Source: a virus. Taken from it: 42,446 bases of DNA. The DNA lies in IMG/VR virus record IMGVR_UViG_3300018059_000022, positions 1-42,446 of that record; one strand, 5' to 3'. Position 1 is the first letter of the stretch. Every line of letters starts with the position of its first letter. Positions 1 through 42,446 of the stretch are shown in pieces. The notes beneath the pieces were generated by a model. That model ran no database searches and was not told the DNA's origin. It was given only the letters and a program-made list of their open reading frames with translations. The position numbers and the translations under genes are program-made.

Positions 1-513
1 ACTCACGCAAACATAACTAATCCAAGATTATTTGCAATAAGTACAAGTCCAAGACTAGGAACAGATGGATTAAAAAGCTGGTGTAAATCTCAAGTTTTAT
101 TAGAAGAGATTGAATTACCTAAGATTTCAATAACTACTAAAATTGCTTTTACACTCATTTGTATTTTATATGCCTATAAAGAAGAAACTTGGCAACTATG
201 GGCAACTAATTGGTTAACTGGCAAGGATAGAAGCTGTAGTTCTGCTGCTAATGCTGGTAATGCTGCTAATGTTGCTAATGCTGCTAATGTTGCTAATGCT
301 GCTTATGCTGCTTATACTGCTGCTTATGCTGCTTATACTGCTAATGCTGCTGCTAATGCTGCTTATACTGCTGCTTATGCTGCTAATGCTGGTGATGCTG
401 CTAATGCTGCTAATGCTGCTTATACTGCTGCTGTTGAGGCTATTAATTATAACAAAGAAATCACTCCTTTCTTACTTACTTGCTATAAAAAAGCATTAAA
501 AGTAAAGGAGTAA
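1..513 (+). CDS. Alanine-rich repeat protein, 5'-truncated
   Basis: The frame is open from base 1 to a TAA at 511-513 (170 codons, no start seen), so the true start lies outside the window. Residues 1-80 look globular and end in a Trp-rich stretch, WATNWLTGKDRS. Residues about 81-142 are almost only Ala, Asn, Tyr and Thr in AAN/AAY steps, and a short ordinary tail follows. Phage proteins with this plan (a W-x-x-W-L-x-G-x-DRS segment, then an Ala/Tyr helix repeat) are common, and some resemble the Imm-5-like putative immunity domain; that link is from memory. The function is unknown. A Leu/Met-rich reading of 251-499 in another frame is only a shadow of this repeat. Confidence 0.8.
   Translation, partial: THANITNPRLFAISTSPRLGTDGLKSWCKSQVLLEEIELPKISITTKIAFTLICILYAYKEETWQLWATNWLTGKDRSCSSAANAGNAANVANAANVANAAYAAYTAAYAAYTANAAANAAYTAAYAANAGDAANAANAAYTAAVEAINYNKEITPFLLTCYKKALKVKE
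241..440 (+). repeat. GCT-GCT-AAT/TAT triplet repeat inside the first gene
   Basis: This is a degenerate tandem repeat of GCTGCTAAT, GCTGCTTAT and ACTGCT units coding for AAN, AAY and TA steps. All units are multiples of three bases, so gain or loss of units keeps the reading frame. The protein product has a longer rhythm of about 16-18 residues (blocks such as NAANAAYTAAY). Confidence 0.85.
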
Positions 514-560
514 AATCATACATAGTACTACAATTACAACTATAATAGGAGCACTACAAC

Positions 561-830
561 ATGAAAATCACCTATCATACATCATCTAAACAAGTTGCAG
601 ATAACTTAACTCACATAATTAAATCAATAGCTTCTGCTGAGTTAGCCTATCGTAAGAGACAAAATCTAATATCACAACAAGATTTTGTATTATGTTTCTC
701 CAAGTATGAAGCAGATAATATAGTAAAACAACTACGAGAACAAGGCAAAACAATCACAGCAGTAATACGTTACTCAGAAGGCACAATAGAAATAAGATAC
801 CTTATACCAAAAATAACTGTGCCAAAATAG
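561..830 (+). CDS. Hypothetical early protein, 89 aa
   Basis: This is a small basic protein with a good ribosome binding site (AGGAG about 10 bases before the ATG). It is a mixed helix/strand protein with no recognised motif, membrane segment or cysteine cluster. It is the last gene before the promoter at 855, so it probably closes the transcript that enters the window from the left. Function is not assigned. Confidence 0.7.
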   Translation: MKITYHTSSKQVADNLTHIIKSIASAELAYRKRQNLISQQDFVLCFSKYEADNIVKQLREQGKTITAVIRYSEGTIEIRYLIPKITVPK

Positions 831-854
831 CATAACTAAGATTCAAGAAACCTC

Positions 855-883
855 TTGACAACTTATCTCGCTTATGAGATAAT
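855..883 (+). promoter_or_regulatory. Sigma70 promoter (early promoter A)
   Basis: TTGACA (855-860), a 17-base spacer, then GATAAT (878-883), with an extended -10 TG just upstream. The match to the host vegetative consensus is nearly perfect. The last six spacer bases (TTATGA) and part of the downstream leader are shared with the promoter at 4921. It should drive the genes from 954 onward. Confidence 0.85.
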
Positions 884-903
884 CCGCAAGACTGTTGAAG
901 TAC

Positions 904-917
904 GCAATAATTATTGC
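904..917. promoter_or_regulatory. Perfect 14-base palindrome downstream of early promoter A
   Basis: GCAATAATTATTGC is its own reverse complement and sits about 20 bases downstream of the -10 box, in the leader of the 954 gene. It could be a repressor operator or a small leader hairpin. It is followed by a TAACCTAACTTAAC tract that resembles the leader after the 4921 promoter. Confidence 0.5.
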
Positions 918-953
918 TTAACCTAACTTAACATAAGAAAGGATACATAAACA

Positions 954-1154
954 ATGATACGCTATGAATATCAAGTATCAGAAACCAAAGAAGTAGTAAC
1001 TAAACTAACTACTAAAATAGTGCATACTATCTTTGGTAGTTATATTGCAACTGAAGAACTACCTTGCGAAGAACAAATAACTAGAGCAAGAAGGTATTTT
1101 CCAAGTTGTTATCACCCAATGATTGAGTTACTAACTGATTTGCTATACTACTAA
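954..1154 (+). CDS. Hypothetical early protein, 66 aa
   Basis: First gene after early promoter A, with an AGGA ribosome site about 11 bases before the ATG. The protein has a Thr/Lys-rich first half (residues 8-25), two cysteines far apart, and no recognised domain. It starts an apparent early operon running through the helicase gene. Small genes right behind a strong early promoter are often host-takeover factors, but nothing in the sequence shows that here. Confidence 0.7.
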   Translation: MIRYEYQVSETKEVVTKLTTKIVHTIFGSYIATEELPCEEQITRARRYFPSCYHPMIELLTDLLYY

Positions 1155-1168
1155 AGGGAGAACATACT

Positions 1169-1432
1169 ATGAAGCATCCTAACTTAACTCACTGCGCAAG
1201 AGAAATAGCGCATAAAGACAATGATAACATAGCACTGATTATTATACCTGATTATGCTATTATTATTGTAACTAAATACTCTATTGATAGTAATAGTGAA
1301 ATAGATTTACTACTTCGTGCTTATGCAGATGAAATACCTACTGAAGATGTATCTTTTTTACTATATCACCAACACGAGAAAGAATTAGCAAGAGAAGTAT
1401 ATCAAACTCTTACAATAGAAAATCATATTTAA
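1169..1432 (+). CDS. Hypothetical early protein, 87 aa
   Basis: Good ribosome site (AGGGAG, 8 bases before the ATG), 14 bases behind the previous gene. The protein has a hydrophobic beta-like core around residues 20-36 (IALIIIPDYAIIIV) flanked by charged helices. The core contains Asp and Pro and is not a convincing membrane segment. No family recognised. Confidence 0.7.
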   Translation: MKHPNLTHCAREIAHKDNDNIALIIIPDYAIIIVTKYSIDSNSEIDLLLRAYADEIPTEDVSFLLYHQHEKELAREVYQTLTIENHI

Positions 1433-1475
1433 TACTATTAATTAACCTGTAACAATAAGTAAGGAATCTATTATC

Positions 1476-2504
1476 ATGCGACTAATTTGTGCTTTTTCCA
1501 GTTTAGAGTTCAATGTACAGCATTTTCCAGGAACTCTCTCTAATAGAGAAACTGTGCATCCTATATTCTACATACCTCAAAAGAAACTACTTTCATACAG
1601 TGTAAAATGGGCAGCAGGAGAATTAACTACTACTGACTCATATTTATTATTTCTAGCCTTACTAAACTCTACCGATAATATCGAATTCAGATTACAAGCT
1701 ATTAGAACTAACCATACAGATAGTATAGTTGCATCTAATATGGAAAATCTATTCAATATAGTAGGTAAGTTAAACATAGTACAACATCCGGGATTTACTC
1801 CACCACAATTTGTAATCTCACCAGAAACTCGTAACTTAGCTAATGTAGCTAACTGGATAGCTATATGGGAGAATTACTACAATGAATGGTACTCAGGTTA
1901 TCGTACTATGTCTGAGGAACAAAAACTAATCCGTAGAACTGCTGCATTAGAGCGAATGATTAATAGTGCACATGTTCGTAATGAAAAGGCATTTGCTAGA
2001 ATACTGGCAGATTGGGCAGAGATAGCAGGTAACTTTCCTAAGAGTCCTACACTTGTAAATACTGCATACATACCATTAAATGAGTATTGGAAACAAATAA
2101 TAATTAAATGCTTCAATGCAGAGCAAATATTTACTATACCTAAAACAGACATAGATGAGTTACTATGTCACTGTGAAGATAATATAACACAAGGCAGTAG
2201 TTATGCGTATAATTTGCTTAAAGCATTACGTTCTGGCTTAGCTAAACAAACAGACTTTCTAGGTTTTGGTGAATTAGATTTAAATAGTTCTACTAGATAC
2301 CGTATTATAGATGCAGAATCTAGCGTAGAAACTGCAAATAAACTTGCATTAATTGAAGCTGCACCTACAACTTTACCAAAAGAACTAGACTATCCATCTA
2401 AAATTGCATACCTTAGAGCTAAAGTTAAATGGGATATGGCACAAGAATATTACAAGCTTAATCCACCAGCAGCAGTAATACAATCTAGTGAAGGAGAATT
2501 ATAA
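1476..2504 (+). CDS. Conserved-type phage protein of unknown function, 342 aa
   Basis: AAGGA precedes the ATG by about 11 bases. The protein is mostly helical, rich in Trp, Tyr and Asn, with no Walker motif, cysteine cluster or membrane segment. The middle (residues about 150-215) has basic helices with many Arg. Its stop codon overlaps the next start (TAATG), and the helicase gene follows shortly, so a replication-linked role (loader, adaptor or origin factor) is possible but is inferred only from position. Confidence 0.75.
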   Translation: MRLICAFSSLEFNVQHFPGTLSNRETVHPIFYIPQKKLLSYSVKWAAGELTTTDSYLLFLALLNSTDNIEFRLQAIRTNHTDSIVASNMENLFNIVGKLNIVQHPGFTPPQFVISPETRNLANVANWIAIWENYYNEWYSGYRTMSEEQKLIRRTAALERMINSAHVRNEKAFARILADWAEIAGNFPKSPTLVNTAYIPLNEYWKQIIIKCFNAEQIFTIPKTDIDELLCHCEDNITQGSSYAYNLLKALRSGLAKQTDFLGFGELDLNSSTRYRIIDAESSVETANKLALIEAAPTTLPKELDYPSKIAYLRAKVKWDMAQEYYKLNPPAAVIQSSEGEL

Positions 2505-2824
2505 TGTCTGATGCAATTACACTCAAACTATATCATAATATAGATAAAGATTATTTACGCTTTATAACAGAAAAAGGGTGGGAAATACCAAAAAGATATT
2601 TACAGTTTTATCACAATTACTATCTTATGTATTGGACAGGAGCATATATTAAGTATTGGATAAGAAACGGAACAGTCATTCATAGCGGTGTGAAATACAA
2701 AGTAATTTTTTATTTCTGTACCCCAGAAAAAGTATATAGCTCTCGACAAGTAAGACTTAGTTTCAGAAACCCAATAGAAGTAACAGGATTGTTACCAACT
2801 GTTTTAATTAGTATAAAGAGATAG
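2504..2824 (+). CDS. Hypothetical protein, 106 aa
   Basis: Starts inside the stop of the upstream gene (TAATG), with AAGGAG 7 bases upstream, so its translation is probably coupled. It is very rich in Tyr and Trp (for example YHNYYLMYWTG near residues 36-46) and basic. No known domain. It sits directly in front of the helicase gene. Confidence 0.7.
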   Translation: MSDAITLKLYHNIDKDYLRFITEKGWEIPKRYLQFYHNYYLMYWTGAYIKYWIRNGTVIHSGVKYKVIFYFCTPEKVYSSRQVRLSFRNPIEVTGLLPTVLISIKR

Positions 2825-2828
2825 CACA

Positions 2829-4529
2829 ATGTCAACTATAACTACTCAACCAAATAAAGAAAAACTAGCTGCATTACTAGCTAGAGTAAGAGCTGAGAAA
2901 GCAATTGAAACACCAGCATCAGCATCAGTATCAGTACCAGCACCATTGCAAGTATCTAACATGCCAACTGCGCTATCTGCGCCAACTGCGTCAAATCAAT
3001 CAACTGACAGATTTGGTAATGTTATCACTTACAATGAAAAACAAGCAGCTTTTATTCAACTAGCCGCATCTGGAGCCAGTGCAATCTTAGTAGGTGCAGC
3101 AGGCACAGGTAAAACTACTTGCATGAAAGGTACTATTACTAAGCTTATCCAGTCAGATATGCTATCTCGTTTCCCTAGTAATATGGAACATAAGTATCTT
3201 GAGTCTGGTACTTATGGAATAGCTATTGTAGCATTTACTCGCAGAGCTACTAATAATATCCGTAAAAACGTACCAGAGGATATTAAAGCTAACTGCATTA
3301 CAATCCATAAGTTACTAGAATATCAACCAGTTATTTATGAAGATACTAATGACGAAGGTGAAACAGTAACTAAGAGAGTATTTGAACCTAAAAGAACTCA
3401 ATACTATCCATTACCTGAACAACTTAAATATATCATAGTAGAAGAAGCATCTATGGTATCCACAGATTTATTTGCTCAGATAGTAGTTGCTTGTCCACAT
3501 AAACCAACTTTTATATTTCTAGGTGACATTCAACAATTACCACCAGTATTTGGTTCTGCAATACTTGGATTCAAAATGATTGAGTTACCTACAATAGAAC
3601 TAACTGAGGTATATAGACAAGCATTGGAATCTCCAATAATAAGACTTGCACATAGAATTCTTAGTGGTAAACCTATACCAGCTAAAGAATTACCAGAGTG
3701 GTTATTTCCTGGAGAATTAAAACTGCATTCTTGGAAGAAAAAATTATCTAGTGATGTAGCTTTACATACAGCCGCCAAATTCTTTACAGGTGCGATAGAT
3801 TCAGGTATCTATAACTACGAAGATGATATTATATTAATTCCATATAATAAAGCATTTGGTACCGATGAACTTAATAAATTCATAGCACAACATATATCTC
3901 GTAAAGCAGATAAAGAAGTGTATGAAATAGTAGCAGGATATAACAAACATTATTATTCTATAGGAGATAAAGTACTTTATGATAAAGAAGATGCTATCAT
4001 TACAGGAATCAAACGTAATGTTGTTTATACTGGTAAAGCTACACAGCCTGCATCTAAGACATTAGATTATTGGGGGTATGATGAAGCTGGACACAAACAA
4101 CACACTGAAGAAGAAATAACAGAAGAGCGTATGGACTTCATACTAGCTCAGATGGCCACAGATGATGGTGAACGAGTAAGACAAGCATCTCATATAATAA
4201 CTCTTGCTATGCAAGATTCAGAAATAACTGTGAATCTTGATACTGCTAGTACTATTAATGCAATGATACTTGGATATGCAATAACAGTACACAAATCGCA
4301 AGGGTCAGAGTGGGATAAGGTATTTCTAGTATTACATCAGTCACATGCGACTATGTTACAACGAGAACTACTTTATACCGCTGTGACAAGAGCAAAAAAA
4401 GAACTCTACGTTATCTGTGAGCCAGAATCATTTGTTAATGGTATTGAATCACAGAGAATTAAAGGTAACACATTAGAAAGTAAGATTCAGTACTTTAAAG
4501 GCAAACAGGAAAGGATGGAAGGACAATGA
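2829..4529 (+). CDS. SF1 DNA helicase, RecD/Dda-like
   Basis: ATP-driven DNA unwinding enzyme. After a Pro/Ala/Ser-rich N-terminal linker (residues 25-60) come Walker A VGAAGTGKTT (88-97), Walker B IIVEEASM (202-209), motif III LGDIQQLPPV (231-240), the YRQ signature (262-264), motif V AITVHKSQGSEW (484-495) and motif VI YTAVTRAKKEL (516-526). This order and the QGSEW and AVTRAKKEL signatures are typical of superfamily 1B, 5'-3' helicases of the RecD2/Dda type. The length (566 aa) fits. About 100 residues between 390 and 470 form an insert of unknown role. The stop overlaps the next small gene (ATGA). It probably works in replication fork or recombination remodelling with the polymerase and Sak4-like ATPase downstream. 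Confidence 0.93.
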   Translation: MSTITTQPNKEKLAALLARVRAEKAIETPASASVSVPAPLQVSNMPTALSAPTASNQSTDRFGNVITYNEKQAAFIQLAASGASAILVGAAGTGKTTCMKGTITKLIQSDMLSRFPSNMEHKYLESGTYGIAIVAFTRRATNNIRKNVPEDIKANCITIHKLLEYQPVIYEDTNDEGETVTKRVFEPKRTQYYPLPEQLKYIIVEEASMVSTDLFAQIVVACPHKPTFIFLGDIQQLPPVFGSAILGFKMIELPTIELTEVYRQALESPIIRLAHRILSGKPIPAKELPEWLFPGELKLHSWKKKLSSDVALHTAAKFFTGAIDSGIYNYEDDIILIPYNKAFGTDELNKFIAQHISRKADKEVYEIVAGYNKHYYSIGDKVLYDKEDAIITGIKRNVVYTGKATQPASKTLDYWGYDEAGHKQHTEEEITEERMDFILAQMATDDGERVRQASHIITLAMQDSEITVNLDTASTINAMILGYAITVHKSQGSEWDKVFLVLHQSHATMLQRELLYTAVTRAKKELYVICEPESFVNGIESQRIKGNTLESKIQYFKGKQERMEGQ

Positions 4530-4636
4530 AAATATCAGAAGAAACAGTGACTAATCGTATACTAACTATATCTTCTACAGTTATAGTAATTATCTGGGTA
4601 TGTGGTCTTATAACTGTAATATTAGGAATGTTTTAA
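4526..4636 (+). CDS. Small single-span membrane peptide, 36 aa
   Basis: ATGA overlap with the helicase stop and a purine-rich ribosome site (AAGG-AAGG) just upstream. The 36 residues have a short polar N-terminus, then about 22 hydrophobic residues (ILTISSTVIVIIWVCGLITV) forming one membrane helix, and end at a TAA at 4634-4636. It is one of four tiny membrane peptides embedded in the early arm. Function unknown. Confidence 0.65.
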   Translation: MKISEETVTNRILTISSTVIVIIWVCGLITVILGMF

Positions 4637-4659
4637 ACTATTTAAAGGAGTAACATAAC

Positions 4660-4911
4660 ATGGGCACTACAAGCACAAAGATACAACTTCAAAAGAAACT
4701 TAGTAAACTTAATCGTGATTTACTAGACACTGAAAAACTTCTAACTAAACTAGAAGGTTTAGCAACTAGATACAGAGTAGAGGAGTTATATAAACCTCTT
4801 AACGGTCGTCCTTGGGTATCGTATAGTTTAGCTACTGACGATATGAGAAGTGCAATAACATCTCTAAGCGAATTAATAGCTATAACTAATTCCTCCGGTG
4901 ATCAAGACTGA
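4660..4911 (+). CDS. Hypothetical coiled-coil protein, 83 aa
   Basis: AAAGGAG lies 9 bases before the ATG. Residues 5-40 are a charged amphipathic helix with heptad-like Leu spacing; residues 60-76 form a second helix. It is probably an oligomerising or partner-binding protein. It ends just before early promoter B and so closes the helicase operon. Confidence 0.7.
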   Translation: MGTTSTKIQLQKKLSKLNRDLLDTEKLLTKLEGLATRYRVEELYKPLNGRPWVSYSLATDDMRSAITSLSELIAITNSSGDQD

Positions 4912-4920
4912 AAATTTCAC

Positions 4921-4949
4921 TTGACATATAAACGGCTTTATGAGACAAT
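4921..4949 (+). promoter_or_regulatory. Sigma70 promoter (early promoter B)
   Basis: TTGACA (4921-4926), 17-base spacer, GACAAT (4944-4949), with the same TTATGA and extended -10 TG as promoter A. The bases downstream (GC-A-CTG-TGAA pattern) also match those after promoter A, so the two sites look like copies of one promoter cassette. It drives the gene at 5044; the leader is about 90 bases. Confidence 0.85.
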
Positions 4950-5043
4950 ATGCGACCTGATGAAAGAGTTGTAACTTTCAACTGGTGCAACTCAGTAGTA
5001 ATCAGCAGTAATTTAATTTAACTTAACCAACTAGGAGATTAAA

Positions 5044-5685
5044 ATGACAGAAGCACAACATGCAGTAGAAACTCAACCAGAAGTTGTAGCTAACTTTGAT
5101 AATAAGATTGATGTTAAAGAGTTCAAGTTCTACTTTCGCAAAGATGAACTTGGTAACAAACGCCCAGAAGTAGTACTTAAAGTTCCAGTACCAAGTGTAG
5201 AAGGTATTGTTGCTATTCTGCAAGCTGGTGGCAAAGAACTGGACTTGTTGCTTGATACTGTGGCAGATGTAGTTGCAAGTCAAGCTCGCAGTATTGTTGA
5301 TGAAACTATCGACGTTAGCCAAGATACATTCCCAATGAATAAAGTTACTTGGACTTACATCGCTAATCTGGAGAAAGCTGCTCGCCGTGGTGGTGGTATT
5401 CCTAAAGAAACTTGGGAAGCCTTTGCTAAGGACTATGTGGAAGTTATGCCTTCTATTACTGGTAAAACACAAGAGCAAATTGGTAATGCTGCTAAGATTC
5501 TGCTTAACAAGTTTTCAGCAGTTAAGACTCAGAAGCCAGTTCTGCATCTGTTGAAAGACCAACTTGCATTATATGTTTCTAACTCTCTTAATGCAGACCA
5601 GTATATCGACTGCGTAGAGTTCTTGCTTAATAAAGCTGATACTTTGTTGAGCATGACTGAAGCTGATCTTTTGGCAAACCTGTAA
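5044..5685 (+). CDS. Strongly expressed early protein of unknown function, 213 aa
   Basis: This gene forms a unit of its own: strong promoter (4921), AGGAG ribosome site, gene, strong terminator (5693). Its codon use is richer in G and C than its neighbours (28 of 60 bases in 5341-5400), which suggests high expression. The protein has an acidic N-terminus, a beta-like section (residues 25-50, FKFYFRKDE...PEVVLKVPVP) and a helical remainder. It ends in TEADLLANL, close to the AADLLAL end of the protein at 41686, and the two share a VPV...QA...ELL plan, so they may be distant relatives. An abundant DNA-binding or host-modifying protein would fit, but no family is recognised. Confidence 0.8.
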   Translation: MTEAQHAVETQPEVVANFDNKIDVKEFKFYFRKDELGNKRPEVVLKVPVPSVEGIVAILQAGGKELDLLLDTVADVVASQARSIVDETIDVSQDTFPMNKVTWTYIANLEKAARRGGGIPKETWEAFAKDYVEVMPSITGKTQEQIGNAAKILLNKFSAVKTQKPVLHLLKDQLALYVSNSLNADQYIDCVEFLLNKADTLLSMTEADLLANL

Positions 5686-5692
5686 TAACTAG

Positions 5693-5732
5693 CAAGGAGA
5701 TAACAATAGTTACAAGTTATTTCCTTGTTTTT
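5693..5732 (+). terminator. Rho-independent terminator
   Basis: Arms CAAGGAGATAAC (5693-5704) and GTTATTTCCTTG (5716-5727) pair over 12 bases with one G-U, loop of 11, followed by TTTTT (5728-5732). It lies 8 bases behind the 5044 gene and closes the single-gene unit. Confidence 0.88.
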
Positions 5733-5764
5733 ATCCTTAACATTCTTTTGTAAATAAGAACAAG

Positions 5765-5936
5765 TAACTCTGAACATGCGGGTGTCCCACAGAGTTATGA
5801 GCTCTTTCCAACTAAGATATGGTACTATAAGATACTTTGTATGTTGAGTTCAGAAAGTATCAGGTATCACGGCTATCTTAGTTGGTTTCTTCCAGTACAG
5901 TATTACATAGTATTCTCTACTGTGCTGGAAGAAACC
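5765..5936 (+). ncRNA. Candidate structured RNA or regulatory leader
   Basis: About 230 bases here carry no credible gene but several strong hairpins. (a) TAACTCTG (5765-5772) pairs with CAGAGTTA (5790-5797). (b) CCAACTAAGATA (5808-5819) pairs with TATCTTAGTTGG (5874-5885), enclosing GATACTTT (5831-5838) with AAAGTATC (5854-5861). (c) A 19-base stem, 5884-5902 with 5918-5936, has a single G-U. Stems b and c share two bases (5884-5885), so they abut or compete. The block sits between a terminator and the ribosome site of the 5962 peptide, so it is either a stable small RNA or the leader of the long downstream operon (attenuator or RNase III site). It does not fold as a tRNA: the enclosing stem is 12 bp and there is no T-loop consensus. 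Confidence 0.6.
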
Positions 5937-5961
5937 ATATAATTTTGTAAGGAGACTTATA

Positions 5962-6012
5962 ATGACTGTAGTGCGAAATAGACGTATCGCAATAAGAGTA
6001 GAAGATAAATAA
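5962..6012 (+). CDS. Possible leader peptide, 16 aa
   Basis: AAGGAG sits 7 bases before an ATG that opens a 16-codon frame (MTVVRNRRIAIRVEDK, stop TAA at 6010-6012). The next gene starts 10 bases later and has no clear ribosome site of its own. The peptide may therefore serve to deliver ribosomes to the 6022 gene or to sense the folded leader just upstream. It could also be only a ribosome landing site; coding is not proved. Confidence 0.45.
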   Translation: MTVVRNRRIAIRVEDK

Positions 6013-6021
6013 TTATACTAT

Positions 6022-6345
6022 ATGCTTTCTACTCGCGAAGTCTTTGAGAAACTTCTAACTGGTGAAACTCTTGCTATAGAGTTTATATCTCAATCTGCGC
6101 TTAACTCTTTCAAGGGAGCAATATATGTATATCGCATGCGATACAATAAATCTCTTGAAAAGCTAGGTGCTGGTGGAGATATATTTGGTATTAATGTACT
6201 TACTATAACTAAGATTATACCAGAAGTACCAATAGATACTATTAGAGAGGTACCTATCGGCGCTTACAATCTGTTTCCTGCTACATATAAAGTAATGCTT
6301 GCAAAAAAACCTGAACGCAATCCAGGATTCAAAATACTACAGTGA
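6022..6345 (+). CDS. Hypothetical protein, 107 aa
   Basis: No good Shine-Dalgarno site; the start is probably reached by coupling from the 16-aa frame 10 bases upstream. The protein is basic, helical at first (residues 1-45) and beta-like later, with a run of Ile/Pro/Val (KIIPEVPIDTIREVPIGAY). Its stop overlaps a GTG start (GTGA). No domain recognised. Confidence 0.65.
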   Translation: MLSTREVFEKLLTGETLAIEFISQSALNSFKGAIYVYRMRYNKSLEKLGAGGDIFGINVLTITKIIPEVPIDTIREVPIGAYNLFPATYKVMLAKKPERNPGFKILQ

Positions 6346-6590
6346 TTAATATAAGAAAATACGCTCCGATATGGTTAGAACTTAAAACTAAATTAAAAGT
6401 AGCTGTAGCAGCTCCTCCACCTATGCACGAACGCATTATTAAAGGAGTTATGAAAGAAAAAGATAAAGACTTAGGATTCAAACTTATGGCTTCTGAAGAA
6501 AACAGATGGTATAAGATTGAATATACAAAAAACCAAAGTAAATTAACTTTTGTACTTAAAAATAAACGAATAGGGTTAAAAGATTTATAA
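6342..6590 (+). CDS. Hypothetical basic protein, 82 aa (GTG start)
   Basis: Starts at GTG inside the GTGA overlap with the preceding stop, so translation is probably coupled. It is strongly basic (many Lys), with a beta-rich second half that could bind nucleic acid. It ends in GLKDL, a weak relative of the LTVxDL tails found on the next genes. Its TAA overlaps the ATG of the zinc-finger gene. Confidence 0.65.
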   Translation: MINIRKYAPIWLELKTKLKVAVAAPPPMHERIIKGVMKEKDKDLGFKLMASEENRWYKIEYTKNQSKLTFVLKNKRIGLKDL

Positions 6591-6769
6591 TGAGGCTAAA
6601 ACCTATAAGGTTTATTAAAGTAAATAATCCACACAATGGATTAACCTGCGCTTTTTGTGGTAAAGCGGGTACTTTAGCTTATGATTGGAAGTCAAAACTG
6701 TGTATTTGTGGACTATGCTTAGAAGCTCTTAAAGAGTTAATGAATTCATCAGAGGAACTAAAACTATGA
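6590..6769 (+). CDS. Small zinc-finger protein, 59 aa
   Basis: The start overlaps the previous stop (TAATG) and the stop overlaps the next start (ATGA at 6766-6769), which is strong support for a real gene despite its size. Cysteines at residues 20, 23, 38, 40 and 43 give a CxxC-x14-CxCxxC arrangement, a likely zinc ribbon or treble clef. It is basic at the N-terminus and acidic at the C-terminus. Such small phage zinc proteins usually bind nucleic acid or a host protein; the target here is unknown. Confidence 0.75.
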   Translation: MRLKPIRFIKVNNPHNGLTCAFCGKAGTLAYDWKSKLCICGLCLEALKELMNSSEELKL

Positions 6770-7038
6770 TAACAGCTCCAGAACAAGGATTCGAACTGCG
6801 CGAAAAGGTAGGACAATTGCAGACAGCGCTACTAACTGCTCACCCAATGATGCCTACACTTCTTCGTACTATACATATGCAGCTTAAAGCTGACCCAGAA
6901 ATAGTAACACTGTTATCTGACGATGAGATACACATAATTGTAGAAGGCTTAAAGAAACAAACTAATACAGAACTTGCTATGTCTATGCTGTCTGGTAAAG
7001 GTAAAAGTTTGAAAAAACTTACTGTGGATGATTTGTAA
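6766..7038 (+). CDS. Hypothetical protein with LTVDDL tail, 90 aa
   Basis: Coupled to the zinc-finger gene (ATGA). The protein is mainly helical and acidic in the middle (residues 45-68), then has a basic linker GKGKSLKK and a final LTVDDL. A nearly identical end closes the 7290 gene, and a related one lies near the end of the nuclease at 7681. The linker plus tail looks like a docking peptide. No domain recognised in the body. Confidence 0.7.
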   Translation: MITAPEQGFELREKVGQLQTALLTAHPMMPTLLRTIHMQLKADPEIVTLLSDDEIHIIVEGLKKQTNTELAMSMLSGKGKSLKKLTVDDL

Positions 7039-7039
7039 T

Positions 7040-7306
7040 ATGAGCAGTTCAATGATACTACAAACTGCACAGATTATATGGTCAGGAAAACATTTAGATA
7101 ATGACCTAGTAATCTTTATTATGCCTGATCAAAAAACTATAGGTTATATCTATACTACACCTGATTTTATTTTAGATGGTAATGTGGTTAGAGAAGAACT
7201 TATTAATATAGATAAATTAGTAGAGGTTTTAATAGTTTCTATTGAAACTCAATATCTATCTGCTGTAGTACAACAAAGGATAAATACTCATGCAATCCTC
7301 CACTGA
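7040..7306 (+). CDS. Hypothetical protein, 88 aa
   Basis: The ATG at 7040, one base behind the previous stop, is preferred over an in-frame ATG at 7028 inside the upstream gene; the same spacing recurs at 7681. The protein is beta-rich with an Ile/Val core (VIFIMPDQKTIGYIYTT) followed by helices; no membrane segment is convincing and no family is recognised. Its end overlaps the next gene by 17 bases. Confidence 0.65.
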   Translation: MSSSMILQTAQIIWSGKHLDNDLVIFIMPDQKTIGYIYTTPDFILDGNVVREELINIDKLVEVLIVSIETQYLSAVVQQRINTHAILH

Positions 7307-7679
7307 AGTTGAAGAGCTTAAAATATGTATTAATTGTAAGTATATTTTAGGCAAAAAAATTCATACTGAACACTCTGATACTTGGCAATGTCACCACCCA
7401 AATAATATAATAAAAAAGGAAACTGATCTTGTTACTGGAAACTTAGAAGTAACTGTTAGACTTACGCCAAAACAACTTAGATATGATTTTATATTAACTG
7501 AACACATAAGCAAAGATCTTATTGGTGAATTCAGAGATACTCATTGTGGTAGAGAAGGTACTTGGTATGAAGAGTACATACGTCCAGACTATACAAACAC
7601 AATAGAAACTGCACAGACAGTAGTTAAAGCTATATCAACTAAAAAATCTATCCGTGACTTAACTGTGAGTGATTTATAA
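7290..7679 (+). CDS. Phage zinc-binding protein with LTVSDL tail, 129 aa
   Basis: Resembles a widespread small phage protein with the layout C-x2-C ... W-x-C-x-H-P ... D-x-VTG ... CG-x-x-G-x-W. Here C13, C16, C34 and C86 can be seen, with HP at 36-37, DLVTG at 46-50 and CGREGTWY at 86-93. The central cysteine often seen after VTG in this family appears to be absent. The role is unknown, probably structural zinc. The protein ends KSIRDLTVSDL, matching the tail of the 6766 gene. Confidence 0.75.
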   Translation: MQSSTEVEELKICINCKYILGKKIHTEHSDTWQCHHPNNIIKKETDLVTGNLEVTVRLTPKQLRYDFILTEHISKDLIGEFRDTHCGREGTWYEEYIRPDYTNTIETAQTVVKAISTKKSIRDLTVSDL

Positions 7680-7680
7680 T

Positions 7681-8610
7681 ATGGATAAGCGACTTAAATT
7701 AATGAGTTACTCTTCAAGACTAATTCAACATGAGTGTCCTCGCAAGCTTCAACTGTATAAATTACGTGCAGATGGAACTGCCGAGACTGAAAGTGATTCT
7801 ATTACTTTTACATTTGGACATTGTGTAGGTTTAGGAATACAGCTTGTATTACAAGGTAAATCAGAGTATGAAATACTTTGGCAGATGTTTAATGTGTGGA
7901 ACACAGATTTATTTGCTGAAAATAAGAAACAAAATAAATCCTTCTGGACAGCGGTTATAGCTATACAAAAATTTATTGCTATGTGTAAGTCAGGATACTT
8001 ACAAGATTACGAACTTGTACAATATCAAAATAAACCAGCAGTAGAACTATCTTTTCGTATAGCATTACCTAATGAATTCTTTTACCGTGGACACGTAGAT
8101 GCAGTACTAAAACATAAAATATCAGGTAAGATTGTAGTATTAGAAGTTAAAACTTCTTCTTCTGATACAGTAAATCCTGCGAGTTTTAAGAACTCAGCTC
8201 AAGCTATTGGATACTCAGTAGTACTAGATGTAATCTTTCCATCACTATCTAGTTATGATGTGATATATCTAGTATATAAAACAAAAGACAAAGAGTACGA
8301 ACAACTTAAATTTCCTAAGAGTTTTTTACAGCGTGCTCAATGGATACAAGAACTATTGCTTGATGCAGATACTATTCAAATGTATGATACTGTAGATATA
8401 TTTCCTATGCACGGTGAAAGTTGCGCTGGTAAATACTATAAAGATTGCGAATATCTACAGGTATGTACTCTTAGTACTGCTTATCTCACTAAACCAGAAC
8501 CAGAAGTGGTAGATACTGTACGAGGTACAGATGTACCAATGATATATCAGATTGAACTTACTGTAGCAGATTTAATTAATTCACAACTTGCAAAGGAAAT
8601 CTTAGTATAA
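7681..8610 (+). CDS. Cas4/RecB-like PD-(D/E)XK nuclease
   Basis: Exonuclease-type fold. With the ATG at 7681 (309 aa) the motifs are C19 in HECPRK, GHCVG at 47-51, D140 in RGHVD, E155-V-K157 (the EVK catalytic pair), and Q174..Y178 (QAIGY). Three C-terminal cysteines, C248, C256 and C262, together with C19 form the four-cysteine pattern of the Fe-S cluster in Cas4 and AddB nucleases. It probably processes DNA ends with the Sak4-like ATPase in recombination or replication. The protein has an LTVADL segment at 293-298 followed by 11 more residues. An in-frame ATG at 7669 lies within the upstream gene and is less likely to be used. Confidence 0.88.
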   Translation: MDKRLKLMSYSSRLIQHECPRKLQLYKLRADGTAETESDSITFTFGHCVGLGIQLVLQGKSEYEILWQMFNVWNTDLFAENKKQNKSFWTAVIAIQKFIAMCKSGYLQDYELVQYQNKPAVELSFRIALPNEFFYRGHVDAVLKHKISGKIVVLEVKTSSSDTVNPASFKNSAQAIGYSVVLDVIFPSLSSYDVIYLVYKTKDKEYEQLKFPKSFLQRAQWIQELLLDADTIQMYDTVDIFPMHGESCAGKYYKDCEYLQVCTLSTAYLTKPEPEVVDTVRGTDVPMIYQIELTVADLINSQLAKEILV

Positions 8611-8664
8611 CATAGCAAAGCTAGCGAGTGTTTAGTAATTTGAAATTTATTCGAGGAGAAGGAA

Positions 8665-9132
8665 ATGAATAAGGCGGAGAAAAAAGTATTACTAATTGCT
8701 AAGGAGGATGCGACGCTGGAATATATTACTAAGCTGGAAGATGATAATTTCACAACTAAGTTATGCCTTGGTGATTTGGATAATAAACTTGCTCTAGCAA
8801 CAAGTGAACTTGCTACACTGAAAAATGCCAAAGAAACTGCTAGGAGGGAAGGTTATAAGGAAGCCTTGTTAAATATAGTAGAGGTTATAAGAAGTTTGGG
8901 TGTAAAGAAGAAAAGCCGCATTGAGTGTGACAGCTTTATGGATTTAGCTAATAGTATTGAACGTAATGCTGATGCTGATGTAGCAAGACTTGCACCTATA
9001 TATGAACTGATGCAACAACTTGCAGAAATCAAGAGTACCTTGAAACAAGAAGAACTTTGGCAATCGCAGACAGAAGATTTAGCTACTAAACTATCTCAAG
9101 TGCGAAAGCAACTTGCAAAAGCCAACTCATAA
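8665..9132 (+). CDS. Hypothetical coiled-coil protein, 155 aa
   Basis: Strong ribosome site (GAGGAGAAGGA). Almost entirely helical and charged, with heptad-like stretches at residues 15-70 and 105-152, so probably an oligomeric coiled coil. One short Lys-rich turn near residue 80 (GVKKKSR) may touch nucleic acid. The 54 bases before it hold only the ribosome site. No family recognised. Confidence 0.7.
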   Translation: MNKAEKKVLLIAKEDATLEYITKLEDDNFTTKLCLGDLDNKLALATSELATLKNAKETARREGYKEALLNIVEVIRSLGVKKKSRIECDSFMDLANSIERNADADVARLAPIYELMQQLAEIKSTLKQEELWQSQTEDLATKLSQVRKQLAKANS

Positions 9133-9135
9133 ACT

Positions 9136-9288
9136 ATGAAAACAAAACTGCTATGGTTATTAACAGGAATAAGATTAGTATTCTCTTTTATTCTTATCAT
9201 ACCTTGGTTTTTAATAGGCTACATAGCTGGTCTTACTATCATAGGACTACGTGCAGGGTTAGATACTGCATACAAACTTGTACAATAG
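9136..9288 (+). CDS. Small membrane protein, 50 aa
   Basis: Begins 3 bases after the coiled-coil gene, probably by reinitiation, and ends at a TAG at 9286-9288. The sequence is a basic start (MKTK) followed by two short hydrophobic stretches (residues 5-28 and 29-38) joined by an IPW turn, then an amphipathic tail. One or two membrane passes. It is part of a recurring set of tiny membrane proteins in this arm; role unknown. Confidence 0.6.
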   Translation: MKTKLLWLLTGIRLVFSFILIIPWFLIGYIAGLTIIGLRAGLDTAYKLVQ

Positions 9289-9310
9289 CAATAGAAAGGA
9301 GTAATACACC

Positions 9311-10171
9311 ATGATCTTAACAGAAAGTCTACCAGAGAGCGTAGAAAAAGTACTTATAACTGGTCTTAGCGGAAGCGGTAAATCAACTCTCGCAGCACAG
9401 TTAGCAGAGCATTTTACATTACATTGGATAGACTTAGAACGAGGTGCTGCTACATTACGTAAATTACCTCTTACTTGGCAAAAGAATATACAACTGTATG
9501 CAGTTCCAGACAGTGCAAGTTATCCAATAGCAGCAGATATTATGACACAACTTTGGAAACAAGGTAAAATGAATATGTGTCGCAAACACGGTAAAAATAA
9601 CTGCACACTCTGTACTAAAGATAATGCTGCGTTTGATAAGTTAGATTTCTCTACTCTTACTCATAAAGACATAGTTGTAATTGATACAGCAACTCAACTA
9701 TCTCATTCAATACTATCTCACATTACTAAGGCCGAACCAATAGATTACAAACCTGAGCGGGATGATTGGGGAAGTCTGCGTAAAATGACTGAGTTCTTTT
9801 GCTCTCAGTTTCAAGCTTCACCAGTTAATCTTATAGTAATTGCACATACAGTAGAAGCTAAAATGGAAGATGGAAGAACTAAGTTAGTATCTTCATTTGG
9901 CTCTGCTGGTATGAGTAGTGAGTTCAGTAAAGCATTTGATCATGTAATATACTGTGACGTTAAAAATGGTAAGCATATCGCTGGTAGTAGTAGTACATAT
10001 AGTAACTCAGTTCTTACACGTAGCAGAACAGATTTCTGTATTGAAAAATTACCAGTACCCTCATTACTACCGATATTTGATGGTAGTCATTTAGCAGCAC
10101 AAGTAGCGGGAGCAGTAGATAAAAGAAGTCCAGCGCAGATAGCGTTGGATAATTTAAAACTTAAAACTTAA
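9311..10171 (+). CDS. RecA-fold ATPase, Sak4/AAA_24-like
   Basis: Walker A is GLSGSGKST (residues 18-26) and Walker B is IVVIDT (121-126); LIVIAHT further on fits the sensor strand. A C-x2-H-x4-C-x2-C insert (C90, H93, C98, C101) is a likely zinc knuckle. This layout matches the phage AAA_24 (Sak4-like) single-strand annealing or recombination ATPases, which usually act with an ssDNA-binding protein; such a candidate lies at 10886. AAAGGAG precedes the ATG by 8 bases. The neighbouring Cas4-like nuclease supports a role in recombination-dependent replication. Confidence 0.88.
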   Translation: MILTESLPESVEKVLITGLSGSGKSTLAAQLAEHFTLHWIDLERGAATLRKLPLTWQKNIQLYAVPDSASYPIAADIMTQLWKQGKMNMCRKHGKNNCTLCTKDNAAFDKLDFSTLTHKDIVVIDTATQLSHSILSHITKAEPIDYKPERDDWGSLRKMTEFFCSQFQASPVNLIVIAHTVEAKMEDGRTKLVSSFGSAGMSSEFSKAFDHVIYCDVKNGKHIAGSSSTYSNSVLTRSRTDFCIEKLPVPSLLPIFDGSHLAAQVAGAVDKRSPAQIALDNLKLKT

Positions 10172-10186
10172 TAAAGGAGAAAAGAA

Positions 10187-10765
10187 ATGAGTAAGTGCGG
10201 TGAAACCCCTGGAAGTGTAGGTGAATTACTTCATACATGTACTGTAACTTTGGCGTCTGGAGAGGTCTTTAAAGCACAAAGACTTAATGGACTATATAAT
10301 GAGTCTTTATTGGAAGTTTTACAAAGAGATGCTGCTGTATGGTATAGTGAATCTCTAATTTGTACCAGAGAAGCACCAATTCTACCAATGAGGTGTTATA
10401 CTTTTATGAATTGTATTGCTATAAAAGTAACCCAAAAAGAAACAATTAAAAAGATTGCAGACGTATTTGCTAAGGACAATAGAATTGATACTATTCTCAA
10501 AGAGAGAGAAAGTACGCATGGAGATTATATCAATACTTCTAACGTAGCTCAAAAGATTAAAAACAGTATTAGCAATAATAATACAGTGCCGGTAGCTCTC
10601 GATATGAGGGAATCATTGGATATGATAGCTACTAAAATAGCTCGTATCATATGTGGTAATCCTAACAATATTGATTCTTGGGATGATATAGCTGGCTATG
10701 CTACTCTCATATCTAACAGACTTCGCAAGGATGCAGAAGTAGTTAATGCGACAAAGAACCTATAG
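10187..10765 (+). CDS. DUF6378-containing protein, 192 aa
   Basis: Residues about 102-185 fit DUF6378: an ILKERESTHGDY start, a middle LDMIATKIARI helix and a closing NNIDSWDDIAGYATLI segment. The family is common in phages and of unknown function; it is often compared with nucleotide-pool or MazG-like helical proteins, which is inference. The N-terminal 100 residues are an extra beta-rich part with four cysteines (C4, C18, C59, C70). GGAG precedes the ATG. Confidence 0.8.
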   Translation: MSKCGETPGSVGELLHTCTVTLASGEVFKAQRLNGLYNESLLEVLQRDAAVWYSESLICTREAPILPMRCYTFMNCIAIKVTQKETIKKIADVFAKDNRIDTILKERESTHGDYINTSNVAQKIKNSISNNNTVPVALDMRESLDMIATKIARIICGNPNNIDSWDDIAGYATLISNRLRKDAEVVNATKNL

Positions 10766-10842
10766 TATTTGTACACAGCACATCGTGCAGGCAAGCTGGA
10801 GCTGAGTATTTAAAACCAGTAAATCATACATATATTTACATA

Positions 10843-10848
10843 TATAAT
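10843..10848 (+). promoter_or_regulatory. Possible promoter (-10 box only) before the 10886 gene
   Basis: The 120-base gap before the 10886 gene holds a TATAAT in a very AT-rich tract (10825-10855), but no clear -35 box at the right distance. The gap also has a small GCAC-ATC-GTGC hairpin near 10780. A local promoter is plausible for a protein likely to be needed in quantity. Confidence 0.4.
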
Positions 10849-10885
10849 GTATACATTCATTTAATTAATCTAGGAGTAGTATAAC

Positions 10886-11332
10886 ATGGGAAATACTGTA
10901 GAAGAACAAGCAATACTTGATAGTCTACTTGACCGCACCTTGGATGATTTGGCAGATTTGCCAGAATTTAAACCATTCCCGGCAGGAGCACATCGTTGTA
11001 GAATTGCATTCGAAAGTAAGGTAGTTAATAAACATCCTTCAATCGAAATGAAAATTACAGCGATAGAAACACTTGAATTATCAGACCCAACAGCTTCAGA
11101 GCCTATTAAAGCTGATGATACTACTGGTGTATTGTTCATGCTAGATAACGAGTTTGGAGAGGGTAAGTTGAAAGAGGTTATGAAAGTATTGGCTACGCAT
11201 TTTGGTACTACTGGTATTCGTGATACTATGATTGCTGCAAATGATGCAGAAGTAATTATGGTCACGAAAATTCGTGTTAATAAGGACACAAAAGTTGAGT
11301 ACACAGATATTGTGGAACTTACAGTAGTATAA
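10886..11332 (+). CDS. Probable ssDNA-binding-type protein, 148 aa
   Basis: Good ribosome site (AGGAG). Acidic N-terminus with repeated Leu-Asp (LDSLLDRTLDDLADLPEF), then FKPFPAGAHRCRI, a beta-rich barrel-like body and a final acidic strand ending VELTVV. Phage single-strand binding candidates with an LPEF...PAGAYR opening look like this, and it lies between the Sak4-like ATPase and the polymerase. No OB-fold residue set can be verified by eye. The ELTV end echoes the LTVxDL tails of the upstream genes. Confidence 0.55.
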   Translation: MGNTVEEQAILDSLLDRTLDDLADLPEFKPFPAGAHRCRIAFESKVVNKHPSIEMKITAIETLELSDPTASEPIKADDTTGVLFMLDNEFGEGKLKEVMKVLATHFGTTGIRDTMIAANDAEVIMVTKIRVNKDTKVEYTDIVELTVV

Positions 11333-11361
11333 GATTAAGTAGTGGTAGTAGTAAGTAGTTC

Positions 11362-11389
11362 AGTGTGTATCGGAACATTGGTACACACT
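11362..11389 (+). terminator. Hairpin after the 10886 gene, possible attenuator
   Basis: AGTGTGTATC (11362-11371) pairs with GGTACACACT (11380-11389) over 10 bases with one G-U and an 8-base loop. It is not followed by a clean U run, so it may be a pause, partial terminator or mRNA-end stabiliser rather than a full terminator. Confidence 0.5.
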
Positions 11390-11424
11390 TTAGTACTCAC
11401 TTTAACAGTTTAGAAAGGAACAAA

Positions 11425-11511
11425 ATGAAAAAACTTAAAGATTTTTTACTCTGCTGCCTGATTTATCCGATACTGATGTTGGCACAGAAAGTTATGGGGG
11501 ATAAGACATGA
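11425..11511 (+). CDS. Small membrane peptide, 28 aa
   Basis: AAAGGAA ribosome site 4 bases before the ATG; the stop overlaps the next start (ATGA, 11508-11511). Basic start MKKLKD, a hydrophobic stretch with two adjacent cysteines (FLLCCLIYPILMLA), and a short polar end. Single membrane helix or signal-like peptide; the CC pair lacks a proper lipobox. Function unknown. Confidence 0.6.
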   Translation: MKKLKDFLLCCLIYPILMLAQKVMGDKT

Positions 11512-11741
11512 GATTACATATAAGGACTAATCGCAGATTACTAAAATTAATTAAGCCTACTGGTATACCTAAATTTAAACTTTCACCTAGATTAACAGAA
11601 GAGAAAGGTATAAGTTGGTTAGGTCACTGGATGCGAGAAAATTTATTAAGACTTTCATACGGTATGAAACCATTTACATACGAAGAAGTTAAAATCATAG
11701 ATAAGAAAAAAACAGAGTTACAACGATACTATACCGATTAA
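11508..11741 (+). CDS. Hypothetical basic protein, 77 aa
   Basis: Coupled to the preceding 28-aa gene by ATGA. Very basic N-terminal half (RLHIRTNRRLLKLIK) followed by two amphipathic helices with Trp37 and Trp41. Probably binds nucleic acid or membrane surface; no family recognised. Confidence 0.65.
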   Translation: MRLHIRTNRRLLKLIKPTGIPKFKLSPRLTEEKGISWLGHWMRENLLRLSYGMKPFTYEEVKIIDKKKTELQRYYTD

Positions 11742-11764
11742 TTAAAACTTAAAGGAGACTTAAA

Positions 11765-12040
11765 ATGAAGTGCAGTGAAGTACAGCGCTCATTAATACTA
11801 GCAACAAAGGTTAAAATTTCTTCCGTGCCTGTAGGCATAGTAGCTAAAGATGAAGCTACAGGTATGATATTACTAAGAGTTAAGCCAACTCAGTTTATAC
11901 TCAACTCTAATATAGTTGTAGATGTACTAACTCGTGGTGATGTATTTGTAGTTAATATGTCTAAAGGTACTTTATTTGTTATGCGAGGAGACAGACTTGT
12001 AACTCCTATAGTTGGAGAACTCAACTGGAGCGAATTTTGA
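11765..12040 (+). CDS. Hypothetical beta-rich protein, 91 aa
   Basis: AAAGGAG ribosome site. Alternating hydrophobic strands (VKISSVPVGIVAKDE, MILLRVKPTQFIL, IVVDVLTRGDVFVV) suggest a small beta barrel or sandwich. Two cysteine-free strands contain Arg/Lys that could contact DNA. It ends LNWSEF. The next gene starts at a TTG inside its stop. Function unknown. Confidence 0.68.
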   Translation: MKCSEVQRSLILATKVKISSVPVGIVAKDEATGMILLRVKPTQFILNSNIVVDVLTRGDVFVVNMSKGTLFVMRGDRLVTPIVGELNWSEF

Positions 12041-12261
12041 AACATAAAATTATATTTATTATAACAACAATAATAGCATTATGTATACTATCTGCTCCAA
12101 CTACTCTAGTATGGCTAGCACTAGATGCGGCAGAGAAAGATAATAGAATAAAAACTGCTAGAATTCTAGAGTTAGAACAAGATTATAATATCTGTAAACT
12201 TGTTCTAACTGAAAAACCGCATATGTGTCTTTATAAAAAGAAATTATGTATAGGGGTATAA
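12037..12261 (+). CDS. Membrane-anchored protein, 74 aa (TTG start)
   Basis: TTG start in a TTGA overlap, with GGAG 6 bases upstream. Residues 3-31 form an N-terminal membrane anchor, followed by a charged helix (residues 36-52) and a tail with three cysteines (C53, C64, C71). The N-in, C-out layout resembles an inner-membrane spanin or a superinfection protein, but it sits among replication genes rather than lysis genes, so the role is open. Confidence 0.6.
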   Translation: MKHKIIFIITTIIALCILSAPTTLVWLALDAAEKDNRIKTARILELEQDYNICKLVLTEKPHMCLYKKKLCIGV

Positions 12262-12262
12262 A

Positions 12263-12481
12263 ATGGAAATAGATAAAGCAAGTAAGATCAGTATATCAGA
12301 TAAAATAGTTGATTGCTCTAAGTTGTTACATACTGGTGATTTAAATGACTGGGAAGAACAATTCATTTCAACTTTAAGTGATAATCTTACACGATATGGT
12401 AGTAGTATATTCATTAGCGATAAGCAAGATTATTATCTTAACAAGATATGGACTGAGCACTTTGGACAAGATACAGAATGA
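12263..12481 (+). CDS. Small helical protein, 72 aa
   Basis: GGGG-type ribosome site just upstream and ATGA overlap with the polymerase start. The segment DLNDWEEQFISTLSDNLTRYG...ISDKQ...IWTEHF (residues 26-66) resembles a short helical module often seen alone or at the end of phage DNA-related proteins (DWE-x-x-F ... LS-x-KQ). The role is unknown; coupling to the polymerase suggests a replication link. Confidence 0.65.
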   Translation: MEIDKASKISISDKIVDCSKLLHTGDLNDWEEQFISTLSDNLTRYGSSIFISDKQDYYLNKIWTEHFGQDTE

Positions 12482-14718
12482 GTAATAAGAAACTACTATT
12501 TCTAGGAACTTTTGCAGATGCTGAATATATACCACGACTAAAAAGTTTAGTTGGTGGTGCTACTGTATGGGTGCGTACCGATACTATCAGCACAGTCATA
12601 GAAATAGTACTGTATTGTCGCGCTAGAGGTATTACTGGTGTACTCACTACTAATGCTACATTACTACAAAAACTTGTTGGTGCTAATCGCAAGGTATCGT
12701 TAGATAATTGGGCAGGTAGTTATATTAAATACATGGATATAGAGTTTGTATTTTTAGACCCACTAAAACAACTTATAACTGTACCTTACGGTAAATTTGT
12801 AGCAAGAAGATACATTTCTAAGTTAACTGACCCAGAAGAGTGGAGTAAGATTCCTACATTTAATTGGTGCATACTAGAACCATGCAACGTAGAAAGTATA
12901 TATGAATACTACAAAACAGCTTTTGCAATCGCAGTTGATATTGAAACAACTAAAACAAATCTCGCTATCACTTGTGTTGGTTATACTGCTATCTTTATTG
13001 ATACTGCCGGTATTATTACTACTCATACTTCTGTTCTTCCTATGGATAGTGTGTATAATCTACATTGGGTGCGCAAATTTAACGAGTTACCAGCCCCGAA
13101 AATTCTTCAGAACGGTAAATATGATTGTGCATACTTTGCTCGTTATTGTGCTCCTATGTATAATTATCTCTGGGATACCGCTAATCTCTTTCACTGCTGG
13201 TATTCCGAACTACCGAAGGATTTGGCATACTTGGGAGCTTTCTTTGTAAGAGAAGCACAATACTGGAAAGACTTAGCTGATACACCAGATTTAAAAGAAC
13301 GCTATCATTACAATGCTAAAGATACTTGGAATACTGCTCTTGTATGGATAGCACAGATATTACAAATGCCTCAGTGGGCTAAAAATAATTATCTTATGGA
13401 GTTTCCACTTGTGTTTCCTTGTCACTTGTCAGAAATGACAGGGCTAAAAAGAGATATGAAAGTGATGGAAACTGCAAGAGCTGAATTAGATATTAAACTG
13501 GCAGAGTTACAAGCATCCCTTAATAAAATGCTTGGTGTTCCTAACTTCAATGTTAATTCTCCACCACAAATGAAGAAGTTACTTACCATTTTAGGCTGTG
13601 GTAATTTCTCATCTGCTGATGAAGAAAACTTAAAAAAAGTTGCTTGGTTACACCCACTTAATGCTAGAATCTGTAATAAGATAATAGATATACGAGAACT
13701 ACGAAAGCGTAAAAGTACATACTTACGCACTGATGCTGATATAACTAAAACAGCTAAACGAGGTTATAAAGAATTTAAAGGAAGGATATTATATGCTCTC
13801 AATCCACATGGAACTGACACAGGACGGCTTGCTAGTAGAGAGCACCATTTCTGGTGCGGATTACAAATACATAATACGCCAAGAGGACGTGAGGTCAAGC
13901 AAACTATCACTGCTGACACTGGTTTTTTACTTGCTGAAGTTGACCTTAAGCAAGCTGAATCAAGAGATACCGCATACATTGCAGGAGAAGAGAATCTTAT
14001 TGCAGCTGTTACAGGAACTGACGATTTTCATGCGGTAAATGCTTCCAAGTTCTTTGGGGTAGCGTATGATTTAATATTCGATAATAGATTAATGAAAGTA
14101 ATAGATAAACTATTACGAGATTTAGCTAAGAGAGTGAATCATGGTGCTAACTATAACATGGGCGAAGATGTTATGGTAGATACAATGGGATATGAGAAAG
14201 TTATCGAAGCTAAGAAACTATTACATTTACCTAAGTTTTATACGTTTAAACAAGTTACTGCACATCTATTAGCAGCTTTTCATAGAACATATCCAGGACT
14301 CAGAGCAGTATTTTATCCTTGGGTTATAGCTACAGTCACTACAACTAAGATGCTTGTAGGAGCAACTGGTTGGACTAGATATTGTTTCGCTGACCCGAGC
14401 AAGAATAAAAGAGCACTTAATGCTTACATTGCTCATGTTCCACAAAGTCTTAATGCAATGGTATTAAATAAAGCATATATGGCAGTATTCTACGACATAG
14501 CAATAAACCCATTGTATGCAGCCAACTTCAAGTTGAACTGTCAAATACACGATAGTATATTGTTTCAGTACAGAAATGGATATGAATTTCTGACTAATCT
14601 AGTTAAGGAAAGAATGCAAATTCCCATTACAGTAACTTCCTGCACAGGTGTAGTATACACATTTACTGTGCCGGCTGATATTAAGAAAGGAGGAAAAGCG
14701 TGGAGCGATTTAGGGTAA
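12478..14718 (+). CDS. Family A DNA polymerase with 3'-5' exonuclease
   Basis: Replicative polymerase. A 130-residue N-terminal domain of unknown role precedes the proofreading domain: Exo I D154/E156 (AVDIETT), Exo II N212..D216 (NGKYD), Exo III Y278-x3-D282. The polymerase domain has DTGRLAS (447-453), motif A VDLKQAESR (488-496, catalytic D489), motif B K551..H555-G556..Y559 (KRVNHGANY) and motif C QIHDS (689-693, catalytic D692). All catalytic residues are present; there is no 5' nuclease domain, as usual for phage enzymes. It is translationally coupled to the 12263 gene. The partner helicase/primase follows directly at 14725. Confidence 0.95.
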   Translation: MSNKKLLFLGTFADAEYIPRLKSLVGGATVWVRTDTISTVIEIVLYCRARGITGVLTTNATLLQKLVGANRKVSLDNWAGSYIKYMDIEFVFLDPLKQLITVPYGKFVARRYISKLTDPEEWSKIPTFNWCILEPCNVESIYEYYKTAFAIAVDIETTKTNLAITCVGYTAIFIDTAGIITTHTSVLPMDSVYNLHWVRKFNELPAPKILQNGKYDCAYFARYCAPMYNYLWDTANLFHCWYSELPKDLAYLGAFFVREAQYWKDLADTPDLKERYHYNAKDTWNTALVWIAQILQMPQWAKNNYLMEFPLVFPCHLSEMTGLKRDMKVMETARAELDIKLAELQASLNKMLGVPNFNVNSPPQMKKLLTILGCGNFSSADEENLKKVAWLHPLNARICNKIIDIRELRKRKSTYLRTDADITKTAKRGYKEFKGRILYALNPHGTDTGRLASREHHFWCGLQIHNTPRGREVKQTITADTGFLLAEVDLKQAESRDTAYIAGEENLIAAVTGTDDFHAVNASKFFGVAYDLIFDNRLMKVIDKLLRDLAKRVNHGANYNMGEDVMVDTMGYEKVIEAKKLLHLPKFYTFKQVTAHLLAAFHRTYPGLRAVFYPWVIATVTTTKMLVGATGWTRYCFADPSKNKRALNAYIAHVPQSLNAMVLNKAYMAVFYDIAINPLYAANFKLNCQIHDSILFQYRNGYEFLTNLVKERMQIPITVTSCTGVVYTFTVPADIKKGGKAWSDLG

Positions 14719-14724
14719 TAGAAA

Positions 14725-15993
14725 TTGGAGAATTTGCATTTCATATTTATGCGTGATGATTTTCTAGCACTATACCTAGATTATAATTCAGACAATGAGA
14801 CTCCGAAGTTCTTTACTCGGTGGGCTTGTCTTAGTCTGTTGGCTGCATACTTAGGAAGAACTGTAAATTTCAAATTAGGGCCATTCGATATATATCCTAA
14901 TATGTATTGTATGCTTATAGGTAGTCCTGGCACTAGAAAATCTACAGCAATTAAGACAGCTAAACTTATCTTATCTCAGGTAGGATACACTACATTTAGT
15001 GCAGAAAGAACTAGCAAAGAGAAGTTTTTATTAGACCTACAAGGAGAACAAGATGAAGGAGCAAACGGATTCGATATACTTGATAAGAACTTATTTGGAA
15101 ATATTAACAATACAGATGCGGCAGAAATGTATATTGCTGCTGATGAGTTCAATGACTACATTGGAAATGGTAATATAGAATTTATATCATTACTTGGAAG
15201 TCTTTGGGATTTCAAAGGAACTTATACAAATAGAATTAAAAATAGTAAATCTGTTGCAATCAACAATCCTACTATTAATATTTTTGGCGGTAATACACAA
15301 AGTGGGTTTTCTCTTGCATTTCCACCAGAAATTATAGGTCAGGGGTTCTTTTCAAGACTTCTACTTATCTATGGTGAGCCGTCTGGAAAGAAAATAACAT
15401 TTCCTAGTAGTCCATCAACTGAAAAAACTAAAGAATTATTAGCTACTTTAGTACGTATCAAAAATACTGTAGTCGGAGAAATTATACTAGATTCTGATGC
15501 AACTGAGATACTAGATTACATTTACAAATCATGGGGAGGGATAGATGATGTTAGATTTGAACATTATAGTAATCGTAGGTTCACTCATCTTCTTAAGTTG
15601 TGCTTGCTGTGTGCTGCTCTCAGATGCTCCACGGTGGTTGATAAGAGTGACGTTATTTATGCTAATACTATACTTACTCACACTGAACATCTTATGCCTA
15701 AAGCTTTGGGAGAATTTGGTAAAGCTAAACACTCTGATGTAAGTCATAAAGTAGTACAATTATTAGATTCAGCGCATACAGCTATGGTAGCTACTGATAT
15801 TTGGAAACACGTACATAATGATTTAGAAAAGATGGAACAACTAATGGAGATACTTATGAATCTTAAACGAGCGGATAAGATACAAGTTGCACAAGGAGGA
15901 TTTTTAGCTAAGAAAAAAGTAATACGAGAAGCCAGTAATGGCACTGTTGATTTTAGTTTATTAACCGAAGAAGAGAGGAACTATCATGTTTGA
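14725..15993 (+). CDS. DUF3987-type helicase/primase ATPase, 422 aa
   Basis: P-loop ATPase: Walker A IGSPGTRKST (residues 65-74) and Walker B YIAADEF (136-142); the segment FGGNTQSGF...GFFSRLLLIYG (about 194-217) is typical of DUF3987-like phage proteins, which act as replicative helicases or primase-helicases. The C-terminal 90 residues look like a winged helix. The start is uncertain: TTG at 14725 has AGGG 10 bases upstream; ATG at 14749 is an alternative and would drop eight residues without touching motifs. No separate primase was found, so priming may reside here or in the host. Confidence 0.85.
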   Translation: MENLHFIFMRDDFLALYLDYNSDNETPKFFTRWACLSLLAAYLGRTVNFKLGPFDIYPNMYCMLIGSPGTRKSTAIKTAKLILSQVGYTTFSAERTSKEKFLLDLQGEQDEGANGFDILDKNLFGNINNTDAAEMYIAADEFNDYIGNGNIEFISLLGSLWDFKGTYTNRIKNSKSVAINNPTINIFGGNTQSGFSLAFPPEIIGQGFFSRLLLIYGEPSGKKITFPSSPSTEKTKELLATLVRIKNTVVGEIILDSDATEILDYIYKSWGGIDDVRFEHYSNRRFTHLLKLCLLCAALRCSTVVDKSDVIYANTILTHTEHLMPKALGEFGKAKHSDVSHKVVQLLDSAHTAMVATDIWKHVHNDLEKMEQLMEILMNLKRADKIQVAQGGFLAKKKVIREASNGTVDFSLLTEEERNYHV

Positions 15994-16543
15994 GCCCGTA
16001 AATGTAATGCTTGATTTAGAAACTGCTGGAACTAAGCCTGGAGCACCTATATTAAGTATTGGTGCTACATCATTCTTTCCAGGAGATGCTTTTAGGCAGC
16101 ATATAAGAACTCAGTTTTATGAAAAAATACTATACCATGAATCATTAGTACTTGGATTTACTTCTGAGATAGAAACATTAGCTTGGTGGGATAAACAAGA
16201 TAAATCTGTACGAGAGGAAGCATTTAGTGGTTTAAGTTCTCCTGCGCATGTCTTACAGTGTTTTACAGCCTATCTTAGAGATTTAGGTGGCAATATACTT
16301 CTATGGGGTAATGGTTCTGATTTTGATAATGTATTACTTGCAGCATATTATCACAGACTTCGTATGACATTACCTTGGGACTTTAGAGGTAACAGATGTT
16401 ATCGCACTCTTAAAGGTATGCCAAGAGTAGTAATACCTGCAAAGCCTGCACCAGTTGGACATGCACACAACTCATTAGATGATGCGATTAATCAAGCTAA
16501 TCATGCAGAGTTGATACTAAATAACTTATCGGGAAGGAGATAA
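15986..16543 (+). CDS. DEDDh 3'-5' exonuclease (Rv2179c-like), 185 aa
   Basis: Motifs D10-L-E12 (MLDLETAG), N109..D112-F-D114 (WGNGSDFDN) and H161..D166 (HNSLDDA) give the DEDDh active site. The length and the AWWDKQ segment (66-71) match the small phage exonucleases of the Rv2179c/DUF5051 type, which trim DNA or RNA 3' ends. Its start overlaps the end of the DUF3987 gene by 8 bases. With the polymerase carrying its own proofreading domain, this enzyme more likely degrades host nucleic acid or trims RNA. Confidence 0.88.
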   Translation: MFEPVNVMLDLETAGTKPGAPILSIGATSFFPGDAFRQHIRTQFYEKILYHESLVLGFTSEIETLAWWDKQDKSVREEAFSGLSSPAHVLQCFTAYLRDLGGNILLWGNGSDFDNVLLAAYYHRLRMTLPWDFRGNRCYRTLKGMPRVVIPAKPAPVGHAHNSLDDAINQANHAELILNNLSGRR

Positions 16544-16547
16544 TAAC

Positions 16548-16820
16548 ATGGTAAAACTTGAGTTCTTTAGTGAAGTATATTTTCAATTACAAGATGAAAT
16601 ATCTTTTCATCCTAAGTTACAATTACTTCTAGCAAAACACCCAGTAACTGAGTTTGAAATTCGTATAGCTGAAATAGCTACTTACTGTGAAATAATCTTG
16701 GATGGAATATATACTGCGGAAGATTTTGAAAAGATAGCTTCTGCTTGCCTTCAGAAACTAAAGAGACGAGGAATGGATGAAGTTGTAAAAACTTATCTAG
16801 GGAAAGGAAAAGTACATTAA
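16548..16820 (+). CDS. Hypothetical protein, 90 aa, last gene of the early arm
   Basis: AAGGAG ribosome site. All-helical, ending in a basic RRGMDEVVKTYLGKGK tail. Its stop lies 17 bases from the stop of the first minus-strand gene, marking the convergence of the two transcription arms. No family recognised. Confidence 0.7.
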   Translation: MVKLEFFSEVYFQLQDEISFHPKLQLLLAKHPVTEFEIRIAEIATYCEIILDGIYTAEDFEKIASACLQKLKRRGMDEVVKTYLGKGKVH

Positions 16821-16837
16821 TATATAACACACTACTA

Positions 16838-17140
16838 CTATCGCTCTTCTACTTTTAAAAAAAATGTTCTATCCTCAACAAGACCGTTAGTAGTAGTAAT
16901 TCTTATTGTAAATGTTGCAAGTTCTCCTAGAGTACCACCAGATATTCTAGGTATAATTACACCACCTACTTCAACACTAGAATCTACTACAAGCCCTCCA
17001 GACACTAATACTTCATGACTATCATAAGTAGTCCCTTCTTGGGCTAGCCAAGCAACAAAACTAATAGGATAATCTATTACGGAGTTTGGGTCTTTTATAC
17101 CTTTTGGTTTTTTAGGGTTAGATTCATTCCAGAAACTCAT
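16838..17140 (-). CDS. Phage fibre-tail adaptor-like protein, 100 aa
   Basis: The layout DPNSVIDYPISFVAWLAQEG ... GGLVVDSS ... RISGGTLGE ... RITTTNGLVEDRTFFLKV fits a common Ig-like phage protein often annotated as fibre-tail adaptor. Such proteins form a small beta-sandwich next to tail fibre genes. Its start overlaps the end of the fibre gene by 4 bases and has GGAGG 5 bases upstream. It is the last gene of the late arm. Confidence 0.75.
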   Translation of the reverse strand: MSFWNESNPKKPKGIKDPNSVIDYPISFVAWLAQEGTTYDSHEVLVSGGLVVDSSVEVGGVIIPRISGGTLGELATFTIRITTTNGLVEDRTFFLKVEER

Positions 17141-19149
17141 ATTACCTCCACGACATAGGAACGCTGTTCAGCTTCTACAATATAACCTCGATATTCCGTC
17201 TCCATACTTATATCTTTTGACTCTGCTAATACTATATATCCTCTACTTTCTGCCTTTATTGTAATTAGTTGTTCTAAACTATATATTATACTTATAGGAA
17301 CTATACTATTTACACTACTTGGGGTGATAAGATAAGAAGTAGTAAGTATACTATCTTTATGATTGTATCTATCTTCAACACTACTTGGAGTAATTGTGTA
17401 TGTAGCTGTATCAATTTGTCCTACAAAACTTTTAGCAGACCCTACAACTGATGGAGTAACAGCATATATACCTGTATCAATTTTACTTACTTTATCGTAC
17501 AAAGAACTAATTACATTTGGAGTAACTAAAAATACTGCTGATTCTGTTTGTGATGTTTTTACACTAGAATAGATACTATCTATATTACTAGAAGTAAGGG
17601 AAAAAACAATAGATTCTACTGTATCTTTATAATTGTGTAAAGAACTAATTACATTCGGGGCAATAGTAAATGATGCAGATTCAATCTGTGTTTTATTATG
17701 GTGCAAAGAACTAATTACACTCGGAGTTACAATAAAAGAACTTGAGTCTACTGTAGTTTTATAATTATGTAAACTACTAATAGTAGCTGTAGTGATTGCA
17801 AAAGCCACTGTTGCTATTTGTGATACGTGTTTATATAAAGAACCTATATTAGTTGGTGTAATAGCAAATGAAGTAGTAGTAACTTGTTCAGTTGTAACTC
17901 CACTAGATACTGCATTCCCAAACGTAAGATACCCTATCCATTCACTAGCAACACCGGCGGCATCATCACAGATCAGTGTGAATCCATCCGAGTTCATTGT
18001 ACTAATATCTTTGATTGCCCCTAATGCGCCACCAACAGTTGGACAACTAAGTATCTGGTCATATTGAATTACAAGATCAATCTCGACATTGGCTGTATTA
18101 TTCTCATCCCAATACCCCATCGAACGGCGGTCTGTAGTAGATGTGCCGCAACCCCAAAGCATTTTATCTTGTGCAACACTGGTTCCGGCAGTTGATTCTA
18201 CTGAAGTTCTGCCAATTACAGATAGACCTACTGGAGTATAGGATAATCCACTAATAGTAGCCGTTGCGCCAGAAGTTGCTCCATCTATAGTAAGACTTCC
18301 AGCAGTCCAACTACCACCTTTGATGGCCAGAAAGATATTTCTGCGATTGGTCAGTGCTCTCGCTGTCCAGTTGAGTCTGAAATTATCTGTACCGAATTGG
18401 GTAAGTTGTGCAGTAGCATTAGGATTGCCACCAGCCACTACAATCATCGACAGACATTCGCCAGTTTTGCAATAACCGTTAGTATCCATTGTTGGCGATG
18501 CATCGTCAGCATTGCCGCATATAGTTATATTATCTGCCGCTGTTCCGCTGGTGGCATAGCCAATATGCAAACCGCTGTCTGTAGCACTACCTGTGTTTAA
18601 TTCTGCGGTACTTTGTACCCCGGCAAACATCACTACTTGGTCAGTCGCACTTGCGGCGAATCCAGTAACAGTATAATCCTGATTACCTGTAGCTGCCGGT
18701 TCTGCAATGTCTCCAACTACTGCAACAGTTATATCTGAACCACCCCAAGCCTCCCAGAATATAGTAGTATTTTGGACTCCTTGATTATCGACAATCAGGA
18801 CGAAGCCATCACTTGTAATGGAATTTAAATCTACAGCACCTTCACGTGAACCGTTACCCCAGACAGTAGCGATAACGCAATCATCGTTGGCGATAGAGCC
18901 GCAATCTGAGGATGCAGAGTTGAAATTATCGTAGGTTGCAACGGAACGACGAGAACTAGTACTTACCGCAAATCCGATACTTCGTGCACCGGAGACAGTT
19001 GAAGATACTGCATCTGCGGCATTCTGCAAGCCATTAGTAGAGAATCTTAATGCTTTAGGCTGGAACGATAGTCCATTGACAGTGTAGGTAGTGTTTAATG
19101 CGTCACCTGCAAGCCACTGTATCGCCCCGTGTGCATAGCTGAGGGACAT
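17137..19149 (-). CDS. Tail fibre or receptor-binding protein with 22-aa repeats, 670 aa
   Basis: Residues 1-410 hold two related beta domains (about 10-125 and 270-385), each with an RRS motif (SSRRSVATYD, TTDRRSMGYWD), a conserved SDGFxLI segment and a WExWG or WIGYLTFG end, joined by a third beta-rich part. Residues about 420-615 are nine copies of a 22-residue repeat (core SFxITPSVISSLHNYKTxVDS). The last 50 residues repeat RGYIVxAE. It is most likely an exposed, trimeric host-recognition protein. Base composition changes sharply near 17900 (23% GC at 17581-17640, 52% at 18841-18900), which suggests a mosaic origin. Confidence 0.8.
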   Translation of the reverse strand: MSLSYAHGAIQWLAGDALNTTYTVNGLSFQPKALRFSTNGLQNAADAVSSTVSGARSIGFAVSTSSRRSVATYDNFNSASSDCGSIANDDCVIATVWGNGSREGAVDLNSITSDGFVLIVDNQGVQNTTIFWEAWGGSDITVAVVGDIAEPAATGNQDYTVTGFAASATDQVVMFAGVQSTAELNTGSATDSGLHIGYATSGTAADNITICGNADDASPTMDTNGYCKTGECLSMIVVAGGNPNATAQLTQFGTDNFRLNWTARALTNRRNIFLAIKGGSWTAGSLTIDGATSGATATISGLSYTPVGLSVIGRTSVESTAGTSVAQDKMLWGCGTSTTDRRSMGYWDENNTANVEIDLVIQYDQILSCPTVGGALGAIKDISTMNSDGFTLICDDAAGVASEWIGYLTFGNAVSSGVTTEQVTTTSFAITPTNIGSLYKHVSQIATVAFAITTATISSLHNYKTTVDSSSFIVTPSVISSLHHNKTQIESASFTIAPNVISSLHNYKDTVESIVFSLTSSNIDSIYSSVKTSQTESAVFLVTPNVISSLYDKVSKIDTGIYAVTPSVVGSAKSFVGQIDTATYTITPSSVEDRYNHKDSILTTSYLITPSSVNSIVPISIIYSLEQLITIKAESRGYIVLAESKDISMETEYRGYIVEAEQRSYVVEVI
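17300..17890 (-). repeat. 66-bp coding repeats in the fibre gene
   Basis: About nine tandem copies of a 66-base unit coding for 22 residues with the pattern F-x-[IV]-T-P-x-x-[IV]-x-S-L. Copies have diverged in the variable positions but keep Thr-Pro and Ser-Leu. The period and beta-like alternation suggest a stacked shaft that lengthens or shortens by whole repeats. Confidence 0.8.
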
Positions 19150-19157
19150 ATTTTCCT

Positions 19158-19493
19158 TTAAATCTGAGAAAGTCCCAACCGGATTCTTACTGCTGCCGGA
19201 GTATCATAGGGGACAATATGCTGCTCGGCGAGTAGCAATACCTGATCTATATCCAATAGTTTCAATGCACGATCTGCTTTGATTGCCGATGTAGTCCCAA
19301 CCGGAACCGTTGCAACTAATGCTACAACCTCCGCCGCTGCCGAATCAAGGGCTGTTCCTGTCAGCAATATGATTGCATCCTGACATTGTGCTGAGGTTAT
19401 ATTCCCGCGTACCCACTCGGCTTGCAATGCCTGAAATTGATGAATAGGAATACGTGGAGATTCTATCGCCATCAAGCGTTCGATGAGTGCCAC
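19158..19493 (-). CDS. Tail/fibre-module protein, 111 aa (GTG start)
   Basis: Starts at GTG (bases 19493-19491) with GGAGG 9 bases upstream; no ATG is available at the right place. It is helical and Ala-rich, GC-rich like the first part of the fibre gene, and directly precedes it, so both probably came as one module. Phage proteins of this size and position are usually of unknown function in the tail fibre region. Confidence 0.65.
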   Translation of the reverse strand: MALIERLMAIESPRIPIHQFQALQAEWVRGNITSAQCQDAIILLTGTALDSAAAEVVALVATVPVGTTSAIKADRALKLLDIDQVLLLAEQHIVPYDTPAAVRIRLGLSQI

Positions 19494-19495
19494 GA

Positions 19496-19777
19496 TTAAC
19501 CTCCGCGACTAGCAATAACTGCGCCCATTGCAATAGCGCATCGAGCAATTTTACTACTTAATTCTTTAATCTCTTCATAATTACTCATAGCAAGTACATT
19601 TAATTGTTCTATTTTTTCTGTGTAAGGTGCAGTAATTGTTACTAACTCTTTATTAAGTTTTCCAATAGCATCTGTGTGAATCTTACGTGCTGCCATAAGA
19701 GTAGCTAACTCAGTTTCAGCAGCTTCTTTTTCTGCCCAGATAGCAGGATACTTATCTCTGTTGTGTATTGCTGTCAT
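19496..19777 (-). CDS. Hypothetical coiled-coil protein, 93 aa
   Basis: AAGGAG ribosome site. Residues 10-75 are a long charged helix with coiled-coil character, and the C-terminus (AIAMGAVIASRGG) is mildly hydrophobic. It lies between a virion protein and the fibre module; it could be a minor virion protein or chaperone. No family recognised. Confidence 0.65.
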   Translation of the reverse strand: MTAIHNRDKYPAIWAEKEAAETELATLMAARKIHTDAIGKLNKELVTITAPYTEKIEQLNVLAMSNYEEIKELSSKIARCAIAMGAVIASRGG

Positions 19778-19788
19778 TGTAATTCTCC

Positions 19789-20211
19789 TTATGCTAGTGT
19801 AAACAAATTAGTAAGAATATCAAATACATAACTTTCACCATCATTGAGTGTAATGCTCGAACCGTGATCATAGTACAGACATAGCATATCAGTAGCATTA
19901 TCATCATTATACAGTATGATATATCTGAATGGCCCAATACCACCAGCAGTAGCAGTAATTGTAACATCGGTACCATTAAGAGTAGCAGTACCAGTAGTTT
20001 CAGACCACACATTAGTAATATCGTGCCCTCCAGTAGTATAACCATTAGCCGCAGCTGGCGGAGGGTGATTAGTACCCGGAGCAAATACAGTCTGCGTATT
20101 TACTGGAGCAGTATTGCTAAGAGCGATTCTGAATGTTTCTGTATTAAGATTGTGTTGTTTAAGTCCGAGTTGTTCTACAAAATCTTGAAACTTAACAGCA
20201 GCTACTGACAT
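19789..20211 (-). CDS. Conserved phage virion protein, 140 aa
   Basis: Fits a very common phage family: a KFQDFVEQLGLKQHNL start, then TFRIALSNTAPV, NGYTTGGHDI, VTITATAGGIGPFRYIILYND and a GSSITLNDGESYVFD end. It is predicted beta-rich and thought to be a tail- or head-associated structural protein. Strong AAGGAG site. The best-conserved segment is GIGPFRYIILYND near residues 91-103. Confidence 0.75.
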   Translation of the reverse strand: MSVAAVKFQDFVEQLGLKQHNLNTETFRIALSNTAPVNTQTVFAPGTNHPPPAAANGYTTGGHDITNVWSETTGTATLNGTDVTITATAGGIGPFRYIILYNDDNATDMLCLYYDHGSSITLNDGESYVFDILTNLFTLA

Positions 20212-20245
20212 AATAGTTCTCCTTAAAAAATAATATTACAATATA

Positions 20246-23200
20246 CTATGGTGCATTAGTCATATCTTCTAATTCGTAGCCGCCCATCACTCGTTGCATA
20301 TACTGACTAAAAGGATTATTTAGATTCTGTGCTATTTTATTTACTTGTGATGTTTTAGCAGTAACAGCAATTCTACCTATAAACTTATTAAAATTATTCT
20401 GACTGCCTCCAGCTTTGACATACTCTTGTAAAAAATTATTAAGTTCTTCAGTTGTAGGAGTATCTCCTGCCAATATCTTACTTTTAATAGCTGCACCAAT
20501 AGTATTAATTTGTTTTTGCCGGTCAGCAGCATACACTTTGACTCGATACATAGCATCACGAGCAATAGCTTCATCAAGTGGTTTAGCTCCAACTATTCTA
20601 GATAAGTTAGCAAGACTTAAAATATCAGTAGACATAACAAGTTGTCCTTGAACTGTAGTACTATAACTCTTACCAGTACCAGCACCTTCAAGTACTGTAG
20701 CTAATCCTGCAAGTGGACGGTTGACTCCGGCATGTTCAAATCCTTGTAAGATATTACTATATACATCACCACCTTTTGCTATGCGTTCAGTACTATTTTT
20801 AAGAGCTGTAAATAATGTAGCAGAAGCAGATATTATAGGAATATCTTGTAATTGTGTAGGTATTACAGTTACTTGTCTTGGGTTAATATCACCACGAGAA
20901 TACAAATTCATTTTTAAGTCTGGATGCAATAAGAAATTACTAGCAAATCCATACATTAACCAATCAGCAGTATCTTTACCAGTAACATCTCCAACAGTGG
21001 AAAATAAATCTCTGTGTCCTACATTACCAGCAGCATTACCAATTAAATGATCATTAATAGCATTAACAGCAGGCAAACCATTGATACCATAAATAGTACC
21101 TTGTAATCCCATAAGTATTGCAAGATTCTTATTATTTCCTTCTGCAACTCTGCGGAATATGTGTTGCATCATATTAAACTGGTATGTTTGAAATAGACCT
21201 ATTGCTTGTCCTATTGGTCCTTGAAATGCTATAGGTCTTTGTGATGCAAGATAATTACCTTGTGTACGATTAACAAAGGAATTAATAAATACTTTTTGAT
21301 CATCTAGTGTTAATATTTTTGCATCAACTCCTACTTGTGAAATCTTTTGAGCAATATTACTAGATACAAATCTATTCATCTCCTCTGCAAAATTATTGCC
21401 AGAATATTTAGATAAAAAATCACCAGTATTTTTAAGGCCTGCAAGTAGTTTAGAATGTAATTGTTCAGCTGTTTCATTGCCTTCTAAAGACATTGTATCA
21501 GCAATATTTTTAAACTGTTCATATAAGTTAGTACTCCAACCTTGCTCCTTATAAAAAGTTTTTAAAGCAATCTCAGACTCACCACCACCAATAGCTTTCC
21601 ACCAATCTTTGTATGCTCCTGCTATAAGTTTAGTAGTACTGTAGTATGAATCTCCAGTACCAGGTAATTTTACTTTAGCAATTTCAGCAAGCCTACCTAC
21701 AGTAGTTACATCTCCAGTTGCTATTTTTGCAAGTAAATCTTTAGTTTCTGCACCAGTAAGTATAATACTGCCGATACCATTATTCATAGCATTACCTGGG
21801 TCTGCTCGCAGCATTAAAGTACTAAGTACACTATTAGCACCACGAATAAAATTACTAAGATATGGTTTGGGTGCAGAATGTCCAGCATAAGCAAGAGTCA
21901 TAGCATCTTCAAATTGAGTATTAATACCAGCTTCTTTTAAAGCAGTATTAACTGTTTCTAAATCTTTAGGAGTAGCAACTTTATCCCAGAGTCCGTGAAT
22001 TCTAGCCATTAAACCGCCAATAGCATTTTCAGCTAAGTCATTTGCACCTTGCCATAGTTTATACTCACTACTCTTAGATATATCTAGGGCAGTTTTTACA
22101 TAATTGTTATACGGGTCTAATATTGTATTTTCTGCGTATTTACGAATAGATGCAATATTAAACTGTGATGTACTTTCAAGAGTAGTTTGTTTACCCATAC
22201 GTTGTAATTCAGTAAATGCTCGTTCATACTTTAATGCTACCATATCTCTTGTTAAATTTACATCTACACTAGTTCTCCACTCTCTTAGTTGGGCAGTTAA
22301 ATCAGAAGCATTCATATTAGGAAAGAATGGAGCTACACCACTACGTTGTTTAGCAATATCAATATAATTCTCATGGATACTTTGATTAAAATCGTAACTA
22401 CCTATTGCAAGTTTATTTTCCTCTAATTCTTTTTTAAATAGTATTTTAAGTTCAGGATAGTTTTGTGCAACTTTCTTTGCTTGTTGTTGTACGGCTTCCT
22501 CAGTAGCACCAGTAATAAGACTCTTATGACCAGTGCCACTAACTGTTGGGTCTATTATCATTGCAAAATGTTTGTAGTCTTTAGGATTAGGCTGAGGAAA
22601 ATAAATGTTACCAGTTAAATCACGAATTTGTTTTCCTTTCGCATTAAGTAATGCTCCTTTATGATTTAACATAATATCATTGTGAGCTACCCAATCTTTA
22701 AGAAATGCTGCCATATCATCTGATACAGTTATAATAGATTTAACTGCTGCATCTACTATAGGTTCAGTACCTTCAGCACCAGTTTCTTCCCACTCTGCTA
22801 ATTTACGAGCAATTACCTCCCACCCGCCAGTTTCAGATTCTCGTAATATATACTTTTCAGGGGTAGATAGCATTTGTTGGCGTAGAGTACTTAACTCAAG
22901 TCCCAGTCTGCTATCATTAGAAAACTTATAAAAATGCCCTGAGAATGTGTCATCTACTGTTTGGATAGCAGCACGTTTTAATGTAGCAGTGCCTTTACCT
23001 ATGTATTCCATCGTAGCACCAAGAGAATCATAACTTGCACTAGCAGCAGCTAGTTCTTTAGCTCCTGCACCGAAACGATTAGCTAGAGCAAGCAAACGCT
23101 CAGGAACTTCCGTAACAAACAAAGGTAATTTATCACGAACATAGTTAGAGAATACAATATCAGAAGTCACTTGATTAATTGCGTGAAGTTGTTTTATATA

Positions 23201-25183
23201 TGTCACACCATCAATGAGACGGTCACTAACAGAACTAACTCCCTGTGCAGAAATCTTTTCAGCATCGTATGAAATCTTAGCATAGCGTGGTTGAGTTAAT
23301 GTATCTATAATTGCTTCAGGGTTATAAGTAAGTTCTTTAGTTTTAGCAAGTATAGTTGCTTGTACACTAGCAGATTGCATTGCAAATAAATCAGCAGCAG
23401 GATTTTTAGTATCAACTGCGCCCTCAAGATAAGAAGTACGAACATTTACAAACTTAGCAATTTCTGTTGTACTTCTAGGAATAGTTTTTTTAGTTACAGA
23501 AAGTTCATCAGAAGTTTTAAGTATCCAAGCTACTCTATTTTTAGTTTCTGTAATATGCTTTAATAAATCACTACTACCATTAATAGTAGTGCCATCTGTT
23601 AATACTACAGTAGATATTTTATCTTGATACAGCCGTTCTAACAATGGTATATCATTTTTGTCTACTATTAGTTTATCAGTAGCAGGTAATTCTTTTAATT
23701 TCTGTATCCAGATAGTTCTAGCCTCAGTTTCAGTATGATTAACTGATTCTGCTAATATATTCCAAGGTTTAGTGGCAGAAAAATTATAAGATTTAATTGC
23801 TTTAGTAACACCTTCTGCAGAGTGTTCTGTATCTCCAAGATATAATACAGGCGGTGCTTTAGAAAACATTACTCCTGCATCTTCTCCAGATAGTTTAAGA
23901 TAGCGTAATGTTGGATTAAGTATAGAATCTACAGTAGAGTCAGTTTGTGCTTGCAAATCTCTAGCAGCAGCACGAGATGCGTTAGGTTTAAATAATATTC
24001 CTTTAGCTAATACATCTTTAGTTCCTGCTTTAATTACTTCTTTGGCTGCTTTATTAGCAGCAATTTCTGCAGCAGTATTTTCTCCTGCACGCACAACTTC
24101 TTTAGCCCCAAGCATATTTTGTAATACTACTTTAGCCTTTACTCCTTGAATATTATCTGCTAGTATATTACCAAGTTCATCATCAGTACTCATAGTACGA
24201 ATATTAGTACGAACTTCATTATTGATAACTCTTATAGTTTTTTGTTGTTGTGATAATTTAGTAGTATACAAGGGATCATCTTTAAGTAGTATTGGCAGTG
24301 CTTCAATATTATGTTGCGCCACAATAACTTTATCCGAAGGTTCAGTAGCTTCTGTTGCAAACTTAGTAGCTTTAGAAGGATATAATGCTATATCCGTCTC
24401 AATTAAAGCCTTTTTAATACCTCCGTAAGTTTTAATAGCAGCAGCAGTTCCAATAACTCCTGCACCAATAAAACCACCACCAAGTATTGCATTATACATA
24501 ATATCTCCAGCTGTTTCATCACGAAATAGTGGAGAATCTCGCATAGTGCTAGCAGCTGCTACTTCAAATATACCAAATTCTAGTGCATTTTGCGCATAGC
24601 CAGCAGCAACAGATTTCATCATATTAGCATTAACCCAAGTATAAGTACCAGCATCTTGAGACATAGATACTGCTGCTCTTGCTGCATATTCAGCACTTTT
24701 ATCTGGTAAAGTACCAAGAGATTTAGCAATACTGTATCCAAAGTTACCTTCAGGAACTAATTTTAAAGCTCGTTGTCCCCAATTAAGTATTTTAATTCCA
24801 GCCATCCCAGGAACAAAACTACCTACTATATCACCAACTATATCTACACCAGTTTTATGTTCTGTGTAGTAGTTACCAAGGTTATCATCAAAACTACGAA
24901 GTATTTGTTCTGTATCTAATTTGGATTGTTCAAACTCTCCACCAAAGAAATTACCAATTTCAGGTACTATATTGTATGCAGAAGTAACTGCTCTAGCACC
25001 TGCGCTTAATGTAAATGCTACAACATTTGACCCCTTATCTAACCATGTAGTTGGGTCAAGCATACTACCTTGGTCATTACCAACAGTATGTGCATCAGCA
25101 GCAATAAGATATGATGGATGGTCAGAGAATATATTAGTACCAGTATCTTCATTACTAATAGCAAAATCAGTTTCAACTGACAT
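20246..25183 (-). CDS. Giant internal virion (DNA ejection) protein, 1645 aa
   Basis: Largest gene of the window. Its size, its place behind another internal-type protein, a hydrophobic Ala/Gly-rich region at about 230-260 and long helical stretches match the large ejection proteins of podoviruses (T7 gp16-type role). These leave the capsid with the DNA and help span the cell envelope. No lytic transglycosylase motif was found by eye, so any murein activity is unproven. The start is in a TAATG overlap with the 549-aa gene, indicating coupled synthesis. Near the end, GQAIGLFQTYQFNMMQHIFRR is a conserved-looking amphipathic segment. Confidence 0.8.
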   Translation of the reverse strand: MSVETDFAISNEDTGTNIFSDHPSYLIAADAHTVGNDQGSMLDPTTWLDKGSNVVAFTLSAGARAVTSAYNIVPEIGNFFGGEFEQSKLDTEQILRSFDDNLGNYYTEHKTGVDIVGDIVGSFVPGMAGIKILNWGQRALKLVPEGNFGYSIAKSLGTLPDKSAEYAARAAVSMSQDAGTYTWVNANMMKSVAAGYAQNALEFGIFEVAAASTMRDSPLFRDETAGDIMYNAILGGGFIGAGVIGTAAAIKTYGGIKKALIETDIALYPSKATKFATEATEPSDKVIVAQHNIEALPILLKDDPLYTTKLSQQQKTIRVINNEVRTNIRTMSTDDELGNILADNIQGVKAKVVLQNMLGAKEVVRAGENTAAEIAANKAAKEVIKAGTKDVLAKGILFKPNASRAAARDLQAQTDSTVDSILNPTLRYLKLSGEDAGVMFSKAPPVLYLGDTEHSAEGVTKAIKSYNFSATKPWNILAESVNHTETEARTIWIQKLKELPATDKLIVDKNDIPLLERLYQDKISTVVLTDGTTINGSSDLLKHITETKNRVAWILKTSDELSVTKKTIPRSTTEIAKFVNVRTSYLEGAVDTKNPAADLFAMQSASVQATILAKTKELTYNPEAIIDTLTQPRYAKISYDAEKISAQGVSSVSDRLIDGVTYIKQLHAINQVTSDIVFSNYVRDKLPLFVTEVPERLLALANRFGAGAKELAAASASYDSLGATMEYIGKGTATLKRAAIQTVDDTFSGHFYKFSNDSRLGLELSTLRQQMLSTPEKYILRESETGGWEVIARKLAEWEETGAEGTEPIVDAAVKSIITVSDDMAAFLKDWVAHNDIMLNHKGALLNAKGKQIRDLTGNIYFPQPNPKDYKHFAMIIDPTVSGTGHKSLITGATEEAVQQQAKKVAQNYPELKILFKKELEENKLAIGSYDFNQSIHENYIDIAKQRSGVAPFFPNMNASDLTAQLREWRTSVDVNLTRDMVALKYERAFTELQRMGKQTTLESTSQFNIASIRKYAENTILDPYNNYVKTALDISKSSEYKLWQGANDLAENAIGGLMARIHGLWDKVATPKDLETVNTALKEAGINTQFEDAMTLAYAGHSAPKPYLSNFIRGANSVLSTLMLRADPGNAMNNGIGSIILTGAETKDLLAKIATGDVTTVGRLAEIAKVKLPGTGDSYYSTTKLIAGAYKDWWKAIGGGESEIALKTFYKEQGWSTNLYEQFKNIADTMSLEGNETAEQLHSKLLAGLKNTGDFLSKYSGNNFAEEMNRFVSSNIAQKISQVGVDAKILTLDDQKVFINSFVNRTQGNYLASQRPIAFQGPIGQAIGLFQTYQFNMMQHIFRRVAEGNNKNLAILMGLQGTIYGINGLPAVNAINDHLIGNAAGNVGHRDLFSTVGDVTGKDTADWLMYGFASNFLLHPDLKMNLYSRGDINPRQVTVIPTQLQDIPIISASATLFTALKNSTERIAKGGDVYSNILQGFEHAGVNRPLAGLATVLEGAGTGKSYSTTVQGQLVMSTDILSLANLSRIVGAKPLDEAIARDAMYRVKVYAADRQKQINTIGAAIKSKILAGDTPTTEELNNFLQEYVKAGGSQNNFNKFIGRIAVTAKTSQVNKIAQNLNNPFSQYMQRVMGGYELEDMTNAP

Positions 25184-26832
25184 TATTTACGCTCCGTAGG
25201 AAATAATTTATAACTTCTAAGTAAATACTGTCTAATCTGTTCAGCATTTGTTAAGTCAACTTGTGTATGACCAAGAAGTTTTTTAACTATTGCATTGTTA
25301 TCAATAGGAAAAGCACCTCCCATAACTGTAGGAAGTTGTACATTATACCCTTCAACTTTAGGTAACGCAAACTGATTAACACCACCAAAATTAGCATTAT
25401 GATATACAGCAGCATTGTAATACTTAGCTATCATTTTAGCGACTTCATTAATAGATGCAGGAGTTTTCTTAACAGCTGCAAGTGCAGATTCCATAACCAC
25501 CCCTGCGACAGGTACTTCTTGTCCACTAGCTTGTAGTGTACCAAACACAGCAATAAATTCTGGAGTAGTTGCAAGTTGAGGAGTTAATTGTGCTACTACG
25601 CTGATACCGGGTTGATAGTATGGATTTTTATGAAAATCTGTAAGTTCAATATTAGTAGCATATTTCTTTGCTTCTCCAACAATTACTTGTTGTGCCTCAG
25701 TTGAATATACTTCTGGCTTAACTGCCTCTCCAGGATGTAAACCACTAACAGTACTTAATACAGCATCACGGAAATCAAAAGCTCTGGTATTAGCACCATT
25801 TGGTCTAGCCTGTGCAAACTTAGAAGATACCATAGCTTCTCCAGCAGAAGCTCCCATACTTGCACTACCATCTCCAGATACTACTGTACCATCTTCCGCA
25901 GTACGCGTAGCATGAAGTAATATACTACCTCCATAATTAGTTACTGCATCTATCTTAGTTTTAACTGCTCCACCAAGAGATGCTGAAGCTTTCCACTGAG
26001 CAAAACCAGCAATAGGAGAAAGTCCTAAAGCTTTAGCTCCAGTATTATACATAGTTAGCATCATTTTCTGAGATTCATCTGTATCATTTTTAGCATCAAT
26101 CATAAGTTGTAATCTTTGACGCTCTAATGCTCGATTCTGTAAAGAATCTTCTAACTGTACGCCTTTAGCAAGATTAGTAAGCTGTGCATCAGCAAGAGTA
26201 GCAATTTTAGTTTGTAATTCTACTTTGTTAATTATTCCATGTAACTTAGCATCATCCGCTTGTATAGTAAAAGCATCAGCAGCTAACTGCGCTTTATCTG
26301 CTACTACTTGTTCAGTTAAATTCTGTTGTTGTACTTGTTTTGCTGTAGCAGCAGTAATAGTAGCACTATTCATTTCATTAATAGTAGTGAGAGCTGCATT
26401 AGCATTATCAGCATATGTATTATACTCATCTATTTTGGACGGAAGAGTAAAGATATTAGTAATATCTTTAAGAATACTATGAGCACCTTCTACTTTAGCA
26501 GTAGTAATTTCATCACGCTTTTTATTAGCTTTTTCTAAATTATCTGTAAAGGATTGTGCAAGATCTGAAAGTAATTTGCTATTGTCTCCAGTACCAATAT
26601 TAGAAGCAATATCACGCACTTGTTGCTGAGTAGCAAGAGCAGCAGAACCTTCTTGTTGTTTGACTTCTTTTGTAAATTCTGCACCTTTAGTATAAACAGC
26701 AGTTTTATTTGCATTGATAGCTTCAATTACTGGTACGGCAGATGCTAACTCATTTCGCGCAGTGTCTAATACCTCATTAATTACAGGTATTTGAGACATA
26801 AAATTATCTAAGTTTAATTGATTCGTAGGCAT
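25183..26832 (-). CDS. Probable internal virion protein, 549 aa
   Basis: Ala-, Gln- and Thr-rich with long helical and coiled-coil stretches (residues about 20-130 and 150-270), then a more globular C-terminal half. Position directly before the giant ejection protein and the coupled TAATG junction point to a partner in DNA ejection (T7 gp15-type role). Ribosome site AAGGA. No enzyme motif seen. Family assignment is by position and composition, not by a recognised domain. Confidence 0.65.
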   Translation of the reverse strand: MPTNQLNLDNFMSQIPVINEVLDTARNELASAVPVIEAINANKTAVYTKGAEFTKEVKQQEGSAALATQQQVRDIASNIGTGDNSKLLSDLAQSFTDNLEKANKKRDEITTAKVEGAHSILKDITNIFTLPSKIDEYNTYADNANAALTTINEMNSATITAATAKQVQQQNLTEQVVADKAQLAADAFTIQADDAKLHGIINKVELQTKIATLADAQLTNLAKGVQLEDSLQNRALERQRLQLMIDAKNDTDESQKMMLTMYNTGAKALGLSPIAGFAQWKASASLGGAVKTKIDAVTNYGGSILLHATRTAEDGTVVSGDGSASMGASAGEAMVSSKFAQARPNGANTRAFDFRDAVLSTVSGLHPGEAVKPEVYSTEAQQVIVGEAKKYATNIELTDFHKNPYYQPGISVVAQLTPQLATTPEFIAVFGTLQASGQEVPVAGVVMESALAAVKKTPASINEVAKMIAKYYNAAVYHNANFGGVNQFALPKVEGYNVQLPTVMGGAFPIDNNAIVKKLLGHTQVDLTNAEQIRQYLLRSYKLFPTERK

Positions 26833-26841
26833 AATACTTCC

Positions 26842-27390
26842 TTAGAAATTAATACCAAGTTGAGACAATAATCCAGGAGTTTCAGATGTTTGAGATTGTG
26901 TAGTAGTAGTTCCTGAAGTTTTAGCAGTAAGAGCAGCAGTTTGACCAAGATTAGATGTGATACCAGCATAATCTTTAATAGTCTGTAATACAAGAGATAG
27001 TGCTCCAGTATCCATACGAGATTGCAAATCATTACTGAGTAATTTAGTAGTAGTCTGATTATAAGCACCAGATGTTTTTTCAGCTCCTGCTATAGATGGC
27101 ATTTCTTCCTGTAGCATTTTTTTAATCATTGCTTGTATACTACCTTTAGTATCTTCTATAGCAGCTTCCTTACTATATTTTCCAGCAGTAATATCTCCAC
27201 CAAGAAGTTTAGTAAGTGCATCCATTATTTTTTGGTTCTCTGGAGCTACAGAAGTTGTACCACTGCCACTAACAGTACCAGAAGTTCCAAAGAGACCACT
27301 TAAAGCATTAACAGCGTCTGCAAATCCTCCTGCAGCAGCAGCGAAGTTTCCACCACCACTTGACATTTTAGGTACGGCTTCACCTGTCAT
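26842..27390 (-). CDS. Probable small internal virion protein, 182 aa
   Basis: The ATG at 27390 is chosen because GGAG stands 6 bases upstream; an earlier in-frame start at 27435 would overlap the holin gene and has no such site. The N-terminus is Gly/Ala/Ser-rich (AAAAGGFADAVNALSGLFG), the middle is helical and the end is a Thr/Gln-rich tail. Likely a third member of the internal protein set with the two genes downstream; not certain. Confidence 0.6.
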   Translation of the reverse strand: MTGEAVPKMSSGGGNFAAAAGGFADAVNALSGLFGTSGTVSGSGTTSVAPENQKIMDALTKLLGGDITAGKYSKEAAIEDTKGSIQAMIKKMLQEEMPSIAGAEKTSGAYNQTTTKLLSNDLQSRMDTGALSLVLQTIKDYAGITSNLGQTAALTAKTSGTTTTQSQTSETPGLLSQLGINF

Positions 27391-27400
27391 GATATTCTCC

Positions 27401-27853
27401 TTATCGTTTAGATTCAGTACCTGTATATTTTTCAAACGTTCTCAGTACGCCTATTCCAAGTATACCAGATAAAGCAGTCATTAGAGTACTAACATCAAGA
27501 GATACAAATAATACTGTAACTCCAGTGCGTCCGAATAGAATTAATATTGCTTTAATTAAACCATTCATTATTGGCATAAATAAAAATTGATATAGAAGTC
27601 CAGTGCCACATACCCAACCAATATAAGGTCTCCAACCAGCAATCCACCACTTATTACTAGCAGCTTCAATTTTATTAATTTCAATTTGTCCAGCTACAAG
27701 ATTATACTGATTCATCATATCTTGCATTTCAGTAGCAATAGTTGCTTTCTGAGCTTCAGTCTTATCAGCAAAGAAGTGCCCTACAATACCTTTGGCTGCG
27801 TCAGCTATACTACCTATTGCAGTTGCAGCCTCACCAAGTCCTGTTAAACTCAT
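27401..27853 (-). CDS. Holin, GTA three-transmembrane type (PF11351-like), 150 aa
   Basis: N-terminal helix (residues 1-35) that may lie along the membrane, a KIEAASNKWWIAGWRPYIGWVCG segment typical of gene-transfer-agent-type holins (NxWW-x-x-x-WRP), then hydrophobic segments at about 70-102, 108-122 and 126-136. GGAG precedes the ATG. Holins make the inner-membrane lesion that starts lysis. The DUF5675 gene is immediately upstream, together a candidate lysis pair. Confidence 0.8.
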   Translation of the reverse strand: MSLTGLGEAATAIGSIADAAKGIVGHFFADKTEAQKATIATEMQDMMNQYNLVAGQIEINKIEAASNKWWIAGWRPYIGWVCGTGLLYQFLFMPIMNGLIKAILILFGRTGVTVLFVSLDVSTLMTALSGILGIGVLRTFEKYTGTESKR

Positions 27854-27912
27854 TGTAATCTCCTTAGATTTTACACAGTGTAGTCTGATTAATTATACTT
27901 GCATAGCGGGGT

Positions 27913-28317
27913 TTATGTATAACAGTTAGTAATACTAACAGTAAACTCATCTACATCTTTAAGTCTTTTCATAAATTCTGTAAATGCGTCCCCACTACTT
28001 GCAACACTACATTTACCAGTACTCCATATATTATAATACTCTCCAAGAATTATACAACCATGAGAATCTTCTAGTATATTTCCTTTATGAAATAGTATAT
28101 GCTGTCTATCAGGCACATTAGTAATTTCAAAAGTATCTCCAAACTTAGGTGATAGTATACGTTTAGCTGTATAAGAACCTGTAGGAATACAACTTTCTCC
28201 TCTACGATTATCTAACCAAGGACGTTCTAAACATACAGCAATAGGTAAAGTATTTAATAGAATAACACCAAATGTACCATCGACTCTATTAACAATACGT
28301 TTAAGCCCACAGTGCAT
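27913..28317 (-). CDS. DUF5675 family protein, possible peptidoglycan-acting protein
   Basis: The ATG at 28317 is used because GGAG is 8 bases upstream; the longer frame to 28365 runs into the neighbouring gene. The 134 residues fit DUF5675: IPTGSY (44-49), SPKFGDTFEI (56-65), LFHKGN (75-80) and EDSHGCIILGE (83-93). H77 and S85-H86-G87-C88 look like the active-site block of YkuD-type L,D-transpeptidases, so a cell-wall role is plausible but inferred. No other endolysin is visible in the window. Confidence 0.78.
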   Translation of the reverse strand: MHCGLKRIVNRVDGTFGVILLNTLPIAVCLERPWLDNRRGESCIPTGSYTAKRILSPKFGDTFEITNVPDRQHILFHKGNILEDSHGCIILGEYYNIWSTGKCSVASSGDAFTEFMKRLKDVDEFTVSITNCYT

Positions 28318-28327
28318 ATTGTATCTC

Positions 28328-28792
28328 CTAAATAGAAGCAAATATAAGAAGTTTCCAGTTAGCATTAGTGAGTCCTACACCAATACCAGTAGTTTTGTTT
28401 AATACATCATACACTTGAGTTTCTGCACCAAATCTTAAAGTTATATTAATATCATCAACAATTATAGTATGTCCTTTATTATTTACTGTGGATGAGATAG
28501 TTTGTCCAGGAATATATATTTTATCTCCTATAGAATATCCTCCCTCGGCTGTCTGACAAACTATCCAAGTATCTATTCTTAAAGGAATCTTTCCTAATTT
28601 ATGTGATAGTATAAGTTGTCCAGCAGATGTAATTGTTTGTAATGTACTTTCATACTTAATAAGAAAAACTACAATAGATTTTAGTGCATTATATATTAAT
28701 TGTAATTCTTTGTTTAACTCTAAATTTAGTGTAGTAGGAATAGCAGGTAATTGTAAATCTACTCTAGAATTATAATTAGTGGATATAGACAT
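28328..28792 (-). CDS. Probable tail-associated protein, 154 aa
   Basis: Starts in a TAATG overlap with the nozzle-like gene. The first half is helical (residues 22-58), the second beta-rich (GHTIIVDDINITLRFGAETQVYDVL) and ends in a strand WKLLIFASI. Helix-then-beta proteins in this position are usually part of the tail tip or a fibre cap. No family recognised. Confidence 0.6.
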   Translation of the reverse strand: MSISTNYNSRVDLQLPAIPTTLNLELNKELQLIYNALKSIVVFLIKYESTLQTITSAGQLILSHKLGKIPLRIDTWIVCQTAEGGYSIGDKIYIPGQTISSTVNNKGHTIIVDDINITLRFGAETQVYDVLNKTTGIGVGLTNANWKLLIFASI

Positions 28793-30429
28793 TATCTACT
28801 CCCACCCAAAGAAAGTGTTAATACAGTAGTAGTCACATGAAAATCTCCGTGCATAGCAAAAATGTGATTGGTTCCAGAAACTCTTGAGTTATATCTTCTT
28901 AATTTACCTTCTCGTATAGTTTCTATAGGTACTGTAGGAGGTAGTAATTTCTGTCCATATAAAGTAGAGAATACACAGACATTAAAATTATTTGTACTTT
29001 CTTCTATTCCTTCAATATCTACTTCTTGCAACGTACACAAACTACTACGAACTATTTGAAACTTTCCAAGCATTAATACTGCATCAGCACTTGTTTGACC
29101 AAAAGAAAAGTTAGCTGTCTGTATAGTTCCAGTATCTTGTAAAAAAGCTAAGTTTTCTTTTGCTTCTGCTGCTGCATTATTCATTACACTAAGAGCAGTA
29201 TAAGGTACTCCTATATACTGTGTCCAAATAGTATTTTCTAGTGCTGTATAAGGTAAAGGACCTCCATTAGGAGAAACACTAAGATCAAAACATTTAATAT
29301 GATTTATTTTAATTTTGCCCCAACGTTTAAAAGCTGTATCATATATAATAGCATGACTATACTGCTCATCGAAAATACCATAAGAAATAACTAAAAATCT
29401 TGACCCTACAAATCCTAGACGCACAGCTACTTGTTTACTAAGATATCTACGAGTAAATTTTTTAGTTGTGATATCATAATCTTCAAAGATTTTACCGGAC
29501 AAGAAATCAGTAAGTTCTGGAAATACTACTTCACAACCAGTATTAGTTACCCGTAACAATCCTGCAGAAGTCCAAGCATAATGATAACCAAGATTAACTT
29601 CATTAGTAACTTGATCAGGAAAATTTATACCAGCACCAAAAGAGGCAGCTCTAAATATCCAAGGATACCTAATATTACCACTGAAAGTACTTATAATAAC
29701 TGTTTTTGTACTGTATGTAATAAAACCATTTATAATACCAACTACAGTTATAATTAATCCGTCCAAATCATTAGGAGTTCCAGAACCTGCACCAGTTATT
29801 TCTGAGGGTACAAAATCTAAGGGGTCTAATGAACTACACCAATATACCTTAGTTGTAGTATAAGCAATTAAATAGTTGTTACTATTAGAAATACCAAGAA
29901 GTAATGCTGTATCGAGACCGGTTAATGCAGTATCTACTAAAGCTAATCCTGTTATATCTACAAGAAATACTCCTAGTCCTTGTAAACATACATAAGTACT
30001 TCCATTAGCTATTCCCATAGTTATATTGCCAACACCAGTCCAATCAGTAACTGTTATTTCTAACCACTCTTTCATACTTGCTGCAAGAATATATACATGA
30101 CCATCAGTGGTAAAACCAAGAAGTGCTTTATTATTATCAACATCTTTAACTACTAAAACCTCAATAAAATTTATAACTGCCGGAACAACAGGAGGAACGG
30201 TTCTAGTATAACTTATACTTTTATATCCTTGTCCTACAGGAACTACGTTGTGACAATAATATAACTGTGGAATACCTCTATCGCGGTCAGAATCATTAGC
30301 AGTAGTATTAACAGAACTAGGAAGAAAGTTTTCGTCTAGTTGTGGTACAACGATACTTCTACCTCCGAAGTCAGAAATAAAAGGAAATGCAGCACTACTT
30401 AAATTACCACGAAAAGTTATTTGTGCCAT
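28792..30429 (-). CDS. Probable tail nozzle/hub protein, 545 aa
   Basis: Beta-rich throughout. It opens with a segment in which a network of binding residues is replaced by phage-type YYCHNVVPVGQGY (56-68), commonly seen at the start of podovirus tail nozzle or stopper proteins, and continues with repeated beta-blade-like segments (for example SNNYLIAYTTTKVYWCSSLDPLDF). Length and place after the adaptor and fibre genes suit a nozzle (P22 gp10 or T7 gp12 role). The start has an AGGT site 4 bases behind the previous gene. Confidence 0.7.
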   Translation of the reverse strand: MAQITFRGNLSSAAFPFISDFGGRSIVVPQLDENFLPSSVNTTANDSDRDRGIPQLYYCHNVVPVGQGYKSISYTRTVPPVVPAVINFIEVLVVKDVDNNKALLGFTTDGHVYILAASMKEWLEITVTDWTGVGNITMGIANGSTYVCLQGLGVFLVDITGLALVDTALTGLDTALLLGISNSNNYLIAYTTTKVYWCSSLDPLDFVPSEITGAGSGTPNDLDGLIITVVGIINGFITYSTKTVIISTFSGNIRYPWIFRAASFGAGINFPDQVTNEVNLGYHYAWTSAGLLRVTNTGCEVVFPELTDFLSGKIFEDYDITTKKFTRRYLSKQVAVRLGFVGSRFLVISYGIFDEQYSHAIIYDTAFKRWGKIKINHIKCFDLSVSPNGGPLPYTALENTIWTQYIGVPYTALSVMNNAAAEAKENLAFLQDTGTIQTANFSFGQTSADAVLMLGKFQIVRSSLCTLQEVDIEGIEESTNNFNVCVFSTLYGQKLLPPTVPIETIREGKLRRYNSRVSGTNHIFAMHGDFHVTTTVLTLSLGGSR

Positions 30430-30432
30430 AGT

Positions 30433-30729
30433 TTAAACCTTTAATTGCTCCATGGCAGCTAGTAAGTCAGCCGAAGATAATATACCTTTAGCTATAAGAG
30501 CAGTTTTTAATACTTCAACTTCGGAAGGAGTATATGGTAACTTTGGCAGTAAGGGATCAGCATCTTCTATAATACCAAAGTCTCCTGCAATGGCAGCAGC
30601 ATACAGTTCTCTGCCATACTTCTCCGTATCATCAGGTGATGCAGTAAATGGAATCCATCCGTAAGTTGGATGTTCAATTTCCATATCTACCGTACCAAAA
30701 GTATTGTATTTAAGGTTACGAATTTGCAT
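30433..30729 (-). CDS. Tail fibre-associated small protein, 98 aa
   Basis: EIEHPTYGWIPFTASPDDTE (residues 17-36) followed by GRELYAAAIAGDFG matches short phage proteins found beside tail fibre genes, sometimes called fibre assembly or C-terminal fibre domains. The helical end (TPSEVEVLKTALIAKGI...LLAAMEQLKV) may form a small bundle. It lies 12 bases behind the fibre gene. Confidence 0.7.
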   Translation of the reverse strand: MQIRNLKYNTFGTVDMEIEHPTYGWIPFTASPDDTEKYGRELYAAAIAGDFGIIEDADPLLPKLPYTPSEVEVLKTALIAKGILSSADLLAAMEQLKV

Positions 30730-30741
30730 AATTTTTCCTTA

Positions 30742-31908
30742 TTAAGAAATGCGCTGGAACGTACCACAAGAACCATTAGCAGTTAAATCACCAGTTGCCA
30801 CAGTACTACCAGTTATATTGCGCCATGTTCCTGCCTTTGCAATGCCATTAGGTGTCATATATCCAGGAGTACTATTAGTAAGTCCATATAATTGACTTCC
30901 TGCAACAGTAGTATTATCAGTTAAGTTAGAACCTGTAAAATGGTTGCAAAAAGCTATCATACCAGGAGCTCCAGTACCAATATCATTATTCACAAAGCCT
31001 GTTTCACAGAATGCAGTGGTGGCGATAGCAGTTGTATTATTTCCTACAGATTGTGTAGTACTAATTTCGGCATTGATAGCATCAGTAGCTTTAACTGTTA
31101 AAGCATCCAACACAATAAAATCAACTCCATCATATTCAACATCTGTAAGCATATTTGCAACAATAATAGTTGCACCACAAGAAGTTTTTACTCCAAGATA
31201 GTTATAATACTTTAAATTCTTTACCGCAAGTCCACTTACTGCTATCGTAGGAATTACACCAGCTGTGGCATGAAATTTAATTCTAAATCTTTGTCCTGCT
31301 GCATATGCTGTAATTGCAGGATTCGGAGTAAGGGTATATGCTGTATCACTTCCAGCCGTAGTAAAAGCGGTAAATGTTTGTAATTGTAACTGAGTTGTAG
31401 CGAGAAGATCTCCATACAAAAGTTGTGCAGCAGTAGCAGTACTATCTACTAACACTCTTACATATTTTCCTATCACTAACTCTCCACCACCTAATGCAAC
31501 ACCATTAATTTGTACTGGTATAGCTCCAAGACTAGAGATATTTACAGAAGTTGGCCCAGTATTAGTAGCAGTAACTTTGAACATAAATTCTTGTCCCGGA
31601 ACAAGTGCAGTTATGGCAACAGGAGGAGAAATTATAATGGCATTAGCAGTTCCTGTAGCAAGACCGCAATATTGTATTAATGTGTTAGCACCAAGTAAAG
31701 CAGCAGCAGCAATAGCTTGTGTAGCAGCCGCTAAGGCATCAACAGCACTTTCAGCAGCAGCAATAGCAGAATTTAATGCGTTCTGATCACTATTAAGAGT
31801 GGCAATATATACTTTTAATGTACGTAATTCTGCCGCCATATAAAAAGCATCATCATTATCTGCTGGTCTAGTTATTTCTTCAGCGTCCGGTGTATAAGGT
31901 CCTGGCAT
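30742..31908 (-). CDS. Tail fibre protein, 388 aa
   Basis: Residues 20-75 are a helical, Ala-rich stalk, followed by two repeated beta modules of carbohydrate-fibre type, each with a [VA]xGQxFxxKxxAT core (about 108-116 and 207-216). The end SQSVGNNTTAIATTAF (about 284-299) is a signature seen in many phage tail fibres just before the tip, here leading into a Gly/Thr/Asn-rich C-terminus. Good GGAG site. A second host-binding protein besides the 670-aa one at 17137. Confidence 0.82.
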   Translation of the reverse strand: MPGPYTPDAEEITRPADNDDAFYMAAELRTLKVYIATLNSDQNALNSAIAAAESAVDALAAATQAIAAAALLGANTLIQYCGLATGTANAIIISPPVAITALVPGQEFMFKVTATNTGPTSVNISSLGAIPVQINGVALGGGELVIGKYVRVLVDSTATAAQLLYGDLLATTQLQLQTFTAFTTAGSDTAYTLTPNPAITAYAAGQRFRIKFHATAGVIPTIAVSGLAVKNLKYYNYLGVKTSCGATIIVANMLTDVEYDGVDFIVLDALTVKATDAINAEISTTQSVGNNTTAIATTAFCETGFVNNDIGTGAPGMIAFCNHFTGSNLTDNTTVAGSQLYGLTNSTPGYMTPNGIAKAGTWRNITGSTVATGDLTANGSCGTFQRIS

Positions 31909-31921
31909 TGGTATCTCCTAA

Positions 31922-32560
31922 TTATACTGCGCCTTCCAAAGCAAAAGACTGTAATATACTAATATTATCTTGTGTCATCGCTTGATATGTTTTAAACTCA
32001 TCTGTTTTGCCTATCATTCTAAACACGGTCGCAGCTGCTTCTTCTACTATTGCATCTTTGAATTTAGAAGCAATCCAAGAAGTATATGTAGCACCATCTA
32101 CTATTGGAAAAGCATAATAAGATAATTTAATTTTTGTAAGTAACTTTCTCGCTCGTAAATTAACAACTAAACCAGCTCTGTAGAAATAATCATACTTTTC
32201 TATATGATAATCATCAAATAAGAAGTTTTCGTCAAGTTTTTCATAAGTAACTTCCGTCCCAGTTAAAGGTACATTCCACTCTTGTATACCTTTAACCGCT
32301 CGTAATTGTGAATAATCACTTAAGTCTATTTCATAACGAGTTTCAGTTTGTAGTGGTAATATTACTATATCAGAAACTATATCTTGTACGTAAAAAGCAG
32401 CTCCAGATAGTCCTGTTGCAGGGTCTCTTGGCCCAGTCATATGCATTTTCATAGTAGCTTTAGAAACAGCTAACTGCGTCTCTGCTACTAAGTCAGGACG
32501 ATTAGTATGAATAACTACATCATCTATAACACTCTGCATAAGACTATTTGGAGTACTCAT
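31922..32560 (-). CDS. Head-to-tail adaptor-type protein, 212 aa
   Basis: Helical start (VIDDVVIHTNRPDLVAETQLAVSKATMKMHM, split by a turn), then a beta centre with YEIDLSDYSQLRAVKG and a basic-hydrophobic VNLRARKLLTKIKLSYYAFP strand pair, then a helical end. This plan and the place between head and tail genes match podovirus adaptor (tail tubular A / gp11-like) proteins. Ribosome site is weak (GGAT) and the gene sits 6 bases behind the previous stop, so coupling is likely. Confidence 0.72.
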   Translation of the reverse strand: MSTPNSLMQSVIDDVVIHTNRPDLVAETQLAVSKATMKMHMTGPRDPATGLSGAAFYVQDIVSDIVILPLQTETRYEIDLSDYSQLRAVKGIQEWNVPLTGTEVTYEKLDENFLFDDYHIEKYDYFYRAGLVVNLRARKLLTKIKLSYYAFPIVDGATYTSWIASKFKDAIVEEAAATVFRMIGKTDEFKTYQAMTQDNISILQSFALEGAV

Positions 32561-32566
32561 AGTATA

Positions 32567-33082
32567 TTATCCAGGTTGCCCAGAAACTGAACTAGCAGCA
32601 CCTACTGCAATTGAGTTACTATTAGCAGCTGACTGCATTAAAGGTGCTTGTATACTAGTTCCTTTGTCACTTGTTGGATTAGTAGCCGCTTTTTGTTTTG
32701 CAACATATTCCTCAACAGCTTTACGTTTAATTTCAGCTATTGGGTCTAAATCTTTATCAGTTATTTTAGTAAGTCCTTTACTAATAAACTGATGCTTTCG
32801 TGCAATCTCCGCATCTAATTCAGTAATGTGTCTTGAATCATCAGTAAGAAATCTACCACCAGTAAATTCAGCAGCAGTACCGTCTTTAAATAAATACTGA
32901 CTATTTGGGATAGTACTATAGTATACTGTATACTCACGAATAGGAACATTTACAAGTTCCTCCAAAATAACTTTATCTTCAATAGTTGTCTTTTCTTCTA
33001 ATTTTGGTTGTTTTGTTAGTCTATCTAAAATATTAACTCCTGGACGAGGTTGATTTACTTTTGTATCAATTGTACTTTCCAT
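32567..33082 (-). CDS. Conserved phage structural-region protein, 171 aa
   Basis: Centre carries YTVYYSTIPNSQYLFKDG and AEFTGGRFLTDD followed by ITELDAEIA, a pattern seen in small phage head-region proteins of unknown function. The first 45 residues are charged and disordered-looking; the last 45 are Ser/Ala/Asn-rich and also likely flexible. GGAG site. It lies among head genes, so a capsid role is likely. Confidence 0.65.
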   Translation of the reverse strand: MESTIDTKVNQPRPGVNILDRLTKQPKLEEKTTIEDKVILEELVNVPIREYTVYYSTIPNSQYLFKDGTAAEFTGGRFLTDDSRHITELDAEIARKHQFISKGLTKITDKDLDPIAEIKRKAVEEYVAKQKAATNPTSDKGTSIQAPLMQSAANSNSIAVGAASSVSGQPG

Positions 33083-33126
33083 GATGTATTACTCCTATGT
33101 AGTTATATTACGGTAAAAAACTAATA

Positions 33127-33438
33127 CTATCCTACTACTAATTTAAATCCTTGATATATCAATTGAGAAGCATCTGCTGCTGCCATTGCATCACTTATAC
33201 CAACTGTTACTGCGTACACATTACCATTTATGGTGATAGAGGTAATCAAAGTACTCATTCGTACTATAACTGCTCCAGTAGTTATATTAGAACTTACAAC
33301 ACTCGGATTATTATAACTCTGTACTATATCCGTAATTTCTAAAGCATTACAAGTAACTAAGTTAGCTACTGGTACTAGTGCACCAGAAGTTACAAGAGTA
33401 ATACCACCACACACATTTGGAACTTGTAATGTTGACAT
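33127..33438 (-). CDS. Hypothetical beta-rich protein, 103 aa
   Basis: GGAG site 7 bases before the ATG. Almost free of charged residues, rich in Val, Ile, Thr and Ser, with a late helix (ISDAMAAADASQLIYQGF). The composition resembles capsid-bound or decoration proteins. No family recognised; position behind the capsid genes supports a virion role. Confidence 0.6.
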   Translation of the reverse strand: MSTLQVPNVCGGITLVTSGALVPVANLVTCNALEITDIVQSYNNPSVVSSNITTGAVIVRMSTLITSITINGNVYAVTVGISDAMAAADASQLIYQGFKLVVG

Positions 33439-33447
33439 TATTTTCTC

Positions 33448-33660
33448 CTAAGATAATAATTTTATAAAGTTATTTGCAAATACTCCAGCAGTACTACCAA
33501 CTGCTCCTGCTGCAAGAAACAGTCCAATAACAATTCCTCTACCTGTTTGTAATTTTTTTTCTATACAATCAACTTTTACTACAAGTGCATTTTGAGTCTC
33601 TGTTAGTTGATGTACTTCTTCTATAAGTTTTCCAAAAAGTATTTTATCAACTTCAGACAT
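33448..33660 (-). CDS. Coiled-coil/membrane protein, 70 aa (XhlA-like plan)
   Basis: Start overlaps the previous stop (TAATG). Residues 5-38 form a coiled coil; residues 41-65 (RGIVIGLFLAAGAVGSTAGVFA region) one membrane segment. This order (helix, then C-terminal membrane anchor) is that of XhlA-type membrane proteins and some holin partners. It sits away from the lysis pair at 27401-28317, so its job is uncertain. Confidence 0.62.
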   Translation of the reverse strand: MSEVDKILFGKLIEEVHQLTETQNALVVKVDCIEKKLQTGRGIVIGLFLAAGAVGSTAGVFANNFIKLLS

Positions 33661-33839
33661 TATGCACTCCTTCTGTTGTGAGTATTTCTTAATTTATTTC
33701 TTCTGTCTTTACTATTGCGTGCTTTACGCTGTACAGACATGGCAATAGCAACTGCTTGTTTATGCATTTTACCGTGTTCCATCTCTGTAGCAATGTTTTT
33801 ACTAACAGCACTGGCAGTAGTACTATGAATTAATGGCAT
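33660..33839 (-). CDS. Small basic phage protein, 59 aa
   Basis: GGAG stands 7 bases before the ATG, and the stop overlaps the next start (TAATG), so this is a well-supported small gene. Residues 17-41 (ATEMEHGKMHKQAVAIAMSVQRKA) fit a known short-protein pattern E-[ML]-x-x-GK-x-x-KQA-x-AIA, common beside phage capsid genes; the rest is a strongly basic tail (RRNKLRNTHNRR). It possibly binds DNA in the head. Function unproven. Confidence 0.75.
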   Translation of the reverse strand: MPLIHSTTASAVSKNIATEMEHGKMHKQAVAIAMSVQRKARNSKDRRNKLRNTHNRRSA

Positions 33840-33863
33840 TAGAAAGTCTCCAGAGATATTAAC

Positions 33864-33897
33864 AATAGGAACTACAGATGTTACTGTAATTCCTATT
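33864..33897 (-). terminator. Strong hairpin behind the major capsid gene
   Basis: Arms of 14 bases, 33864-33877 and 33884-33897, pair with one G-U and a 6-base loop, 21 bases behind the capsid stop. The downstream side (minus strand) lacks a long U run, so it may cut transcription only in part, or protect the 3' end of the capsid mRNA. Either would raise capsid protein over the downstream genes. Confidence 0.65.
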
Positions 33898-33917
33898 AAT
33901 ATAGCACTGCAATTATA

Positions 33918-35138
33918 TTAACCAGCCGCAGCTGCTGTAAGACCAAAGACTACTGCATCTGCTGGAGGATTCTTAACTACTACAGTAAGTTCTGTAGTAA
34001 GAGTACCACCAACAGCATCTACACCATTGTCATTTGCATCCATATCTTGATTAAACTCTTTATTCTGAGTTTTACGGTCTCCAAGATATGCAATATTAAA
34101 TGTAGATAAATCAACAGCTACAGCCATTTTAGAAAAGTCTGCATTACTATTAAACATTGGATGTTCAATAACACGGAAAGTACCACGACTGGTCTTAAAG
34201 GTAGTAAATTGCAATCCCCAAGATGTCTGGCCATCTACCATAGTATAAGTACCGTTTAAACGACCAATGTTATTAAATACTCGTTTACCAGAACCACCAG
34301 TAAACAATACCCGCTCATTAGCAACTTTAGGGTCAGTTGCTTGGTTAAATACTTGATCTAAGTATCCTTCCAATTGAGTATAGTTAGTAGTTGCTCCAGC
34401 GGTAAATACATTCACAGCAGAATAACTAGATGGATAGTAAGTTAAGTTACCTACAATATTGATTAATCCATCAGCAGTACGAAAAGGTTGTCCATTGCGA
34501 ACACCTTGTGATTTCTGACCAAAGAACAAAGCTCGTTCAATATCAGAAGCATGAAAAGCTGCACAATCTTGACGAGATTCAGCAACATTGGTTTCTCCTG
34601 CAATCATCATAGTAGCTCTGATTGTATCGGTGATAGCCCAAGTATTACGGAAAATCTGTGTCAAGTTAGTTACACGAACAGGATTAATTACTAGAGCTGA
34701 TGGACGAATAGAACCTTCTTCAAATGCATTACCAACTTGGTACAAGTTTACAGAAGCTGCAATATTTTGAGCCGCCACAGAACCTACTTGACGAGTTACA
34801 CCAAGAGATACTGGAGATATGATATTATTAACAATAATATTCTCTCCAGTAGTATTAACTCGCATAATCATACCTGGAAGTATATTAGCAGTAGATACAA
34901 CTGTAAAGACAACATCAGCTGCAAGTTGTCCTGCCCCACTTAAAGTTAGTTGAGGAAATAACATTGTTTTTGTGAAGAAACCGTGCTCAGTCTGTACTGC
35001 GGTTTCCGAGGCTAGCATAGAAGTCATTGCGAACAGTGGAGCATTACCGTTAGGCATCAAACGAGTAAGCATACCTGGAAATGACTTCTTAGCTAAGTCT
35101 TGTGTTAAGTTAGTTGTACTAAAAACACCAGTGCTCAT
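33918..35138 (-). CDS. Major capsid protein, SU10/DUF5309 type, 406 aa
   Basis: Key segments are GNAFEEGSIRP (135-145), TNLTQIFRNTWAIT, the AAFHASDIERALFFGQKSQGVRNGQP centre (split around residue 200) and a late EHPMF. This order fits the HK97-fold capsid proteins of PF17236 (phage SU10-like). AAGGA precedes the ATG. Upstream lie the decoration and scaffold candidates in the usual head order; a strong hairpin follows. It builds the capsid shell. Confidence 0.88.
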   Translation of the reverse strand: MSTGVFSTTNLTQDLAKKSFPGMLTRLMPNGNAPLFAMTSMLASETAVQTEHGFFTKTMLFPQLTLSGAGQLAADVVFTVVSTANILPGMIMRVNTTGENIIVNNIISPVSLGVTRQVGSVAAQNIAASVNLYQVGNAFEEGSIRPSALVINPVRVTNLTQIFRNTWAITDTIRATMMIAGETNVAESRQDCAAFHASDIERALFFGQKSQGVRNGQPFRTADGLINIVGNLTYYPSSYSAVNVFTAGATTNYTQLEGYLDQVFNQATDPKVANERVLFTGGSGKRVFNNIGRLNGTYTMVDGQTSWGLQFTTFKTSRGTFRVIEHPMFNSNADFSKMAVAVDLSTFNIAYLGDRKTQNKEFNQDMDANDNGVDAVGGTLTTELTVVVKNPPADAVVFGLTAAAAG

Positions 35139-35182
35139 GATAGTTTTCCTTTACCGAATTAAAAAGGTTATTACAAATACTA

Positions 35183-35596
35183 TTAGATTACATACAAATC
35201 GTATGTTCCAACACCTGTCTTGATAAATAACAACTGACGACCAGTGCTTGCAGCAACTACATTATTAGCAGTAGCAGTTTTTAAAGTAACACCAGTGGCA
35301 GCAGTAATGGTACTGGCAAAAGCAACTCCATTAATATATAACACATGGATGGAATCACCAACTTTAAGATTTGGATAAGCTGTATCCAAGTTAGCACCAG
35401 TATCTACTGTATCAGCATAACCTGCTGTTGGACCAGTACGATGCAATACCCCTGAACCAAGTAAAGCTGCTAGTAATGTGCCAGCACCAACAGTTGTAAG
35501 TACTGATATAGAAGGAAAGGTTAACAATCCATCACCATTCTGTGCGATACGAGTAACAAATAATTCATCTTGTACTAAAACGCGATTAGGTCTCAT
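35183..35596 (-). CDS. Probable head decoration or minor head protein, 137 aa
   Basis: Lies between the scaffold candidate and the capsid gene. Beta-rich with few charges: NGDGLLTFPSISVLTTVGAGTLLAALLG, then YPNLKVGDSIHVLYINGVAFASTITAATGV. The PNLxVGDSIxVLYxN segment appears in phage decoration-type proteins. GGAG is 8 bases before the ATG. Family not certain. Confidence 0.6.
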   Translation of the reverse strand: MRPNRVLVQDELFVTRIAQNGDGLLTFPSISVLTTVGAGTLLAALLGSGVLHRTGPTAGYADTVDTGANLDTAYPNLKVGDSIHVLYINGVAFASTITAATGVTLKTATANNVVAASTGRQLLFIKTGVGTYDLYVI

Positions 35597-35646
35597 TTTT
35601 GTTTCTCCTAGAATAAATATATTAAATAGTTACAATATGTAAACTA

Positions 35647-36408
35647 TTACTCTAAAAACTTACTCCAATCAGTCTCTTTAGAACCTTTATTTCCTTTAGA
35701 AGTTTCCTCTTGTTTAGGAGCAAAAGAACTTGCAAAAGCTTCAAGAAATCCTTTAGCTAACTGTTTAAGTTCTTCAGTAGAAGCATTAGGGTTCTTAAGC
35801 GCAAGTTGGTTCTGGATACCTTCGAGTATTGGAGTTGCTGCTGGGTGGGAGAATACAGGATTTTCTTTCTGGAGGGATTCAGATAGATTAAGACCTCTTA
35901 ATTTTTCTGCAAGTGCTTTATCTTGTGACTCTATAATTTTCTTAACAGCCTCTTTAACTATTTCAGTGGTAGCATAAGCAGATTGTGCATATACTTGTTG
36001 AGAGCTTGCATTAATGATTTCTGCTAATGCTTTAGCTGCTCCTTCACCACCTGCTTTAACTGCCTCTAGTTGCTCTGGCTTAATTACTTTACTAAAATCT
36101 ACTTTACCAGCCGCTTCCATTAACTGTTTTGGGTCAATACTTGGGAATACTTCAGTACTAATTGGTGGTATTTCTTTTCCATCTTTGTCTTTAGGAGTAT
36201 CCCACACAGTCTTAAATTCGTCAAGAGGGTTCTTTGGCTTATCATTAACAATATTAGGTGTTGGAACAGTCCCATTAGGTGCAGTATTTGGAGAATAGGT
36301 AGTAGTTTGTGTTGGCACAGTTGGAAGTTGTCCTGGGTTACTTTGATTATTAGGACTAGGTTGTGGTGTTTGTGGCGCTGTTTTAAACATGTCGAATGCT
36401 GAAGCCAT
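35647..36408 (-). CDS. Probable scaffolding protein, 253 aa
   Basis: Typical scaffold composition: Pro/Asn/Thr-rich disordered first 60 residues, then long charged helices (residues about 85-165 and 185-235) and a Lys/Glu end (EETSKGNKGSKETDW). It stands between portal and capsid genes, where scaffold genes are usual. AGGA ribosome site. No protease domain is seen; scaffold would leave by escape or host cleavage. Confidence 0.7.
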   Translation of the reverse strand: MASAFDMFKTAPQTPQPSPNNQSNPGQLPTVPTQTTTYSPNTAPNGTVPTPNIVNDKPKNPLDEFKTVWDTPKDKDGKEIPPISTEVFPSIDPKQLMEAAGKVDFSKVIKPEQLEAVKAGGEGAAKALAEIINASSQQVYAQSAYATTEIVKEAVKKIIESQDKALAEKLRGLNLSESLQKENPVFSHPAATPILEGIQNQLALKNPNASTEELKQLAKGFLEAFASSFAPKQEETSKGNKGSKETDWSKFLE

Positions 36409-36448
36409 GATATAATTCCTCTCAGTGTAAAAGTGTTTGGAGATGTTA

Positions 36449-36724
36449 CTACGCTTGTGGGTGATTTGCTAACTCTAATTCTGCTAATTCTGAAGCCTCA
36501 AGAAGATACTTTAGTATTGTAATCCTACCACTAAGTCCTGCTTCTTCTTGTATAAACACAGAAGGATTAAGTGGGTTAAATACTAATGCAAGTCTCATCT
36601 CAGCTGCTTCACAGAGAAGATTTTGTATATTCTCTTTCTGTGGTTGTGTAAGTAATTGGGAAGTAATTGTTTCTGACTCATTGAGAATATATTTAGTAAA
36701 ACTACTCTTTCCTATCATACTCAT
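36449..36724 (-). CDS. Small head-region protein, 91 aa
   Basis: GGAG lies 7 bases before the ATG, inside the end of the portal gene. All-helical and acidic, with a mid-protein FNPLNPSVFIQEEAGLSGR segment. Proteins of this size next to the portal are common in podoviruses and mostly uncharacterised. No family named. Confidence 0.65.
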   Translation of the reverse strand: MSMIGKSSFTKYILNESETITSQLLTQPQKENIQNLLCEAAEMRLALVFNPLNPSVFIQEEAGLSGRITILKYLLEASELAELELANHPQA

Positions 36725-36725
36725 A

Positions 36726-38774
36726 TTAAACTCCTGATGGTTGTTGTTGTTGCTGTTTAGATACTCCTAGTCCTTGTGGTATATAGTTATAATCCTGTGG
36801 CTTAGGTTGTGGTGGTAGTGTTGCGTTAAACTCTTTAATTAGTTCTGTTAATTTCTCAGGTATTGCTACTTTTACTAATACAGTAAGTTCTGCTGTTAAT
36901 GCTTGAGTTGCTGTTTGCCAAGATACTATCGCATCTTCATAAGCTATTTGGGCAGCAGACTTTTCAAACTCCGCAAGATGCGCTCCTTGCGTTTTCATTA
37001 AGTAAGAAAACATAGGAGCAATATTATAACCTCTAGCAATATGTGGAGAAGTAGCAAGAGTTTGTAAAGCTACTGTAAGAGCTTCAGCATTAATTATCTT
37101 AGATGTAGGTAGTAAACCATCAGAAATATCAAAAGCCATTACAGCTTTGCGTAAAATTACTGGATTAATAGTAACTGACTCTTTAATTTTTGGGTTATAT
37201 ATTGAAGTCGCACCTTGATACTGTAAAATATTTATTTTAATAATTTCTTTCATAGGAGTAAAGAACTGTGCTTCTAATAGAATGGAAGTATTTTGATCTC
37301 TTCCATTAGCATTATTCATTACGTCTTTAAACTCTTGTTTAGTTTTATTACCTTTAACAAATTGTCCTTGTTTAGTAGGATTCTGACCATTAACAATATC
37401 TGCCATGCGAGTAATTAGAGGTAATTCTTGTAAAATTATACCAGATTGATCATCTCTAAAAGGTATAGGATAATACGCTTCAGACAGTGGTTTACCATAA
37501 GCAGCCGGTTTAATTGGTATTTTAGCACTTGGATTAGGACTATTTATATGTCGCTCTTCTACTCTACTTGGGTCATATAAACCTCTATCAGATATTGCCC
37601 GTCTACGAGCAGCAAAAGTAGAATTAACCATAGTACTAGCAATAGCTTGAAAAGCAGTAGAATTACCTGCAAGAGATTTAGTTTGATATCCTAAACCATC
37701 TTCAAGAGGCTGCATAAATAGTATTGGTAAGAAACCGTGAGCATTAGTCTGACGCTCTGCATAAATAACTACATTATGATTAATGATTATAAATTTCCAA
37801 ATTTGTGGTGTATTTTTAGAAGGTACTTTTAAACCAAAATCAGCAGGAAGTATTTTTGCATATAAAGTAGTTACTTCATACACATTACGGTACATAATCT
37901 TTTGTTCTGCGCCGGCAATACCTGCCCAAGCTAACCAATCAGTACTAAGGAGAGGATTTTTACCAAGTAATGCTTCTGAGTTAATCTCAGGAACATAATA
38001 AGTTTCTGCAGCACCAGTACCAGTATCAGCACTTCCTATAGTACCAGACTCTAATGCTAAAGTTACATTTTCTACTAATTTATCATTTAATTTATTAATA
38101 AAGTCTTTAAGATCAATACGAGACATTATTTCGTTATATCCTGCATACTCTCCGTGAGTATGAACTTTAGTAGGTTGTACTCTAGTATCCCAGAAAGTAT
38201 TATACATATCAAGGTGTTTGATTATATTACCTTCCCAAATAGTTTCAGTTTGTTTAGCTTGCTTAGCAGAAAAAGTTAAATCAGTTTCTAGGGATGCAGT
38301 AGTTAGTTTTTCCCAACCAACTTCTGTAGCAGATATGTTGTATTTAAAACCATCTCTTAAAGACATTTGTAGTTGTGCTACCCAACCACCTTTTATAGAG
38401 CTATCTGCTATAATAGACTCCGTCTGCAATGCGGCATCTTCATTAGCAGCATCACTAGATACACCAAAAATAGGATTACCAGATAAAAATACACTCGATT
38501 GATATGTCACAGCAGCTTCTACTGCTGGAAATACTACAGGAACCACTATATTCTGTAATTTACTAGAATCTCCATATTTATTACTTAATTTAGCTCGTAC
38601 ATGATCTTTTGTAAGGTCAGTTTCACGACTATAAGCTAAATCCATCTGACGCAGTTGTTCACGTATATTGAACTGTTGATTCTGCATAGTAAAACACTGA
38701 TTATGATAATTTATAATAGCTTCCTGAGTTTTTCTAGGAAGTAGTAAAGCTGTATTTGGAGTATCTGCTGCCAT
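36726..38774 (-). CDS. Portal protein, 682 aa
   Basis: Twelve-fold ring protein that passes DNA into and out of the head and joins the terminase. The N-terminus (FTMQNQQFNIREQLRQMD, 28-45) and the following VPVVFPAVEAAVTYQSSVFLSGNP stretch (split around residue 90) are typical of podovirus portals; length and position between terminase and scaffold fit. A helical barrel region (about 600-660) is followed by a short poly-Gln end (KQQQQQ). GGAG site 10 bases before the ATG. Confidence 0.85.
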   Translation of the reverse strand: MAADTPNTALLLPRKTQEAIINYHNQCFTMQNQQFNIREQLRQMDLAYSRETDLTKDHVRAKLSNKYGDSSKLQNIVVPVVFPAVEAAVTYQSSVFLSGNPIFGVSSDAANEDAALQTESIIADSSIKGGWVAQLQMSLRDGFKYNISATEVGWEKLTTASLETDLTFSAKQAKQTETIWEGNIIKHLDMYNTFWDTRVQPTKVHTHGEYAGYNEIMSRIDLKDFINKLNDKLVENVTLALESGTIGSADTGTGAAETYYVPEINSEALLGKNPLLSTDWLAWAGIAGAEQKIMYRNVYEVTTLYAKILPADFGLKVPSKNTPQIWKFIIINHNVVIYAERQTNAHGFLPILFMQPLEDGLGYQTKSLAGNSTAFQAIASTMVNSTFAARRRAISDRGLYDPSRVEERHINSPNPSAKIPIKPAAYGKPLSEAYYPIPFRDDQSGIILQELPLITRMADIVNGQNPTKQGQFVKGNKTKQEFKDVMNNANGRDQNTSILLEAQFFTPMKEIIKINILQYQGATSIYNPKIKESVTINPVILRKAVMAFDISDGLLPTSKIINAEALTVALQTLATSPHIARGYNIAPMFSYLMKTQGAHLAEFEKSAAQIAYEDAIVSWQTATQALTAELTVLVKVAIPEKLTELIKEFNATLPPQPKPQDYNYIPQGLGVSKQQQQQPSGV

Positions 38775-38791
38775 GATTTTATAGTCTCCAG

Positions 38792-40348
38792 TTAAAAGGC
38801 CGAGTTAGGTGCATCTACATCTATTGAACTAACAGAATTCATATTACCTAATACACCACGAGAAATTATTTGTGTCCCAAACTGTTCAATAACTTTAGAT
38901 GCGTAAGTAAGACAATCTAATATACCATCTGTATTATTATTTTTTAGTGGGTTAAATTGACTCGCTTGATTATATACTGCAACTTTACAATCTGGATGAA
39001 TATATATTTCTCCTGCGAGTAGTGCTTTAAACATTGTAAGAACTCTTGATATTTTACTACTTATACCACTATAAATTTCAACTGCTTCTATTCCTATTAT
39101 TCCTAATTGTAACGTACAAAAATCAAACCAATATTTTAATGTTGCTTGATATGCATTAGATTCAATTACTATAAGAGAACAATTATTATTAAGAGCAAGA
39201 GTAAGTGCATTCTTTATAGTATCCCCAGGACTGAATGCTCCTTCTAATATTTTCTTCGCTACTGGTAGTGTATTGTAAATTTCAAAATAGGTAATAGTTA
39301 CTTCATCTTTACCTTCTTTACCTGTAGCAGGGTCAATCACTATAAAATTACCTACACAAAGTTCATTTTCTTCATAAGGATATATAGGTAGTTTAGATAT
39401 ATCTATTGCTCTACCTTCTGCTGCTTCTGTATCATTAAGAACTTCTGCAAAGAATATCTCAGGGTGTCCCATTGCAACATCTGATTCATATTCTTCCAGT
39501 AGTTGTTTTATTGGTTGTAACTCTTCCCAGAGACTTTCACCATTTGCTAGTATTCCTCCTACTATAAATTTAACCCATTTTGGATTAGTTTTAAGTTTAC
39601 GAAGAATAGAAAACTTAGTTGGATACATATTAGCTACAAAAACATATAAACAACCCATTGGTGATTTAGCTTTCATAGCTGTACCAATCATCCAACGTTC
39701 TAATGCTTCTGACTGTATTTGAGAGTCTGCACACTCACGAGTTTGTATATCCTCAAATATCATTACATCTGGTCGTACGTTTTTAATATTAAGACCACGT
39801 AATGAAGTACCAGCACCAATAGCAGCAAGAGTTATGTTACGTCCTCTGTAACCAAACTTTTTAACTGCTTGTGTATCCTTCTCAAGTCCTAATCTCCAAT
39901 CACCAAATACTCTTTTAACGTTGGGTTCATTTAACATATCTTGTACGTCAGCTAGAATATTTTCTGCTAAACTAGCGGTAGAAGATATTACAAGTATAAA
40001 TTCTTTTTTTGTAAATACTATACAAAAGAAAATAAATATTTTTATTAGAGTAGTTTTACCAAATCCACGAGGTAGTCCTATTGCTAATTGTGTAAAATCT
40101 CGTACTTTGTTTACAGTAGTTATAAGTAAAAACCACACTGATAAGAACACTGCAGGAAAATCAAACTTAAAAACAGTTGGCATTATTAATGGTGCTAGAA
40201 AATTCAAATAGCTTTTCGCAAGATTTATAACCTCTGCTGTAGTAAAACTAGCTTCTGTTGTTAGTTCTTGTATATCTTCCTTCGGTAAGTTTTCTTGTGC
40301 TTTTTGTATCTCTTCGTGAGTAAAACCTAAATCAGAAAGGATAGTCAT
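38792..40348 (-). CDS. terL: Terminase large subunit (packaging ATPase/nuclease), 518 aa
   Basis: ATPase: Walker A LPRGFGKTT (92-100), Walker B VMIFED (195-200). Nuclease: D339 (VIDPATG), E396 (VIESNAY) and D474/D478 (TDGILD), the three acidic residues of the RNase H-like domain. Pumps DNA into the capsid and cuts it. The start overlaps the end of the 58-aa gene (ATGA) and has no ribosome site of its own, so synthesis is probably coupled. Length is normal for the family. Confidence 0.92.
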   Translation of the reverse strand: MTILSDLGFTHEEIQKAQENLPKEDIQELTTEASFTTAEVINLAKSYLNFLAPLIMPTVFKFDFPAVFLSVWFLLITTVNKVRDFTQLAIGLPRGFGKTTLIKIFIFFCIVFTKKEFILVISSTASLAENILADVQDMLNEPNVKRVFGDWRLGLEKDTQAVKKFGYRGRNITLAAIGAGTSLRGLNIKNVRPDVMIFEDIQTRECADSQIQSEALERWMIGTAMKAKSPMGCLYVFVANMYPTKFSILRKLKTNPKWVKFIVGGILANGESLWEELQPIKQLLEEYESDVAMGHPEIFFAEVLNDTEAAEGRAIDISKLPIYPYEENELCVGNFIVIDPATGKEGKDEVTITYFEIYNTLPVAKKILEGAFSPGDTIKNALTLALNNNCSLIVIESNAYQATLKYWFDFCTLQLGIIGIEAVEIYSGISSKISRVLTMFKALLAGEIYIHPDCKVAVYNQASQFNPLKNNNTDGILDCLTYASKVIEQFGTQIISRGVLGNMNSVSSIDVDAPNSAF

Positions 40349-40521
40349 TTTATTTTAGTTACTTTAACTGTGGTGGATGACATTTGTAAACTTAAAGACA
40401 TAGATAATAGTAATGTATTAGCAGCTTCTTTATTAGCTACTAAGTGTTTGCGTTTCAATTCTTCTTGTATTGTTAGAGTTACTTTCTCTAATACTTGTTT
40501 CTCTTGAGGAGATACCATCAT
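40345..40521 (-). CDS. Small helical protein between the terminase genes, 58 aa
   Basis: Clear ribosome site (GGAG, 7 bases before ATGATG) and ATGA overlap with the large terminase start. Residues 5-38 form a charged helix (QEKQVLEKVTLTIQEELKRKH...), then a Ser/Leu-rich end. Its first 89 bases lie inside the end of the small terminase gene in another frame, so one stretch of DNA codes for two proteins. Possible packaging cofactor, or mainly a translation relay to the large subunit. Confidence 0.65.
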   Translation of the reverse strand: MMVSPQEKQVLEKVTLTIQEELKRKHLVANKEAANTLLLSMSLSLQMSSTTVKVTKIK

Positions 40522-41038
40522 ATGTTACTCCGTTCTTTTGTGTAGAGGCTTGAAGTTGCTTAGGATTTATAGTTAGCAGATCTTGATCTCCAGTTTTAAT
40601 TACTGTATTTTTAATATCTACTTGGAAGTTTTGTATCACTTGTATAGGTAATATTAATTTTACTACTTCTTGTTGTTGATGTATTGCTTCCGGTGCAGAT
40701 TGTCCACGACGTTTTGCACTATTAAGTACTTGCAGTGCTCGTAATATTTCCATTGGGCGCATCATTAATGGAAGTAACTCTTTCATCTTAACAAGTAGCA
40801 AATCTTCTAACTCATCGTATCCTAAATCTCTTGCATTGTGTTTTTGCAATGACTCGTATCTCAATTGAGTAACTTTAAATGCTATTTCATCCTGTGACAT
40901 AAGTTGAGATATGTATCCAGAAGTTACTCCTAGTGTTGATGATACAACTTCTGGAGATAGTCCAGAACCAAGCAAAGATATTGCTCGTTCAATTGTACTA
41001 TTTGATTGTACTGCTACAGAACTATTAGTCGTAGTCAT
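40433..41038 (-). CDS. terS: Probable terminase small subunit, 201 aa
   Basis: The ATG at 41038 has AAGGAC upstream; an in-frame GTG at 41068 is less likely. Residues 18-42 (ERAISLLGSGLSPEVVSSTLGVTSGYISQL, continuous helix-turn-helix) bind DNA in many small terminases; a helical oligomerisation region follows (60-120). The last 30 residues are polar and low in complexity and are overprinted by the 58-aa gene. First gene of the late arm, next to the repeat-rich region that could hold its packaging site. Confidence 0.75.
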   Translation of the reverse strand: MTTTNSSVAVQSNSTIERAISLLGSGLSPEVVSSTLGVTSGYISQLMSQDEIAFKVTQLRYESLQKHNARDLGYDELEDLLLVKMKELLPLMMRPMEILRALQVLNSAKRRGQSAPEAIHQQQEVVKLILPIQVIQNFQVDIKNTVIKTGDQDLLTINPKQLQASTQKNGVTYDGISSRETSIRESNSNNTRRIETQTLSS

Positions 41039-41124
41039 TATAATACTGTCCTTGTTTAATCTGTGCACCTTTCAATACTTATGCATATACTATGCGAAGT
41101 GTTGTTGTGTTGGTAGCAGGGTTT

Positions 41125-41213
41125 CATGAATATAGCATTACCTTGTGTAAGAAATATATGATTCTAAAGTACTTTTTAACATGAATATAGCATTACCTTG
41201 TGTAAGAAATATA
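41125..41213. repeat. Two identical 34-bp direct repeats
   Basis: Bases 41125-41158 and 41180-41213 are identical over 34 bases (start CATGAATATAGC, end AAGAAATATA, centre CCTTGTGTAA), separated by 21 bases; start-to-start spacing is 55. They lie about 90-175 bases in front of the small terminase gene. Tandem copies at this spacing suggest binding sites for a late activator, the small terminase or an initiator. Confidence 0.88.
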
Positions 41214-41346
41214 CAGGCAAAACTATTTGCATGAGTGCTGTAGATAGTATGTGAGGTTATGTGGGATATAAAAGTTTAGAAAATTTTAGAGTTACTTATA
41301 GGATACAGACGCACATGAAAACTTAAAAAAGGCTTCCACCCCCTAG

Positions 41347-41392
41347 TGAGAATGATTCTTAGTTACATTACACTAGTTGAGAATGATACTCA
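41347..41392. promoter_or_regulatory. Tandem Fur-box-like dyads
   Basis: TGAGAATGATTCTTA (41347-41361) and TGAGAATGATACTCA (41378-41392) are near copies 31 bases apart. The second is a dyad (TGAG-N7-CTCA). Both resemble the 7-1-7 Fur consensus TGATAATGATTATCA (12 and 11 of 15 matches). They may be operators for a phage protein or for host Fur. Confidence 0.5.
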
Positions 41393-41419
41393 GTTGCTAC
41401 TTGCTGTTGCCGGATGCAG

Positions 41420-41523
41420 GTGACGATTATGGTCACATTGTATGACGTAAATTATCACCTGTAACTGATTGATTGCCTTGGATATTGTATGATATGTGAG
41501 GGGTATGTGACGATTATGGTCAC
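41420..41523. promoter_or_regulatory. Two copies of a GTGAC-N7-GTCAC operator
   Basis: GTGACGATTATGGTCAC occurs at 41420-41436 and 41507-41523; the matching stretch runs on through ATTG in both, giving 21 identical bases each, 87 bases apart. The first copy is also enclosed in a longer inverted repeat, CAGGTGA (41417-41423) with TCACCTG (41455-41461). Looks like a dimeric regulator binding pair spaced by about eight helix turns, suited to DNA looping. Confidence 0.7.
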
Positions 41524-41607
41524 ATTGAGAGTATATTAGTAGTGACTTATGTATGTAAGTGGTTGATTTCATTGAGTATTATATAGTGTGATAGCTGGCA
41601 CGGTTCC

Positions 41608-41623
41608 TGCTACTATAGTAGCA
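41608..41623. promoter_or_regulatory. Perfect 16-base palindrome before the 41686 gene
   Basis: TGCTACTATAGTAGCA is its own reverse complement and lies 63 bases in front of the 41686 ATG. It could be a repressor site or a leader hairpin. No clear -10/-35 pair could be placed around it. Confidence 0.55.
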
Positions 41624-41685
41624 CGGGTGCGTATTGCATCCCATAGACTTAGTTCTTTTAAACCACCTAGAGAAAGGAAATAATC

Positions 41686-42351
41686 ATGTCTAACATGAGT
41701 GTGTCACATTCTGTCCGTAACTATGATGCAAAGAAGTCAGTAGCGCTTGATGGTCAGCGGTTAGCAAAGATAGTGTTTAAGACTACGGCTAATCAGAAGG
41801 CAGTAATGCCTAGTAAGTGTGTATCAGTTCCAGTGTTGCAAGAAGAGCAAATTGCAGTGTATCAAGCAGAACTTGCAGTGCATGTGCATGAACTACTTGA
41901 AGGTGCACAGAATGAGTTGATACGAGCAAAGCTGCTTGAGCATGGTACTGGTGAAGGTGTAGAGATACTGGATTCTGACATCAGTGTACTTGCCTGTATC
42001 AATTGGCTTGATGAAGCAGCAAAAGGCAATAGATTAAGCAAGGATAGCATCACTGCTTGGTTCAATGGCAATGTTGCAGAGCTGTTAAGTGTTGCAATCG
42101 CAGATAAGTTAGGTATCAGTGATACTCCAAGTGAAACTGAGACTGTGAAGCTTAACAAGATTGTATCTGATTACTGCGAGAAGTTTGCAGCGCTGAGTGG
42201 TAGCAAGACGTATTATGCACCTGAAATCGCTACTCGCTTGATACGTGCTTTAGAAGTTGCAGCACCAGCAGAAGATAAGTTGACAGTCGCGTTTACTGCA
42301 AAGTTGGAAGCAATGAAAGTTAAACCGGCAGCAGATTTGCTGGCACTATGA
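41686..42351 (+). CDS. Early protein of unknown function, 221 aa
   Basis: AAAGGAA ribosome site 9 bases before the ATG. Helical, Ala/Leu-rich, with VPVLQEEQIAVYQA (48-61) and LACINWLDEAAKG near residue 106. It ends in KPAADLLAL, like the TEADLLANL end of the 5044 protein, and follows a similar VPV...QA...ELL plan; both genes are richer in G and C than most others (24 of 60 bases at 42121-42180) and each has its own terminator. They are probably distant paralogues, likely made in quantity early. Function unknown. Confidence 0.78.
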   Translation: MSNMSVSHSVRNYDAKKSVALDGQRLAKIVFKTTANQKAVMPSKCVSVPVLQEEQIAVYQAELAVHVHELLEGAQNELIRAKLLEHGTGEGVEILDSDISVLACINWLDEAAKGNRLSKDSITAWFNGNVAELLSVAIADKLGISDTPSETETVKLNKIVSDYCEKFAALSGSKTYYAPEIATRLIRALEVAAPAEDKLTVAFTAKLEAMKVKPAADLLAL

Positions 42352-42371
42352 AGTAGTATTTGTACTGGATA

Positions 42372-42406
42372 GATTGCATAGCTTGTATAGTGTGCAATCC
42401 ATTTTT
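42372..42406 (+). terminator. Rho-independent terminator
   Basis: GATTGCA (42372-42378) pairs with TGCAATC (42393-42399), loop of 14, followed by CATTTTT (T run 42402-42406). It lies 20 bases behind the 41686 gene. Confidence 0.75.
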
Positions 42407-42410
42407 ATAG

Positions 42411-42446
42411 TGTATGTATGTATGTATGTATGTATGTATGTATGTA
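42411..42446. repeat. TGTA microsatellite at the window end
   Basis: Nine uninterrupted TGTA units run to the last base. The sequence most likely stops here because the repeat could not be assembled further, not because the genome ends. Confidence 0.9.

Follow-up and report, generated by a model that had tools for sequence, protein, structure and literature searches.

Hairpins between a terminator-like element and the next operon of a podovirus-like phage: a candidate RNA processing or end-protection element with structural counterparts in relatives

The gene border

The stretch of DNA analysed in this study (the window) comprises the 42,446 nucleotides of the viral record IMGVR_UViG_3300018059_000022, whose proteins point to a podovirus-like genome. 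Judging from its sequence, it carries a helicase, a family A DNA polymerase, a primase/helicase and a terminase, and the DNA polymerase shares 26-34% identity with its counterparts in Aeromonas phage P5, Polaromonas phage Tiera, EBPR podovirus 3 and the PaP2 group. We have explored positions 5693-5961 of the + strand (the block), which sit between a gene for a protein of 213 aa (5044-5685, +) and an operon starting at 5962. The 213-aa protein belongs to a family without a named function, with 15 IMG/VR relatives in one search and 36 and 73, with alignments, in others; it has no match in PHROG or Pfam, and its family has no relative in the bacterial genome collection.

Downstream of the block, on the same strand, a Shine-Dalgarno-like AAGGAG (5949-5954) precedes a 16-codon frame (MTVVRNRRIAIRVEDK, 5962-6012) that is in frame with the 107-aa gene at 6022 and is ended by TAA; this frame could be a leader peptide or a shortened gene start. 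The 107-aa gene (6022-6345, +) has relatives in L001, L002 and L003 (24-34% identity). It is followed by a gene for a small alpha/beta protein of 82 aa (6342-6590, +), which alignments show to be conserved across the phage group and whose predicted structure (AlphaFold2, mean pLDDT 88.8) gave no confident fold match when compared with the PDB. The 213-aa and 82-aa families both have many relatives in IMG/VR and none among cultured phages in the annotated phage collection. Elsewhere in the window, near the contig end, a low-complexity frame with repeated ML/LL residues (251-499) stems from a short tandem DNA repeat.

The stems of the block

The stems named in an earlier, sequence-only reading of the window are genuinely present in the block. 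It opens with a terminator-like hairpin (T1, 5693-5734, +; -13.7 kcal/mol), the arms of which (5693-5704/5716-5727) form 12 pairs around an 11-nt loop and are followed by the tail TTTTTATCC / TTTTTAT. A stable stem with a U-rich tract directly behind it is the pattern expected of an intrinsic terminator, and T1 would qualify as one by sequence; it had been called perfect, which is slightly inexact, as one of the pairs is G-U (5699/5721). The tail of T1 may also pair weakly with sequence further on (CTTGTTTTTAT at 5724-5734 with ATAAGAACAAG at 5754-5764, +), an alternative that reached p = 0.010 against shuffles with a hand-set anchor and p = 0.16-0.19 under automatic rules, and whose score falls within the range of the controls.

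Behind T1 lies the expected 8-bp stem, H1 (5764-5798, +), which pairs 5765-5772 with 5790-5797 across a 17-nt loop and gains a ninth pair if the G-U 5764/5798 is counted. The next structure had been described as a 12-bp stem enclosing an 8-bp stem. Both exist (5808-5819/5874-5885 and 5831-5838/5854-5861), but a middle helix of seven pairs, two of them G-U (5820-5826/5863-5869), had been overlooked, and it makes of the two stems one long imperfect hairpin of 27 bp (H2, 5808-5885, +; -26.7 kcal/mol), with a 4-nt bulge, CGGC, at 5870-5873. H2 does not pass as a classical intrinsic terminator, which has a G+C-rich stem and a short loop: it is G+C-poor and long, an imperfect 27-bp hairpin with the tail TTTCTTCC.

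H3 (5884-5936, +) pairs 5884-5902 with 5918-5936 in the 19 bp previously reported, including one U-G. No near-perfect inverted repeat in the window is longer than the one formed by its arms, and folding of 5882-5938 yields -31.8 kcal/mol. The 5' arm of H3 begins with the final two bases of H2 (5884-5885, the overlap between the 12-bp and 19-bp stems having been correctly noted before) and includes the U-rich stretch TTTCTTCC after H2. In the minimum-energy structure the two hairpins stand side by side, H3 adjoining the H2 helix end to end, and the 3' end of H3 lies about 25 nt upstream of the next start codon. With 19-20 bp in H3 and 27 imperfect bp in H2, both have the length of T7-type sites, that is, intercistronic double-stranded stems of about 20 bp or more. 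Attenuation via strongly competing stems was considered and rejected, as H2 and H3 overlap by two bases only; a switch controlling the operon at 5962, which had also been suggested, gains little from stems that share so few bases and fold next to each other. The 5 complementary bases through which H2 and H3 might form kissing loops are, on a rough estimate, no more than chance would give.

Stability and coding potential

The + strand of 5733-5961 has a minimum free energy of -73.7, against -47.4 +/- 4.7 for shuffled sequences (z -5.56, with 0 of 200 shuffles as good), so that the proposed comparison with shuffles came out in favour of a structured RNA; the minus strand gives z -6.37. When the + strand was covered by 1,059 tiles of 120 nt, those starting at 5881 and 5841 ranked as the two most stable. 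A protein encoded through the block was rejected: we saw no sizeable frame, and the longest ATG-initiated frames found by eye on the + strand, of 23 and 33 codons, lack a Shine-Dalgarno sequence. As had been claimed, no gene seems to fit the region, and a conserved protein frame, named beforehand as an argument against the structured RNA, was not found to run through it. A tRNA search found none, and among 4227 Rfam families the window has no match at the gathering threshold, the best weak hit being mir-567 (26.9 bits against a threshold of 90). The block occurs once in the genome, the hairpin's own complement aside. Our analysis supports the presence of a structured + strand RNA between the terminator and the next operon.

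A second hairpin at the tail of the first in related phages

Among relatives, RNA structures are concentrated in the spacer that follows the 213-aa gene. One set of relatives carries at this spacer the structured RNAs that we call M1 and M2 (described below), and another set, closer to the window, has a terminator-like hairpin followed by a hairpin that pairs with its tail. In many IMG/VR phages of this group, the 5' arm of this second hairpin is the U-rich tail of the first, with stems of 13-28 bp, mostly 17-28 bp. The letters of the tail helix differ from one relative to another (CTTTTTATAAAGTCCCTC/GAGGGACTCTATAAGAAG in L264, TTTATTCTTAGGCAC/GTGTCTAAGAATAAA in L038, TCTTATAGATGGC/GCCATCTATAAGA in L282 and L289, GTTTCTTGTAGTCTCT/AGAGATTACAAGAAAC in L001, GGTTTTTTAATAAGACC/GGTCTACTTAAAGAACC and variants in L256 and L255), which indicates that the pairing is kept and not the sequence. 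The sequence of the block itself shows no conservation even in L001-L003, and L002 and L003, the nearest relatives after L001, have a simple hairpin only. A check for covariation in related phages, as earlier proposed, could be answered for the architecture and not by a conventional covariance model, because the closest relatives share too little sequence at the block.

H3 and the second hairpin of L001 have GTTTCTT in common on one side and AAGAAAC on the other, their remaining differences being paired changes; the two may be homologous, two sequences being by themselves no proof. The second hairpins of L256 and L255 share a near-identical apical part (GCTGTAG TTTCTTTAGCTGGTTTC CTACAGC, then ACTAA), of which L254 has a variant, and the closing stem covaries (GACCACTC/GAGTGGTC versus GACCGTTC/GAGCGGTC). 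Second hairpins of relatives usually end 20-60 nt before the next ATG. Between the two strands, the + strand RNA folds more stably in 15 of 19 second hairpins (Wilcoxon p = 0.006), a preference that is mildly biased and partly built in, as the stems were found with G-U pairs allowed.

Recurrence was scored as the best helix starting at the tail of the first hairpin, compared with dinucleotide shuffles of the downstream DNA. With hand-set anchors, H2-H3 of the window and seven relatives reached the minimum p (1/301), and the H2-H3 tail helix, scoring 46.5 against 14.2 +/- 2.5 for shuffles, was among the strongest examples. As these anchors had been chosen by eye, a single automatic rule was then run on all focal spacers, a set extended with new loci, and on controls (spacers behind unrelated genes, from other phages); a pass was defined, among spacers with a T-tailed hairpin, as a tail helix score of at least 28 with p <= 0.01. 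Of the focal spacers 12 of 38 pass this rule, and of the control spacers 0 of 70 (Fisher p = 9.7e-7), counts in which the loci examined first were picked by eye and the focal set includes some loci closely related to one another. In an earlier control, 0 of 78 ordinary T-tailed hairpins scored 29 or more. Roughly two in three focal spacers that have a T-tailed hairpin fail the rule; L254, L255, L266, L277 and L281 were missed despite an observed tail pairing, because the rule anchored on the second hairpin. In the window it selected T1 and not H2 (tail helix 17.5, p = 0.19), so the window stands outside the 12 and rests on the hand-anchored H2-H3 test.

Two further features of these relatives were seen by eye. 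In L282, a tRNA-like sequence with a CAT anticodon seems to begin a few nucleotides past the tail-pairing hairpin. In L002, a frame of 230 aa (6402-7094) ends in a formylglycine-enzyme or C-type-lectin-like motif, an end that recalls the targets of diversity-generating retroelements.

Other structured RNAs at the same locus

M2 is a leader RNA found at this locus in relatives. It is built of stems A and B, with 94.3% of cells paired across 22 sequences and a covariation score of 0.94 versus 0.22 for shuffled sequences; of these pairs, only the inner eight of stem A had served in the search, so that stem B and the outer part of stem A are independent of it. An extra 3-bp helix, joining the first junction (AUG or CUG) to the second (CAU or CAG), is paired in 22 of 22. 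With our covariance model of M2 (R1), hits down to E = 6e-4 were obtained at 32 of the 94 loci from relatives, and the motif often directly precedes the 82-aa start codon. Examples beside the 82-aa gene are 5691-5797 in L004, 1359-1445 in L005, 3670-3769 in L036 and 3926-4058 in L044, among others. There are two subtypes, one having AUGGUAA with GCAUAAA and a third stem, the other CUGGUAA with GCAGAAA; possible variants in L112, L128 and L132 have AAC/GUU replacing AUG/CAU. By model R1, the conserved junctions (A/C)UGGUAA and UC(A/U)A..GCA(U/G)AAA are absent from the window.

M1 is an H-type pseudoknot, NNNCCUGRNCAYGANNUAAAACUGYYC, widespread in IMG/VR among phage contigs of many sizes (examples include L134-L253, such as 7951-7974 in L170, and about 3661 in L051). 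In at least 118 distinct contexts, the pair (1,14), which the search left free, is Watson-Crick in 118 of 118 against 59 for shuffled sequences, and for the outer pair (0,15) 92 of the 118 contexts listed can pair, with 51 doing so after shuffling. M1 often lies directly upstream of tRNA genes, and a TATAAAT box stands just upstream of it in 7 of the 118 contexts listed, with 0.9 expected. The window has 0 matches to CCUGRNCAYGANNUAAAACUGYYC with up to 3 mismatches. Neither M2 nor the M1-bearing examples tested have a match in Rfam, and a limited literature search yielded no description of M1 or M2. Upstream of the 82-aa gene, L089, L090, L104 and L111 carry a repeated element (ATCCTGGACGCAATCC ... 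ACCTGAGTTGTACAGGGTAGGATC), probably a further structured RNA. The locus thus emerges as a hot spot for undescribed structured RNAs in relatives, among them a pseudoknot, M1, that is spread through many phages.

Interpretation

We tentatively read the block, with somewhat less than even confidence, as an RNase III processing or end-protection element at a gene border, placed after incomplete terminators. T1, and possibly H2 with its U-rich tail, would be incomplete terminators on the + strand. A polymerase passing H2 would make the partner strand, and the tail TTTCTTCC would become the 5' arm of H3; given the order of the arms, the H3 duplex could form only in read-through RNA. Because the second duplex would form only after the polymerase has passed the first hairpin, it would mark read-through RNA. 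Host RNase III might then recognise this duplex, or the duplex might otherwise block exonucleases, and in this way the two messages would be separated and their facing ends, 3' in the upstream and 5' in the downstream message, protected. The participation of RNase III is suggested by stem length. A study of RNase III sites in E. coli took 22 nt of double strand as the minimum target and describes one site, located between pflB and pflA after a strong terminator, that may keep two messages apart (PMC5371410); the lengths of the second stems in relatives (most of them 17-28 bp) fit this target size. The sequence-only reading, which had offered a small RNA, an RNase III site or a switch, is thereby upheld as to the structured RNA, and among its proposals we infer the RNase III-type site as the favoured one.

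A simpler account, possible and on the whole doubtful, would have tandem terminators and a stable 5' leader only: T1 would end the upstream transcript, and H1-H3 would shield the downstream message from RNase E and exonucleases, with no cut by RNase III. The stem and U tail of T1 agree with this account, as does the end of H3 25 nt before the ATG, most second hairpins of relatives lying within about 60 nt of the next ATG. It leaves unexplained, however, that second stems begin precisely where the first hairpin has its U-rich tail, and do so far more frequently than in controls. We consider it improbable that the block releases a trans-acting phage small RNA, although its fold is compact and very stable and has terminator-like elements of its own, since we found no recognisable separate promoter, no Rfam match and no sequence conservation even among L001-L003.

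A role of the DNA itself, as palindromes for replication or protein binding or as an inserted palindromic element, likewise has a low probability. The palindromes are present on both strands, and the minus strand also folds better than shuffles (z -6.4), but the order of hairpin, U-rich tail and second hairpin is strand-specific and lies ahead of + strand genes, the second hairpins favour stability as + strand RNA (15 of 19), and besides the hairpin's own complement the block has no second copy in the genome. Finally, the block might be a degenerate or lineage-specific M2, a cis element for the 82-aa gene. The locus is the same, and the topology of H2 is alike (a long stem, a 4-nt bulge on the 3' side, a short helix, an asymmetric internal loop and an apical stem). 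Membership of H2 in M2 is nevertheless largely refuted by its sequence and by model R1, whose only alignments here are confined to helices, score at most 12.2 bits and lie on H3, not on H2; with the conserved loop sequences missing and the 107-aa gene intervening, we regard this origin as very improbable.

Returning to the processing or end-protection element, its nearest known counterparts would be, by analogy, lambda sib/tI in logic and the RNase III sites of T7 in position. As in sib/tI, a hairpin terminator would stand at a gene end (T1 has the sequence pattern for such a terminator at the 3' end of the upstream gene), and a further duplex, the proposed RNase III target, would exist in read-through RNA only, here H3, which pairs the tail behind H2 with downstream sequence. 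In lambda sib, sequence transcribed past the terminator lengthens the stem that surrounds the hairpin; in the block, by contrast, a separate hairpin starts at the terminator's tail. The T7 early sites resemble the block as long intercistronic hairpins that separate early genes in a podovirus-like phage and precede the next ribosome binding site, but the hairpins of the block are tied to a terminator-like hairpin and its tail, their sequence turns over fast, and cleavage is here a proposal. Retroregulation of lambda int by sib/tI (reference 18 therein) and T7 early RNA processing are both cited in the same E. coli study (PMC5371410). In stem, loop and U-rich tail, T1 is like an ordinary intrinsic terminator, whereas a strong tail-pairing hairpin behind it is very rare among ordinary phage T-tailed hairpins (0 of 78 and 0 of 70 controls).

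A bolder generalization, which we think rather unlikely to be right as it stands, is a "tail-lock" terminator: in phages of this group, a terminator's U-rich tail would be taken up by a second hairpin, preserved in structure rather than in letters, and RNAs that stop at the terminator would thereby differ in their 3' and 5' ends from those that read through it. If true, it would amount to an as yet undescribed class of RNA module that senses read-through, with a sequence-independent structural rule telling terminated from read-through messages. Such a rule would give compact phages a simple means of adjusting the relative amounts of neighbouring transcripts and how long they last. A further lead comes from the put antiterminator RNA of HK022, in which two stem-loops abut early in the phage transcript. 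The likeness lies in the general layout of two abutting stem-loops; unlike put, the block sequesters a U-rich tail, and its position follows a gene end.
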